Below are positions 1 through 58,077 of a DNA stretch of 58,077 nucleotides, piece by piece. This DNA comes from Merismopedia glauca CCAP 1448/3 (GTDB lineage: Bacteria; Cyanobacteriota; Cyanobacteriia; Cyanobacteriales; CCAP-1448). Position numbers and translations under genes: made by a program. Numbering within the stretch: position 1 is the stretch's first letter; every line of letters starts with the position of its first letter. Below the pieces are notes generated by a model. It was not told the DNA's origin and did not search any database. It saw only the letters and a list, made by a program, of their open reading frames with translations. The stretch is from contig NZ_PVWJ01000013.1 of assembly GCF_003003775.1 (NCBI RefSeq), forward strand, positions 1 to 58,077. Direction: 5' to 3'.

Positions 1-2655
1 GTCCTTCCTCAGTATCTCAGCAGTCACGAAATTCGGCAAAAATTCTTAGACTTTTATGCTCAAAGAGGGCATCAAATTGTCGAAAGTGCGTCTTTAGTGC
101 CAGAAGATCCAACAGTACTGTTGACTATCGCCGGAATGCTACCTTTTAAACCCATATTTTTAGGACAGAGATCGCCAGAATTTAAACGTGCGACTAGTTC
201 CCAAAAATGCATTCGGACTAATGATATCGAGAATGTCGGGCGCACGGCTAGACACCAGACATTTTTTGAAATGCTGGGTAATTTCAGCTTTGGAGATTAT
301 TTTAAGGAACAGGCTATAGCTTGGGCGTGGGAATTAGTGACTCAAGGGTTTGGTTTTCCTCCAGAAAGGCTAGTAGTTAGCGTATTTCAAGAAGATGACG
401 AAGCTTACGGGATTTGGAAAGACAAGATTGGTGTAAATCCCAAACGGATTAAGCGCTTGGGAGAAGATGATAACTTCTGGGTTTCTGGTCCAACTGGTCC
501 GTGTGGCCCTTGTTCTGAAATTTACTACGATTTTCACCCCGAAAAAGGGGATAAAGAGATCGATCTAGAAGATGACACCAGGTTTATCGAGTTTTACAAC
601 CTGGTTTTCATGCAATACAACCGCGATCTAGACGGAAACCTAACTCCCCTGCAAAACAAAAACATTGATACGGGGATGGGTTTGGAAAGAATGGCGCAGA
701 TTCTCCAGAATGTGCCCAATAATTATGAAAGTGATGCAATTTTCCCCATTATTAAGACTGCGGCGGAAATGGGGGAAATTGATTACAGTCAAGCTGATGA
801 GAACACCAAAGTCTCTTTGAAGGTGATTGGCGATCATATGCGGGCTGTAGCTCACTGTATCACCGATGGCATCCGTCCTTCTAATGTAGGTAGAGGATAC
901 ATTCTGCGGCGGCTAATTCGCCGCGTAGTGCGTCATTGTCGGTTGATTGGGATTTATGAGAAGCAAGGGGATAAAACCTTAGTAACCCCCCAAATTGCGG
1001 AAGTTGCGATCGCTTTAGGGGAGTCTGTCTATCCCAATTTGCGAGTCAGAGAAGCAGTCATTAAAGGGGAACTAGAACGAGAAGAATCTCAGTTTTTGAA
1101 AACCTTAGATCGAGGGGAACAAAGGTTAGAGGAAATACTCGCAAAAATGCAAGCTAGTGGGCAAAAAACCATTTCTGGTCAAGATGCATTTACTCTTTAC
1201 GATACTTATGGTTTTCCTTTAGAATTAACCCAAGAAATTGCCGCAGAAAAGGGTTTATTAGTAGATTTAGCTGCATATGAAGTCGAGATGGAAGCCCAAG
1301 CAGAACGCTCTAAAGCTGCTAGAGAGACTATCGACTTAACAGTTCAAGGTAGTTTAGATCAACTGGCTGAACAGATTCAATCTACCGAGTTTTTGGGTTA
1401 TTCTCAGCTAACTACAGCCGCAGTCGTAGAAGTAGTGTTAGTCAGTGGAAAACCTGTAGGTATGGCTGAAGCGGGAACGGCAGTTCAGATTATCTTGGAT
1501 CGGACTCCATTTTATGCCGAATCTGGGGGACAAATCGGCGATCGCGGTTACCTTTCTGGAGAAGATTTGCTAGTGAGAATCGATGACGTGCGGAAAGATG
1601 GGGATTTCTTCGTCCACATCGGCAAAATCGAGCGGGGAACTGTAAAAGCAGGCGATCGCCTCACTGCACAAATCGATACAGCCTGTCGCCGTCGGGTTCA
1701 AGCAAATCATACCGCAACACACCTATTGCAAGCAGCTTTGCGAAAGATTGTGGATGAATCCATTTCTCAAGCTGGATCTTTAGTTTCTTTTGACAGATTG
1801 CGGTTCGATTTCAACTGTCCTCGCGCTTTAACGCCTGAAGATTTGGCACAGGTAGAAACTCAGGTAAATACTTGGATTTCTGAAGCCCATAGCGGCGATA
1901 CCTCCATTATGTCTTTGAACGAAGCCAAAGCCAAGGGTGCGATCGCTATGTTTGGGGAAAAATACTCAGAACAAGTGCGAGTTTTGGATTTCCCTGGAGT
2001 GTCGATGGAATTGTGTGGGGGAACTCACGTCAGCAACACGGCAGAAATTGGCGCGTTTAAAATCGTCTCTGAATCGGGAATTGCGGCTGGAGTCCGGCGG
2101 ATTGAAGCGGTAGCTGGGCCTGCTATCTTAGATTACCTCAACGTGCGCGATGCTGTGGTGAAAGAGTTGAGCGATCGCTTTAAAGCTAAGCCAGAGGAAC
2201 TCCCAGATAGAATTACTACCCTGCAAAACGATCTGAAATCGGCTCAGAAAGAACTAGAGGCGTTGAAAGGAGAATTGGCGATCGCTAAATCCGATAAGTT
2301 GGTAGATTTAGCCGAAACTGTAGGCGATTATCAAATATTAGTGGCAGAAATTCCCCAAGTCGATCCAGAAGCGTTGAAAACTGCGGCTGAGAGACTTTTG
2401 CACAAACTTAAAGCTGGTGCTGTGGTGCTAGCTTCTGTCCCTGAAGCTGATAAAGTCAGCTTAGTAGCCGCTTTTAGTCCAGAAGTGAATAAAAAAGGAC
2501 TGCAAGCAGGTAAATTTATTGGTGCGATCGCGAAGATTTGTGGTGGAGGTGGCGGCGGTCGTCCCAATTTGGCGCAAGCTGGAGGAAGGGATGCTAGTAA
2601 GTTGCCTCAAGCTCTAGAATCGGCGAAGAAGGACTTAATTGCGGGGTTGGGTTGA
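1..2655 (+). CDS. alaS: Alanine--tRNA ligase, 5' end outside the window
   Basis: Class II synthetase that charges tRNA-Ala and edits mischarged Ser/Gly-tRNA-Ala in the cytoplasm. The frame is open to base 1: the residues before position 97 ([19 protein letters not shown] and onward) are the conserved AlaS start region, so the gene begins just upstream and the GTG at 97 is an internal valine. Visible parts in order: catalytic core with [10 protein letters not shown] and the GMGLERM class II motif 3 region; editing domain with HTATHLL and CGGTHV (zinc/editing residues); a coiled segment; and the C-terminal C-Ala domain ending in the glycine-rich [17 protein letters not shown]. About 885 codons are present, close to full family length. 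A hairpin at 2696-2713 may end its transcript. Confidence 0.98.
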
Positions 2656-2981
2656 GCTTAGGGTGGGGGCAATCACTCTATTTGAAAGTAGATCAGCCCT
2701 TTTTGAAAAGGGCATTTCAATGTGATCTAAGGTAACGTTCGTCTTTAGCGGTGACGAAATTTTTTCTATTCGTGGTTAACTTTTAAACTGCATTTGGTTG
2801 TTACTTGCAGTGAAGTGTTCTTTGTGGATGGTTACACTCTTAGTATTCCCAAACCTTGAGATTTAATATCAGTTTTTAAGGAACGGGTTTCTGGTTGGTC
2901 GAATGCGTGTGGCGATCACTCAGCGTTAGAATAACTTGCGGGTTTAACCAGAGGGTAAGGCGATCGCCGTTCCAAATCTAG
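2656..2981. other. Intergenic region between alaS and the DUF2854 gene
   Basis: 326 bases without a convincing ORF. It lies between two convergent genes. Apart from the hairpin at 2696-2713 I see only AT-rich sequence and a HIP1-like core near the 3' end of the DUF2854 gene. Confidence 0.6.
2696..2713 (+). terminator. Possible alaS terminator hairpin
   Basis: Perfect inverted repeat of 8-bp arms (GCCCTTTT / AAAAGGGC) separated by 2 nt, 41 nt past the alaS stop. No long T-run follows, so termination strength is uncertain. Confidence 0.4.
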
Positions 2982-3524
2982 TTAAACAGCCGCGATCGCC
3001 ACTTCAACCTTATTTTCTGGGAGCCGATCTAACTTAACCTGGACACCAGGACCAAAAAACTTTTCTAGCTTGTCGTGTTTTTGCTCCCAAACTTCAAAAG
3101 GGATGAAAGGAGAATCGAATTCTAGTACCAAAGTATATGCGCCATCGGTTTTAGTTTCCCGAATTCCAGTTAGTTTGGCTGCTTCCTGCTTATTTGGGGC
3201 TAAACCCAAACTTTTTAAAGAAGTATCTAAATGTGCGTCTTGTCCGTAACGATAACGAGTCACATCGCCGATAACTTGTTTTTGGGTAGTAGTCGCTTTT
3301 TGCTCTCTCAAAGCCAAAATTTCAGGGCTACTTTCTTGGGTAAACGGTATGGGTTTAAGTTCTGCACTTTTCAGCGCTAATCCGCCTAAAAGTAAGGGAA
3401 TACCGTAGAAAAAGCCAGCTAAGTTGAGGGTAGCATTATCATTAGCGTAAGCAATGAAACCAACCAGAGTCAAGACGGAGCCAACTACTAATCCGACGTT
3501 TGCTAAAGAAATTCGACGCAACAT
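2982..3524 (-). CDS. DUF2854 membrane-associated protein
   Basis: 180-aa protein of the DUF2854 family found in cyanobacteria and plant chloroplasts; the function is unknown to me. The start is the ATG at 3524 (MLRRISLANVGLVVG); longer in-frame readings upstream look non-coding. Two hydrophobic helices (about residues 6-26 and 33-50) are followed by a soluble domain of about 120 residues containing the conserved-looking stretch RYRYGQDAHLDTSLKSLGL. It is convergent with alaS and divergent from the small ORF at 3699. Confidence 0.85.
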   Translation of the reverse strand: MLRRISLANVGLVVGSVLTLVGFIAYANDNATLNLAGFFYGIPLLLGGLALKSAELKPIPFTQESSPEILALREQKATTTQKQVIGDVTRYRYGQDAHLDTSLKSLGLAPNKQEAAKLTGIRETKTDGAYTLVLEFDSPFIPFEVWEQKHDKLEKFFGPGVQVKLDRLPENKVEVAIAAV

Positions 3525-3698
3525 TATATGATTTTGGTGAGTATGTATTGACAGAAGCTCAAAATCCGATCTGACCTTGAGTACCATTACTCTATTATCT
3601 GTGGCGATCGCCTTTTTCCCAAATCTAGTTGTCGTCTGAGGCAAGAGAATGTCAACCTATGTATAAGGGAAGCGTAAACTACATAGGTAAGCTCACGA

Positions 3699-3872
3699 AT
3701 GAATTCAGATACTATCAAAGAACGGATTACAGCGATCGCCAGCAAGCGAGAGTTTTTACTACAATTACTGGAACAGCCGAATTTAGGCACTTTAAGGATT
3801 GATGTCGATCAAGCTTTGGAAGAATTGGACGATCTAGTAGAAGAGTTTAACAAAACTTTCCCTAAAGCTTAA
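3699..3872 (+). CDS. 57-aa conserved-looking hypothetical protein
   Basis: Short ORF starting MNSDTIKERITAIASKREF and ending NKTFPKA. It is acidic and helical with the pattern LRIDVDQALEELDDLVEEF, which looks like real coding sequence; it contains a HIP1 octamer in-frame and has no convincing competing frame. It resembles short cyanobacterial proteins of unknown function. Divergent from the DUF2854 gene (174-nt spacer), which may share a promoter region. Confidence 0.6.
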   Translation: MNSDTIKERITAIASKREFLLQLLEQPNLGTLRIDVDQALEELDDLVEEFNKTFPKA

Positions 3873-3956
3873 TTAGCGTACTCTATAAACGATTATAGCC
3901 AAAATCTGGCGATTATTGTTTAATATACGGCACATTTGATGAATTTGCGCTAAAGA

Positions 3957-4014
3957 GGGTGGGTTTTGTTGGATATCGACCTGTAAAATCAACATCGATC
4001 TGCTAAACCCACCC
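3957..4014. repeat. Long-loop inverted repeat, GGGTGGGTTT type
   Basis: 10-bp arms GGGTGGGTTT (3957-3966) and AAACCCACCC (4005-4014) around a 38-nt loop. A sister element with arms GGGCGGGTTT/AAACCCGCCC lies at 17189-17246; both loops carry an ATCGA core, so they look like copies of one dispersed hairpin family. Confidence 0.55.
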
Positions 4015-4082
4015 CTACTTCTGTATAAACCCGTAGGCTCAAGGAGCGCGCAAGCACTTATATCGCGTTTCTCCTGACTTCT

Positions 4083-4126
4083 GTACAGACGTAGCACTGA
4101 GCGAAGTCGAAGTGCTACGTCTCTAC
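4083..4126. repeat. Degenerate copy of the GTAGAGACGTAGCA inverted repeat
   Basis: Arms GTACAGACGTAGCACT and AGTGCTACGTCTCTAC flank a 12-nt loop (gagcgaagtcga). It is the same family as the two perfect 29-bp palindromes at 50325 and 50931, and like them sits next to heptamer repeats. Confidence 0.6.
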
Positions 4127-4150
4127 TTCTGACTTCTGACTTCTGACTTC
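4125..4150. repeat. Heptanucleotide tandem repeat (ACTTCTG)3.7
   Basis: Three full ACTTCTG units plus ACTTC, ending 5 nt before the amylase ATG. It occupies the position where a ribosome binding site would be. Confidence 0.8.
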
Positions 4151-4155
4151 ATAAT

Positions 4156-5619
4156 ATGTCTATTCAAACACCAGATTGGGTAAAACACGCGGTTTTTTAT
4201 CAAATATTTCCAGATCGCTTTGCTATGAGCCAGAAACAGCAGCAGCAAAGATCGGCTTTAACTCGTTTAGAACCTTGGGATGCGCCACCTACCTACTGGG
4301 GGTATAAAGGTGGAGATTTGTGGGGTGTCATCGAGAATTTGGATTATTTGCAAGATTTGGGAATAAATGCAGTTTACTTTACCCCAATTTTCCAATCAGC
4401 TAGCAACCACCGCTACCACACTCACGATTACTATCAAGTAGATCCGATTTTAGGTGGGAATGAAGCTTTTAAAGCTTTATTAGATGCCGTTCACGAACGG
4501 GGTATGAAATTGGTCTTAGATGGGGTATTTAACCATAGCAGTCGCGGTTTTTTCTTCTTTCATGATGTTTTAGAAAATGGTGCAAGTTCCCCTTGGGTAG
4601 ATTGGTTCCACATCAAAGGTTGGCCCTTATCGCCCTATGATGATACATTGCCAGCTAATTACGGTGCTTGGGCTGGTTTGAGAGCCTTGCCCGAATTTAA
4701 CCATCATAATCCCCACGTTCGGGAATATTTAATGCAAATCGCTGAATATTGGATTAAGCAGGGGATAGATGGATGGAGGTTAGACGTACCTGCGGAAATT
4801 AGAGTACCTGGATTTTGGCAAGAATTTCGCGATCGCGTTAAAGCCATAAATCCCAATGCCTATATTGTGGGAGAAATCTGGCTAGATGCCAGACAATGGC
4901 TCGATGGGACTCAATTTGACGGGGTGATGAATTATTTATTTGCAGCGCCAACTATTGCCTTTACCGCAGGCGATCGCGTAGATGTATCGTTAGTAGAAGG
5001 GCGATCTTACTATCCTTATCCTGCTATTTCTGCTTCAGAATATGCCCAAAAAATGCAACAAGTTTTGCAACTTTACCCTTGGGAAATTCAATTAACCCAA
5101 CTCAATTTATTAGATAGTCATGATACATCCAGGTTAGTTAGTATCGCTCAAGGAGATTGGGATAGTCTCAAATTAGCGACTTTATTACTATTAACTTTTC
5201 CTGGTGCGCCTAGTATTTATTATGGGGATGAAGTCGGTTTAGCAGGTGGAATAGATCCAGATTGTCGGCGTGGTTTTCCACCTGAAGCCGATTGGAATTT
5301 AGAGATTTTAGAATGGCATCGAGAGTTAATTAAGCTGCGTCATAAATATACAGCTTTACGCATCGGAGATTATCGAGTTTTGTCTGCTAAAGGTGGGGTT
5401 TATGTATTTTCTCGAAACTGGGAAAATGAAACTTTAATAATTGCTATTAATGCTGGAACTGAACCAGAAAAAGCGAACTTTGAAGTTGAGGGTTTCGCAA
5501 GAAACAACTCAATTAATTTATTATTTGGTGAGGCAAAAGTAAAATTTGAAAATTCAGAAAATTCTCTTTCATTAGAAATAGATTTACTTCCTAGAAGCGG
5601 AGCGATACTATCCTTTTAG
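4156..5619 (+). CDS. GH13 alpha-amylase family glycosidase
   Basis: 487-aa enzyme hydrolysing alpha-glucosidic bonds, most like the cyclomaltodextrinase/neopullulanase side of family GH13. All four conserved regions are present: DGVFNH at 122-127, GWRLDV with nucleophile D210, GEIW with acid/base E240, and LLDSHD with transition-state stabiliser D323. No signal peptide is visible, so it probably acts in the cytoplasm on glycogen-derived dextrins. The start is the ATG at 4156, directly after a heptamer array; no Shine-Dalgarno sequence is visible. Convergent with the CAX gene at 5684. The exact substrate cannot be told from sequence. Confidence 0.93.
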   Translation: MSIQTPDWVKHAVFYQIFPDRFAMSQKQQQQRSALTRLEPWDAPPTYWGYKGGDLWGVIENLDYLQDLGINAVYFTPIFQSASNHRYHTHDYYQVDPILGGNEAFKALLDAVHERGMKLVLDGVFNHSSRGFFFFHDVLENGASSPWVDWFHIKGWPLSPYDDTLPANYGAWAGLRALPEFNHHNPHVREYLMQIAEYWIKQGIDGWRLDVPAEIRVPGFWQEFRDRVKAINPNAYIVGEIWLDARQWLDGTQFDGVMNYLFAAPTIAFTAGDRVDVSLVEGRSYYPYPAISASEYAQKMQQVLQLYPWEIQLTQLNLLDSHDTSRLVSIAQGDWDSLKLATLLLLTFPGAPSIYYGDEVGLAGGIDPDCRRGFPPEADWNLEILEWHRELIKLRHKYTALRIGDYRVLSAKGGVYVFSRNWENETLIIAINAGTEPEKANFEVEGFARNNSINLLFGEAKVKFENSENSLSLEIDLLPRSGAILSF

Positions 5620-5632
5620 ATCGCTAAACGAT

Positions 5633-5663
5633 AAAAAGTTGGGTTGAGTCTCGTCAACCCAAC
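5633..5663 (-). terminator. Rho-independent terminator of the first CAX gene
   Basis: Perfect 10-bp stem GTTGGGTTGA (5638-5647) / TCAACCCAAC (5654-5663) with a 6-nt loop. On the minus strand it is followed by TTTTTAT, a proper U-tract, and it starts about 20 nt after the CAX stop. It may also act for the convergent amylase gene. Confidence 0.75.
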
Positions 5664-5683
5664 AATGAATTAAAAATTCACTG

Positions 5684-6781
5684 CTAGCCAGCGATCGCTC
5701 CTACAGGATGGAAATAGAAAGCCAAGGCTAATATTAAATAAGTGGCTAATAATAAGATTCCTTCTAGCCAATTGGAACGTCCATCTAAACTAATTAAGTT
5801 AGCAATGCCGACAGCGATCGCTACAGCAATTACTTGGAAAACATCGAAGTCCAAATCCATTGGTTGACCGATCGCCTGTCCTACCAAAACTAATAATGGG
5901 GCGACAAATAAAGCAATTATTAAACTCGAACCCATTGCCACAGAAACAGACAATTCCATATCATTTTTCAATGCTACTGTAATAGCTGTCACATATTCTG
6001 CCGCACCGCCAATTAAAGGTAATAGAATCACCCCAGTGAAGTAAGGACTCAAACCCAATCCCGCAGTAGCTTCTTCTAAAGATCCCACCAATTGCTCGGA
6101 AATGACCGCTATACCGATGGTACTAGCCACAAGTACCCCCACCCATAATTTCATATTAGGCGGCTCTCCGTGGGCTTCTTTAATCTCTTCCTCTAGTTCT
6201 ACAACACTGACATCATAGAGGTAGCCATGAGTTTTCAAAGAGAAGATGAGAGTGGCAATATACACCAATATGAGAACTATCGCGACGGAAATAGAAAGAT
6301 TGCGATTGGCGCTAGGTTCGACCACTTTAGAAGTATAAATAACTGCTGTAGGTAATAAAAGAGCGATCGCAGCTAACGTCATAGATGATGCATTCACCCG
6401 CGCCACAACTGGTTGAAATTCTTGCTCTTTATACTTTAATCCCCCCAAAAACATCGACAATCCCATAACTAATAACAAGTTACTCAGAATTGTCCCCGTA
6501 ATACTTGCTTTAACGATGTCTATCAATCCTTCTTTGAGGATGACTATGGCAATAATTAACTCAGTCGCATTGCCAAAGATAGCATTTAACAACCCCCCGA
6601 TTGAAGGTCCCGTCACCACCGCGATTTCTTCAGTTGCAGTACTCAGCCAAATCGCCAGGGGTATAATCGCTATAGCCGAGGTCAAAAAGACTATCAGGGG
6701 GGTAAATCCCAGATAATGAGCGGCTAAACTAATGGGGAGAAAGACTAGCAAACCCAGAGAGAAGATTTTTTTAATTGTCAT
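5684..6781 (-). CDS. CAX-family calcium/proton antiporter, variant paralogue
   Basis: 365-aa integral membrane cation/H+ exchanger of the CaCA superfamily with about 11 hydrophobic segments in two alpha-repeat halves joined by an acidic loop (ELEEEIKEAHGE, about 195-206). The first ion-binding repeat is canonical (GNATE, residues 70-74). The second reads GGAAEY (258-263) instead of GNAAEH. A close paralogue with the normal motif lies at 8428-9546 on the same strand, separated by a WD40 gene, so the pair arose by duplication. A role in calcium extrusion is family knowledge; the altered motif may change the ion or the rate. Confidence 0.92.
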   Translation of the reverse strand: MTIKKIFSLGLLVFLPISLAAHYLGFTPLIVFLTSAIAIIPLAIWLSTATEEIAVVTGPSIGGLLNAIFGNATELIIAIVILKEGLIDIVKASITGTILSNLLLVMGLSMFLGGLKYKEQEFQPVVARVNASSMTLAAIALLLPTAVIYTSKVVEPSANRNLSISVAIVLILVYIATLIFSLKTHGYLYDVSVVELEEEIKEAHGEPPNMKLWVGVLVASTIGIAVISEQLVGSLEEATAGLGLSPYFTGVILLPLIGGAAEYVTAITVALKNDMELSVSVAMGSSLIIALFVAPLLVLVGQAIGQPMDLDFDVFQVIAVAIAVGIANLISLDGRSNWLEGILLLATYLILALAFYFHPVGAIAG

Positions 6782-7077
6782 GATAGAAGAGCAGCCAATA
6801 ATTTTTCATTTATTTAAGATAATCTTAAAATCATTATTAGACTACAAAAAAGAAAACAGAAGCAGCTTTAGAGGGGTTCAAAGAGATAATTAATGCCGAA
6901 AGACTAACCTTGGGCTGTTGGGTTTCGCTATCGCTCTACCCAACCTACGTTACTCCATATCCTTCACGGGTCACACTCTAACCATCCTACGACTCACCGA
7001 ACTTAAAAGGTTTCAATACCTGTTGAAATTTGCTCCCACACGACACAAATTGCGGTGTGAGAGTCCTTGATTGAACC

Positions 7078-8226
7078 TTATTTAGTCTCAGGGTAAGTAA
7101 TAGTTAAAATCTCAGTATTGCGAGGTTGGGTACGCCAGATTTTAATCGTTTGATCGAAACCCGCACCCACAATAGTTTGCTCGTCAGGACTGATGGCTAA
7201 AGAACGAACCCAACTAGAGTAACCTGTGAGGTTACGAATTAGATCTCCAGTTTGTAAGCGCCAAATTTTAATAGAGCCATCTTGGCTACCACTAGCTAAA
7301 ACTTGTCCATCTGGGCTAATTGCCACCATATATACTAGGTCATAATGTCCCTCTAAGGTTCTTACTCGTTTGAGGTTAGAGAGATTCCAGATTTTAACGG
7401 TTTTGTCATAACTAGCGCTGACCAAAGTTTGACTATCAGGACTGATAGCGACTGAAGATACCCAGTTATCGTGGTCTTTGAGAGTAGCAGTATTTTTGAG
7501 TTGGGGGAGATTCCAGATTTTGACGGTGTTATCATTACTACCACTAGCTACTGTTTGGCGATCGCTGGAAATAGCCACTGAATTAACTACATCTTGATGT
7601 CCTGTCAAAGTTCCTACTGCTTGTCCAGTATTGAGGTTCCAAACCCTAACCGTATTATCGATACTTCCACTCACCAAAATCTCTCCATCTTGGCTAATGG
7701 CTAAAGAAGTAACTGGTCCTGAGTGTCCGGTAAGGGTGCGAATTAATGCTCCTGTATTGAGGTTCCACACCTTAATGGAACTATCTCGACTACCACTGAC
7801 TAGGGTTTGTCCATTAGGACTAATTACAACTGCATTTACAGCCTCTCTATGTCCTTCTATAGTCCGAATCAGTTCTCCTGTACTCAAATTCCAAACTTTA
7901 ATGGAATTATCTCGGCTTCCACTAACTAGAGTTTGTCCATTAGGACTAATCGCCACCCCATTTACCCAATCTTTATGACCCCTTAAAGTCATATCTATTT
8001 GAGTATTTGCCCATAACTCTGGGTTATTGGGAATAACTAGGGGAGATGGTGCTGGGTTAGGGGGAATACTCGTGGGAGATGGTACGGGTTGAGCCAAAAT
8101 GAGACGAGGAGCGATCGCAATGCTGCCCCAGGTCAAAATAGTCATTAAACCGGTTACAGCCATTCTATAGCTGAGTTTTGAAGGGGCGATCGCTCTAACT
8201 TGATTTCTAGGGAACATAAAACCCAC
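7078..8226 (-). CDS. Exported seven-bladed WD40 repeat protein
   Basis: 382-aa protein. Residues about 18-45 hold a hydrophobic export signal or anchor ending ILAQP, then a Pro/Ser-rich linker (VPSPTSIPPNPAPSPL), then seven WD40 repeats of about 42 residues, each with GH...V..VAISPDG.TL.SGS.D.(S/T)(I/V)K(V/I)W. Seven repeats close one beta-propeller with no extra domain. Family role: protein-interaction platform, here likely periplasmic or membrane-anchored. It lies between two CAX antiporters on the same strand, which suggests but does not prove a link to calcium transport. The repeats are very alike, pointing to recent internal duplication. Confidence 0.9.
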   Translation of the reverse strand: MGFMFPRNQVRAIAPSKLSYRMAVTGLMTILTWGSIAIAPRLILAQPVPSPTSIPPNPAPSPLVIPNNPELWANTQIDMTLRGHKDWVNGVAISPNGQTLVSGSRDNSIKVWNLSTGELIRTIEGHREAVNAVVISPNGQTLVSGSRDSSIKVWNLNTGALIRTLTGHSGPVTSLAISQDGEILVSGSIDNTVRVWNLNTGQAVGTLTGHQDVVNSVAISSDRQTVASGSNDNTVKIWNLPQLKNTATLKDHDNWVSSVAISPDSQTLVSASYDKTVKIWNLSNLKRVRTLEGHYDLVYMVAISPDGQVLASGSQDGSIKIWRLQTGDLIRNLTGYSSWVRSLAISPDEQTIVGAGFDQTIKIWRTQPRNTEILTITYPETK

Positions 8227-8400
8227 CAGAATAAATAGATACTTAGATACTTAGATATTTAATCTTCTTTCTTTCTCCAAGATAAATGCTTTAGAGTCAA
8301 GACTGCTAGAGAATAGACATACAATTTGATGTTTGGGAAATTAATAACTGAAATCAATGCAGGACTTGGGCAAAAAGTTAGATTAAACCCTATCTCTAAG

Positions 8401-8425
8401 GTAGGGTGGGCATTGCCCACCCTAC
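8401..8425. repeat. 25-bp near-perfect palindrome after the second CAX gene
   Basis: 12-bp arms GTAGGGTGGGCA / TGCCCACCCTAC with a 1-nt centre, 2 nt beyond the CAX stop codon on the minus strand. No U-tract follows. A decayed relative (GTAGGTAGGCA...TGCCTACCCTAC) lies at 30701-30724. It could cap the transcript 3' end, but it belongs to a dispersed repeat class. Confidence 0.65.
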
Positions 8426-8427
8426 TA

Positions 8428-9546
8428 TTAACCTATCGCAGGAATCGCTGGATGGAAGTAAAAAGCAAAACCAACCAGGATATAGGCTGCTAGTAGCAGA
8501 ATACCTTCTAGCCAGTTAGATCGACCATCAGAACTAATGGAATTGGCAATAAAAACGGCAACAGTTACAGCTACCAACTCAAAAGGATTGAAATCTAGAT
8601 CCATCGGTTGACCTAAAATCCAACCTGTAATTACAAGAACTGGAGCGACAAATAGAGCAATTTGTAAACTGGAGCCTACCGCCACAGAAACAGAAAGATC
8701 CATCTTGTTTTTCATCGCTACAGTCACAGCCGTCGCGTGTTCCGCCGCGTTACCAATAATCGGGACAAGGATCACACCTGTAAATAAAGCACTCAATCCT
8801 AACTTTGATGTAGCCTCTTCTAAAGTTCCAACTAGCAATTCAGACTCATAAGCTACGAAAAGAGTCGCCACTAATAAAACTCCCACCCAAAACCAAATAT
8901 TGATCTTCTCTTTAGGATTGTCTGGCGCTAGATTAGCTTCGGCTAACTCGCCAGGGTCCATTTCTGCTAACCCTACATCATAAAGATAGGTGTGGGTTTT
9001 CATCGAAAATAGCAGTGTCAAGCAGTAAACTACGATCAAAACTAATGCGACGGCTAAAGACAGTTTTTGTACTGTAGGTTCATCTATCCCCGCAGAAGTA
9101 TAATCTACCGCAGTCGGCAGCAAAATCGCGACAACTGCTAAATTCATAGCGGAAGCATTAACTCGCGCTACGATTGGTTGAAATTCTTGTTCTTTGTAGC
9201 GCAAACCGCCCAGAAACATCGAAAATCCCATAACTAAAAGCAAGTTACTGACAATAGAGCCAGTAATACTCGCTTTAACGACATCGATTAATCCAGCCTT
9301 GAGAGCTACGATCGCAATAATTAATTCAGTAGCGTTCCCAAAAGTTGCATTCAGTAATCCTCCTAATGAAGGGCCAATGACGACAGCAATTTCTTCGGTA
9401 GCGGTTCCCATCCACGCTGCTAGGGGTATGATCCCCAAGCAAGCGGTAATAAAAATGACAGGAGCGCTCCATTCTAAAAAGTGTCCTGCTATAGATACGG
9501 GAATAAATAGTAGCAGCAGCGATAAAACGTTATTGAGATTGAACAT
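8428..9546 (-). CDS. CAX-family calcium/proton antiporter
   Basis: 372-aa membrane antiporter exchanging Ca2+ for protons. Both alpha-repeats carry the canonical signature: GNATE at 70-74 and GNAAEH at 265-270. About 11 transmembrane segments; the acidic central loop contains MDPGELAEANLAPDNPKEK. It is the conserved member of the pair with the gene at 5684 (residues 46-135 are almost identical between them). A weakly expressed or plasma/thylakoid membrane location cannot be decided from sequence. Start ATG at 9546. Confidence 0.94.
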   Translation of the reverse strand: MFNLNNVLSLLLLFIPVSIAGHFLEWSAPVIFITACLGIIPLAAWMGTATEEIAVVIGPSLGGLLNATFGNATELIIAIVALKAGLIDVVKASITGSIVSNLLLVMGFSMFLGGLRYKEQEFQPIVARVNASAMNLAVVAILLPTAVDYTSAGIDEPTVQKLSLAVALVLIVVYCLTLLFSMKTHTYLYDVGLAEMDPGELAEANLAPDNPKEKINIWFWVGVLLVATLFVAYESELLVGTLEEATSKLGLSALFTGVILVPIIGNAAEHATAVTVAMKNKMDLSVSVAVGSSLQIALFVAPVLVITGWILGQPMDLDFNPFELVAVTVAVFIANSISSDGRSNWLEGILLLAAYILVGFAFYFHPAIPAIG

Positions 9547-9899
9547 ACTGTTAAGCTATTGATGCAAATTCATTGCACCCCAAAATTGAGCGAGAATCAA
9601 CATTCATCAGAATTTAGCATATTAGCACTGCGGTACTGAAGCGATCGCCAAACTGGACTTATATCTAAGAAGTAGCTTTGGACACTTCTAGCCGATCTAT
9701 TAGAGGGATATTATAAGGCTTCCAACTTTATTTTTCCGTTGAGGCTAAATGCTCAGAAGGTAGCATTTGGGACTTTTCAAACATCCTCGAAAGATTTACT
9801 TTATAAATAGTTTCTGATAGACTCTTATAGAAAGGTGACAAAGTAGTCACCAATATTTTTGCAAAATCAGCTAATTTAAAACTATTTTTTAATCAAAAA
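9547..9899. other. Intergenic region between divergent CAX and acyltransferase genes
   Basis: 353 AT-rich bases with one HIP1 octamer at 9641-9648, the last before a HIP1-free run of about 2 kb. It must hold promoters for both divergent genes; I could not assign confident -10/-35 boxes. No ORF of note. Confidence 0.5.
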
Positions 9900-11072
9900 A
9901 TGACATCTGAAAAATCTGAAAAATCATCAGAACTCTCTCAACATATAACAATAGAAATATCGCAAATATCCGAAGTAGAGAAAGAAAAAGTATACTTTGG
10001 TAGTATAGATGGATTAAGAGCAGTAGGTGTTTTAGCTCTCTTGGTGTATCATGCAGGTTTTCCTGGAGCAGAATTGGGAGTTTTAGGAGTAGATTTATTT
10101 TTAACCTTAAGTGGATTTTTAATTACTACTTTGCTAGTCAGAGAATATAGAAAAAGTCAGCAAATTAATCTTTTGAATTTTTGGGGTAGGCGAGTTTTGC
10201 GAGTTGTTCCAGCCTATTATCTTTATATAGGTTTACTAACCATATTTATTGGGTTGAAACATTTACGAATAACTTCTCCACTGGGCTGGTCGCCAGATAT
10301 TTTTTTACCATCTCTTTGGCTATATTTTTCTAATTTTGTACCACGAGGTGGTTTTTGGCAATATGACTGGTTAACTGTTCATTTATGGTCTTTGTCTTTA
10401 GAAGTACAATTTTATCTATTGTGGCCATTTATTTTAAGTTTAATCGGTATAAAAAAAAGGACTTTTTGGCTACCATTAAGCTTATTAGCTCTCATGCTAG
10501 CAATTAGACCAATACTCAGCGATTATGCGATCTTATGTCTTCCTCAAGGGCGTGGAATTTCAATAATCATTGGTTGTTTGCTCTCTCTTTTATTCTCTAA
10601 ATTACCAGTAAAAAATACTTTGTCATCTTGGCTGATTAAATCTCATACTAGAATCAGCTTAGCAATCTTATGTATAATTTTGTATTTTTTCCTAACTGGT
10701 GCTGAGAAAATAGGGTTGACGAATCAAGTAGAAGTTTTACGTTGGTTTGGACCTATATTTGGCTTAATATTTAGTATAATTATTGGCAGTTTGTGGTACG
10801 GCGATAACGATTTAGTTAGCAAAACTTTAAGCTGGTCTCCGCTTGTTTATATTGGCAAAATATCTTATGGTGTTTATTTATATCATATGTTTGCACATCT
10901 ATTAACTTGGGATTTTTTATTATCTCAAATCGAACATTGGCCACAATTTATAAAATTTGGTCTCAGACTATTAGTGTATGGAGTAATTTCTATCGGACTT
11001 GCTGCTATCAGTTATCATTTCTATGAGAAGTCATTTTTGAAGTTGAAAAAATTAATACTTCTAATATATTAG
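9900..11072 (+). CDS. OafA/YrhL-type membrane acyltransferase (acyltransferase family 3)
   Basis: 390-aa polytopic enzyme that transfers acyl groups, usually O-acetyl, to extracytoplasmic sugars or lipids. A charged Ser/Lys/Glu-rich N-terminal tail of about 35 residues precedes the family signature SIDGLRAVGVLALLVYH (catalytic histidine) and VDLFLTLSGFLI, then RR.LRVVPAYYL, and about ten hydrophobic helices. The gene is strongly AT-rich, lacks HIP1 and stands alone, which suggests transfer relative to its neighbours. The acceptor is unknown: no polysaccharide cluster is adjacent. Confidence 0.88.
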   Translation: MTSEKSEKSSELSQHITIEISQISEVEKEKVYFGSIDGLRAVGVLALLVYHAGFPGAELGVLGVDLFLTLSGFLITTLLVREYRKSQQINLLNFWGRRVLRVVPAYYLYIGLLTIFIGLKHLRITSPLGWSPDIFLPSLWLYFSNFVPRGGFWQYDWLTVHLWSLSLEVQFYLLWPFILSLIGIKKRTFWLPLSLLALMLAIRPILSDYAILCLPQGRGISIIIGCLLSLLFSKLPVKNTLSSWLIKSHTRISLAILCIILYFFLTGAEKIGLTNQVEVLRWFGPIFGLIFSIIIGSLWYGDNDLVSKTLSWSPLVYIGKISYGVYLYHMFAHLLTWDFLLSQIEHWPQFIKFGLRLLVYGVISIGLAAISYHFYEKSFLKLKKLILLIY

Positions 11073-11546
11073 ATTAGACTTCTTCAATAACTTTCAAATC
11101 GTTAGATAAAAAGCAAAAAGCATTCAGAGTAACTAGCTGGCGCTAGTACCTATCCTTTATCTATGTATCGAGTTGATCAAAAAGGCGATGGGTGGGGAGA
11201 GAAGGTACAAAGTCAAGGATACGTATGTGAAGACTTTAGGCGAAGCCAAAAGGAATCAATCTCAGTAAAAAAAGCATCGCGACAGTCTGATCTGTCTTGG
11301 TGCTAGTTTTAGATTCACCCCTTCACTACTCTAACAAGCTTTAGTCAAATGTGATCGCTTGGAAAATACCACTTTCGGCTCAAATTTGCTAAGGTTTTTG
11401 ACGAGAGTTTCTCACTCGAAATAAGAGTAAAGATTTGTAATTCGGCTGCGCTCATTACAAGTAAATTGAGCTAGAAACCCACATCGATCCAAAATAGCCC
11501 ATCTAGCTGGCAAATATTGATTAATAAAAGGATTTAAAGCACTAAA
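11073..11546. other. Intergenic region upstream of the GH57 gene
   Basis: 474 bases without a supported gene. A 47-codon reading starting at 11163 has no coding character. The 3' end provides AAAGGA (about 11528) upstream of the GH57 ATG at wide spacing. Confidence 0.5.
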
Positions 11547-14180
11547 ATGACTTTTTTAACCCAATTGGGAGGGCTTATCCCCAATGCTAACTTTGCTTCT
11601 GTAAATCAGCCTAGCGATCGCCAAGCCACCGCTTGTCAGGTTTCGGTGACAGTTCACGGTCACTTTTACCAGCCACCTAGGGAAAACCCTTATCTAGACA
11701 CCATAGAACGTCAACCAGGTGCAGATCCTTTTCACGATTGGAATGAGCGAATTCACTACGAATGTTATCGTCCTAATGCGTTCGCCAGAATTGTCAACGA
11801 TAAGGGACAAGTCGTCCAAATCGTGAATAATTATGAATATTTGAGCTTTAATATTGGTCCAACGTTGATGTCGTGGATTGAAAAGCACGATCGCGAAGTT
11901 TATCAACGGATTTTAGAGGCCGATCGCCTCAGTTGTCAGCGCCTCAACGGACATGGAAATGCGATCGCTCAATCCTACAATCATATTATTCTGCCTTTAG
12001 CCAACAAAAAGGACAAATATACCCAAATCCGTTGGGGTAAAGCTGATTTTCGGGCGCGATTTGGCAGGGAACCAGAGGGAATGTGGTTAGCCGAAACGGC
12101 GATCGATGCAGAGACTTTAGCCGCTTTAATCGCTGAGAAGATTCGATTTATCATTTTGGCACCCTCTCAAGTCCAAAAATGCCGTCCTTTCCCTACTCCA
12201 GACGATCCCCAACCAGAATGGATCGAAGTTGGAACCAATCAAATCGATCCTACCCTTCCCTATCGCTGTTTTTTGCCAGGGGGAAATCCAGCGCAAGATT
12301 ATATCGATATCTTCTTCTACGATGGTCCCATCTCAGGGGATCTAGGCTTTACTGATGTTTTATTTCATTCGGCTCACTTAGCTGGGAGAATGGAGCAAGC
12401 AATTAGACATGATGGGCGTTTGCATCAGCTAATCGCCACAGCTACAGATGGAGAAACCTTCGGACATCACAAGCGAGGGACAGAAAAAACCTTAGCTTAT
12501 GCCTTTGCCTGTGAATTTCCGAAAAAAGGTTGGAACATTACTAATTTTGCTCATTATTTGAGTTTATCTCCCCCCACTTGGGAAGTAAAACTGAAGCCTG
12601 TTACGGCTTGGAGTTGCGCTCATGGGGTAGAAAGGTGGCAAAATAATTGTGGCTGTGGTGGCGGGGGATTGTGGCATCAAAAATGGCGACGACCTCTGCG
12701 GGATGCTTTAGATTGGTTGCGTGATCGCCTCATATCCATTTACGAAGATGGGATGAGGGAATTGGGGATCGATCCTTGGGTAGCGAGAGATGCTTACATT
12801 CAAGTCATAGGCGATAGATCTGAGGCGAATGTGGAGCGATTTTTCCATCGTTATTGCCTCCGCCAACTAGATCGCAGCGAACAGGTAGATGCTTTGCGCT
12901 TGTTAGAAATGCAGCGTCATGCTTTGTTAATGTATACCAGTTGTGGGTGGTTTTTTGAAGAACTATCTCGTCCAGAAGGGGTACAAATTCTCCGCTATGC
13001 AGCCAGAGCGATAGAATTGGCAGGAGAAGTAGCAGGAGTTCATCTAGAACCTGAATTTATCCAGCTTTTGGCATCAGCACCCAGTAATATCGATCTATTT
13101 AAGGATGGAGCGGCGGTTTACCGTCAGTTAGTCAGTCCGGCTCAAGTTAGTATTAAACAAGTAGCTGCTCATTACGGGATCAATTCTTTATTTGCTAATT
13201 ATGCCCCCCAAGAGCGAATTTATTGCTATGAGGTGGAAAGGCAAGATTTTAAATTGCAAAGATTGGGTAATCTGGCTCTTGGTTTCGGACGCATCAATTT
13301 AGTTTCTGATATTACTTGGGAAACCGCAGATTTGGTATTTGCGGTAGTTCATTTGGGGGGTGGAGATTTCCATTGCTGCGTGCAACATTTCAATAATCGC
13401 CGCACCTACGCTCAGTGGAAGGATCGACTATTTGATACCCTGAAAACCGCTAGTATTTCTCGTCTCTTATTAACAATGCAAGAGTTATTTGCAGATAAAT
13501 GGTACGGTTTATCAGATATTTTTGTGGAAGAAAGACATCGCATTCTCCAAATATTGAGTCAGGACACCTTAAACCGCCTAGATCACCTTTACACTCAGAT
13601 TTACCGAGATAACTATGGCGCGATCGTGGCTTTCCACCAAGATGAACTACCTGTCCCCAAAGAATTGCAAGTAGCGGCGGAAATTGCCCTCACCCAGCGC
13701 TGTTTAACCTCTTTGCAGGCTTTGAGTGTCCAAAATCTAGCCACGACTGGAAGTGCAAACTATCTGATTGAGTTAGAAGCTTTAGCCTCAGAAGCTACTC
13801 ATCTACGCTGTTGTCTCAATGTCTTGCAAATTAGGGAAGGTTTCGAGAAAATCATCTGGCGATCGCTTTGGCAATTACTCAAGTCTAACGATCCTATAAC
13901 TAAAACCGATTTAGTAGCAGGTTTAAGTAAATTGATTGATTTAGCGGCTCAATTACAACTTAATCTACCCCTGGATCGCTCTCAAGAAGTATTTTATGAA
14001 TACTTGCATAAGCACATAGGTCCTCAATGTCTAGAAGTCATTTCTGGTGATTCCCCCTATGCTGCTGGTGACAGTGCTTTATCGTCAATTCTCAACCGCA
14101 TCTGGCAACTTCGCCAAATGCTATTACTAGGACGAAAGTTAGCTTTAGATGTCAATATTTGGTGGGATCATCTTCCTTGA
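11547..14180 (+). CDS. GH57 family glycosidase with DUF3536 domain
   Basis: 877-aa cytoplasmic enzyme. N-terminal GH57 domain (about 33-330) with the opening HGHFYQPP, the nucleophile motif GMWLAETA (E183) and the acid/base motif TATDGETFGHH (D301); then a long C-terminal DUF3536 region. GH57 members act on alpha-glucans (amylase, 4-alpha-glucanotransferase, branching enzyme); this GH57-DUF3536 architecture is common in cyanobacteria but its reaction is not settled to my knowledge. CxC-rich NNCGCGGGG near residue 370 is striking. A 30-residue N-terminal extension precedes the conserved start of the domain, so a later start is possible. Confidence 0.92.
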   Translation: MTFLTQLGGLIPNANFASVNQPSDRQATACQVSVTVHGHFYQPPRENPYLDTIERQPGADPFHDWNERIHYECYRPNAFARIVNDKGQVVQIVNNYEYLSFNIGPTLMSWIEKHDREVYQRILEADRLSCQRLNGHGNAIAQSYNHIILPLANKKDKYTQIRWGKADFRARFGREPEGMWLAETAIDAETLAALIAEKIRFIILAPSQVQKCRPFPTPDDPQPEWIEVGTNQIDPTLPYRCFLPGGNPAQDYIDIFFYDGPISGDLGFTDVLFHSAHLAGRMEQAIRHDGRLHQLIATATDGETFGHHKRGTEKTLAYAFACEFPKKGWNITNFAHYLSLSPPTWEVKLKPVTAWSCAHGVERWQNNCGCGGGGLWHQKWRRPLRDALDWLRDRLISIYEDGMRELGIDPWVARDAYIQVIGDRSEANVERFFHRYCLRQLDRSEQVDALRLLEMQRHALLMYTSCGWFFEELSRPEGVQILRYAARAIELAGEVAGVHLEPEFIQLLASAPSNIDLFKDGAAVYRQLVSPAQVSIKQVAAHYGINSLFANYAPQERIYCYEVERQDFKLQRLGNLALGFGRINLVSDITWETADLVFAVVHLGGGDFHCCVQHFNNRRTYAQWKDRLFDTLKTASISRLLLTMQELFADKWYGLSDIFVEERHRILQILSQDTLNRLDHLYTQIYRDNYGAIVAFHQDELPVPKELQVAAEIALTQRCLTSLQALSVQNLATTGSANYLIELEALASEATHLRCCLNVLQIREGFEKIIWRSLWQLLKSNDPITKTDLVAGLSKLIDLAAQLQLNLPLDRSQEVFYEYLHKHIGPQCLEVISGDSPYAAGDSALSSILNRIWQLRQMLLLGRKLALDVNIWWDHLP

Positions 14181-14234
14181 CTCTCAGGTTAGATCTTCGA
14201 TCCCCAGCTATTATTCCTCGATCCCCGACTTAAA

Positions 14235-14256
14235 CTATCTCTTGAGATAGATTTTT
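14235..14256 (+). terminator. Terminator after the GH57 gene
   Basis: Stem CTATCT / AGATAG around a CTTG tetraloop followed by ATTTTT, 55 nt past the stop codon. It fits a weak Rho-independent terminator. Confidence 0.5.
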
Positions 14257-14318
14257 GGTAGATAAGTTAAGCCTATTCTGATACAAGATGACTCTAGATC
14301 GCAACTTGGCGGCTGAAG

Positions 14319-14540
14319 ATGATAGATACACTCGCTCGCGATTTCCGTTTTCCAGAAATCGATCCAGATATTGGTGATGAGGAATTTGAGTATTTGGAAG
14401 AACTCAGCGATCGAGGAAAACTCGATTTATGGGGAAATGGCTCCGTCGCTCTTAACACTCTAGAAATAGAGACGGGTGACAGGTTCATTTTTGGAAGTCA
14501 TGGTCAGCCACTAATGTGGTTCTCTTTGTCAAACCCATGA
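14319..14540 (+). CDS. Small acidic hypothetical protein, possibly frameshifted
   Basis: 73-aa ORF with coding character (EIDPDIGDEEFEYLEELSDRG; GDRFIFGSHGQPLMWF). I do not recognise the family. Near its end the reading changes: after ...LMWF the +1 frame continues with LCQTHEEIATMILAALDLAQ to a TAA at 14584-14586, which looks like the natural C-terminus. Either a one-base insertion around 14520-14527 has broken the gene, or the annotated end is real and the tail is chance. The antisense ORF over the same bases is Ser-rich and looks like a shadow. The following 186 nt hold no convincing gene. Confidence 0.5.
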   Translation: MIDTLARDFRFPEIDPDIGDEEFEYLEELSDRGKLDLWGNGSVALNTLEIETGDRFIFGSHGQPLMWFSLSNP

Positions 14541-14772
14541 AGAAATAGCTACAATGATCCTAGCAGCTTTAGATTTAGCTCAGTAAAGCTGTAGTCATCA
14601 CATACGACAAAATTTTAATATTTCCCCAATGGTTGACGGATATGAAACCGCTTACCGCCAGGTTCTAGAAGACAGCTTTGTTATGAATGGAGCAATTAAT
14701 TCCGATCAATAGCAGCTTTCCACTATTACTAGTTGAGGAAAAGCTGCCACTTTTAAAAAAGGAGATAATAAA

Positions 14773-14955
14773 ATGAGTTCGGATACTTGTCCTTGTTGCG
14801 GCAATACACTACTTCGCCATGCCAAAAGTAACAGACTTTATTGGTTCTGTAATTCTTGTCACCAAGAAATGTTTGCCATAACTGGAGACTGTGTATGGTC
14901 CAGGGAGGGAAACAGTCGCCTCTCGACAGCAGTGAAGTCATTTAAAGGCAAATAA
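14773..14955 (+). CDS. Small zinc-ribbon protein
   Basis: 60-aa protein MSSDTCPCCGNTLLRHAKS... with two Cys pairs: CPCC at 6-9 and CNSC at 26-29, spaced as a zinc ribbon, in a frame reading LYWFCNSCHQEM. A strong ribosome binding site (AAAGGAGATAATAAA before ATG) supports translation. A basic tail KSFKGK ends it. The function is unknown; small zinc ribbons of this type often bind nucleic acid or are regulators. Confidence 0.75.
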   Translation: MSSDTCPCCGNTLLRHAKSNRLYWFCNSCHQEMFAITGDCVWSREGNSRLSTAVKSFKGK

Positions 14956-15097
14956 GGACTCAACTTCCTTAACCACGTATTAAACTATCATTGGGCTGTA
15001 ACTGATCCTGACGCATGATTTTTGGGAAAAGTTCCAGCCCTTTATAATAGGAAATAAAAATAGGGAACTTATAAGTTCTCTTCAACTTTTAGGTTAG

Positions 15098-15358
15098 TTA
15101 AGCAGACAAATTCACTTCTTCTTGTAACCAAGCATCTACTGGTTTTCCGTCACGACGACGCAATTCAATTTCTACGGTTATTACTTCTCTAGAGCCAGGT
15201 GGTGCGGGTTTTTTATGAAATAATATCTCATAATCTGCTGGATCTTGTTGACGTTCGCGTAACCAGTCTTGAACCTTGATAGTAGCAAAAAAGGATTGTC
15301 CTTCTTGAAACATCCTGGTTACTTGTAAACGAATTGTGTAAGGATTAATTCTTGCCAT
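15098..15358 (-). CDS. Conserved-looking hypothetical protein next to crr7
   Basis: 86-aa soluble protein (MARINPYTIRLQVTRMFQEG ... AWLQEEVNLSA) with mixed charged beta-strand pattern; I do not recognise a named family. It lies 58 nt downstream of the CRR7-like gene on the same strand, so the two are probably co-transcribed and may act together. A HIP1 octamer sits in the spacer. Confidence 0.75.
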   Translation of the reverse strand: MARINPYTIRLQVTRMFQEGQSFFATIKVQDWLRERQQDPADYEILFHKKPAPPGSREVITVEIELRRRDGKPVDAWLQEEVNLSA

Positions 15359-15416
15359 TTTTCAGGTTTTAATTGTCAAAATTTCCCAAGAACATAGCTT
15401 TTAAAAAAAGCGATCG

Positions 15417-15674
15417 CTATTTTTCCAATCGGACTACATACCATTGTAGATACTTTCCTGGTTCAGCATTAAATTCACAGGCAGTTTCCATTAAATAACG
15501 AGCTTTAGCTTCAATTGAGTCAAATCTTTGAAAATCAGGGGATAATTGACCGTTATATCCAGCTAAAACTGCTTGTAACTTTGTGAGTAATTCTGTAGGA
15601 CTGAGAAACTGTTCTGCTTGATTTGGTTCGAGAACTACGTAGGCATCATCTCGGTACATTAAGGAGTCTGACAT
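15417..15674 (-). CDS. CRR7-like protein (chlororespiratory reduction 7 family)
   Basis: 85-aa protein with the pattern MYRDDAYVVLEPNQAEQFLSPTELLTKLQ typical of the CRR7 family. In plants CRR7 is needed for assembly or accumulation of the chloroplast NDH-1 complex; cyanobacterial homologues are thought to act in the same pathway, but the mechanism is not visible here. No signal or membrane segment. Likely first gene of a two-gene unit with the 86-aa protein. The family assignment is by recognition, not by a search. Confidence 0.72.
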   Translation of the reverse strand: MSDSLMYRDDAYVVLEPNQAEQFLSPTELLTKLQAVLAGYNGQLSPDFQRFDSIEAKARYLMETACEFNAEPGKYLQWYVVRLEK

Positions 15675-15757
15675 AAGTAGAAAGGCGATCGCAACTATTG
15701 ATTTTGGTTCTTTAGGATATCCTAGCTAATTGGATCGTTTATTTGTCTTTATCTGTT

Positions 15758-17188
15758 ATGACTCCTGGTAATCCTTTACTCGCTCTCAACTACGAACCAG
15801 CGCTAGAATCTTTAGGCGATGACTATTATGATATCGTGGCGGCGGCAGAATTCCCCCAGCATATCCTACGATTTCGTAATAATGACATTCTCGCACAACT
15901 GGGTTTGAATCCACAGCAGGTCAGCGATGCAGATTTTATTGAGGCGTTTGGCAGATTTCATCACCATCCTCGTCATTTACTCGCTTTGCGCTATCACGGC
16001 TATCAATTTGGCGAATATAACCGTCATCTAGGAGATGGAAGAGGGTTTCTTTACGGACAAGTTAGAGGAATTGATGGGGCATTATACGATTTTGGCACAA
16101 AAGGATCGGGAACAACCCCTTATTCTCGTAATGGCGACGGTAGATTAACTCTTAAAGGTGGTGTTAGAGAAGTCTTAGCTGCGGAAATGCTACACCGGAT
16201 GGGAGTGCGTACTTCTCGTTGTTTGAGTTTAATTGAAACTGGCGAATCTTTGTGGAGAGGTGATGAACCTTCTCCAACTAGATCTTCGGTGATGGTAAGG
16301 TTTAATCGTTCTCATATTCGATTTGGTACTTTTGAAAGGTTGCATAATTTAGGACGGAAAGATTTAATTCAAAAGTTATTAGATCATGTAATTCAATATT
16401 ATTATCCCGATTTGATTGCTGAAGAAAATCGCTACTCTTTGTTTTATGCTCAACTGGTGGAAAAAGTAGCTAAATTAGTCGCCGAATGGATGGCTGCTGG
16501 CTTTTGTCACGCAGTTCTGAATACTGATAATATGTCCATAACTGGGGAAAGTTTTGACTATGGACCTTATGCTTTTATTCCAACTTACGATCTCAAATTT
16601 ACGGCTGCTTATTTTGATTATTATGGTCGGTATTCTTATGGTAATCAACCAGGTATTTGTAAGTTAAATTTAGAGATGCTTCAAGCACCTTTATCTTTAG
16701 TAATGCATCAAGGAGATTTAGATGTCGGCTTGGGTAATTTTGAGAGACATTATTACGCAGCTTATCGGCAATTAATGTTAGATAAATTAGGTGTGGGAGG
16801 TAGCGATCGCTCAGGAAATGATGAATTATTGGATTTGACGATCCAGCTTTTACATTCCACCCAAATCCCTTACCAAGACTTTTTTATTAACCTGACCGAT
16901 CTCATAATTAACCAATGGCAGAATTACCATAATATTGAATTAGATCTAAGTCTTCTATTCCCAGGATTAGTTAACGATAAACTTTTGGCAAATTGGCAAG
17001 AATTATATCGAAATATATTGACCGAACTTCCAGAAACTGAATTTGAAAGTGGTTTAGAAAGAATGCAAAATATTAATCCCAAAGTCTCTTTAATTAGACC
17101 TCACATTGAAGCCGTGTGGTCAGCTATAGAACAAGAAGATAATTGGCAACCTTTTACAGATTTGTTGATAGCAATTAAGAGTAAGTAG
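15758..17188 (+). CDS. selO: SelO/YdiU pseudokinase-fold protein AMPylase
   Basis: 476-aa member of the SelO (UPF0061) family, which transfers AMP to Ser/Thr/Tyr of target proteins using an inverted ATP orientation. Family marks: [21 protein letters not shown] at the start, [12 protein letters not shown] with [20 protein letters not shown], and [20 protein letters not shown] carrying the catalytic/metal residues. The cyanobacterial protein is the short form without the C-terminal selenocysteine. The ATG at 15758 is chosen; an in-frame TTG at 15743 would add five residues. Probably involved in redox homeostasis by analogy with E. coli and yeast. Confidence 0.93.
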
Positions 17189-17246
17189 GGGCGGGTTTAG
17201 CCAGCCAATTCAGCCGAAGCATATCGATATCAAATCAAACCCGCCC
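17189..17246. repeat. Long-loop inverted repeat, GGGCGGGTTT type
   Basis: Arms GGGCGGGTTT (17189-17198) and AAACCCGCCC (17237-17246), 38-nt loop with TATCGATAT. It starts directly at the selO stop codon. Sister of the element at 3957-4014. Confidence 0.6.
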
Positions 17247-17276
17247 TCTTCATCGCTTGCTACATATTAACCCTCT

Positions 17277-17304
17277 GTAGGGGCGCAATGCATTGCGCCC
17301 CTAC
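17277..17304. repeat. Perfect 28-bp palindrome
   Basis: Perfect self-complementary sequence with 14-nt arms (GTAGGGGCGCAATG and its complement), between the convergent selO and esterase genes. It can form a strong hairpin without a loop-like centre and could stop transcription from both sides, but the absence of U-tracts and its repeat-like look favour a dispersed element. Confidence 0.8.
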
Positions 17305-17356
17305 CAGGATTTGTCGCATTTTCAAGGTGAATTGGTATTACAAGCAATTGGACTAG

Positions 17357-17983
17357 TCAGCAAAAAGGTTTGATAATTTTCCAGATTTTACCCATAGAAT
17401 TTCCTAAAGCATGGTCGCTGTCAAGTTCAATTAATTCTACCCAAGGTCTAGTATTAGCAAACTCTCTACTACTATTAATTGGAATAGTTTCATCATTGAT
17501 TCCGTGAATAATTAAAGTGGGTAAAGAACGAGAAAATGGCAATTTTTCATATTGCCTAGCATCATTAATGAAATTGTAGTTTAAAGGTAAATGTTTTTGT
17601 TCGTAGGAGTGATAGACAGGTAAATACTTTTCACTTTGCCATCGATCTAGTTTTTCATCTCCTAATTTGGGTAGCCAATGGGATAAGAAATTAAAGGCTG
17701 GTGCTAGCAAAATTAACCGATCTATTTGGAGATAATCCTGGGCTAAAATCGCTGCGGTTAAACCACCTAAACTAGAACCAATTAGAGTGACTGAATCTGT
17801 TTTAGAAGGTAATAAATTGGCAACTTGTTTGACTTGGCGAGAGATAGTTAAGTGACTGAAATCATCTTGATTTAAATCGGGAATTTGCAGATTTAAGCCA
17901 ATAGAAGTAAACCGATCGCGCAAGTATTTAGCTTTAGCCGATTGCGGATGAGAAGCAAATCCATGCAGGTAAATAAAAGTCAT
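17357..17983 (-). CDS. YqiA/UPF0227-like alpha/beta-hydrolase (esterase)
   Basis: 208-aa small alpha/beta-hydrolase. Start MTFIYLHGFAS carries the oxyanion HGF motif; the nucleophile elbow is GSSLGG with S71; a D in HGINDETIP and H in DSDHALG complete the triad. Resembles E. coli YqiA-type esterases of short-chain esters. The ATG at 17983 is preferred over a TTG two codons upstream. The 14 nt between it and the trpD stop are made of the AAGTCAG heptamer repeat, so translation coupling to trpD is possible. Confidence 0.88.
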   Translation of the reverse strand: MTFIYLHGFASHPQSAKAKYLRDRFTSIGLNLQIPDLNQDDFSHLTISRQVKQVANLLPSKTDSVTLIGSSLGGLTAAILAQDYLQIDRLILLAPAFNFLSHWLPKLGDEKLDRWQSEKYLPVYHSYEQKHLPLNYNFINDARQYEKLPFSRSLPTLIIHGINDETIPINSSREFANTRPWVELIELDSDHALGNSMGKIWKIIKPFC

Positions 17984-17987
17984 AATC

Positions 17988-18012
17988 AAGTCAGAAGTCA
18001 GAAGTCAGAAGT
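17988..18012. repeat. Heptanucleotide tandem repeat (AAGTCAG)3.5
   Basis: Three and a half AAGTCAG units spanning the trpD 3' end (supplying its last codons and TGA) and the spacer before the esterase ATG. Confidence 0.85.
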
Positions 18013-19083
18013 ATTGAGGAATTTGACCAGTGCTTCTAATTTTGACCAAGCTGCACCACTATTGAGTATATCTTTAGCTAAGTTAATCCCTTGTTCGTGA
18101 GCTTCTAAAGGAATAATTTCACCTACTTGTAACGCTAAAGCTGCATTTAAAGCGACTACATCTTGTTGGGCTTGAGTGCCTTTACCTTGTAAAATTGATC
18201 GCAAAATTTCCGCATTGTCAACGACATTTCCACCCCGTAAATAACCAGGATTAGGTATAGCTAAACCTAGCTTTTGGGGATGAATTTCTGTGAGGCGTAC
18301 CCGACCTTGTGAGAGAATGGCAATGTCTGTAGGTTCCAGTAACCCAGCTTCATCAAGCTTTTCTCTACCGTGAACCGCGATCGCCACTGAGGTTCCCAAC
18401 TGTCCTAAAGCTTCAGCCGCGATCGCCACCAATTGAGAATTATACACCCCAATCACCTGTCCGGTAGGACGTAAGGGATTGACTAAAGGACCAAGTAAGT
18501 TAAAAACCGTGCGGACTTTCAAGCTTTTCCGCAAATAAACCACCGCTTTCATGGCTGGATGCCAACCAGGAGCAAATAGAAAAGTAATTCCCACTTCTGA
18601 TAAAGCCGCACGGACTTTTTCTGGTGGCGCAGTTAAATTAACCCCCAAAGCCTCTAAAACGTCCGCAGAACCCACCGCACTCGAAGCCGAACGATTACCA
18701 TGCTTAGCTACTTTTACCCCCGCCGCAGAGGCGACAAAAGCCACCGCAGTTGAAATATTGAAGCTAGATGCACCGTCTCCCCCAGTTCCACAAGTGTCGA
18801 TTAAGGGTTGAGGGGGAGTAAATTGCGAATTTTCCAGGTGAAATGATTGAGATTGCAGCACTTTTGCCATTCCAGCTAACTCATCAGCCGAAACCCCTTT
18901 TCCATAAAAAGCCGCTAAAATCGCTCCTGAAATTTCGGGAGGAAGTTCTGAATTGAGCCAACCTTTCATTAATTCAGTGGCTTGTTCGCTAGAGAGAGAT
19001 TGCTTATCTAGTAGCTGTTGGAGTAGTTTTGACCAATCGGTACTGGTGGTGAGAGGCTGAGACTCAATCATGGTTAGGAGCAT
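17998..19083 (-). CDS. trpD: Anthranilate phosphoribosyltransferase
   Basis: 361-aa enzyme joining anthranilate to PRPP, second step of tryptophan synthesis. Glycosyltransferase family 3 features: [17 protein letters not shown] (PRPP/phosphate loop), [21 protein letters not shown], and LLGPLVNP. The ATG at 19083 is chosen because AAAGGTG lies about 8 nt upstream; an ATG at 19071 (MIESQPL) and a GTG at 19095 are alternatives. The C-terminal residues TSDF and the stop come from a heptamer tandem repeat, so the tail is not conserved sequence. Stands apart from other trp genes, as is usual in cyanobacteria. Confidence 0.95.
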
Positions 19084-19155
19084 CGCAGTTTTCACCTTTG
19101 GATTCTACACGGAATCTAGGCTACGATACGATGAATATCTTCCTAAGTACACTTT

Positions 19156-19548
19156 GTGATTGAAGAACTATTGTCATTTAAAATCACAATCGACCCTAAT
19201 GCGATCGCTGGGATAAGTTTGTGGTCTTTGGGACTCTATTTGGCTTTATCCTCGCTCAACCAGTGGATTGCTTACCAATTGCAGCGTTGGTTTAATTTTG
19301 CCGAACGCAGCCTTTATACTTCTGAAGCTGAGTTTGAGAGAACTCGCAAAGGAAGAGAATCTCAAAATGCTTTCTTTGCTTCTTTATTCAGTATTGTGCC
19401 GTTTCTACTGCTGGGTGCTTTGTGCCATTATGGAGTTGAGGTGACTCTGGGTACTGGATGGTCTTTGAGTCTAGGAGCAATAGCTACTCTAGGTAGTGCA
19501 ATTTACGAACTAGGACGCAGAGATGGTCAAGAAAACCCTGATGAGTAA
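19156..19548 (+). CDS. Small membrane protein of unknown function
   Basis: 130-aa protein from a GTG start (MIEELLSFKITIDPNAIAG). Three hydrophobic helices (about 18-38, 72-94, 100-115) surround a basic cytoplasmic-type stretch (RSLYTSEAEFERTRKGRES). I do not recognise a named family; it looks like a conserved cyanobacterial protein. It ends 2 nt from the convergent end of hmpF, leaving no room for a terminator between them. Confidence 0.75.
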   Translation: MIEELLSFKITIDPNAIAGISLWSLGLYLALSSLNQWIAYQLQRWFNFAERSLYTSEAEFERTRKGRESQNAFFASLFSIVPFLLLGALCHYGVEVTLGTGWSLSLGAIATLGSAIYELGRRDGQENPDE

Positions 19549-19550
19549 AT

Positions 19551-21242
19551 CTAAGAAGCCATAGCTGGCTCCGGTACATCTGCAAAGCTACTGACTAATT
19601 GATGAATTTGTCCTATAGTTTGAGATTGAGACTCGCTAGTGTGATGAAGTCTTTCGGCAAATTGCCCGATCGCATCTAGCTTCTGCTTAACTCCATCCAA
19701 GTTATCTTGAATTGGTTGTAAGGTTTGTTGATAAACTTCTATTTGCAACCAGAGTTTGGCAAGTTCTGCTTGTGAATTCTTTAAATGCTCCTGTTGAGTT
19801 TGTAATTCTTTTTGCTGGGATAGATGTTCGTTAAATTGTTGGTCTAACAGTTGATGCGTTTGTTGAATAGTCTGACGTATTTGGGCAACTTGTGCTTCTA
19901 GTCTTTGTAATTCCTGTTCTTGCTGTTTTTTCTGGGCTTCCAACTGTCTCAAGACTGGTTCTAGGTCATTAGTTTGGTCTTCCTGGCGATCGCTAAAACC
20001 TTGACGACGACGTAACACTTGCAAATGCTTCTTTAATGTCTCTTGACGCTCTTTTAAGTTGCGTCGCTGACCGATGAGAGTTTCGTCTAGCATATTGTAT
20101 CGATCTTCTTCATCGGCTAGTTCTGCACCTATAGTCATGCGATCGAATTCATTAGCCTGCTCGATTGCTTTTTTTAGTTCGTCAATCGTTTCCTGCTGCA
20201 TTTTTAGCTCTTCTTCTTGATCGTTGACGAAGCGCTCTACCCTGTGTAAATCTTCTTGCAGATGGCTCACCATTTGCTCTAGTTCTAATAGAGGCATATT
20301 CTGCAGAGCAATAATATCTACTTTCTGAACCCCTTCAACATATTCCGAACCAGTGGCTAATTGGTAAATTTGCTGATAAATATCTTCTTGGCTTTGCAGA
20401 TGTAAATTGGTTAATTCGGCTGATTCTTGTTTAATAGCTAAAGTGCGCTCCTGTATTTTTAAGTCTAATTGCGCTTTCTCCAGAGAAATATGTATTTGTT
20501 CCCAATCTCGCTGACGATTTTGGACATTGATAGTTTCTTGCTCGACTTGAGATTGCATCTGTTCTGCGGCAGATTTTTGCTGGGCTAACTTTTGCCATTC
20601 TGTTTGCAACATGGCTTGGTGCATTTCTAAAGCTTGGCGCGCAGCTTCTAGTTGATCGGATAGAATTTCTGGAGGAGCTATCGCTAAATTTAAGCGCTGC
20701 AACATTTCTTGCAGGTGAATCAGCCTCTCTGGTTCAATACCATCTCTCCCTTTTTCGGGATAATGAGGCATCTGCTGACGTATTTCTTCTAAACGTTGGA
20801 TTTCTTGCTCTACTTCGTTACGCTGTGCCTCTAACTTTTCCCATTCCTGTTCTAATTGTTGCAATTGTTCAGCTTGAGATTCGATTTCCATCTCTCGCCG
20901 ATGTAACTCTTGACTTTGATATGTTAAAGACTGTCTCCACTGCTCTATTTCATCTTCCTGATTTTTTGATTTGTCCAGTATCCGGCTGAAATTTTGTAAA
21001 ATCGCCACCAGTTCTTTTCCAGCTTCCTTGGGTGGGCGCTGCACTTGCCGATTGACTCCTAACTCCACCAAAACTAAAACCCCGTGGTTAAAGTGATTGG
21101 CTTCTTCGGCTGCGATTACTTCTTCACTGGGAACACCAGCCCAACTTTGATCGTTGCGCTGAAAAGCTAGAAGTTTTAAATCGGTTTTGACACCGCCGAT
21201 AAAACTCTTAGCCTGCTTTTGTACTTCCGCTAGATACTGCAC
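19551..21242 (-). CDS. hmpF: Pilus motility protein HmpF (coiled coil)
   Basis: 563-aa protein. A conserved N-terminal domain (MQYLAEVQKQAKSFIGGVKT ... QRNDQSWAGVP, about 1-85) is followed by more than 400 residues of Gln/Glu-rich coiled coil with heptads. HmpF is a filament-forming protein needed for type IV pilus-driven gliding and hormogonium motility in Nostoc and related cyanobacteria, and it localises at the cell poles with the Hmp chemotaxis-like system. No hmp chemotaxis genes lie beside it here. Recognition rests on the N-terminal domain plus architecture; a general coiled-coil protein is the alternative. Confidence 0.82.
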   Translation of the reverse strand: MQYLAEVQKQAKSFIGGVKTDLKLLAFQRNDQSWAGVPSEEVIAAEEANHFNHGVLVLVELGVNRQVQRPPKEAGKELVAILQNFSRILDKSKNQEDEIEQWRQSLTYQSQELHRREMEIESQAEQLQQLEQEWEKLEAQRNEVEQEIQRLEEIRQQMPHYPEKGRDGIEPERLIHLQEMLQRLNLAIAPPEILSDQLEAARQALEMHQAMLQTEWQKLAQQKSAAEQMQSQVEQETINVQNRQRDWEQIHISLEKAQLDLKIQERTLAIKQESAELTNLHLQSQEDIYQQIYQLATGSEYVEGVQKVDIIALQNMPLLELEQMVSHLQEDLHRVERFVNDQEEELKMQQETIDELKKAIEQANEFDRMTIGAELADEEDRYNMLDETLIGQRRNLKERQETLKKHLQVLRRRQGFSDRQEDQTNDLEPVLRQLEAQKKQQEQELQRLEAQVAQIRQTIQQTHQLLDQQFNEHLSQQKELQTQQEHLKNSQAELAKLWLQIEVYQQTLQPIQDNLDGVKQKLDAIGQFAERLHHTSESQSQTIGQIHQLVSSFADVPEPAMAS

Positions 21243-21630
21243 GGCAATTATCCTCTTTAATATCTAAAAAATATGCCAAATTTATGGACTGAAAGTGGTA
21301 TTTTGCAAAATAAATCCTGTTTTTACTTTAATTTTTGAATCTTTCTAGTTGAGGGGCAAGTTCCATATTTATTAATTAAACCTACTTACGAGAGCATAAT
21401 ATGACTATTGTTAATCATTCCCAAATTTAACAACTAGTTTTCACAGTTAGCTGAAGCAACTTTTACTTACATATGATGGATTTAGTCATATGTTAACGGA
21501 ATATCAGTTTGCTACCCCACAATTAGAGGGACAAGAAAGCTGAGTGACAAACAAACCGCCTCGCGTTCCTGAAATAGGAACACGCTGCTATTGAGACTCA
21601 AAATAAAACCTGTGCGATGAAGGGGAAAGA
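21243..21630. other. Intergenic region between divergent hmpF and queA
   Basis: 388 AT-rich bases with promoters for both genes presumably inside. A hairpin GCGTTCCT-gaaat-AGGAACACGC lies near 21565-21590 on the queA side. Only very short ORFs (under 20 codons) are present. Confidence 0.5.
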
Positions 21631-22713
21631 TTGGATTACTTTCTAACTAGCTATGATTATGAACTGCCTGCCGAACTAATCGCGCAAACTCCCGCAGTCC
21701 CTAGAGATAGTTCCAGATTACTGGTGGTGGAATCTCTAAATGAGCCTCAACACTCTATTTTTAAAGATTTACCTCAATGGCTTAAGGCTGGAGATTTATT
21801 AGTTGTTAATAATACCAAGGTTCTTCCGGCTCGAATTTACGGACAAAAATCTACTGGTGGGTTGGTAGAGATTTTGTTATTGGAGGAGAAACAACACAAT
21901 TGCTGGGTGGTTTTGGCGAAAAGAGGACGGCGGCTACCTATAGGCACACAAATTGTGTTTAAACCTATTCAAATGGGAGCAATACCGCTAGTTGATGGCG
22001 TAGCGATCGCTACTTTGCCCGCAGTAGTAGTTGGTCAAGATGAGGCGACGGGAGGTAGATTATTACAGTTTACTTTGCCCCCAGGGATATCTTTACTCTC
22101 TGTCTTAGATGGATTTGGGGAAATGCCTTTACCACCCTATATTACGAGCAAGCAGTCTCAACCAGAGCAATATCAAACAATATATGCAGAATCTTTGGGT
22201 GCTGTTGCGGCTCCTACAGCCGGATTGCATTTTACTCCAGAATTATTAGCTAAGCTGCAAGAACATGGTGTGAAGATTGCCACAGTCACTTTACACGTTG
22301 GTGTGGGTACTTTTCGTCCTGTAGAAGTTGAAGATATTACCACTCATAAGATGCATGGAGAGTGGATTGAAGTTTCCGCCGAGACAGTAGAACAAATTCA
22401 AGCCACTAAGTCTAGTGGTGGGAGAGTAATTGGAGTAGGAACTACGGTGGCTCGTTCCCTGGAATCTGCGGCTCAAGCTGGAGAAATAAGGGCTTTTGCT
22501 GGAAAAACGCAGCTTTTTATCTATCCTGGTTATCAATGGCGAGTGGTAGATGGATTAATTACCAACTTTCACCTGCCCCGTTCTAGTTTAATGATGATGG
22601 TGAGTTCTTTGATTGGTAGAGAAAGGTTACTGAGTTTGTATCGAGAAGCGATCGCCCACCGTTACCGATTCTACTCGTTTGGGGATGCGATGTTGATTTT
22701 GCCTAGTGGATAA
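21631..22713 (+). CDS. queA: S-adenosylmethionine:tRNA ribosyltransferase-isomerase
   Basis: 360-aa enzyme that moves ribose from SAM to 7-aminomethyl-7-deazaguanine in tRNA, making epoxyqueuosine. Family marks: [22 protein letters not shown] at the start, [17 protein letters not shown], and [13 protein letters not shown] with [11 protein letters not shown]-like [13 protein letters not shown]. The start is a TTG at 21631 preceded by AAGGGGAAAGA; the overlapping ATG at 21617 is out of frame. It is a rare start codon but matches the conserved N-terminus exactly. Confidence 0.95.
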
Positions 22714-22764
22714 ACTACCAGTAATTGTCGATAGGCGATCGCTCAACAGTCGTTAATCCGATTG

Positions 22765-23274
22765 TCAACTAATTAAGGGTCTTGTTAGATTAGGAATCAG
22801 ATGCACAATTAATGACCGTCGATCTAAAGATTGGACTTGACCCTTAGAAGAGAGATCTGCCACTATTCGGTCTAGCAGGTCTATGGCACGTTCTCGATTT
22901 TGATGTTCTCTACCACGTAAACGTATTTGAAATTTCACGGAATCGCCTTTAGCCAACCACTTGAGCGCTTTGCCGATACCCAAGCTGTAATCCGATTGTC
23001 CTACATTAGGACGCAGCCTCACTTCTTTTACTGTTATTCGAGAGCTTTGGTGCTGACGTTTTTTTTGTTGATACTGGTGCTTGCCATAGTCCAAAATCTT
23101 GACGACTGGAATCTCTTTGCCTTCCGAGACTACTACCAAATCTAGATCTACACTTTCAGCCAGCTTCAGGGCTTCACTGGTGTCTGTTAAACCACAGTTG
23201 TTATTTTCATGGTCAATCAGAAGCACCTGAGCAAATTTGATTTCTCGATTAATAAGTTGTTTTGTAGCGATAAT
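22765..23274 (-). CDS. infC: Divergent translation initiation factor IF-3 with apparent non-standard start
   Basis: IF-3 keeps ribosomal subunits apart and checks initiator tRNA and start codon. Both domains are recognisable: N-domain INREIKFAQVLLIDHENN and C-domain ITVKEVRLRPNVGQSDYSLGIGKALKWLAKGD...RLRGREHQN. The only standard start (GTG at 23226) would remove the conserved INREI strand. Upstream the frame stays open to a TGA at 23290, with no ATG/GTG/TTG, but AGAGGAA lies just before ATT-ATT-ATC (23277-23269). I therefore place the start at the ATT at 23274 (169 aa), as in E. coli infC, where AUU allows autoregulation. The sequence is diverged from usual cyanobacterial IF-3, so a second infC elsewhere is possible. 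Confidence 0.75.
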   Translation of the reverse strand: MIATKQLINREIKFAQVLLIDHENNNCGLTDTSEALKLAESVDLDLVVVSEGKEIPVVKILDYGKHQYQQKKRQHQSSRITVKEVRLRPNVGQSDYSLGIGKALKWLAKGDSVKFQIRLRGREHQNRERAIDLLDRIVADLSSKGQVQSLDRRSLIVHLIPNLTRPLIS

Positions 23275-23402
23275 AATTTCCTCTGAAACTCAAATATTTG
23301 AAGGGTAATAATACCAGGGTAACCAAAGCTGGGCTAAACTGTGCTAAAAATTTGGCAGGCGATAGAGCAGAATTCCCTTGGCGATCAAAGAACGTTAAGC
23401 AT

Positions 23403-23560
23403 TAAACCTCTTGCATAAGTCCGATATTTCTGGCGTATCGGGAGTCGGGAGTCGGGAATCGTTTCCAGCACTAAGGAGTTGGATTTCTCTGATTAATTAA
23501 AAACTGTCTCAAACCCTTAGCATGAAACAATATTGCTTGAGTTTTGCAAGAGGTCTATTG
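23403..23560. mobile_element. MITE-like element, copy 1
   Basis: About 158 bp bounded by inverted ends: left TAAACCTCTTGCATAA, right TTTTGCAAGAGGTCTA. No ORF inside; contains a short GGGAGTC heptamer-like tandem (about 23440-23458). Ends 2 nt from the GST stop. The same terminal repeat bounds an element at 56344-56502. Confidence 0.55.
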
Positions 23561-23561
23561 T

Positions 23562-24533
23562 CTAAGACACGCCTACGTCTACGCGATCGTGTGGTTCGTC
23601 AAAATCGATGATTGGTCCTTTGGGCACAATACGGTTGGGATTAATCTGAGTCTGGCTCATGTAATAGTGTCGCTTGATATGGTCGAGATTACACGTCGCT
23701 TTGAATTGAGGACGCTGATAAAGATCCTTGAGATAATTCCACAGGTTCGGATAGTCGAGGATTTGACGCAAATTGCACTTAAAATGACCGTGATACACCG
23801 AGTCAAAGCGATACAGTGTGGTAAACATACAAATGTCAGCTTCGGTGAGTCTATCGCCGCATAAATAACGCTGCTGGCTCAGAACGGTTTCCCATCGATC
23901 TAAGTTCTCAAACAGTTCCGTCACTGCTTCTTGGTAGGCTGCTTGCGTTGTGGCAAATCCAGAACGATAGACACCGTTATTAATTGGCATATAGATGGCA
24001 TCCATCGTTTCATCTATTTTCTGTGCGAGATCGAGTGGATATAAGTCGATTTTGGCGGTGGCTAATTCGGCAAACTCGACATCAAACATCCGAATGATTT
24101 CGCGAGATTCGTTGTTAACAATTGTTTGACTTTGCTTGTCCCAAAGTACTGGAACAGTGATGCGTCCTGTATATTTGGGATCGGCTTTGACATAGATTTC
24201 TTGCAGATATTGAGCGTGATGCACCGAGTCAGGAATTGCGCCTGGTGCTTCCGAAAACATCCAGCCTCGATCGCTCAGAATGGGATCGACAATGGAAACT
24301 GCGATCGCATCATTTAATCCTTTGAGTTCTCGCATAATTAAGGTGCGATGTGCCCACGGACAGGCTAAGGAAACGTAGAGGTGATAGCGCCCTGCTTCTG
24401 CCTTAAATTCGCTCGTTCCATCTGTGGTAATGCGCGAGCGAAACTTCGTTGCTGTCCGATTAAATTTACCACTTTGATCTCGCTCATTCCACTGAGTTGT
24501 CCATTTACCTTCAACCATCATTCCTAACGCCAT
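23562..24533 (-). CDS. Glutathionyl-hydroquinone reductase-type glutathione transferase
   Basis: 323-aa member of the Xi-class GST (YqjG/ECM4) family, which reduces glutathionylated hydroquinones using a catalytic cysteine. Marks: WNERDQSGKFNR at the N-terminus, YVSLACPWAHRTLIMR with catalytic C58, NNESREIIRMFD, and the C-terminal helical domain with LSQQRYLCGDRLTEADI. Start ATG at 24533, with a strong AGAGGAG 8 nt upstream; the longer frame to 24668 is untranslated leader. The stop lies next to a MITE end. Upstream on the same strand sits a sulfotransferase tail fragment. Confidence 0.92.
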   Translation of the reverse strand: MALGMMVEGKWTTQWNERDQSGKFNRTATKFRSRITTDGTSEFKAEAGRYHLYVSLACPWAHRTLIMRELKGLNDAIAVSIVDPILSDRGWMFSEAPGAIPDSVHHAQYLQEIYVKADPKYTGRITVPVLWDKQSQTIVNNESREIIRMFDVEFAELATAKIDLYPLDLAQKIDETMDAIYMPINNGVYRSGFATTQAAYQEAVTELFENLDRWETVLSQQRYLCGDRLTEADICMFTTLYRFDSVYHGHFKCNLRQILDYPNLWNYLKDLYQRPQFKATCNLDHIKRHYYMSQTQINPNRIVPKGPIIDFDEPHDRVDVGVS

Positions 24534-24664
24534 AGTGTTCTCCTCTGTGACCCCTTTACCATACATTTCAGCTTGTTGTTGGGGAGCTTTTTCGCCTCTG
24601 CACCAGGTTCTCTCTGTCCGAGTATTAGATATTTCTCTTCCTGATGGTAGCTGTAGTGTTTTCA

Positions 24665-24904
24665 TCACAAATACTTTTGAAGAAACTCCTCGGTTGAGTT
24701 GGCATGGGGAAATGGTATTGCCGGAATTTCCACCTCAAGCGCTCGACACAGTGGTTCCCAACCATCACCAGCTTGCCATTCCAACAGTCTGTGTCCCAAC
24801 CCAGCGTTCCGTACCAAGGCATTATGTTGATGGAAAGCTTCAATACACGCTGAGCGATTTTCCGTTTCTAATGTAAATCGGTGCTGAAAAATTTCATCGA
24901 TCAT
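24665..24904 (-). pseudogene. Sulfotransferase C-terminal fragment
   Basis: About 79 codons reading FHQHNALVRN.GLGHRLLEWQAGDGWEPLCRALEVEIPAIPFPHANSTEEF, the typical end of Sulfotransfer_4-type proteins (HN..V, the WEPLC motif, PFPH.N). The N-terminal two thirds with the PAPS-binding loop are missing: at about 24904 the homology stops and transposase sequence on the other strand begins. The ATG at 24904 is therefore just the junction, not a true start. A relic left by deletion together with the ISL3 insertion. Confidence 0.7.
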
Positions 24905-25447
24905 AAAGAAGTTAGTGTAGATATGTGGGGCGGTTTTCCGAAAGTTATTAAAGCAGTTTTTCCCACAGCTTTAATTGTAATTGATAGATTTCACGTCATG
25001 AAGTTAGTTAATAAAGCTCTGAATAAAATTAGATTATTGCTAGAGTTCAAAGGCTTAAAAAATCGCTGCCTGTTACTGAAAAATAATCAAGATTTAACTT
25101 CAGATGCCAGACGGGATTTACAGAAGCTATTAAATCAGTCTCCTTGTTTAACCATTGCCTACGAGTTAAAAGAAGAACTGCGAGATATTTATGAAACCAG
25201 CACGACCGTGAAAATGGGATTGAGAAGATTTCCAAAGTGGTTGGTTTCGGCTCACTGTCTTTTCGGTCAAACGGCAGCCACTTTAGAGAAACATAGTCAG
25301 GAGATTTGCCATTACTTTATTCAGAGAACAACTAGTGGCGTTATGGAGGGTATTAATAATAAGATTAAATTGATTATTAGGCAAAGCTATGGCTTTAATA
25401 CTTTTGATTCTTTACGGAAAAAACTGTTAGCTTGCTTGTTTAAATAA
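24905..25447 (+). pseudogene. Truncated ISL3 family transposase
   Basis: About 180 of roughly 400 residues remain, the C-terminal catalytic part with IDRFHV (catalytic Asp) and GVMEGINNKIK (catalytic Glu). The N-terminal zinc-finger/HTH part is absent. The GTG at 24881 lies in sulfotransferase-derived DNA and is not a natural start. No frameshift is visible in what remains. Confidence 0.85.
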
Positions 25448-25479
25448 GTTTTGCTTATCCTCATAAATGAAAGGGAGCC
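24905..25479 (+). mobile_element. ISL3-family insertion sequence remnant (right half)
   Basis: The C-terminal half of an ISL3-type DDE transposase is encoded at about 24905-25447: KEVSVDMWGGFPKVIKAVFP, VIDRFHVMKLVNKALNKIR, and the terminal EGINNKIKLIIRQSYGF. The left half is missing and is fused to the sulfotransferase relic. The right end is probably at 25479, where GGCTCCCTTT (minus strand) begins and foreign coding sequence of the neighbouring gene stops. No matching left end is seen, so it is immobile. Confidence 0.8.
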
Positions 25480-25824
25480 AAATTCTCTTACTTCTTTAAT
25501 ATTGATATCTGCCCACCAACCTGAAATAACTTTTTTGCCATTAACATAAACGCTATTATTTGCAATTACAATTTGGTCAGGAGTGTAAGAATATATTTTA
25601 ACTGTAATTCCCAATAGATTCATCATCTGAATCTCATTTGGAGTAATCACAGCTACAGTGCGTGTCAACATTAAAAAACTGAGCAGTAAAAGTATTAAAC
25701 CTGTAATTGTATTTAGCGAAAATCCGGCTAATAATGATACATAAAGTATAAATATACTACAAATTAACATAAACATAGGAAATATTTTTTTATATTTGAC
25801 CTGCAAATTTGATGACTGATTCAT
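25387..25824 (-). CDS. Membrane protein truncated by the IS end
   Basis: 145-aa ORF. Residues 12-36 and 40-58 are hydrophobic helices; then a small beta-rich domain (IKIYSYTPDQIVIANNSVYVNGKKV region). I do not recognise the family. The native sequence seems to stop at EVREF: the following GSLSFMRISKTYLNKQ and the rest to the stop are read from inside the IS remnant (antisense of the transposase 3' end). The protein therefore has a substituted tail of about 30 residues and may be non-functional. Confidence 0.6.
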   Translation of the reverse strand: MNQSSNLQVKYKKIFPMFMLICSIFILYVSLLAGFSLNTITGLILLLLSFLMLTRTVAVITPNEIQMMNLLGITVKIYSYTPDQIVIANNSVYVNGKKVISGWWADINIKEVREFGSLSFMRISKTYLNKQANSFFRKESKVLKP

Positions 25825-25852
25825 ATCTCAAAGACTATGTAGACTAGACCCT

Positions 25853-26062
25853 ATGAAAATAAATAGATTCGGCAGGGCAGAAATCCTCACGCCCGACCAA
25901 ATTAATCTCCTATTTACTGAGGGGTTTGTCAACCCACGCGATCTGGCTTTGTTTGGCTGCTGCGGAATTGACGGTTCTTCAATTTGTTGGGATAATAGCC
26001 AACTACAACCAATTAGTATAGGTGAATATGGGGAATTAAAGATACAGCAAATTGCAGGCTAA
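25853..26062 (+). pseudogene. Probable tyrosine-recombinase N-terminal fragment
   Basis: 69-aa ORF. The first 35 residues (MKINRFGRAEILTPDQINLL ... FVNPRDLALFG) resemble the start of short cyanobacterial site-specific integrases (GxAxxLTxxQ...L, RDRALF). After LFG the expected helix with the catalytic Arg is replaced by unrelated CCGIDGSSICWDN and the ORF ends. Read as a decayed integrase fragment; a small unrelated protein is the alternative. Its TAA overlaps the start of the next ORF frame. Confidence 0.4.
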
Positions 26063-26177
26063 TGAAGTACAAATATTCTCAAAAAAGTCATATACACAGA
26101 GGCTTCTATCCCTGTTTCCTGGTGTATATCTAGTGCCGTTTAACTCAAGCGTTAGTCTCAGAATAGGAAAATGTGGT

Positions 26178-27263
26178 ATGCGTGTAAATCCTATAGCAAT
26201 GACTTTAGTAGTTTCACTGGTTGGGGTGCAGACTGCTTACGCACAAAACACGGACATTACGAGTCAGGCATTCATGCGGGCGGCTCTGGCGGTGATGACT
26301 TTCGACTATTACGCCACAAAATGTAACAAAGGTGGGGGTTTCAGTCCTAGTCAAGCCGCCAAGGTGGAGGCATGGTCAACAGCAAATGGTGTCGCCCAAA
26401 TCCGTTTGCGTCTGCTCGCGTTTGACCGATACCCCATCCAAAAGCAGCAACTTAACCAAGGTTTGTCGGTGATTACTCAACAGGTGGCGGCTCAACGACC
26501 TAATATCAATAGTTGCGCTGCGGCAGTATCAATGTCACAGCTACGCGACGCGCAGTTTGCAACAGTGTCACCAGAAATCATCACGGCGGTGAACAATCCG
26601 CCTAAAACCCCGAAGAAGGTTGGACAATCACCTTCCCAGCCGAATGCGGCAATTGTGTCTCAAATCCATAGTTTCGGCTGGGATTCCCGCACAAAAGTGG
26701 GCATCGGTGGCTTTTTGACTATTGATGTTTACCCTGTTGTCCTCTTTCGCAATGGTGATGCACTCACCAACGTCAAAGGGCTTTCTTTCACAGGAGGACT
26801 GTCAGCCCACAAACGCGCAAAACCAAGCGAATGGACACGTTGGCGTAATCAGGGTGGCAAACTCCAACTTGCACGCAAGAGTGGCTGGAAAGCGTTAGCT
26901 TTCCAAACAACATATCAAAAATTACCTAATAATTTTAAGCTCAATGGGTTCTTTCGTTCACTATCTGGAACGGGGACGGTGGCGATTGGTGGTAACGATA
27001 CGATCTCCGCCTGGAAGGAATATCGTTTCTGGCCTGATGGTCGAGTTGTGCGCGGTCAGGGTGCGGGTGGACAGGTGGGCGATGATGCATCGGTTGCTAT
27101 TAGCAACGTGGCTTCCAATCAGCGCGGTCACTATCGCGTCGAAGGTCTGACGCTATACATCAATTACGATGATGGCTCAAGCGAGCATCGCATTCTGATC
27201 GCCGATCCAAAAGATCCCAAAACTGCTATCTGGCTTGATGGAGTTGGTTACGCTCGGCGATAG
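26178..27263 (+). CDS. Exported protein of unknown function
   Basis: 361-aa protein with a clear signal peptide (MRVNPIAMTLVVSLVGVQTA then AYAQN, cleavage near residue 23). Start ATG at 26178 with AGGAAA about 10 nt upstream; a longer frame from 26052 is upstream junk. Mature part: a helical region (25-120) with Cys at about 52 and 112, a Pro-rich linker, then a C-terminal beta domain with EYRFWPDGRVVRGQGAGGQ, RGHYRVEGLTLYINYDDGSSE and AIWLDGVGYAR, a pattern (G.Y...G.TL...YDDG) seen in uncharacterised bacterial secreted proteins. The gene lacks HIP1 and is richer in GC than its neighbours, suggesting transfer. Confidence 0.75.
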   Translation: MRVNPIAMTLVVSLVGVQTAYAQNTDITSQAFMRAALAVMTFDYYATKCNKGGGFSPSQAAKVEAWSTANGVAQIRLRLLAFDRYPIQKQQLNQGLSVITQQVAAQRPNINSCAAAVSMSQLRDAQFATVSPEIITAVNNPPKTPKKVGQSPSQPNAAIVSQIHSFGWDSRTKVGIGGFLTIDVYPVVLFRNGDALTNVKGLSFTGGLSAHKRAKPSEWTRWRNQGGKLQLARKSGWKALAFQTTYQKLPNNFKLNGFFRSLSGTGTVAIGGNDTISAWKEYRFWPDGRVVRGQGAGGQVGDDASVAISNVASNQRGHYRVEGLTLYINYDDGSSEHRILIADPKDPKTAIWLDGVGYARR

Positions 27264-27308
27264 CAGTAATGCTGTGATTACGCAATATCTCCTCCCAAAA
27301 ATCAGGTT

Positions 27309-27473
27309 TTAAGAACTTTGTCCCTGAAAAATAGATTTCAACCATTCGTCACAAGTTAAGAGATCTTGAAAGATGTCAAGGGAAGTTTTCCAGAAATTTC
27401 GGGCGGATGAGATAGAAGGGAATCTAATGATGTCAAAATAATTGAGAGTTATCGCAGATGGATGATGAAGCCA
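27309..27473 (-). pseudogene. Possible C-terminal gene remnant
   Basis: 54 codons with protein-like composition (NYFDIIRFPSISSARNFW, SLDIFQDLLTCDEWLKSIFQ) ending at TAA 27309-27311. No start codon exists in the frame and upstream it runs into the alkA fragment after a TGA. It may be the tail of a deleted gene; I do not recognise the family and chance is possible. Confidence 0.25.
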
Positions 27474-27727
27474 TCATTAAGATGCTGACGCGGGTGAAAG
27501 GAATTGGACGGTGGAGCGTGGAGATGCTCTTAATTTTCCGTCTCCAGCGCCTAGATGTTTTTCCTGTTGATGATTTGGGCATTCGGACAGCAATAAAGCA
27601 GCTTTACGGTCTACAAGCACTTCCTGATAGAGCCACTACAGCTAGTTACGGGCTGAAGTGGAAACCCTATGCCAGCATTGCTTCATGATACTTGTGGCAA
27701 AGCTTGACGCTTAAAAGGGTCAGTTAA
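27458..27727 (+). pseudogene. alkA: DNA-3-methyladenine glycosylase II remnant
   Basis: Base-excision glycosylase of the HhH-GPD superfamily, C-terminal part only. Readable: LTRVKGIGRWSVEMLLIFRL (helix-hairpin-helix) and DVFPVDDLGIRTAI with the catalytic Asp, then KWKPYASIAS. A TGA at 27686-27688 falls exactly where the family has Trp (AxWYLW) and the frame continues YLWQSLTLK to TAA at 27725-27727, so TGG has mutated to TGA. The N-terminal half is missing too, so the gene is dead twice over. Confidence 0.8.
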
Positions 27728-27770
27728 GTACCTGTGCCAAATTAATTTAACATTTGGGTAAGTAACGAGT

Positions 27771-27789
27771 AACGAGTAACGAGTAAAAG
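27771..27789. repeat. Heptanucleotide tandem repeat (AGTAACG)2.7
   Basis: Two full AGTAACG units and a partial one, between the alkA relic and the Rieske gene. Confidence 0.7.
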
Positions 27790-27853
27790 CTGACGTTTAT
27801 TACCTTGGACCTTGAATATCGGGTTAAAACGACAATGGCTGTTCCCTTTGAGA

Positions 27854-28909
27854 TCAACTACGCCAATGCAATACTTGCTCTCTCACTGGATTGATAAATG
27901 AGCGGTTTTCGGCTGTAGCACGAGAAAATTCTGTTTTGAGTTGATAGTACCAATTAGCTTGGGTATCTGCATCCTCGATTAGCATCAGAGGGGGGTTGTA
28001 TTGCAAGCCAACTTGCTGTTTAACAACCATCTCTCTGTCCTGATTGAGGAAAGTCCGCATAAATGGTAACAACAGAGGCTTGAGGGTGCCAAACCACGGC
28101 AGAGTTGTGTAAAAGGATGTGGTTACTTCTGTTTCCGTCAGGGAAATGGGAGTGATGGTAGTCAAGTTACAGACAGTATGATTTTTGGTTATCAGCCGTT
28201 CGATTCGCACTCCAGGTAGCTGAAACGAGATTTCAACCTCTAGATCTTTGCCAATTAGTCTGTAGAAAAATGTCTGTCTCTCCAGTTTATGCCGCTTCAT
28301 CGTAAAGCCATAAGGAGAGGGGATAAACGTTTTGATTTCGTCACAGAGAACCGGATCGGCGCGCCACCACCAGGCACGATGGACAAACGGGACATGGGCC
28401 GGGTCCATCAAACCGACTATAGCATGGTCGACGAAACAAGGAAATCGCATGATATCGAGCAACTGGTAGGAAGAATCGCCAAAATCAGGCACCAAAGGCA
28501 CATCCATTGGGGGTAGATCGATATTTGCTCGATTTTTTGCTGGCATATAAATCCAGATATTGCCCTGAACTTCCTGCACTGGATAGCGTTGAACTCGAAT
28601 CCTTCCCACCTCATCGAGTTTTTGGTTGGGATTGAGAGCAGGAATAGCGGTACATTGTCCCGTGCAATCGAAGCGCCAGCCATGATAGCAACATTCAATT
28701 TCTTGCCCGTCAAATCGTCCGTTACTTAAGGGTATAGCTCGGTGGGGACAGATATCGCGTAAAGCAAAAGCCTCACCATCACAAGTGCGTCCAAACAAAA
28801 TTGGTTCATTTAGCAGTTTCTTAGCCACCATCTTGCCAGATTTGAGGCGATCGCTAGGGAGCGCATAATACCAGATATCGCGGAGCAACAAATTGGGTTT
28901 ATTTACCAT
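27854..28909 (-). CDS. Rieske-type aromatic ring/pheophorbide oxygenase-like protein
   Basis: 351-aa non-heme iron oxygenase. N-terminal Rieske domain with CPHR (C54, H56) and CCYHGW (C73, H76), spacing 16, which binds the 2Fe-2S cluster; the C-terminal mononuclear-iron domain has DHAIVGLMDPAHVPFVH, giving the His-His-Asp facial triad. Resembles the PaO/VanA-like group common in cyanobacteria; the substrate (chlorophyll catabolite or aromatic compound) cannot be told. No ferredoxin or reductase gene is adjacent, so electrons would come from general ferredoxin. Monocistronic, start ATG at 28909. Confidence 0.9.
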   Translation of the reverse strand: MVNKPNLLLRDIWYYALPSDRLKSGKMVAKKLLNEPILFGRTCDGEAFALRDICPHRAIPLSNGRFDGQEIECCYHGWRFDCTGQCTAIPALNPNQKLDEVGRIRVQRYPVQEVQGNIWIYMPAKNRANIDLPPMDVPLVPDFGDSSYQLLDIMRFPCFVDHAIVGLMDPAHVPFVHRAWWWRADPVLCDEIKTFIPSPYGFTMKRHKLERQTFFYRLIGKDLEVEISFQLPGVRIERLITKNHTVCNLTTITPISLTETEVTTSFYTTLPWFGTLKPLLLPFMRTFLNQDREMVVKQQVGLQYNPPLMLIEDADTQANWYYQLKTEFSRATAENRSFINPVREQVLHWRS

Positions 28910-29026
28910 TTTATGGTCAAAAAGGAGCTTAATTATGGCTCAAGAGGCTCTAAGAGATGAAAGCGCCAAAAGTAGTACCGATTCCCGTAGCCGCAGGCTG
29001 CACGCAGCGCATATCTTGACTCCCAA

Positions 29027-29067
29027 GGTAGGCGATGCCGGAACCACTTCCGGCATTTTAGCCTACC
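29027..29067. repeat. Extended imperfect palindrome
   Basis: Outer arms GGTAGGC / GCCTACC with inner arms GATGCCGGAA / TTCCGGCATT around CCAC. It lies 80 nt past the 3' end of the RbgA-like gene (minus strand) and could act as its terminator, although no U-tract follows. Confidence 0.55.
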
Positions 29068-29147
29068 GCGATTCCCCTACTTCTGCAAGAAGGCTAATGA
29101 AGTTAATCTAGGCGATCGCGTAGCCCCCGTTTAATAATATCTTGAGT

Positions 29148-30011
29148 TTAACTAGGTGGAACTTCTAGAGATATTGCGCCTAAAACCCCTTTGCGGAAAT
29201 CCGTTAACATTTGTCTAGCGGTTCTCTCTACATCTCCTTTAAATCCCAGTTCTGCTACTGCGTGTAAATAATCTTCACCACTCATTTCTCCAGGGTGAAG
29301 TTTATAGCGCGATTCCAAAAGGTCACTTATAAAAGATTCAGTGACAATAGGTGGTAATTCTTGAATTAAATCGATAAAATTGGCTGAAACTCTTTGATTA
29401 TCATAGGCAGCATCTCCAATATCGTCACAAATAGCTAGTTTAAGTGCATTTTCCTGATTATCTAACTTGGATGGGATAACTCCAGGGGCATCTAATAACT
29501 CTAGTCGATCCGAAATTCTAATCCAACGTAACTGCCTTGTAACTCCAGGACGTGCTGCACTTTCGACTACTCTGCGCTTCAGCAGCCGATTGATTAAAGC
29601 TGATTTTCCCACGTTAGGAAAGCCTATCACAACTGCGCGTACTGGACGAGGAAGCATACCGCGATCGCTCCTCCTTTGATTAATCTCAACCCCAGCTTTT
29701 TGGGCTGCTTTCGCCACCTGAGCCACTCCTACCCCAGTTTTGGCGTTCGTGAAATAGGCAAATTGACCTTGAACCAGAAAGGATTCTTGCCATAATTTTT
29801 GCATCGCTGGAGAAATAGTATCTAGGCGATTGATGACTAATACCTTATTCTTGGTTCCTACCCAGTTATCTATTTGGGGATGATGGGTAGCTAGAGGAAT
29901 TCGAGCATCTCGCACCTCCAGTACCACATCGACTCGATTGAGTTGTTCTTTGAGAGCTTTTTCAGCTTTAGCAATGTGTCCGGGATACCACTGAATGGCG
30001 GGAATACTCAT
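29148..30011 (-). CDS. ylqF: Ribosome biogenesis GTPase YlqF/RbgA
   Basis: 287-aa circularly permuted GTPase acting in late 50S assembly. Motif order is G4 (NRLDT), G1 (GFPNVGKSALINRL), G3 (DAPGVI), as expected for permuted YlqF/YawG-type GTPases, preceded by the conserved opening IQWYPGHIAKA. C-terminal RNA-binding helical domain from about 190. Start ATG at 30011; a heptamer array lies 25 nt upstream in its leader. Confidence 0.94.
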   Translation of the reverse strand: MSIPAIQWYPGHIAKAEKALKEQLNRVDVVLEVRDARIPLATHHPQIDNWVGTKNKVLVINRLDTISPAMQKLWQESFLVQGQFAYFTNAKTGVGVAQVAKAAQKAGVEINQRRSDRGMLPRPVRAVVIGFPNVGKSALINRLLKRRVVESAARPGVTRQLRWIRISDRLELLDAPGVIPSKLDNQENALKLAICDDIGDAAYDNQRVSANFIDLIQELPPIVTESFISDLLESRYKLHPGEMSGEDYLHAVAELGFKGDVERTARQMLTDFRKGVLGAISLEVPPS

Positions 30012-30035
30012 TTTGAAATCAGGAAGAAGGAAACG

Positions 30036-30060
30036 AAGTCAGAAGTCAGAAGTCAGAAGT
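30036..30060. repeat. Heptanucleotide tandem repeat (AAGTCAG)3.5
   Basis: Same unit and length as the array at 17988-18012, placed in the 5' leader of the YlqF gene. Confidence 0.85.
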
Positions 30061-30132
30061 AAGTAATTTTCAAAGGGAAAAGCTTACGTTCATGACCTTT
30101 CCCCAATCAAGAGAATTGAACTACATTGAGCC

Positions 30133-30534
30133 TCAAGGAACGATTAATACCGGACAAGGAGAAAGATTGATGACACGATTAGTCACGCTTTCGGATGCAC
30201 CGTCTTCTGTTAATCCTAGTCCGCGACAACCCATGACAATCAAGTCTATATCTAATTCGTCAGCCACATCGCAAATTGTAAACGCGGCTTTTCCCTCCCG
30301 TTCAATGACTTCTGTTTGAACGCCTTTTTGCGAAAATAATTCTTGAGCGTTGGCTAAAAGTTCCGCGACAGCTTCTGGGGAAGCCATACCCTCTTCCGCA
30401 TTAGGGGAATCGGTTTCAACTACTGAGAGTAGTACCAGACGACTGGCATATTTTTCAACGATGTTAATGACTACATCAACTGCTTCGCGAGCTTCTCGAC
30501 TTCTATCTAAAGGAAAGAGAACGGTGTGAAACAT
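30133..30534 (-). CDS. Universal stress protein, UspA family
   Basis: 133-aa single UspA domain. Opens MFHTVLFPLDRSREAREAVD; the ATP-binding end reads VMGCRGLGLTEDGASESVTNRVI...PCPVLIVP. The usual G-2x-G-9x-G(S/T) loop is present but altered near GASES, so nucleotide binding is uncertain. A small cytoplasmic protein with a role in stress survival by family. Monocistronic. Confidence 0.88.
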   Translation of the reverse strand: MFHTVLFPLDRSREAREAVDVVINIVEKYASRLVLLSVVETDSPNAEEGMASPEAVAELLANAQELFSQKGVQTEVIEREGKAAFTICDVADELDIDLIVMGCRGLGLTEDGASESVTNRVINLSPCPVLIVP

Positions 30535-30700
30535 TGAAGAACCTCATGCTAACCCACTCTGGCTAAATAAATTTAGCAGAATTTTTAGATTGTAAACTCG
30601 GATTTACTAGCTACAGCCACCAAAATATAGTGTAGGACAACGCTCCTCACGAAAAAAACATCGCGGTAGCAATACCAGGACTTACCCAGAGACACCATAG

Positions 30701-30724
30701 GTAGGTAGGCAATGCCTACCCTAC
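30701..30724. repeat. Imperfect palindrome, decayed relative of 8401-8425
   Basis: Arms GTAGGTAGGCA and TGCCTACCCTAC, one base deleted in the left arm. Lies upstream of xseA. Confidence 0.45.
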
Positions 30725-30794
30725 TCTACATATAGTTTAGAATTTGGCAATTTACGTAAGTCTTAAATACCTTAGTTACACAATTGACACCAGC

Positions 30795-32003
30795 ATGGAA
30801 AGCCAAGCCTTATCGGTAGGACAGTTAACTGAGTATATCCAATCTACTTTGGAGTCGGATGATCGCTTACAAAATGTGTGGGTAATGGGGGAGGTATCTA
30901 GTTCCAATCCACATCGCAGTGGCATTTTCTTTACCCTACAAGACTCGGAAAACCAAAGCCAGATAAGTTGTGTGGTTTGGCAAGGTTTGGTGGCTAAACT
31001 TCAAGAAATACCCGCCAGAGGGGTTAAAGTTTTAGTCTTGGGTAGCATCCGTTTGTATCCTCAAAGGGGGCAATATCAGCTTACAGCTTGGCAAGTTTTA
31101 CCTTTGGGGGAAGGGTTGCAGGCTTTGCAGTATCGTCAGCTTAGAGCGCGTTTAGAAGCTGAGGGATTATTCGATCTTAGTCGCAAGCGATCGCTTCCGG
31201 TTCATCCCCAAACGATAGCTGTTGTCACTTCCCCTCAAGCCGCCGCTTGGGGGGATATCCAAAAAACCCTCAAACAGCGCTATCCTGGGTTAAAGGTGTT
31301 ATTATCTCCAGCTACCGTCCAAGGAGAACAGGCTCCAGATTCGATTGTGAGGGCGATCGCGCGGGTAGAACGAGATGGGAGGGCTGAAGTCCTAGTTTTG
31401 GCTCGTGGTGGCGGTGCTGTCGAGGAATTAGCGTGTTTTAATGATGAGAAGGTGGCTAGGGCTGTGGCTGATTGTTCTATCCCTGTCGTGACGGGAATTG
31501 GACATCAACGAGATGAATCTTTAGCAGATTTGGCGGCTGATGTTTGCGCTCATACCCCAACTGCGGCGGCGGAATTAGTTGTACCAGAATTGGCTACACT
31601 GATTGCAGAGTGTCGCCAGCAACAAACTGAGTTATCTGAAGCGGTACAATTTCACTTAGAGCGATCGCAGACACATTTAGCTAACCTGAAAGCCAGATAT
31701 AATCGATTACCTATCGAGCAACAATTGCAACAGCAACGGCAACGGGTGAAACAGCAGCAAAATCGTCTTACTCAAGCGGTTAACTGGCGATTTAAAGCTT
31801 TAGAGCAACACCAAACCATGTTGCAAGCCAAACTCACAGCTTTAGACCCTCAACGGGTTTTGGAACGAGGTTACGCAGTGGTTAAACTAGAAAGTGGGGC
31901 GATCGCCAATAGTGTCGAGCAAGTTGCGATCGGACAATATTTAGAAATTACTTTAGCACAAGGCAGAATTCAAGTTCAGGTGACAGATTTGAGTTTTAAT
32001 TAA
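30795..32003 (+). CDS. xseA: Exodeoxyribonuclease VII large subunit
   Basis: 402-aa catalytic subunit that degrades single-stranded DNA in both directions. OB-fold at the N-terminus (SVGQLTEYIQSTLESDDRLQ, VWVMGEVSS), then the catalytic core with VVTSPQAAAWGDI, LVLARGGGAVEEL.CFNDE and GIGHQRDESLADLAADVCAHTPTAAAE, then a coiled-coil region that binds XseB. ATG at 30795 matches the family start. XseB follows 119 nt downstream, so the two subunits form one unit. Confidence 0.95.
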   Translation: MESQALSVGQLTEYIQSTLESDDRLQNVWVMGEVSSSNPHRSGIFFTLQDSENQSQISCVVWQGLVAKLQEIPARGVKVLVLGSIRLYPQRGQYQLTAWQVLPLGEGLQALQYRQLRARLEAEGLFDLSRKRSLPVHPQTIAVVTSPQAAAWGDIQKTLKQRYPGLKVLLSPATVQGEQAPDSIVRAIARVERDGRAEVLVLARGGGAVEELACFNDEKVARAVADCSIPVVTGIGHQRDESLADLAADVCAHTPTAAAELVVPELATLIAECRQQQTELSEAVQFHLERSQTHLANLKARYNRLPIEQQLQQQRQRVKQQQNRLTQAVNWRFKALEQHQTMLQAKLTALDPQRVLERGYAVVKLESGAIANSVEQVAIGQYLEITLAQGRIQVQVTDLSFN

Positions 32004-32072
32004 CTTAAGCTGAGTAGAGACATGAGAATAAACCGCATTATTTTAAGGAATGTAACACCAAATCAAAGCCTT

Positions 32073-32094
32073 ACCAATCAACAATCAACAATCC
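32073..32094. repeat. Heptanucleotide tandem repeat (AATCAAC)3
   Basis: Three AATCAAC-type units in the xseA-xseB spacer; complementary in sequence to the TTGTTGA array at 48737. Confidence 0.6.
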
Positions 32095-32122
32095 TACTTA
32101 ACTATAGTTTTGGTAGTCCCTA

Positions 32123-32374
32123 ATGTCTCTCAATAAATCAAAAAATAAATCTGAATCTATCTTGAAAGATCCGGATTGGACGTATGAAGATACGGTAGCT
32201 AAAGCCGAAAAAATCATCAACAGTATTGAATCTGGAAAACTGTCATTATCAGAAGTCTTTGAACAGTTTCAGTTAGCTTCTAGTTACTTACGTGAATGCG
32301 AACGCTTTTTAGAACAAAAGCGACAAGAAATGAATTTATCTATTGAATATTTAGAGCCTCAATTAGAAGAATAG
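32123..32374 (+). CDS. xseB: Exodeoxyribonuclease VII small subunit
   Basis: 83-aa helical protein. Core WTYEDTVAKAEKIINSIESGKLSLSEVFEQFQLASSYLREC is the XseB signature; it docks on the XseA coiled coil. Preceded by xseA on the same strand. The Lys/Ser-rich N-terminus is not conserved. Confidence 0.92.
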   Translation: MSLNKSKNKSESILKDPDWTYEDTVAKAEKIINSIESGKLSLSEVFEQFQLASSYLRECERFLEQKRQEMNLSIEYLEPQLEE

Positions 32375-32416
32375 TCAGGAGGGATTTTTAATGAGATAAA
32401 AGTTGATGGCAACTTA

Positions 32417-32725
32417 TCACTTACCAATACCTAAGCTTGTCAAAGTAATTTTAATATCATCCCACTTAAAACCACAATAATAGTATTGTTTATCTTGGAG
32501 ATTAACGAGATAGTATCCTGGCTTGCCTCCATTAACTCGAAATAGTTCAATCATCAGCTTGCTAGGATTCAACTCAAACCGATGCAATCGTGCTTCTAAT
32601 GCTAGTGAAACAGGAACATTTCTAGGATTGTAAAAAACACTGCTACCAGGCTTAAAACACCATGTCGTTCCTTCTCGTTTAACAATCAGGTAATACAATG
32701 GATGAATCAAACTTGCTGTTGACAT
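32417..32725 (-). CDS. Conserved-looking hypothetical protein
   Basis: 102-aa soluble protein (MSTASLIHPLYYLIVKREGT...VNLQDKQYYYCGFKWDDIK). A beta-rich pattern with many aromatic residues; I do not recognise the family. Convergent with xseB (43-nt gap), divergent from ilvA. Confidence 0.65.
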   Translation of the reverse strand: MSTASLIHPLYYLIVKREGTTWCFKPGSSVFYNPRNVPVSLALEARLHRFELNPSKLMIELFRVNGGKPGYYLVNLQDKQYYYCGFKWDDIKITLTSLGIGK

Positions 32726-32976
32726 GAGTTATACTTTTGATGGAGATGTTATTGTCTCTGATAATCTGATTTTAACATGATAAATCGGCGAGTATATTTT
32801 CATATTTATACCCTAATGAAGACAATTATAAAATCCTAGTATTTTCTAACTTTGTGAACTTCGTGTCTTTGTGGTTTAACAACTTTCACAAATCAAATAG
32901 AAAACCTTATAGCTTTGGTGATTAATAACAAGGTAAAATTACTCTGCATCCAGCCTTTGCTCACCCCTCAATCCCC

Positions 32977-34488
32977 ATGTATTGCGATTACTTAGTACAG
33001 ATTCTCACCGCTCGCGTTTATGATGTTGCTCAGGAATCTCCGTTAGAAATTGCCCCCAATCTCTCAGCCAGATTAGATAATCAACTCCTACTGAAGCGAG
33101 AAGATATGCAATCGGTCTTTTCCTTCAAGTTGCGGGGAGCTTACAATAAAATGGCGCAACTTCCTCCAGATCTTCTCAAACAAGGAGTAATAGCAGCTTC
33201 GGCGGGAAATCATGCTCAAGGGGTAGCTTTAAGTGCTGCGAAACTGGGAACCCAAGCTATAATTGTCATGCCTGTGACTACCCCGCAGGTTAAAGTAAAT
33301 GCAGTGAAAGCCCGTGGCGGTCAGGTAATTTTGCATGGGAACACCTATGATGATGCTTATGCCTTTGCTCGTCAACTAGAGGTAGAAAAAGGGTTGACAT
33401 TCATCCATCCTTTTGACGATCCCTATGTGATAGCCGGACAAGGCACAATTGGAATGGAGATTTTGCGCCAATACCAAAAGCCGATTCATGCTATCTTTGT
33501 GGCGATCGGCGGTGGTGGGTTAATTTCAGGAATTGGGGCTTATGTGAAGAGGTTGCGCCCAGAAATCAAGATTATTGGGGTAGAACCTGTTGATGCTGAT
33601 GCGATGCGTCAATCTATTGAAGCTGGGAAACGGATACGCCTTTCGCAAGTGGGATTATTCGCCGATGGGGTAGCTGTGCGAGAGGTGGGAGAAGAAACTT
33701 TCCGCCTGTGTCAAGAATATGTAGACGAGATTATTCTGGTAGATACAGATGCTACTTGTGCGGCAATTAAGGATGTATTTGAAGATACTAGGTCAATTTT
33801 AGAGCCGGCTGGCGCTTTGGCGATCGCTGGTGCCAAAGCTTATGTAGAAAGGGAGCAAATCGCGGGAGAAACCTTGATTGCCATAGCTTGCGGTGCTAAT
33901 ATGAACTTCGATCGCCTCCGCTTTGTGGCAGAAAGGGCAGAGTTTGGAGAAGATCGAGAAGCGATTTTTGCCGTGACTATACCGGAACAAAGGGGCAGTT
34001 TGCGGAAGTTTTGTGAATGTATCGGCGATCGCAACTTAACTGAATTTAATTATCGCATTGCCGATAACCAAGATGCTCACATATTTGTGGGGTTGCAAAT
34101 TCAAAACCGCGCTGATGGATTGACAATTTCGGCTAATTTTGAAGCTTGTGGGTTCAAAACCCTAGATTTAAGCGATGACGAACTTACGAAACTCCACTTA
34201 CGTCATATGGTGGGGGGACATTCATCCCTAGCTCATAATGAATTACTCTACCGCTTCGAGTTTCCCGAACGTCCTGGTGCTTTAATGAAGTTCTTATGTT
34301 CCATGAGTCCCGACTGGAATATTAGTATGTTCCATTATCGGAATAATGGGGCTGATTACGGGCGAATCGTCGTAGGAATGCAAGTACCACCTCACGAAAT
34401 GGAGCAGTGGCAAGAATTTTTAGATAATTTGGGCTATCAGTATTGGGATGAAAACCAAAATCCTGCCTATAAGCTCTTTTTGGGATAA
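32977..34488 (+). CDS. ilvA: Threonine ammonia-lyase, biosynthetic
   Basis: 503-aa PLP enzyme converting threonine to 2-oxobutanoate, first committed step to isoleucine. PLP lysine is K51 in SFKLRGAYNKM; the glycine loop is AIGGGGLISGIG; GANMNFDRLRF closes the catalytic domain. Two C-terminal ACT-like regulatory domains (about 325-410 and 420-503) imply feedback inhibition by isoleucine and relief by valine, as in the E. coli form. It is followed after 12 nt by the protease/TPR gene, suggesting co-transcription. Confidence 0.95.
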   Translation: MYCDYLVQILTARVYDVAQESPLEIAPNLSARLDNQLLLKREDMQSVFSFKLRGAYNKMAQLPPDLLKQGVIAASAGNHAQGVALSAAKLGTQAIIVMPVTTPQVKVNAVKARGGQVILHGNTYDDAYAFARQLEVEKGLTFIHPFDDPYVIAGQGTIGMEILRQYQKPIHAIFVAIGGGGLISGIGAYVKRLRPEIKIIGVEPVDADAMRQSIEAGKRIRLSQVGLFADGVAVREVGEETFRLCQEYVDEIILVDTDATCAAIKDVFEDTRSILEPAGALAIAGAKAYVEREQIAGETLIAIACGANMNFDRLRFVAERAEFGEDREAIFAVTIPEQRGSLRKFCECIGDRNLTEFNYRIADNQDAHIFVGLQIQNRADGLTISANFEACGFKTLDLSDDELTKLHLRHMVGGHSSLAHNELLYRFEFPERPGALMKFLCSMSPDWNISMFHYRNNGADYGRIVVGMQVPPHEMEQWQEFLDNLGYQYWDENQNPAYKLFLG

Positions 34489-34500
34489 ATAATCGAGAAA

Positions 34501-36459
34501 ATGTTAAGAGTATTGCCAGAAATAAACCGCCTCTTTACCCCCATCCTCGTCGTTACTTCCATTTGGGCGATTTCAGCTTCCCCAGCTAGATCGCTTTCAG
34601 CCTCAGAAGTGGCGCAAATTGCCAAAACGATCGCCGTTAAAATCGAAAATCCGTCGTTAAGATTGCATGGTTCGGGTACGCTGATTAAACAGGAAGGTAA
34701 AACCTACTACGTTTTGACAGCTTATCACGTACTCAGTCAATCGGGTAAATACACCCTCATCGCACCGGATGGACAAAAATACTCCATAGATGACAAAACC
34801 ATCAAGCACAAATCGGGGACAGATTTAGCTGTATTCCAGTTTCAAAGCGATAAAACCTACAAAATTGCGAAAATAGGTGACTCTGATAAAGTTACAGAAG
34901 GCAATCTCTCTTATGTCGCGGGTTTCCCTAAACCGACAGCAGCTTTTCCAATTTCGGCTTTTCGGTTTCTCGAAGGTAAAATTACGGCTAATGCTTCTCG
35001 TCCGGTAGATGAAGGTTATCAAATCGTCTACAGTAATAATACCTTGGGGGGGATGAGTGGCGGTGCCGTGTTGAACGAACAAGGAGAACTGATTGGAGTT
35101 CATGGAAGAGCCGAAACTGTGGCAGATATAACTAAAGGTAGCCCAAAACCAGTCAGTACGGGTAATAATTTGGGAATTGCAATTAATACCTTTTTGCGAC
35201 TCGCTTTGATGGATGTAGGGGTGCAAGCACCGGAGGTGCAAGTAGCAACTAAACCCAAGGCTGACGATCTATATCTGCAAGCTGTAGCTAAGTATAGTAA
35301 GGGTGATTATCAAGGAGCGATCGCCACTTATGGCAAAATAATCGATCTTAAACCCCAAAATGCTAGGGCTTACATCAATCGAGGTTCGGCACGCGCCCAA
35401 ATTAAGGATTATCAGGGAGCGATCGCAGATTTTGACGCAGCATTGAAGCTGAATCCCAAAGATGCTCTAGCTTATGCAAATAGAGGAGCCGTGCGTAGCG
35501 ATCTGGGGGATACTAAAGGGGAAATAGCCGATTATACTCAAGCTATAGATTTAGCTCCACAGGTGGCGATCGCCTACAATAATCGAGGGGTAGCTCATTA
35601 CGAATCGGGAAATAAAGTTCAAGCTGAAGCAGACTTAGACAAAGCGATCGAACTCGATCCCAATTTACCTTTAGCCTACAATAATCGCGGGATGTTGCGT
35701 TATTACCTCAAGCAATATGCAGCAGCAGCAGGAGACTTTTCCGAAGCGATTAGACTAGATCCACAATATGCTCAAGCCTACAATAACCGAGGTTTAGCGA
35801 TTTACAATTTAGGGAATAAACTTGGTTCAACTGGAGATTTTAGCCAAGCGATCGCCCTAGATCCGAGTTTGGCATCAGCATACTATAATCGTGCTAACGT
35901 CCGCTCGGAAACAGGCTTTAAAGCTGGAGCGATCGCCGATTTTAGCAAAGCTTTACAGTTAGATCCGCAGTTATCTAAACCTGTATCCAGTAATAGCGCT
36001 AAAGTAAATGTCAACTTTGCTCAAGGCATCACTTTCGCACCCAATAGCGCCCAAGTATATATTAATCGGGGTATAGCTCGGTTTCAATTCAACAATCCTG
36101 CGGCTGCAATCTTCGACTATACGGAAGCACTGAGAATAGATCCGCGATCGGCTCTGGCTTATTATCGTCGAGGCATTGCCTACTATGCAATGGGAAACGT
36201 TCAATCTGCAATTATAGACTGGCAACAAGCCAAGGCGTTTGATTTTAACCTGCTGGAACCACAACTATTGTTAGCCGCAGCCTTGTACGCTCAAGGGAAT
36301 GAAACAGAAGCTTTACAAAATGGAGAGCGAGTTATTCCTCAATTACGAAACATTTTCGGTGCAAACTTCAAAATACAACAAGACGAATGGGGCGATCGCT
36401 TGTTTCAAGATACCGCCAAATTCCTAGATAGTCCTCGGATTCGGACACTTTTACGGTAA
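34501..36459 (+). CDS. Exported trypsin-like serine protease with TPR repeats
   Basis: 652-aa protein. Signal peptide in the first 30 residues (ends SPARS). Chymotrypsin-fold protease domain (about 35-240) with triad H76 in TAYHV, D108 in TDLAVF and S186 in GGMSGGAV. Then about nine tetratricopeptide repeats (GD(Y/..)QGAIA.Y..AI.L.P..A.AY.NRG) to about 570, interrupted near 500 by a non-repeat insert (KPVSSNSAKVN). This protease-TPR combination is common in cyanobacteria; the substrate is unknown. 12 nt after ilvA. Confidence 0.88.
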   Translation: MLRVLPEINRLFTPILVVTSIWAISASPARSLSASEVAQIAKTIAVKIENPSLRLHGSGTLIKQEGKTYYVLTAYHVLSQSGKYTLIAPDGQKYSIDDKTIKHKSGTDLAVFQFQSDKTYKIAKIGDSDKVTEGNLSYVAGFPKPTAAFPISAFRFLEGKITANASRPVDEGYQIVYSNNTLGGMSGGAVLNEQGELIGVHGRAETVADITKGSPKPVSTGNNLGIAINTFLRLALMDVGVQAPEVQVATKPKADDLYLQAVAKYSKGDYQGAIATYGKIIDLKPQNARAYINRGSARAQIKDYQGAIADFDAALKLNPKDALAYANRGAVRSDLGDTKGEIADYTQAIDLAPQVAIAYNNRGVAHYESGNKVQAEADLDKAIELDPNLPLAYNNRGMLRYYLKQYAAAAGDFSEAIRLDPQYAQAYNNRGLAIYNLGNKLGSTGDFSQAIALDPSLASAYYNRANVRSETGFKAGAIADFSKALQLDPQLSKPVSSNSAKVNVNFAQGITFAPNSAQVYINRGIARFQFNNPAAAIFDYTEALRIDPRSALAYYRRGIAYYAMGNVQSAIIDWQQAKAFDFNLLEPQLLLAAALYAQGNETEALQNGERVIPQLRNIFGANFKIQQDEWGDRLFQDTAKFLDSPRIRTLLR

Positions 36460-36472
36460 AAACTGCTTTTAA

Positions 36473-36514
36473 CAAGCCGCGATGTCAATTAATTGAGTTG
36501 AGCAAAGCGGCTTG
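36473..36514 (+). terminator. Possible terminator-like inverted repeat
   Basis: 8-bp arms CAAGCCGC / GCGGCTTG with a 26-nt loop, just after the protease/TPR stop. The loop is long and no U-tract follows, so this is weak. Confidence 0.3.
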
Positions 36515-36644
36515 GCAAAGCAGCGATCGCTTGAACAAAGTCAAAAGTCAAAAGTAGGTTTTTGTAACGGGGATTTATGCCCCGATCCAAAACGGTTTCC
36601 CTAAAAAGGATCTTTCCCGAATTAGAGCAATTACTTTAGCTTGA

Positions 36645-37166
36645 TTACTTGCCATCGTGGTCGATATCACCAGGTATAGCCTGTTCTAGACGATCCCACG
36701 CATCGCGAGTGGCGTGTTTGGCTTTTTCCCAACCTAGGCGACCTTTACCGTGCTGGCGCTCATATTCTGCTCTTAATTCAGGTTCGGCATCTGCATAAGT
36801 CATTCCACGCTGAGCATAGGTAGAATACCCTTGATAGCCTGTTCGATAAGCAGGGCTATAATCATCATAACTATATCCTGACTCTGCATAAGGGCGAGAT
36901 GCATAGCTAGTTCGCCAATAATCATCTTCTACAGTCGGATTAATGCTCTCAGCCACACTCTTACCTGCTAAGCCACCGACGTAACCGCCGACAGCAGCGC
37001 CGACTACAGCACCGACGGGACCGCCAACAATACCACCGACGACTGTACCCACTACACCAGCGCCAGTTGCACCAACACCCGTACCAACAGGATGAGCGCC
37101 AGGTTCGCCTGTCAGGGGATCGCGATTGGCATCATCTTCATCAATACGCTTGATATTCTCGTTCAC
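36645..37166 (-). CDS. Glycine-zipper protein
   Basis: 173-aa protein. Residues about 28-70 form a glycine zipper (VGTVVGGIVGGPVGAVVGAA, then VGGYVGGLAGK), long enough for two short membrane-inserted helices; then a Tyr/Ser-rich segment (YASRPYAESGYSYDDYS) and an acidic-basic tail KGRLGWEKAKHATRDAWDR. N-terminus DPLTGEPGAHPVGTGVGAT matches stress-type bacterial glycine-zipper proteins. Function unknown. Confidence 0.82.
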   Translation of the reverse strand: MNENIKRIDEDDANRDPLTGEPGAHPVGTGVGATGAGVVGTVVGGIVGGPVGAVVGAAVGGYVGGLAGKSVAESINPTVEDDYWRTSYASRPYAESGYSYDDYSPAYRTGYQGYSTYAQRGMTYADAEPELRAEYERQHGKGRLGWEKAKHATRDAWDRLEQAIPGDIDHDGK

Positions 37167-37338
37167 GGTTATTACCTCAGTTGCGTGGGAGTCTCCTTTA
37201 AAGGAGTTAGTTCCAAGGTAAGGGCTGCGATCGCAGAGTTCTTCGTCTATAAGTTAGAGGTTTATATCTGTAGCAAGGAGGAGTTCAAGTGTTTTGATGT
37301 AAACCTTTAGAGTAATCTCAGGATTTTTTCTCATCACT

Positions 37339-37430
37339 CAGACTAAAGTCTGGTGCTATACAATCGTTCGCGCAGCGTTCCCGTTGGCGTAGCCTACCGT
37401 AGGCATAGGGTAGCCCACCTACGTGGGCTA
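37339..37430. repeat. Composite palindromic repeat region
   Basis: Contains CAGACTAAAGTCTG (37339-37352) and TAGCCCAC-ctac-GTGGGCTA (37411-37430), with GTAGCCTACCGTAGGC between. The second hairpin is 6 nt past the DUF938 stop codon and could help end that transcript. It looks like a dispersed element. Confidence 0.6.
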
Positions 37431-37436
37431 AATAGT

Positions 37437-38081
37437 TTAAAGCTGAAAAACGACAGATAGATTATTTGCTGGCATTGCTACAGTTTTAATCAGTTTCAGG
37501 TTTTCCCGTTCAGCTACTGCTACTACTTCATCAAGATCTCTTACCCCCCATTCTGGATTTTGGGCGCGCAAACTAGCATCAAATGCCTCGTTACTGGGTG
37601 CAGTATGCTTTCCACCTTGCTTAAAAGGCCCGTAAAGGTAGAGAATTCCCCCTTGAGGTAAAATCCGCCTCGCTCCTGCCATCAAGCCCAGACAAGCTTT
37701 CCAGGGGGCAATGTGAATCATGTTGATATTGGCGATCGCTTTTATCGGTTCTACCGTTAAGTCCAAATGTCGATATTTTTTGGCTTCAATACTCCAAATT
37801 GGGGCTGTTACATCGAGATTTATGGGAGGGTGTAAGTTATCCGCCGGAAAATGTTCTTGCCATGCGGTGATACTAGCTCTGGCAATAGGATTGGGATCTG
37901 AAGGAATCCAGTGACGGGGATAGAGGTGAGGGGCAAAATAAACGGCGTGTTCTCCCGTACCGCTAGAAATTTCAAGAATTGTACCTATAGGCGGTAGTAT
38001 TTCTCGTAATACTTGTAAAATTGGTTCGCGATTGCGTTCTGTTGCGGGAGCGTACTGTCTGGCATCTGGATAGTCTGACAT
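37437..38081 (-). CDS. DUF938 SAM-dependent methyltransferase-like protein
   Basis: 214-aa protein of the DUF938 family. SAM-binding motif I is VLEI-type ILEISSGTGEHAVYFA; RNREPILQVL precedes it as usual, and NMIHIAPW is a family mark. Substrate unknown. Cytoplasmic. Monocistronic, divergent from the GTPase gene (136-nt spacer). Confidence 0.88.
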   Translation of the reverse strand: MSDYPDARQYAPATERNREPILQVLREILPPIGTILEISSGTGEHAVYFAPHLYPRHWIPSDPNPIARASITAWQEHFPADNLHPPINLDVTAPIWSIEAKKYRHLDLTVEPIKAIANINMIHIAPWKACLGLMAGARRILPQGGILYLYGPFKQGGKHTAPSNEAFDASLRAQNPEWGVRDLDEVVAVAERENLKLIKTVAMPANNLSVVFQL

Positions 38082-38217
38082 AACAGAGAAGGAAGAGGGA
38101 AGATTTTCTACTTTTTGATTTGTGGGATAGCCGTCTTGGCTGTCCTAAACACAAACATATCTGATAAATCAATTGTCCTATAGTTAACTTAAATATGTTT
38201 GCAGTGGGTACGGGGCA

Positions 38218-40164
38218 ATGGTACGTTTAAAACCGTGGCAATGGATAGCATTAGCTGCACCGATCGCAACTATAGTAATCTTTTTACTAGTCGCAGCAGG
38301 CATCCAGATTCATGAATGGCATCTTAACTGGATTTGGGCGGTCTTTACCCTAATCTTTGTGGGTTGGCGCTGGTTGTTGGTAAAGTGGACTCAGCCCGCG
38401 ATCGCTCAGATGGAAGCAGTCGTAGCGCAAGTAACCAAGGATTTAGAATCTGCTTCTCAAACTAATTTAGAACTATCCCCAGGGAATGGGACAGATCGAG
38501 CAAAAACAGCCTTAGAACAAGTTTTGCAAGCCTCTAGAAGCGATCGCCCCGTGTGGGAAGATTGGGCTATTTTTTGGCAGAGGTGTCAGGATTTAGTCGC
38601 ATCTATCGCCCAAATTTACCATCCAGAAGTCAAATATCCCCTGCTGAATATCTACGTTCCTCAAGCTTATAGCCTGATTCGGGGAACTGTAGATGACTTG
38701 GATAACTGGATGCAAAAGCTATCTCCCGCCCTCAACCAAGTTACCATCGCTCAAGCCTATCAAGCTTATGAAGTCTATCGCAAATTAGAGCCATCCGCCC
38801 GTAAAGTCTTGAAAGTTTGGAATTACGCCCAATGGGTATTTAACCCCGCAGTGGCTTTAGCCAGACAAGCCAGTCAGCGCTATAATACCGAAGCTAATCA
38901 ACAATTATTAGGTAATTTCAGCCAGTTACTCAGAGAAGCAGCCTTACGCAACTTATCTCGGCAAGCGATCGCTCTTTATAGCGGGAATACTCTCCCCTCA
39001 GCTTTCAACAAAACTACTTCTCAAGCGACTGTAACCGCAGTCAGAACCCAAAGCCTCAAGGAAATACTATCCCAAGCTCAACCTACCGATATAGTAGCCC
39101 AAAAACCCGTCAATATCGTGTTAGTTGGCAGAACCGGAGCCGGAAAAAGCAGCACTATTAACACTTTATTTCGCTCCGAATTAGCCACAGTCGATGTTTT
39201 ACCCAGTACAAATCGCCTAGAGAGTTATCATTGGTCAAGCGAAACCGGAGATAATTTAACTCTGTGGGATGCACCTGGTTACGAACAGGTAAATCGAGAG
39301 GATTTACGCGATTTAGTCTTGGATTATACCAGCGAAGCCGATCTGATTTTGCTAGTTACTCCCGCTCTAGATCCAGCCCTGCAAATGGATGTAGACTTTT
39401 TAGAAGCAGTCAAAGCGGAAATTTCCGACTTACCTATCATTACAGTAGTAACACAAGTCGATCGCCTGCGCCCCATCCGCGAGTGGAATCCGCCCTACGA
39501 CTGGGTTTTGGGAGAACGCCCTAAAGAAAAAGCCATACGGGAAGCTTTGCAATATCGCTCAGAGTTACTGGGAGAATGGTGCGATTCTGCCATAGGCAGA
39601 TCCGCTACGCGGAATCGCATTTTACCTTTAGTCGCTGCTGATGCAAAAACAAACCGCATTGGGTGGGGAGTAGAAGAATTATCCCTAGCCCTAGTTCAAG
39701 CCATATCACCAGCCAAACAACTGCGTTTAGCCCGTTTTTTACGAGATTTAGAAGCTCGTAGCTTAGCTGCTACCCAAATTATCGATCGCTACAGTTTCCA
39801 GATGACAACTACTCAAGGTATAACCGCGTTGCTGAAAAGTCCAGTTTTGCAGTTTATTTCTACCATGTCTACAGGTTCTCCTAGTTTAGCTGCGGTATTA
39901 GCTCAAAGTATCCCTGTAGAACAGTTACCTTTAGTAATTGGCAAGTTACAAATGGCTTACGATTTGTACTCGTTGCTCAATACTAATTCTCAAGCGATCG
40001 CTTTTGACCTACCTAAATTATGGTCTGTATTAACTGATAATTCAGGCACTCCAGAGCAAAACGCTTGGGCTTTTGGACAAGCTTTAGTAGAGTATTGGGG
40101 ACAAAATTTGACAGGAGAACAATTGCCAAAACTGTTTTTAGATAAGTTTAATCAAGTTTTGTAG
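38218..40164 (+). CDS. Membrane-anchored Era/dynamin-like GTPase
   Basis: 648-aa protein. Two N-terminal transmembrane helices (about 10-30 and 38-53), a helical linker, then a GTPase domain with G1 GRTGAGKSST (about 305), G3 WDAPGYE, G4 TQVDR, and a C-terminal helical region. Resembles YfjP/Era-like GTPases that act at membranes. Within the domain the peptide IGRSATRNR is encoded by a small hairpin repeat (39590-39615) that looks inserted in-frame. The 3' end overlaps the convergent cupin gene by 13 nt. Confidence 0.88.
   Translation: MVRLKPWQWIALAAPIATIVIFLLVAAGIQIHEWHLNWIWAVFTLIFVGWRWLLVKWTQPAIAQMEAVVAQVTKDLESASQTNLELSPGNGTDRAKTALEQVLQASRSDRPVWEDWAIFWQRCQDLVASIAQIYHPEVKYPLLNIYVPQAYSLIRGTVDDLDNWMQKLSPALNQVTIAQAYQAYEVYRKLEPSARKVLKVWNYAQWVFNPAVALARQASQRYNTEANQQLLGNFSQLLREAALRNLSRQAIALYSGNTLPSAFNKTTSQATVTAVRTQSLKEILSQAQPTDIVAQKPVNIVLVGRTGAGKSSTINTLFRSELATVDVLPSTNRLESYHWSSETGDNLTLWDAPGYEQVNREDLRDLVLDYTSEADLILLVTPALDPALQMDVDFLEAVKAEISDLPIITVVTQVDRLRPIREWNPPYDWVLGERPKEKAIREALQYRSELLGEWCDSAIGRSATRNRILPLVAADAKTNRIGWGVEELSLALVQAISPAKQLRLARFLRDLEARSLAATQIIDRYSFQMTTTQGITALLKSPVLQFISTMSTGSPSLAAVLAQSIPVEQLPLVIGKLQMAYDLYSLLNTNSQAIAFDLPKLWSVLTDNSGTPEQNAWAFGQALVEYWGQNLTGEQLPKLFLDKFNQVL
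39590..39615. repeat. Small dispersed hairpin repeat inserted in the GTPase gene
   Basis: ATAGGCAGATCCGCTACGCG then GAATCGC: GATCCGC and GCGGAATC pair with one bulge around TA. Adds IGRSATRNR to the protein without breaking the frame. Confidence 0.5.
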
Positions 40165-40538
40165 AGCAGTGTGCCAGAATTTTCTAAGGAAACTAGTTGA
40201 TATCCTGCATCAGACGGCGAGACAACTGAAATAAAAACCAATGGCTCATCACTATTATTAAATACTCCATGTACGCATCCGGTATGAGCAATTACTATAT
40301 CTCCCATAGCGATCGCCTTCCTAGTCCCTGCTTCATCCAGATAATATTCCCCCTTTCCGCTCAAAACAGTCCAGGTATCTTGCCCGTTAGGATGAATGTG
40401 TGCGGGGATCTCCTGTCCCGGATTAATGTACCAGGCTACAACAATAGCATCCTTAGATTCCGTCACGACTGAACGAATAGCTTCCCCGTTTGTTGGCTGG
40501 AAAAACTCAGAACTGTTGAATATTCTGGTCTGGCTCAT
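40152..40538 (-). CDS. Cupin-domain protein
   Basis: 128-aa single cupin beta-barrel. Motif 1 is PAHIHPNGQDTWTVLSGKGEYYL (metal-ligand H, H, then polar); motif 2 is GDIVIAHTGCVHGVFNNS with His. Probably a small metal-binding protein; substrate unknown. Convergent, overlapping the GTPase 3' end by 13 nt. Confidence 0.85.
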   Translation of the reverse strand: MSQTRIFNSSEFFQPTNGEAIRSVVTESKDAIVVAWYINPGQEIPAHIHPNGQDTWTVLSGKGEYYLDEAGTRKAIAMGDIVIAHTGCVHGVFNNSDEPLVFISVVSPSDAGYQLVSLENSGTLLYKT

Positions 40539-40697
40539 CTTTGCTCTTTATTGCGACTGCAAATAGGTGAAAGCAACCAAAAAGGTGCCATTTTTGAGAA
40601 TTAGTTGAGATTTAATCGTCTCACCGATCGCGCTACAACATTGTCTCACTGATAACATTTAAAATGAACTAACCCTTAGTCCGCTAAAGGGAGTAAT

Positions 40698-43600
40698 GTG
40701 ACCTACCACCATCCCCAATATCGTAAGCTGCCATTACGACTAATCCTGATTGTGCCGTTTGTCATGCTGATTGCAGGAACAGGGGGATTAACAGCCTGGT
40801 TATCTTGGCGTAATGGACAAGAAGCGATCGCCAACGTAGTGAATCGGCTTCAAGATACCATAGGCGATCGCATCGAACAGAAACTAATAGCTTACCTAGA
40901 AACACCTCATCTGATTAATCGGATTAATGCCGATGCGGTGGAACGAGGAGAGTTAAAAATCAATGATAAAGCTAGCGAACGCTATTTAGCCAGACAGATT
41001 CAGCATTTTCAGTCCGTCTCTTGGATGTACTATGGAAAGCACCAAGGGGGATTTATTGGGATCGAACGATCGAGCAGCGATCGCTCCTTGCAAATTGTCA
41101 TTAACGAGGGCTACAGTGGCGATCGAGAATATCGTTATCGCCTCAATAAAAAAGGCGATCGCCAACAAAGAGTGCCAATCGAGCCGAAGATCTACAAAGC
41201 TCGCACTCGCCCTTGGTATCAAGCGGCGATCGAAGCTCGTCAACCAGCTTGGAGTCCTATTTATTCAACTTTCGATCCCCCCTATGATCCAGTCATTAGT
41301 GCTTCCCTGCCTGTTAATGACGCTACTGGTAAGTTTCTAGGTGTAGTAGGAGCCGATATTTCTCTAGATGAGATCGGTCGCTTTTTGCACAGTCTAACCG
41401 TTGGCGAGTCCAGTCAGATCTTTATCGTCGAACATTCAGGTTTGTTAGTAGCTAGCTCCACTCAAGATACACCCTACATCATTAACGGCAACACCCATAA
41501 AACCGAGCGCTTGCCCGCACAAAACAGCAAAAATCCGCTCATTGCCTCAACTATGCGGTATCTCGCTCGTAAGTTTGCCAGTTTCAGTCAGATCGATACT
41601 AAACAGCAGTTGGAGTTTGAGATCGAAGGTAAACGTCAATTTTTGCAAGTTTTGCCCTTCCACGACGATCGCGGCATTGATTGGTCGATCGTAGTAGTAA
41701 TGCCTGAGTCAGACTTTACCGCTCAAATCGATGCCAACCGACAGACAACTATTTGGCTTTGCCTGCTGGGATTAGGAGGGGCGATCGCTCTTGGTATCGT
41801 TGTCACTAACTACATTAGCAGTCCCATTCGGCGTTTAATTTCCGCCACCCAAGCTATAGCTAATGGAGAACTAGATCGAGAACTTCCCACAGCCACAGTT
41901 AATGAATTAGATATCTTATCTCAAGCATTTAACCAAATGGTGGGTCAGTTACGGCAATCTTACAGCAAACTGGAGCAAAGCAATCAAGAATTAGAACAAC
42001 GGGTAGCAGAACGAACCGCAGCGCTGCGAGAATCTGAAGAAATGTTTGCCAAAGCGTTTCGTGCTTCTCCCCAAGGGGTTTCCATCTCAAGTCGCACCAG
42101 TCAACAGGTAATTGAAGTTAATGAAAGCTACCTACAATACAGTGGCTATTCAGCAGCAGAGATTATGGGCAAAAAGGTGGTCGAATTACCCGTGTGGCTC
42201 AGCCTCCAAGATCCCGCTCGCATCAGCCAAATTTTAAACGAAAATGGCTTCATAAGAAACTTAGAGCTTGATTACCGCAAAAAAACTGGTGAGATTGGGA
42301 CTATATTACTCTCAGCCGAAATTATAGAACTTAAAGGAGAAACCTGCGTCCTGATTGTTAATAACGAAATTACCGAACGTCGGCAAGTAGAAGCAGCTTT
42401 AAGGCAAAGCGAAGCCCAATTTAGAACCTTAGTCGCCAATATTCCAGGAATTGTCTATCGTTGCGCCTGCGACTCAGACTGGACAATGGAATTTGTTGGC
42501 GGTGCAGTTAGAGAATTAACAGGTTATCCGGCTGAGGATTTCATTCAAAATCAGGTGCGAAGTTGGGCTAGCATTATCCATCCAGAAGACACAGCGATGG
42601 TAGAGAGGATTGTTGATGAAGGATTAGCTGCCAGACAACCATATCTCATCGAATTTCGCATTATTGATGCCCAAGAGCAGATTCACTGGTTCTATGAAAA
42701 GGGACAAGGAGTATTTGCAGAAGATGGGAAGCTATTGTGGCTAGATGGGGCCATATTTGATATCAGCGATCGCCAACAAACTGAAGCAGATTTGTTGGAA
42801 CGAGTTCACTTATCGATCCTCACCGCCGAGATTAGCACGGCTTTGACTCAATCCAGCACCCTCCCAGAAATGCTCAAAGGTTGTGCTGAGGCTCTATGGC
42901 GACGGATGAATATTGCTTTTGCCCGAATTTGGACGCTCAATGAAGCCGAGCAAGTATTAGAACTGCAAGCCAGCGCTGGCACGTACACTCACTTAGATGG
43001 CACTCACAGTCGGATTCGGGTGGGTGAATATAAAATCGGAGAGATCGCTCAATCTCGCCAACCTCACCTGACAAACGATGTCCTGCACGATCCGAAAGTA
43101 CACGACAAAGAATGGGTACAGCGAGAAGGTATGGTGGCTTTTGCTGGATACCCCCTCCTTGTGGGAGAGCGACTAGTTGGTGTGGTGGCAATATTTGCCC
43201 GCCAGACTTTAACCGATACCATGATTCAGGAAATGGCATCAGTAGCCAACGCGATCGCGTTGGGGATCGAGCGCAAATGGGCGCAAGACAAGCTCCAAGC
43301 TACCAATGCGGAAATGCAGGCTTTATTTGCGGCGATGGACGAAATTATCTTAGTGGGCGATCGCCAGGGACGGATACTCAAAATTCCCCAAACTAGGCGA
43401 CAAATCCGCTTCCACCGTCCTAGCCAACTGGTTGGAAAAACACTGCAAGAATTCTTCCCAGCAGAGCAAGCGGCGCTATTTTTAAGTTACATTCAACGAA
43501 CCTTAGAGATGCAACAAACCTTAAGTGTGGAGTATTGTATCCCAGTCGGAGATCAAGAATTGTGGTCGGAAGCTAACATTTCCCCCATCGATGCTGACAC

Positions 43601-45500
43601 CGTAATTTGGGTATCGCGGGACATCACTGATCGCCGAAAAGCAGAAGAGGCTCTGCGTCAGAGCGAAGCCAGGTTCCAAAACTTAGCCGCTAACGTCCCA
43701 GGCATAATTTACGATTTTCTCATCTATGCAGACGGTTCCCCTGGGGTGGAGTACGTCAGCACGGCTTGCCGAGAAATTTACGAAGTGGAGTCAGAAACCT
43801 TCTACCAGCAGCCCAAAATCGTGTTCGATTTCGTTCATCCTGACGATAGACAAGGCTTTAGAGAAGCGATCGCTATCAGCAACCAAACCTCAGAACCTTT
43901 AGCTCATGAATGGCGGATCGTTACTCCATCAGGCAAAATTAAATGGCTGCGAGCTAATTCCAGACCAGAGAGACGCAATAACGGTGACATAGTTAGACAT
44001 GGGGTATTAACAGAAATAACCGAGGTGAAACAGGCAGAAGAAGCACTTAAACAAGCAAAACAAGCTGCTGAGGTTGCCAATCTAGCCAAAAGCGAGTTTC
44101 TTGCCAATATGAGTCACGAACTCCGTACACCCTTGAACGCTATCCTGGGATTTACTCAATTAATGGCTCGTGATGCTTCCCTAAACCCAGAGCAAAAATC
44201 TCGCCTCAAAATCATCAATAACAGTGGCGAACACCTGCTGCAATTAATTAATGATGTCTTAGAAATGTCCAAAATCGAAGCAGGTCGGATTGTCCTAAAC
44301 AAAACTAGTTGCGATATTTATCATCTATTGGACTCTTTGGCAGATCTGTTTCAGTTCAAAGCTAATGTTAAAGGATTGCAGTTGGTTTTTGACCGAGAAT
44401 CCACAGTCCCCCAATATATTACTACTGACGAGGGGAAACTCCGCCAAGTTTTGATTAACTTATTGAGCAATGCCATTAAATTTACCCCTGAAGGTAGCGT
44501 CACCCTGCGTGTCAGGAGTCAGGAGTCAGGAGTTCAAAATTCCCCCTTGTCCCCCCTATCTCCCCCCTCTCTCTTCTTCGAGGTGGAGGACACGGGTGTT
44601 GGTATTCCTGAGAGCGAACTGGAGAGAATCTTTGAAGCATTTATCCAAACTGAAGCGGGACGAGAGTCTCAATCTGGAACTGGATTAGGTTTGCCCATTA
44701 GTCGCAAGTTCGTCCAAATGATGGGAGGAGAAATTACCGTCACTAGTCAACTTGGTGCGGGAACAAGATTTAAATTTAATATTGAAGTTAGTCTGGGCGA
44801 TCGCACCGATCGCCAGAGGCTAGCGCCAGATCGGTACATCGTTAGCTTGGCTCCCAATCAACCAGATTATCGCCTGTTAGTAGTGGAAGATCGCTGGGAA
44901 AGTCGCCATTTGTTGGTTAAGTTATTAGAATCTGTCGGTTTTCAAGTTCGAGAAGCGGAAAATGGTCAAGAGGCGATCGCCATTTGGGAAAGTTGGTCAC
45001 CTCATTTAATCTGGATGGATATGCGAATGCCCGTGATGGATGGCTATGCAGCTACTAGGGCTATTAAATCTCACTTAAAAGGGCAAGCAACTGTAATTAT
45101 TGCCTTAACTGCTAGTGCTTTAGAAGAAGAAAAAGCGATCGTCTTGTCAGCAGGTTGCGATGATTTTGTGCGTAAACCTTTCCGAGAAGCCGTAATTTTA
45201 GAGAAAATAGCCGAACATTTAGGGGTGATTTATCTAGATAGAGAGCTAATCGGCGAAGATAACCAAGAAACAGCTAAATTAACTCCAGAGATGCCTGCTA
45301 GTGACCTCAAGCTCCATTTATCTCAGATGTCAAGTAGTTGGATTGCTCAACTTCACGAAGCTGCTACTCTCGCCGATACTGAATTAATTGGTAAGCTGAT
45401 TGAGGAAATTCCACCTGCTCATGCTTCCCTGGCTCAGGCTTTGTTTAGTTTGGCAGAGGATTTTAGCTACCAACAAATTATGCTTTTAACTACTATCTAG
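40698..45500 (+). CDS. Hybrid sensor histidine kinase with dCache, HAMP, four PAS/GAF modules and receiver
   Basis: 1600-aa membrane two-component sensor. Order: TM about 13-33; extracellular dCache (34-345) with RPWYQAAIEA and GVVGADISLDEIG; TM about 350-370; HAMP 371-425; PAS about 445-560; PAS 570-690; GAF 710-860; PAS 870-985; PAS 990-1115; HisKA with phospho-acceptor H1140 in MSHELRTPLNAILGF; HATPase with VEDTGVGI and GTGLGLPIS; receiver with phospho-Asp D1441 in WMDMRMPVMDG and K in VRKPF; about 95 residues of tail. Start GTG at 40698 after AAAGGGAG. The ATPase domain carries an in-frame heptamer-repeat insertion (44511-44575). The signal and output partner are unknown; no response regulator is adjacent. 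Confidence 0.95.
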   Translation: MTYHHPQYRKLPLRLILIVPFVMLIAGTGGLTAWLSWRNGQEAIANVVNRLQDTIGDRIEQKLIAYLETPHLINRINADAVERGELKINDKASERYLARQIQHFQSVSWMYYGKHQGGFIGIERSSSDRSLQIVINEGYSGDREYRYRLNKKGDRQQRVPIEPKIYKARTRPWYQAAIEARQPAWSPIYSTFDPPYDPVISASLPVNDATGKFLGVVGADISLDEIGRFLHSLTVGESSQIFIVEHSGLLVASSTQDTPYIINGNTHKTERLPAQNSKNPLIASTMRYLARKFASFSQIDTKQQLEFEIEGKRQFLQVLPFHDDRGIDWSIVVVMPESDFTAQIDANRQTTIWLCLLGLGGAIALGIVVTNYISSPIRRLISATQAIANGELDRELPTATVNELDILSQAFNQMVGQLRQSYSKLEQSNQELEQRVAERTAALRESEEMFAKAFRASPQGVSISSRTSQQVIEVNESYLQYSGYSAAEIMGKKVVELPVWLSLQDPARISQILNENGFIRNLELDYRKKTGEIGTILLSAEIIELKGETCVLIVNNEITERRQVEAALRQSEAQFRTLVANIPGIVYRCACDSDWTMEFVGGAVRELTGYPAEDFIQNQVRSWASIIHPEDTAMVERIVDEGLAARQPYLIEFRIIDAQEQIHWFYEKGQGVFAEDGKLLWLDGAIFDISDRQQTEADLLERVHLSILTAEISTALTQSSTLPEMLKGCAEALWRRMNIAFARIWTLNEAEQVLELQASAGTYTHLDGTHSRIRVGEYKIGEIAQSRQPHLTNDVLHDPKVHDKEWVQREGMVAFAGYPLLVGERLVGVVAIFARQTLTDTMIQEMASVANAIALGIERKWAQDKLQATNAEMQALFAAMDEIILVGDRQGRILKIPQTRRQIRFHRPSQLVGKTLQEFFPAEQAALFLSYIQRTLEMQQTLSVEYCIPVGDQELWSEANISPIDADTVIWVSRDITDRRKAEEALRQSEARFQNLAANVPGIIYDFLIYADGSPGVEYVSTACREIYEVESETFYQQPKIVFDFVHPDDRQGFREAIAISNQTSEPLAHEWRIVTPSGKIKWLRANSRPERRNNGDIVRHGVLTEITEVKQAEEALKQAKQAAEVANLAKSEFLANMSHELRTPLNAILGFTQLMARDASLNPEQKSRLKIINNSGEHLLQLINDVLEMSKIEAGRIVLNKTSCDIYHLLDSLADLFQFKANVKGLQLVFDRESTVPQYITTDEGKLRQVLINLLSNAIKFTPEGSVTLRVRSQESGVQNSPLSPLSPPSLFFEVEDTGVGIPESELERIFEAFIQTEAGRESQSGTGLGLPISRKFVQMMGGEITVTSQLGAGTRFKFNIEVSLGDRTDRQRLAPDRYIVSLAPNQPDYRLLVVEDRWESRHLLVKLLESVGFQVREAENGQEAIAIWESWSPHLIWMDMRMPVMDGYAATRAIKSHLKGQATVIIALTASALEEEKAIVLSAGCDDFVRKPFREAVILEKIAEHLGVIYLDRELIGEDNQETAKLTPEMPASDLKLHLSQMSSSWIAQLHEAATLADTELIGKLIEEIPPAHASLAQALFSLAEDFSYQQIMLLTTI
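44511..44575. repeat. Heptamer repeat and CT-rich insertion inside the kinase gene
   Basis: GTCAGGA units (three) followed by a C/T-rich run, encoding about RSQESGVQNSPLSPLSPPS between the conserved VTLRV and FFEVEDTG of the HATPase domain (residues about 1272-1292). In-frame. Confidence 0.8.
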
Positions 45501-45544
45501 TTTATAGTCAAAAATCGCAGTTTTTTAGCTAAAGATCCTCGAAT

Positions 45545-46105
45545 TCAAGCAAAATTTAACCAGCTAAAAATTTGTTTGACCGTTAATTCTAATTGGATTC
45601 CACTGAGGATTGGTAACTGAATATCGCCTGTCAATAATTCCACTCGCTGACCAGGAAATACTACCAGAATGCTATCTTCTTCTGGGTAGATGAGCCACCC
45701 CAACTCAGTCCCGTGTTGCGAACAGTGCAATAATTTACCAAGCACTTTAGTTTGGCTTTGGTCTGGGGAGAGAATTTCAATCGCCCAATCTGGATGAATT
45801 TCAAACCGATTAGCAACTCTACCAGATGACTGAAATGGAATTCTTTCCCATCGGAATATTGCAATATCGGGGATAATTGACTCACCGCCAAATGTGCAGC
45901 GCAATTCGGGAAAAGCGTAAGCAATCTTAGTCGTTTCAGCGATTTGGTTGATTACCGTGCACATTTTACCCTGCAATCGGCTATGTTCTCCTTGAGGCAT
46001 TGGCTTTTGAATAATTTCTCCACTGATAAATTCTTTTGCAGGCTTTGTTTCTGGAAGTTTGAGGAATTTCTCTAGGATTAGTTGAGGTTTAATGGCTGTA
46101 GTCAT
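45545..46105 (-). CDS. Uma2 family (DUF820) endonuclease-fold protein
   Basis: 186-aa PD-(D/E)XK-fold protein of the Uma2 family, abundant in cyanobacteria. Core pattern: PDIAIFRWERIP, WAIEILSPDQSQTKV with acidic residues of the active site, then LGWLIYPEEDSILVV. Function unknown; nuclease activity is inferred from fold. Monocistronic. Confidence 0.9.
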   Translation of the reverse strand: MTTAIKPQLILEKFLKLPETKPAKEFISGEIIQKPMPQGEHSRLQGKMCTVINQIAETTKIAYAFPELRCTFGGESIIPDIAIFRWERIPFQSSGRVANRFEIHPDWAIEILSPDQSQTKVLGKLLHCSQHGTELGWLIYPEEDSILVVFPGQRVELLTGDIQLPILSGIQLELTVKQIFSWLNFA

Positions 46106-46259
46106 AGACCAATTCTCTTTTTAGAGGAGTAAGATCGGGCATAGTTTAATTATGGGTGAAAATCGCAGGTATTTGCTCTTCGTGTCCCAGCAACGCGGTT
46201 TAGAGAGTCTCTCGCATTTTGTGTCAATATAATAATATTTTGACATAAATACAATTTGT

Positions 46260-46496
46260 ATGATACAAACAATTGTCCATGTCAACGAACAGGGTCGTAT
46301 AGTTATCCCTGCTCAGTTCAGACAGCAGTTAGGTCTAGTTCCTGGCTCAAAACTGGTGGCTCGAATAGACGCAGGGCGACTGGTTCTAGAGAAACCAGAA
46401 GATGTCTTGAAGCGGCTGCGGGCTACTTTTAATTCCCCAGATTCTCTGGTAGAGGAACTGATTAAAGAACGTCGGATTGAGGCAACTAATGAGTAG
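46260..46496 (+). CDS. AbrB/MazE-type antitoxin
   Basis: 78-aa DNA-binding antitoxin with a SpoVT-AbrB swapped-hairpin domain (IVHVNEQGRIVIPAQFRQQLGL.PGSKL). Its C-terminus (about 45-78) would bind the toxin. The TAG overlaps the ATG of the following toxin reading frame by 8 nt, the usual coupling. The toxin is a decayed vapC, so this antitoxin is probably orphaned. Confidence 0.85.
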   Translation: MIQTIVHVNEQGRIVIPAQFRQQLGLVPGSKLVARIDAGRLVLEKPEDVLKRLRATFNSPDSLVEELIKERRIEATNE

Positions 46497-46653
46497 CTAC
46501 GTGTTATATGCTTCAGCGATTTTAGCTTTGCTCAATAACGAACCAGGAGCAGATAGAGTCGAAACTGTATTGACAGATTCAGGTCTTCGAGTAGTTGGTG
46601 ACGATCAAAATATAGCGGGAACTACTGCAAGCAAACAAAGTCAGATGAATTAA
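46489..46653 (+). pseudogene. Decayed PIN-domain toxin (VapC-like)
   Basis: 54-codon ORF reading MSSYVLYASAILALLNNEPG, the VapC opening in which the metal-binding Asp of VLDAS is replaced by Tyr (residue 7). About 30 residues later the PIN fold gives way to unrelated sequence (SGLRVVGDDQNIAGTTASK) and a TAA; a full VapC has about 130 residues. Overlaps the antitoxin by 8 nt. Confidence 0.8.
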
Positions 46654-46667
46654 ACGACTCGATTAAT

Positions 46668-48632
46668 ATGGGCAAAACCATGAATCGTCAACAAGTAAAA
46701 ACTAATTTGGTTGGCGATCGCCAGGATAGGTCTTTCCCAAGACCTTGTATTGTTATTGGCTCTGTGTCTGGCGCGATTGCGCGAGGTGCGATCGCTCTTA
46801 CCATCACCTTGGCTACTGGAAATTTCCTTCCAGCTATAGCTGATGGCTTACCAAATCCATCCCCATCTCCGATCGCTCCCCCACCCAAACCTACAATTAA
46901 GGGTGTTAAAGTCTCTTTAAATGGGAAAATCATCTCTTTACCTTGGCATAGATGGCAAAGCGGTAAAAAATGGCATATTGGGATCGCAGATGTCCCCTTA
47001 ATGCAAAACTTTGGAGTAGAACTGTTAGATACTAGCGATAGCAACTCTCAACCTTGGCGCTGGTTCGGAAAAACTTCCAGTCAAGCTGTTACCAAATTTA
47101 TCAATCCTTACCGCTATCTAGATTTGACTGAATTTGCTCGAATAGCAGACTGGAAATTACAGATCGGCGCAGATACGCTCTATATTATCACCCCTACGGC
47201 AGAAATCCAAGAAATTCAGCTACCACCTGCACCTCAAACCTCAGAATTAGTCCCTAGCTTACCTCAACCTCAAAGATTTACCATATTGTTAGATATACCT
47301 ACCCCCTGGAAAATCTCTCAAGAGAAGGGAGCATCAATTCTCACCATCTGGGGTCATGCGATTCCTGAAGTAGCAGCTAAATTTACGCCTACAGTTCCAT
47401 TTATTGACTCTAATACTCCTAAACCTGTCGAAGATACGGCTCCTACTATTGCTCCCAGCACAGTCCCAACTCCAGCTTTACCCCAATTAACCAAGATAGA
47501 AGATAGAACCCAAATTCGCTTCAACGTCCCTCCAGGATGGCAAACTCAAGTCACTAGCGCTACAAATCCAGATCGGTTAGTCATCGATATTGCACCCGAT
47601 GTCTTTAAATCTAGAAATATTCTCTGGTCGCGGGGAGTCAGTTGGCGACAGCAGTATCTAGGTTTAAAAACCGATAAATTTGCCGTCACTTGGCTGGAAA
47701 TTAATCCTAAACAAGTTCAAATTAGACCAATTTGGAGCAATCCTAATACCCTGGTTGCGACCGCACCTTTAGGCAAAACTGCCGATTTATGGCAAGCGGT
47801 AGCTGCGATTAACGCTGGATTTTTCAACCGCAACCTACTAGTACCATTGGGAGTACTCAGGCGCGATCGCCAATGGTTATCAAGTCCCATCTTAAACCGA
47901 GGCGCGATCGCTTGGAATGACAAAGGTGAATTCAAAATCGCCAAAGCTATTTGGAAAGAAAGCCTCAATCTAACTACAGGGGAAAACTTACCCATAGTTC
48001 AACTCAATAGCGGTTTCATCCAACCAGGTATCTCTCGTTATACCCCAGCTTGGGGAACGACTTATACTCCGATGAGTAATAACGAAACCATTTTGGTAGT
48101 AGAGAATAACCAAGTCGCAAATCAAATTCCTGGAGGATTAGCCAGACAAACTTCGATTCCCATCCCCATCAAAGGTTATCTATTAGTAGCTAGAGGAGAA
48201 TCTAGCATTATTCCCAGTATAGGCAGTCAACTGCGGTTAGATACCCAAATTGTCCCCACTGAATTAAACCGCTATCCCCAAATTATCGGCGCAGGTCCTG
48301 TGTTATTGCAAAACCGCCAGATCGTGCTAGATGGTCTTTCGGAACAGTTTAAAGAGAAATTTACCCAAGAAACAGCAATTCGGAGTGCGATCGCCACTAA
48401 CTCTTCCGGTCAAGTCCTGATCGTCGCCGTCCACAATCGTGCTGGAGGCGCAGGCGCAACTTTAATCGAATTAGCGCAATTACTGCAACAAATGGGGGCT
48501 GTAGACGCTTTAAACCTTGATGGAGGTAGTTCTACCAGTCTGTACCTAGGTGGTCAACTAATTAACCGATCTCCAGCTACAGCCGCTCGCGTGCATAATG
48601 CGATCGGTATATTTGCGCTACCCAATCGTTAA
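46668..48632 (+). CDS. Exported phosphodiester glycosidase (NAGPA domain) protein
   Basis: 654-aa protein. N-terminal hydrophobic signal/anchor (about 30-55), a Pro-rich stretch, two AMIN-like beta regions (about 75-190 and 255-345), then a NAGPA/phosphodiester-glycosidase domain with AAINAGFFNR, WNDKG, ILVVENNQ, GAGPVLL and the C-terminal signature LNLDGGSSTSLYLGGQ. Related proteins are linked to exopolysaccharide and cell-wall assembly. Start ATG at 46668; 46680 (MNRQQV) is an alternative. Confidence 0.88.
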   Translation: MGKTMNRQQVKTNLVGDRQDRSFPRPCIVIGSVSGAIARGAIALTITLATGNFLPAIADGLPNPSPSPIAPPPKPTIKGVKVSLNGKIISLPWHRWQSGKKWHIGIADVPLMQNFGVELLDTSDSNSQPWRWFGKTSSQAVTKFINPYRYLDLTEFARIADWKLQIGADTLYIITPTAEIQEIQLPPAPQTSELVPSLPQPQRFTILLDIPTPWKISQEKGASILTIWGHAIPEVAAKFTPTVPFIDSNTPKPVEDTAPTIAPSTVPTPALPQLTKIEDRTQIRFNVPPGWQTQVTSATNPDRLVIDIAPDVFKSRNILWSRGVSWRQQYLGLKTDKFAVTWLEINPKQVQIRPIWSNPNTLVATAPLGKTADLWQAVAAINAGFFNRNLLVPLGVLRRDRQWLSSPILNRGAIAWNDKGEFKIAKAIWKESLNLTTGENLPIVQLNSGFIQPGISRYTPAWGTTYTPMSNNETILVVENNQVANQIPGGLARQTSIPIPIKGYLLVARGESSIIPSIGSQLRLDTQIVPTELNRYPQIIGAGPVLLQNRQIVLDGLSEQFKEKFTQETAIRSAIATNSSGQVLIVAVHNRAGGAGATLIELAQLLQQMGAVDALNLDGGSSTSLYLGGQLINRSPATAARVHNAIGIFALPNR

Positions 48633-48736
48633 AATTGCCTCAGTTTTAACCGATAGCTACTTTCAATCCCAAACTGTTTTCAGTTAAATTTGGATCGAGT
48701 GTTAAGACATTTGGCATTGCTGATTTGAAGTATGAA

Positions 48737-48760
48737 TTGTTGATTGTTGATTGTTGATTG
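48737..48760. repeat. Heptanucleotide tandem repeat (TTGTTGA)3
   Basis: Three TTGTTGA-type units downstream of the phosphodiester glycosidase gene, ahead of the pseudouridine synthase. Confidence 0.7.
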
Positions 48761-48879
48761 GGTTTTCTTTCGCCCTGATCTCTCACTATTCCTATCTTGG
48801 GGTGTCAACCTAGTTCATACCTTGATTCAGCAACGCCAGACATTTTTGCCAGAAAATTAACTTCAATTTAGCCAAATGA

Positions 48880-49569
48880 ATGCATCGACACATTTTATTT
48901 TATAAACCCTATGGCGTACTGAGTCAATTTACCCCAAATCAAAATGATTCTCAGCAAGAAACTCTGAAAAATTATATCTCTATACCTGATGTGTATGCTG
49001 TTGGTCGCTTAGATGCAGACAGTGAGGGTTTGCTGTTGCTAACTAGCGATGGGAAGTTACAGCACCGCCTCAGCGATCCTAAGTTTGGACACTGGCGCAC
49101 CTATTGGGTACAAGTAGAAAGAATTCCCGACGAACCTGCTTTAGAACAATTGCGTCGGGGAGTAACTATCCAGAAGTATCGGACTTTACCCACCAAAGTT
49201 CAATTATTAGCCGCAGAAACCGATTTACCGCCCCGCACCCCCCCCATACGCTACCGTAAGAATGTGCCTACATCTTGGTTAGAAATGTCTTTAATAGAGG
49301 GGAAAAACCGTCAGGTGAGGCGCATGACTGCGGCTGTGGGATTTCCGACTTTAAGGCTAGTGAGGGTGGCTATAGGCAATCTGAAGCTAGAATCTTTGCA
49401 ACCTGGGGAATGGAGGGAGGTGAGCGATCGGGAATTGAAGCAGTTAATGACACAAAATCGTCGATCGGGGACGAAAGAAGTAGATAATGATCCCTTAGCT
49501 GTCCAAGTTTACACCAGTTTTGCACCAACTTGTGAGCTCAAGGGAACCGATTTGACCCAAAAATATTAG
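48880..49569 (+). CDS. rRNA large-subunit pseudouridine synthase, RluE/RsuA family
   Basis: 229-aa enzyme isomerising uridine in 23S rRNA. Family motifs: [29 protein letters not shown] with the catalytic Asp, KTYWVQV-type YWVQVE, and [23 protein letters not shown]. Most like RluE (23S U2457). No S4 domain, as expected for this branch. The tail after LKQLMTQ is not conserved. Start ATG at 48880. A C-terminal extension runs to within 54 nt of the tRNA-Cys gene on the other strand. Confidence 0.9.
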
Positions 49570-49622
49570 GGAGGTTTTGAAATAAGACCTGCTAGAATGC
49601 TTTCTAGAGTTTGAATTGTTGA

Positions 49623-49694
49623 AGGCGGCACCCAGATTCGAACTGGGGGATAAAGGTTTTGCAGACCTGTGCCTTACCACTTGGCTATGCCGCC
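49623..49694 (-). tRNA. tRNA-Cys (GCA)
   Basis: 72 nt on the minus strand. Acceptor arms GGCGGCA / TGCCGCC (7 bp), discriminator U73 (the identity base for cysteine tRNA), anticodon loop CUGCAAA with GCA anticodon, T-arm CCCAG-TTCGAAT-CTGGG. CCA is not encoded. The upper anticodon stem has one C-U mismatch, which is unremarkable. Confidence 0.97.
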
Positions 49695-49743
49695 GTTTGT
49701 ATAGCTTTGTGATTATAGCGAATTTTTTTGATCGGCGCTAGGT

Positions 49744-50256
49744 TTGAGGGAAAAAAGTTTGAGCTTAAATCAGTCGTGGAAAAGCCTCAACGAAGAAGCA
49801 TACCTCCATCATTGTTCTTGGATGCAAGAAGCTCTATGTTTAGCTCAGACGGCGGGTGAAGCGGGGGAAATACCTGTAGGTGCAGTGATTATTGATGAGC
49901 GGGGAGAGGCGATCGCTACTGGGGAAAATCGCCGCCAACGAGACTGCGATCCTACTGCTCACGCGGAAATTATCGCGTTGCGAAATGCTGGTCAAGTTTT
50001 GGGAAGTTGGTATCTCAACAAATGCACTCTATATGTCACCCTAGAGCCTTGTCCCATGTGTGCTGGAGCGATTATTCAATCGCGCCTGGGATTGTTGGTC
50101 TACGGAGCTAATGAACCCAAAAGCGGAGCGATTCGGACAGTCCTCAACCTTCCAGACAGTGCTGCTTCTAATCACCGACTAGAAGTAATTAGCGGAATTT
50201 TGGAATCTGCTTGTCAAACCCAGTTACAAACTTGGTTTGCCAATCGCCGTTCGTGA
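49744..50256 (+). CDS. tadA: tRNA-specific adenosine deaminase
   Basis: 170-aa zinc deaminase making inosine at wobble position 34 of tRNA-Arg(ACG). Motifs: HAE (HAEIIALRNA) and PCPMCAGAI provide zinc ligands and the catalytic Glu. The start is uncertain: TTG at 49744 is used, a TTG at 49759 is possible, and only from MQEALCLAQ (ATG) is conservation strong. Essential in most bacteria. 49 nt downstream of the tRNA-Cys gene on the opposite strand. Confidence 0.93.
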   Translation: MREKSLSLNQSWKSLNEEAYLHHCSWMQEALCLAQTAGEAGEIPVGAVIIDERGEAIATGENRRQRDCDPTAHAEIIALRNAGQVLGSWYLNKCTLYVTLEPCPMCAGAIIQSRLGLLVYGANEPKSGAIRTVLNLPDSAASNHRLEVISGILESACQTQLQTWFANRRS

Positions 50257-50304
50257 CACAATTTCAATCTATTAAGCTACTGAGCCTGTAAAAATTGTAT
50301 ATTT

Positions 50305-50325
50305 ACTCCTGACTCCTGACTCCTG
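50305..50325. repeat. Heptanucleotide tandem repeat (ACTCCTG)3
   Basis: Three ACTCCTG units leading straight into the 29-bp palindrome at 50325. Confidence 0.75.
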
Positions 50326-50353
50326 TAGAGACGTAGCACTGCTACGTCTCTAC
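50325..50353. repeat. Perfect 29-bp palindrome, copy 1
   Basis: 14-bp arms GTAGAGACGTAGCA / TGCTACGTCTCTAC with a single C in the middle. Overlaps the last codons and stop of the SRPBCC gene. An identical copy lies at 50931-50959. Confidence 0.9.
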
Positions 50354-50803
50354 GTCTGACTCTTTGGCTTTAGCTAACAGAGCATAGTCTCTAAATCGGT
50401 TTAAATCGGCTTGAATGGTTGATTCGACAATCCGTCCTAAGAACAGATTATCCATGATTTGACCGAGGATACCAGGAATAGCATAACTAACCGTCAGTTT
50501 GACAATACTGCTAGTGTGGCGATCGTAGAATCTAATTGCTCCTCGATTGGGTAAACCGTCTACAGATTCCCATTGAATAATTTGATGGGGAATGATTTTG
50601 ACAATTCTGGACAGCCAACTGAATTCAAATGCTCCTGATGCGAGTTTCCATCGGGATAATTCGGGGTTTTCTGGAAGAATTTGGACTGATTTAATCCATT
50701 TCATCCACATCGGCATTTGTTCTAAGTCAGACCACAGACTCCAAACAAAGTCTATCGGGACTTCAACTTCTACTTGGACGGTATGTTCTAGCCAATCAGA
50801 CAT
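50342..50803 (-). CDS. SRPBCC (START-like) domain protein beside crtQ
   Basis: 153-aa protein with a SRPBCC ligand-binding fold: VEVEVPIDFVWSLWSDLEQMPMWMKWIKSV, and ILGQIMDNLFLGRIVESTIQADL. The homologue sits next to zeta-carotene desaturase in Synechocystis (slr0941 beside slr0940), so a role in carotenoid or lipid handling is likely but unproven. Downstream of crtQ on the same strand with a 144-nt gap. The C-terminal SDVET and TAG are read from the 29-bp palindrome. Confidence 0.85.
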   Translation of the reverse strand: MSDWLEHTVQVEVEVPIDFVWSLWSDLEQMPMWMKWIKSVQILPENPELSRWKLASGAFEFSWLSRIVKIIPHQIIQWESVDGLPNRGAIRFYDRHTSSIVKLTVSYAIPGILGQIMDNLFLGRIVESTIQADLNRFRDYALLAKAKESDVET

Positions 50804-50930
50804 TATGATTTAGCGTTGAGTTTAATGTATTGTGAGACGCGATCGCATAGTTGCCGCGAATGCGACACTGCCCGCTTTTATACCAGGGTAGTCGAAAAAT
50901 AAATAAGCTACTAGCAGTGCTACATCTACT

Positions 50931-50959
50931 GTAGAGACGTAGCACTGCTACGTCTCTAC
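50931..50959. repeat. Perfect 29-bp palindrome, copy 2
   Basis: Identical to 50325-50353; overlaps the 3' end of crtQ. A half-copy (CTAGCAGTGCTACATCTACT) is adjacent at 50911-50930. Confidence 0.9.
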
Positions 50960-52426
50960 GAATGACTTCTGACTTCGCTCAATAGTTTCGAGTTTTTCTC
51001 GTACTTCCAAGATAGCTTGAGCCGCTTGTTTTCCAGATCGGGTAGCTCCCTCCATACTATCGATATAATCTTGTTGGGTATAGCTACCAGCTAGGAAAAA
51101 GTTGTCAATGGGGGTTTTTTGATCTGGACGATATTTATCCATTCCTGGTGCTTCCCGATACAGAGATTGAGCCAATTTGACGACACTGTACCAAGTCATA
51201 TTCAAGTTGCGGGAAGATGGGAATAGCTGATGGACTTGTTTGAGAACGTGTTGGGCGATCGCTTCGTTGTTTTCTTTGATAAATGGGTCGCCTGGAGTCA
51301 ATACTAGTTGTAATAAAGATCCTTCCCCGTCTTTATAATAATTGCTAGGGCTAGTTAATGCTAGGTCGGCAAAACACGAGAAATCTGCATCCGCCGTATA
51401 TAGCAAATTATCAATCCCCGTCGCTTTTTTACCTTTCATGGCTTCGGGATTTTGCAGTTCTGTTACCCAGCCATCAAATCTTAGCTGGACTGTAGCTACC
51501 GGAACAGTATCTAGTTTATATATATTGTCGAACTGCGACCATTTGCGCCAATCTGCTGGGATGATTCGCTGAATTCCAGGAACATCGCCCGCAAAAACGT
51601 AAGCATCAGCAGTGACGATTTCTTCAGATTCACCTTTAGCTATGGCTAATCCAGTTACTTTAGTCTTGCTACCTTCACCAGTGTAGAGAATTTCTCTCAC
51701 GCGCCTGCGAGTATGAATTTTAGTTCCTCTCGCTTCCAAGTATTTTACAATCGGTTTGTGTAGGTATTCATCGGGGGAACCTTCTAACATCCGCAAGACA
51801 GAAGCTTCTGTTCTAGTAGCAAACATGAGAAAAATAGTCAGCATACAGCGAGCAGAGATGTTTTCCGTGTCGATGAATCCCAATGCATAGGCGATCGGGT
51901 TCCACATCCGTTTTAAGCTACCTTGCGAACCCCCATGACTGCGAAACCAATCGGCAAAACTTATTTTATCTAGTTCGCGAATCGTACTCATCGCACCGTC
52001 AAAGTCTATCAAACCGCGAACGATGGGACTAGTACCTAAAGCAAGAGCATTTTGAGCTTTGTCTAGCGTCGATAGCTGAGAAGTTGTAAAAAACGCCTTC
52101 AATCCGTTAAATGGCGCACCAGTCAAAAATCTGAAATCTAAAGCCCCTATTTTAGCGCCTTCGTTAATAAATGTATGAATGTGTTCTTTGAGTAGGAAGT
52201 GGGACATACCCCCAACCTTCTCCATTAACTTAAATAATTGGTAGTAGTTGCCGAAAAATACGTGCAAACCCATCTCTACGTGGTTACCATCTGCATCTAC
52301 CCAGCTACCAACTTTACCCCCAACAAAGGGACGAGATTCAAATATTTCGACTTCGCAACCTGCATCTACTAAATCTACCGCAGTTGCCATTCCAGCAAGT
52401 CCTGCACCTACAATTGCAACGCGCAT
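50948..52426 (-). CDS. crtQ: Zeta-carotene desaturase
   Basis: 492-aa FAD enzyme converting zeta-carotene to prolycopene on the way to carotenes. N-terminal Rossmann signature [40 protein letters not shown] (written in part), CrtQ/Zds hallmarks [23 protein letters not shown] and [27 protein letters not shown] (FAD-binding C-terminus). Start ATG at 52426. The C-terminal VET and TAG come from the 29-bp palindrome, so the last residues differ from relatives. Confidence 0.96.
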
Positions 52427-52595
52427 CTAGTCAGTCCTTCTCAGTTTTCTGCCTTATCGTGTTAACAATTGTAACTTCAAGGTGACTGGATGTGAAGAGA
52501 TTTGGGGTTCAGGGGCGATCGCGGCTCAACCGACACTCACTCATGCACGCTCCCATCTGGCATAATAGCACCAGTGAGCTTCGCATTATTTAAAT

Positions 52596-52859
52596 TCATG
52601 GCTCGTATGCTTCGCTACGATGGGCGATCGCCACTACAAATACCTGCACTAGTGTATGCTCTATCGAATAAATAACCCTATAGTCTCCTATTCGATAACG
52701 ATAGTAACCTGCAAAATCTCCTTTCAAGGCTTTAATATTCGGGTGCATCTGAGGATTTTGTTCTAGCTGCTCCAAACATCGGGAAATCTTCTTGGCTAAA
52801 GCTTTGTCAGCATTGGCATAAACCATTTGAGCATCAGGGTGAAGAAGAACTTCATACAT
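52596..52859 (-). CDS. RelE/ParE-family toxin
   Basis: 87-aa toxin. Pattern YEVLLHPDAQMVYANADKALAKKISRCLEQLEQNP...LKGDFAGYYRYRIGDYRVIYSIE..VFVVAIAHRSEAY is the RelE/ParE beta-fold; LKGDFAGYYR and RIGDYRVIY are hallmark. Overlaps the upstream antitoxin by 8 nt. Likely an mRNA interferase or gyrase inhibitor. Confidence 0.88.
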   Translation of the reverse strand: MYEVLLHPDAQMVYANADKALAKKISRCLEQLEQNPQMHPNIKALKGDFAGYYRYRIGDYRVIYSIEHTLVQVFVVAIAHRSEAYEP

Positions 52860-53130
52860 TAGAGCGAATGTTTCTCCAGCTTGTGTAATGAGTTTTAGGA
52901 GTTACTTGATTTTGCTGAACTCGCTCTAGCAATCCAGGAATTGCCAAAAGTTCTTGGGTTGCAGCTTCGCTTTCAGCATTTGCCAAATAAGCTGCAAAAT
53001 CAGCTAGTACCTGTAATCGCTCTAGTGATAGTTGTTTAAGTGATTCATTAAGCTGGTGCTGTAACTCCATCACAGATCCCAAAATCGCTGACTCCTTATC
53101 TTCCATTGCCGAGTTATCTGTACTATTCAT
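52852..53130 (-). CDS. Antitoxin partner of the RelE-type toxin
   Basis: 92-aa protein. Helical, acidic N-terminus; LERLQVLADFAAYLANAESEAATQELLAIPGLL is the body. No classical DNA-binding motif is obvious, but gene order (antitoxin first, 8-nt overlap with the toxin start) and size fit. Start ATG at 53130. Confidence 0.72.
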   Translation of the reverse strand: MNSTDNSAMEDKESAILGSVMELQHQLNESLKQLSLERLQVLADFAAYLANAESEAATQELLAIPGLLERVQQNQVTPKTHYTSWRNIRSNV

Positions 53131-53290
53131 CGCTTGCTTCGGAATTTTAAGGTTTATTATCTATTGTAAGCCCACAAACTGGCGGGGTGACAAACAGAAG
53201 CGATCTAGAGTTGAGAGGTCAGAAAATATAGGTAGACACAAAGGAATTTTTAGGACAAACTAGATGGTTGCAGAAAATTTCTAGAATTAT

Positions 53291-54151
53291 ATGACAGATA
53301 TTCTTCAAGCGATCGCCACATTAGTCAATCGTCCCATCCCAAATTTACTAGATTACTATCGAAGTAAAAGTCAAAACAGAATTAATGCTGTAGGTGATGC
53401 CTTAGAAGAGTACATCAAAGATATTTTTGCTGATACTATAGATGAAACTAATCTAGATCTAAAAAACAATAAATACAACCAAGTATTTTCATGGCAAGGT
53501 AGTCAAAATAATCCTCCAGATTTAATCATCCGCAATGGTGATGCATTGGAAGTTAAAAAAATAGGAACAATTGGCTCTCAAATAGCTTTAAATAGTTTTT
53601 TTCCTAAAGCAAAGCTCTTCTCCAACGATCTGATGATATCTTCTGATTGTCGTAATTGTGAAACTTGGACAGCAAAAGACTTAGTATATGCGATTGGCGT
53701 TACTAGTCATCAAAAACTCAATTTACTTTGGTTGATATATGGTGATTGCTATGCAGCTAGCCAGGAGTATTACACCAGAATTAAAAATACAATTGCTACT
53801 GGTATTAGTGCAATTGACGATGTAAATTTTTCTCAAACCAAAGAGTTAGGCCGAGTGAATAAAGTAGATCCATTAGAAATAACTTATCTAAGAATTAGAG
53901 GAATGTGGGGCATACAAAATCCTTTATCTGCCTACAATTATTTAAACTTATACGATGCTAATGCTACTTTTCAACTTATTGCGATCGTGAAAGAAACTAA
54001 ATACTTATCCTTTCCAACTGTAAGTAGAAATACATTAGAGGCTTTGGTTAGCTGCGATCGCGAACTAATTATAAATATTCAAAATATCAAGTCACCTGAT
54101 AATCCAAAGCAGATAATATCTGCTAAAATTATTAACTATAAAATGAGATAA
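53291..54151 (+). CDS. NgoPII-family type II restriction endonuclease
   Basis: 286-aa nuclease of the NgoPII family (family members cut GGCC). N-terminal ILQAIATLVNRP, GDALEEYIKDIF and the PD-(D/E)XK-like catalytic stretch PPDLIIRNGDALEVKKIG are present. Two HIP1 sites lie in the gene. Followed without gap by the cytosine methyltransferase (TAA then ATG), the classic R-M order. The specificity of this member must be tested. Confidence 0.85.
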   Translation: MTDILQAIATLVNRPIPNLLDYYRSKSQNRINAVGDALEEYIKDIFADTIDETNLDLKNNKYNQVFSWQGSQNNPPDLIIRNGDALEVKKIGTIGSQIALNSFFPKAKLFSNDLMISSDCRNCETWTAKDLVYAIGVTSHQKLNLLWLIYGDCYAASQEYYTRIKNTIATGISAIDDVNFSQTKELGRVNKVDPLEITYLRIRGMWGIQNPLSAYNYLNLYDANATFQLIAIVKETKYLSFPTVSRNTLEALVSCDRELIINIQNIKSPDNPKQIISAKIINYKMR

Positions 54152-55213
54152 ATGATTGAAAAGATGGATATTATCTCTTTATTTTCAGGCTGTGGAGGAT
54201 TAGATTTAGGCTTTTCCCAAGCAAACTTTAATATTATCTGGGCAAGCGAATATGATAAATCTATCTGGGATACTTATGAATTAAATCATCCTAAAACTTT
54301 TTTAGACCGCAGAGATATTAGAGAGATTAATTCTTGGGAGATCCCAAAGTGTTTAGGAATAATTGGCGGCCCACCTTGTCAAAGTTGGAGTGAAGCAGGT
54401 GCTGGTCGTGGAATTAATGACGATCGCGGTCAATTATTTTATGACTATATCAGAATTGTTGAAGATAAACAGCCTCTTTTCTTTTTAGCTGAAAATGTTA
54501 GCGGCATTTTAGCTCAAAAACATATAAAAGCTTTTACTAATATCTTGAATCAATTTAGACATATTGGTTATGAAGTTTCTTATCAACTTCTAAATGTTAA
54601 TGATTTTGGTGTTCCGCAAGATAGACAAAGAGTAATTATTGTTGGTTATCATCATAAACTGGGTGGTATTTTTGATTTTCCTAAACCTGTTCAATCTGGT
54701 TTAACGATAGAAGATGCTATCTACGATTTAAGGCTAATAGAACCAGTTAAAATAAAAGACAAGGTAACTGAATATCACCGATTAATTTCAAATCATGAAT
54801 ATTTAGACACAAGCTTTTCCAGTATTTATATGTCAAGAAACAGAGTGAGAAGTTGGAATGAGCCATCTTTTACTATTCAAGCAGGAGGAAGGCACGCTCC
54901 TTTACATCCTCAAGCTAATAAAATGATTTTTGTGGAAAAAGATCGAAGAATTTTCGATCCTAATTCTCCTAAGCCGTACCGTAGATTATCTGTTAGAGAA
55001 TGTGCCAGAATACAGACATTTCCAGATGATTTTGTTTTTACATATAATCATATAAATAATGGCTATAAAATGATAGGAAACGCTGTGCCTGTTAATTTTG
55101 CTTATATTCTAGCCAGTAAAATTTTTCTAGATATCCAAGAATATTTAACTACTCTTGAATTAGATAGCAAGAAATGGGTAGCTGTGCCAAAGCAAAGTGC
55201 ATATCATGTTTAA
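54152..55213 (+). CDS. DNA (cytosine-5-)-methyltransferase of the R-M system
   Basis: 353-aa enzyme methylating C5 of cytosine. Motif I SLFSGCGGLDLGF, motif IV GGPPCQSWS with catalytic C76, motif VI ENV in LAENVSG, motif VIII RQRVIIVG, and RLSVRECARIQTFP with GNAVPV (motifs IX-X). All motifs are intact, so the host DNA should be protected. A later start (MDIISLF, residue 5) is possible. Cotranscribed with the nuclease. Confidence 0.93.
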   Translation: MIEKMDIISLFSGCGGLDLGFSQANFNIIWASEYDKSIWDTYELNHPKTFLDRRDIREINSWEIPKCLGIIGGPPCQSWSEAGAGRGINDDRGQLFYDYIRIVEDKQPLFFLAENVSGILAQKHIKAFTNILNQFRHIGYEVSYQLLNVNDFGVPQDRQRVIIVGYHHKLGGIFDFPKPVQSGLTIEDAIYDLRLIEPVKIKDKVTEYHRLISNHEYLDTSFSSIYMSRNRVRSWNEPSFTIQAGGRHAPLHPQANKMIFVEKDRRIFDPNSPKPYRRLSVRECARIQTFPDDFVFTYNHINNGYKMIGNAVPVNFAYILASKIFLDIQEYLTTLELDSKKWVAVPKQSAYHV

Positions 55214-55234
55214 CCAGATGCACTAAAACGGCTC

Positions 55235-56284
55235 ATGATGACTAATCTTACAGATATTCAGCGTTGGGAAGCGCTAGTAGAACGCAATGCCAAAGCCGAT
55301 GGAATGTTTCTGTATGGGGTTCAAACAACAGGAATTTACTGTCGTCCAAATTGTCCGTCACGGATACCGAATCGAAACAATGTGGCGTTTTTTCATACCT
55401 GTGATGAAGCTGAAAAAGCGGGGTTTCGTCCTTGTAAACGATGCCAACCTCAGACAATTTCGCCGCAGACACAGCAAATAGAAACTATTAGCCGAATCTG
55501 TCAATTAATCGAACAGACAGAAGAACATATCTCCCTTCAGGTAATGGCCGATCTTGCTGGTTTGAGTCAGTATCACTTTCATCGTCTGTTTAAGAAGGTT
55601 GTGGGGATTACACCTAAACAATATTTTATAGCGCATAGGGCAAAGCGAGTCCATCAAGTATTAGATCGAGAGATTACTATTACACAAGCCATCTATGAAG
55701 CCGGATTTGAGGCTAGCAGTAGTTTTTATCGCAAATCAACCGCAATTTTAGGCATGACTCCCACGAAGTACAAGAATGGCGCAAATGGGGTAGAAATTCG
55801 ATATGCGATCGCCCAATCCTGGTTGGGTTTGATGCTAGTTGCTGCTACACCACATGGGATTTGTGCCATTTTCTTTGGGGATACACCAGAAGCATTGACA
55901 ATCCAGCTTCAAAACCAATTTCCCAAAGCAGAATTTCACCAAAATGAACCCGAATTGAAAAATTGGGTACAGCAGGTACTTGCTTTTGTGGAAATACCTC
56001 AGTCAGAATTTAAATTACCTCTGGATATTCGAGGTACTGTCTTTCAACAACGAGTTTGGCAAGCCCTTCAAGAGATTCCACCTGGTAGCAGGGTTAGTTA
56101 TGCAGATATAGCCAGCAAAATTGGTAATCCCAAAGCAGTTAGAGCCGTAGCGCAAGCTTGTGCGGCAAATCGGCTAGCAGTAGTAATTCCCTGTCATCGA
56201 GTTGTCAGAAGTGATGGGGATTTGAGTAGATATCGATGGGGATGCGATCGCAAACGCGCTTTGTTAGATCGAGAATCTCGCTAA
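55235..56284 (+). CDS. ada: Bifunctional Ada: methylation-response regulator and O6-methylguanine-DNA methyltransferase
   Basis: 349-aa protein. N-terminal Ada zinc domain with C36, C40 (TTGIYCRPNC), C67 and C70 (PCKRC); then an AraC-type HTH (DLAGLSQYHFHRLFKKVVGITPKQY, and EAGFEASSSFYRKS); then the methyltransferase domain with PCHRVV (acceptor Cys) and RAVAQACAANR. All key residues are intact, so it repairs O6-methylguanine and phosphotriesters and senses methylation damage. It lies 21 nt after the R-M methyltransferase on the same strand. Confidence 0.95.
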   Translation: MMTNLTDIQRWEALVERNAKADGMFLYGVQTTGIYCRPNCPSRIPNRNNVAFFHTCDEAEKAGFRPCKRCQPQTISPQTQQIETISRICQLIEQTEEHISLQVMADLAGLSQYHFHRLFKKVVGITPKQYFIAHRAKRVHQVLDREITITQAIYEAGFEASSSFYRKSTAILGMTPTKYKNGANGVEIRYAIAQSWLGLMLVAATPHGICAIFFGDTPEALTIQLQNQFPKAEFHQNEPELKNWVQQVLAFVEIPQSEFKLPLDIRGTVFQQRVWQALQEIPPGSRVSYADIASKIGNPKAVRAVAQACAANRLAVVIPCHRVVRSDGDLSRYRWGCDRKRALLDRESR

Positions 56285-56343
56285 CATCAGCATCGAAGAT
56301 AAATACCTAGGTATTCTGTGCAAATTCAAAATAGCTGAAACTA

Positions 56344-56502
56344 TTAGATCTCTTGCAAAAGTATTTGAGAAATCGATTACGGTCGCTGTAATTTCGGAGG
56401 AAACCTCCGAAATCGTGACCTCCCCTTCTTCCTTCTTCCTTCTTCCTCCTTCCTTCTTCCTTGACTCAACTACTAATTCTAGTATTTATGCAAGAGGTCT
56501 AC
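56344..56502. mobile_element. MITE-like element, copy 2
   Basis: About 159 bp between ends AGATCTCTTGCAAAAG and TATGCAAGAGGTCTA, with no ORF. Contains an internal hairpin (56391-56413) and a C/T-rich stretch of CTTCCTT-type units. Its right end supplies the stop codon of the channel gene. Confidence 0.55.
56391..56413. repeat. Hairpin inside MITE-like copy 2
   Basis: 10-bp arms ATTTCGGAGG / CCTCCGAAAT around AAA. It could also act as a terminator after ada, 107 nt beyond its stop, followed by C/T-rich DNA. Confidence 0.6.
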
Positions 56503-58077
56503 TGATGACCGATCGCCTTTCTGACCAAAATCACCGTGCAATCACAATTACGAGCTATCGCTTCCGGGATATTGCCTTGAACTACCTGTTTGAGCAAACT
56601 TTCGCGACTAGCGCCCAAAATAATCGCATCGCATTGCTGTTTCTGAGTTAAATCTAATGCAGCTTCTGCTACCGAACTTGCACATAAAGAGATGGGAATC
56701 ACAGGACATGAGATTTGTTTTTGCAGAGATCTAGTTTCCTGCGTCAAAAGTTTAGGGTTGCGCTCGGATTTAGACGGGTGAAACACCTGACACAAATTAA
56801 TTTCTGGCTGTTGAGATAGAGTAACCAAAGCTGGAAGTAAAGCGATCGCATAGCGAGCATTAGGACCTCCAGCAATCGGTACTAACCAGCGATTGAGTCC
56901 GGTTGACTTCATCCCCAACTTGACTAATACCACATCGCAGGGGGCTTGGCGGATTGCCGTATCTGCCACATCCCCAAATATTCTGCCTGGGGTGGATGTA
57001 TGACCTTGCCAACCCATTAATAGTAAATTAATGTGGCGTTCTGTGACAGCTTCTAAGACAGCATGAGAGACATCATGAGTCACTCGAATCTGGGTGTGGA
57101 CTGAAATTTGTTGCATCTGCCCTTGTTTAACCGCACGGGCTAGTAATTGGCGGCTTTTGGTAATATCAACCGCAGTTTCACGGAGATTAAGCTGTTGAGG
57201 TAAGACTATTGCTTGAATACATTCGATTTCGTAGTTGCGCTGCTTGGCGATCGCCATTGCTATTTGCAGCAAAGCATCAAGAGTTTTAGGGTTACTCAAA
57301 GGAACCAGCAATCGCCCTTGTCCAGTAGCTGGAGCTTGGGTTTGATAAACTACATAGGAAGGCTCAGGTTTAGCACCTAAAGGCTTACTTTCTCCTGTAA
57401 CTCGATCTGACTGTGCCCGAATAATATCAGCACGAGTAATAATTCCCACCAATTTACGCCCTTCAGTCACTGGTAAACGACCAATCTGGTAGTGTTTCAG
57501 GCAATGGAGGACATGAGTTAAAGAATCAGTCGGATTCACTGTAATTAACTTTTGAGTCATCATTTGACTCAAAAGTAGATCCCCATCTATCCTTTGCTCG
57601 GCGGCTTGAGCCAAGTCTGATTGACTGATAATTCCCACTAACTTCCCGTCTGTAACTACTGGAAAGCCCCGATGATGAGACTTAGCAAAAGTTTGGATCG
57701 TCTCGTTAATAGTTATCTGACTAGATAGAGTTTCTACCTGCCGTTCCATGATATCGGCGGCTGTTAATCTTGACCAAGAGCGATCGCTAGTATCGGTTGC
57801 CTCCAAATAAATTCCCCGTGATTCTAGCAAATGATGGTAAATTGACCCTTTAAATACCTCTTGCGCCACAAAAGAAGCAGTAATCGACCCAATCATTAGG
57901 GGTAAAACCAAGTTGAAATCGGCGGTCATTTCAAACACAATCACAATTGCCGTCATTGGCCCCCTGGTGACCGCACTAAAAAAGGCTCCCATTCCCGTCA
58001 AAGCATAGACTGTAGGGGTACTAATGACCAGATCTGCGGGCAATCCACCCAGATTCTGCAAACCCACCACCCCCGTT
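56499..58077 (-). CDS. ClC chloride channel/exchanger with CBS pair and two UspA domains, 5' end outside the window
   Basis: At least 525 codons remain; the frame is open to the right edge and the GTG near 58070 is internal. Order from the N-terminal side: the last ClC transmembrane segments (YALTGMGAFFSAVTRGPMTAIVIVFEMT, a ClC C-half signature); CBS domain 1 (TAADIMERQVETL...GRFPVV-type GFPVVTDGKLVGIIS); CBS domain 2 (MMTQKLITVNPTDSL...GRLPVTEGRKLVGIITRADI); then two UspA-like domains (GRLLVPLSNPKTLDALLQIA and NRWLVPIAGGPNARYAIALL). A membrane anion transporter gated by CBS ligands and possibly by a nucleotide-binding UspA tail. The stop TAG lies in the MITE inverted end. Confidence 0.9.
   Translation of the reverse strand, partial: TGVVGLQNLGGLPADLVISTPTVYALTGMGAFFSAVTRGPMTAIVIVFEMTADFNLVLPLMIGSITASFVAQEVFKGSIYHHLLESRGIYLEATDTSDRSWSRLTAADIMERQVETLSSQITINETIQTFAKSHHRGFPVVTDGKLVGIISQSDLAQAAEQRIDGDLLLSQMMTQKLITVNPTDSLTHVLHCLKHYQIGRLPVTEGRKLVGIITRADIIRAQSDRVTGESKPLGAKPEPSYVVYQTQAPATGQGRLLVPLSNPKTLDALLQIAMAIAKQRNYEIECIQAIVLPQQLNLRETAVDITKSRQLLARAVKQGQMQQISVHTQIRVTHDVSHAVLEAVTERHINLLLMGWQGHTSTPGRIFGDVADTAIRQAPCDVVLVKLGMKSTGLNRWLVPIAGGPNARYAIALLPALVTLSQQPEINLCQVFHPSKSERNPKLLTQETRSLQKQISCPVIPISLCASSVAEAALDLTQKQQCDAIILGASRESLLKQVVQGNIPEAIARNCDCTVILVRKAIGHQ

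Follow-up and report, generated by a model that had tools for sequence, protein, structure and literature searches.

The SDR repeats of Nostoc punctiforme and its relatives are reportedly very short hairpin repeats, which are said to occur frequently within heptameric tandem repeats or minitransposons. One SDR family, SDR5, is described in the accessible part of PMC4390886 as inserted in HIP1 sites, and the accessible part of PMC6513891 offers a citation only on SDRs. The GTAG-tagged REPs include cyanobacterial members and, in the accessible part of their description (Di Nocera, De Gregorio and Rocco 2013, PMC3733652), are found mostly downstream of genes, where the neighboring genes are either co-directional or convergent. 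Their termini "often provide" a TAG stop to flanking ORFs (PMC3733652). The same source, as far as accessible, describes the Rickettsia palindromic elements (RPE), which add codons to unrelated proteins, and places RPE-type repeats among CGTC-tagged sequences located within genes. Subclasses of RAYT have been reported in cyanobacteria (PMC6006769, accessible part). A literature search with the letters of the repeat analyzed here returned no cyanobacterial repeat by title among the matches listed.

The window, i.e. the whole stretch of 58,077 nucleotides of Merismopedia glauca CCAP 1448/3 that was analyzed, harbors two neighboring genes whose products share the ending VET: crtQ and a gene of the SRPBCC type. 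This ending is very probably the product of a dispersed hairpin repeat that favors the 3' ends of genes and was inserted in loose C-terminal tails. The original prediction of two identical 29-bp palindromes, each containing the stop codon of one of the two genes, was borne out: exact copies of GTAGAGACGTAGCACTGCTACGTCTCTAC are located at 50325-50353 and 50931-50959 with starts 606 bp apart, and both ORF ends fall in these copies. Allowing up to three mismatches, GTAGAGACGTAGCACTGCTACGTCTCTAC had two matches in the window compared to a mean of 0.00 over 100 shuffles. The relevant features are the following:

4083-4126: long-loop variant of the repeat, 44 bp, with 16-bp arms (one mismatch) and a 12-nt loop; a heptamer array adjoins; 29 bp before the ATG at 4156
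49744-50256, plus strand: tadA
50306-50324: heptamer-type array CTCCTGACTCCTGACTCCT on the far side of copy 1
50325-50353: palindromic repeat copy 1, 29 bp; its minus-strand GTA GAG ACG TAG is the VET-stop of the SRPBCC gene
50342-50803, minus strand: SRPBCC / polyketide cyclase-like gene, 153 aa, ending SDVET; PF03364 (Polyketide_cyc) at residues 13-133
50912-50927: degenerate half copy beside copy 2, TAGCAGTGCTACATCT, 94% complementary to 50935-50950
50931-50959: palindromic repeat copy 2, 29 bp, identical to copy 1; gives the VET-stop of crtQ
50948-52426, minus strand: crtQ, 9,9'-di-cis-zeta-carotene desaturase, 492 aa, ending SFVET; TIGR02732 over the full model length (1-474 of 474)
50960-50976: heptamer-type flank of copy 2, minus strand GAAGTCAGAAGTCATTC, the CrtQ tail codons directly before VET
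50963-50976, minus strand: exact doubled heptamer GAAGTCAGAAGTCA within the flank of copy 2

Copy 1 sits between the convergent tadA and SRPBCC genes, and copy 2 separates crtQ from the SRPBCC gene, which runs in the same direction. The repeat supplies the last three amino acids and the stop of both crtQ and the SRPBCC gene. In crtQ the codons ahead of VET (S-Q-K-S-F) are heptamer-type sequence, and therefore more of the protein derives from repeat sequence than originally stated. The conserved domains of both proteins are complete; the SRPBCC product had no match in NCBIfam. The VET ending is likely to be without effect on either enzyme. A further palindrome of the form GTAG...CTAC, GTAGGGGCGCAATGCATTGCGCCCCTAC, whose stem differs, is present in the window at 17277-17304.

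The ending follows from the reading frame in which a gene enters the repeat. From either end the repeat reads GTA GAG ACG TAG, and a gene entering in this frame ends in V-E-T-stop. The frame NNG TAG leads to an immediate stop, and the third frame has no stop within the repeat. In either orientation a TAG thus occurs within the first twelve bases in two of three frames, so that the stop is supplied by a copy located right at a gene end or shortly ahead of it. Among the copies whose surroundings were examined (the first-listed 62 of 79 found with the looser pattern described below), seven give the stop codon of an ORF encoding 90 aa or more. Four of these seven end as VET, namely the SRPBCC gene, crtQ, and the ORFs at L141 and L150. 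The L141 protein had its best match in the B12-binding radical SAM model TIGR03960, under the cut-off of the model, and the L150 protein, which is presumably a methyltransferase, had none in NCBIfam. The genes for KdsB (L132) and peptide deformylase (L157) stop with TCG-TAG, both ending SHS. In the sulfate adenylyltransferase gene (L133), ending DA, the first G of the repeat completes the TAG, which may be a native stop that shares a G with the repeat by chance. In a genome of the same family (G001), two of nine copies end three genes, two of them as VET; one copy (L192, 3001-3029) gives the stops of two convergent ORFs of 306 and 214 aa. In the two genomes together VET was found at six of ten copy-supplied gene ends and other endings at four. 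As the ending is a frame outcome across repeat-ended genes, VET is uninformative on the roles of crtQ and the SRPBCC gene.

Comparison of the C-terminal tails in relatives identifies the source of VET. Among relatives whose tails could be read, VET was the ending in none of 109 CrtQ and none of 99 SRPBCC proteins. CrtQ homologues ending in VET without the repeat, which would have spoken against the original proposal that VET derives from the repeat, were thus absent among these 109, and VET is therefore the footprint of the repeat. CrtQ tails were readable in 109 of 110 loci, and one check of CrtQ loci covered 29 of 30, L110 lying outside the pattern of the script. The SRPBCC sample derives from 101 of the 110 crtQ loci with a match, of which one was filtered out and 100 were aligned, including one (L063) without tail residues. 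These relatives are partly non-independent, as the same organism is represented from two collections (L025, L105, L193). VET is also possible by chance, since in one relative (L011) it occurs within the tail, away from the end, at a locus without GTAGAGACG. Beyond the conserved domain the tails of relatives differ in length and sequence. Past the SMEGA motif, CrtQ tails comprise 13 to 31 residues in the 109 relatives, and the 31 residues of the window CrtQ are equalled by only one of them. SRPBCC tails counted from the NRF motif mostly have 12 to 17 residues (median 14, up to 24); that of the window protein has 19, and eight relatives have longer ones. Tail length is 36 residues in the L141 protein compared to 19 to 33 in 13 relatives, and 16 in the L150 protein compared to 13 to 18 in 13 relatives, with no VET end among either set. 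The original prediction held that the repeat had replaced the native C-termini of functional genes. The ends are indeed repeat-derived now, but "replaced" was an overstatement, considering the variable tails of the relatives and the long tails in the window. With variable tails in relatives and intact conserved domains in the window proteins, the alignments appear to be better explained by a dispensable loose tail that was extended or overwritten than by the loss of a functional end.

The repeat is dispersed throughout the genome (5.2 Mb, 254 contigs), as a genome-wide search suggested with the original prediction has established. Exact arms were found in 55 palindromes on many contigs, and 79 were found with three free bases per arm, whereas the pattern read backwards had no match in this genome. 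In 62 copies the arm types were TAG/CTA (49), TTG/CAA (11), TAG/TTA (1) and TTG/TAA (1). The looser pattern occurred in five of 60 genomes including this one (G000, 79 copies; G044, 14; the same-family G001, 9; G004, 2; G023, 1). Of 72 gene 3' ends facing a copy, 27 were no more than 20 bp away, compared to 208 of 2271 for random intergenic positions (p about 2e-10). As overlapping gene ends are impossible for random positions, the seven overlapping ends were removed in a recount, which left 20 of 65 within 20 bp (p about 1e-6). Divergent intergenic places held four of 57 copies (five of the 62, at the edges of stretches, were left out) compared to 487 of 2169 random positions (p 0.003). Avoidance of 5' ends was not significant (1 of 42 within 20 bp versus 245 of 2067 random positions, p 0.08). 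All of these p-values are rough, since the stretches holding the copies were sampled many times for random positions, and genes were called by a crude rule (longest ORF, 90 aa or more).

Many copies are associated with heptameric sequences or a minitransposon. In 18 of 50 TAG-type copies the match of the flanks to a heptamer pattern, (GAAGTCA)n, exceeded the 99% threshold set by shuffled flanks; the template was derived from the very flanks that were scored. The doubled heptamer GAAGTCAGAAGTCA had 391 overlapping matches genome-wide compared to none for the control. Within the window, (GAAGTCA)n arrays occur at 4130-4150, 17994-18007, 30035-30055 and 50963-50976. TTG-type copies are often housed by a minitransposon, which carried ATACCA...TGGTAT at both ends in four of seven cases among the matches listed. 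The position of the palindrome in the minitransposon is fixed, and the palindrome is of the TTG type or closely related to it; one copy of the minitransposon (L201) contains a TAG-type palindrome with one flanking C missing. A search of the genome with the flanks alone gave 16 matches compared to two for the pattern read backwards. Twelve of the 16 are minitransposon copies bearing the palindrome (L194, L195, L197 and L200-L208), with 163 of 168 arm pairs standard, and a further one (L199) has a degenerate palindrome below the strict pattern of the script. The remaining three (L196, L198 and L209) lack neighboring minitransposon sequence, look like chance matches and were rejected as minitransposon copies. 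Accordingly, all 13 copies hold the palindrome or a degenerate form, and no empty site was found by this route in the genome. A third, degenerate copy had been predicted at 4083, before a putative amylase gene. A repeat copy does exist there, but instead of being merely degenerate it belongs to a long-loop form, of which three further copies were seen (L177, L178 and L179); in these the same loop occurs in the other orientation or with one change.

These observations are consistent with a scenario in which copies arrived by insertion. Arrivals inside genes or at promoters would mostly have been purged by selection, while those in loosely constrained last codons would have survived; survival in the last codons of crtQ and the SRPBCC gene would have produced the VET ending. 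Insertion is inferred here because no empty site was found among relatives, for which 59 genomes were searched, none of the same genus, or among minitransposon copies. A possible mobilizing enzyme was sought among Y1-type transposases, and GTAGAGACG was absent from the fetched loci of all five PF01797 genes found. Two of these genes are RAYT-like, one at C20 (NF047646, 81.9 bits, cut-off 80) and one at C68 (72.8 bits, below the cut-off); neither had GTAGAGACG in the surrounding 6.3-kb stretches (L182 and L183), nor did the other three in loci of 2.7-3.4 kb. A RAYT may act on the repeat from a distance. The REP-associated tyrosine transposase gene at C20 (NF047646, L182, 2791-3363) has a perfect 16-bp inverted repeat close by (3412-3444), one arm of which contains the heptamer-like TGACTTCT. 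A link of this inverted repeat to the dispersed repeats is possible.

Several other explanations were considered for the palindromes at these gene ends. They might be kept there for their usefulness as transcription terminators or stabilizers of mRNA 3' ends. As single-stranded RNA, the window copies are predicted to form a strong hairpin with a 13-bp stem and a 3-nt loop (-22.2 kcal/mol, z about -5), and the preference for 3' ends together with the scarcity between divergent genes would suit such a role. However, this position bias is explained by selection against harmful insertions as well as by a function at 3' ends. Neither window copy shows the pattern of an intrinsic terminator: no T-run follows either palindrome, and the sole terminator-like site of the scan (50567-50591) is located inside the SRPBCC gene. 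Intrinsic termination was therefore rejected for both. Moreover, a terminator at copy 2 would part crtQ from the co-directional SRPBCC gene, a match to which lies within the fetched stretch in 101 of the 110 crtQ loci of relatives. A role as terminator or stabilizer is thus rather unlikely. A local origin of the window pair by duplication or gene conversion, instead of independent arrivals, could account for identical 29-bp cores only 606 bp apart and in the same frame, but the flanks of the two copies differ and the core is common to copies on many contigs. The spacing is also unsurprising, because random placement of 55 copies is expected to yield 0.35 pairs within 606 bp and at least one such pair with a probability of 0.29. 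Such a local origin is therefore considered quite improbable.

Selection could also have acted on the C-terminus VET or on the stop itself, as a functional tag or a reinforced stop. VET at six of ten copy-supplied ends in two genomes, and its occurrence in two neighbors, would agree with this. However, four of the ten end otherwise, and as two of three frames can stop, a ratio of six to four is frame chance; in addition, the nameable repeat-ended genes are functionally unrelated. For these reasons a targeting or degradation tag was rejected, and selection for VET or the stop is regarded as extremely unlikely. If four of 62 copies were VET copies at random, the chance that both members of a given pair are such copies would be 0.003, but this is a coincidence singled out post hoc. 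It is also very doubtful that the self-complementary repeat serves as an orientation-free stop cassette whose spread is tolerated or even favored for the clean closing of reading frames. Insertion of a dispersed repeat in loose tails thus remains the preferred reading. It makes crtQ a clear carotenoid-gene example of tiny dispersed repeats editing protein C-termini, and it implies that a common peptide ending of neighboring genes can be the footprint of a repeat and no sign of shared function.

Compared with the known systems, the window repeat is a REP/SDR-like dispersed palindrome without a named family, the nearest families being compared by description only. In the accessible part of their description, GTAG-tagged REPs are dispersed palindromes of 20-40 bp that start with GTAG, and the repeat studied here, with 29 bp and 55 to 79 copies on many contigs, is alike in this respect. 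Both are located mainly downstream of genes and rarely between divergent ones, and the supply of stop codons by the window repeat is, in its general form, the behavior published for GTAG-tagged REPs in that part. In contrast to the unpaired GTAG tag at one end of those REPs, the GTAG here is part of a perfect palindrome and pairs with CTAC in a stem predicted to begin at the first G. Furthermore, copies of those REPs adjoin a RAYT gene, whereas none was found here in the loci of the RAYT-like genes. RPE, as far as described in the same part, share the property of a palindromic repeat adding codons to unrelated proteins, but here the repeat stops the gene. The heptamer flanks and the minitransposon copies resemble what is reportedly seen for the SDRs of Nostoc punctiforme, a likeness of description only, and SDR families may be closer to the window repeat than the GTAG-tagged REPs.
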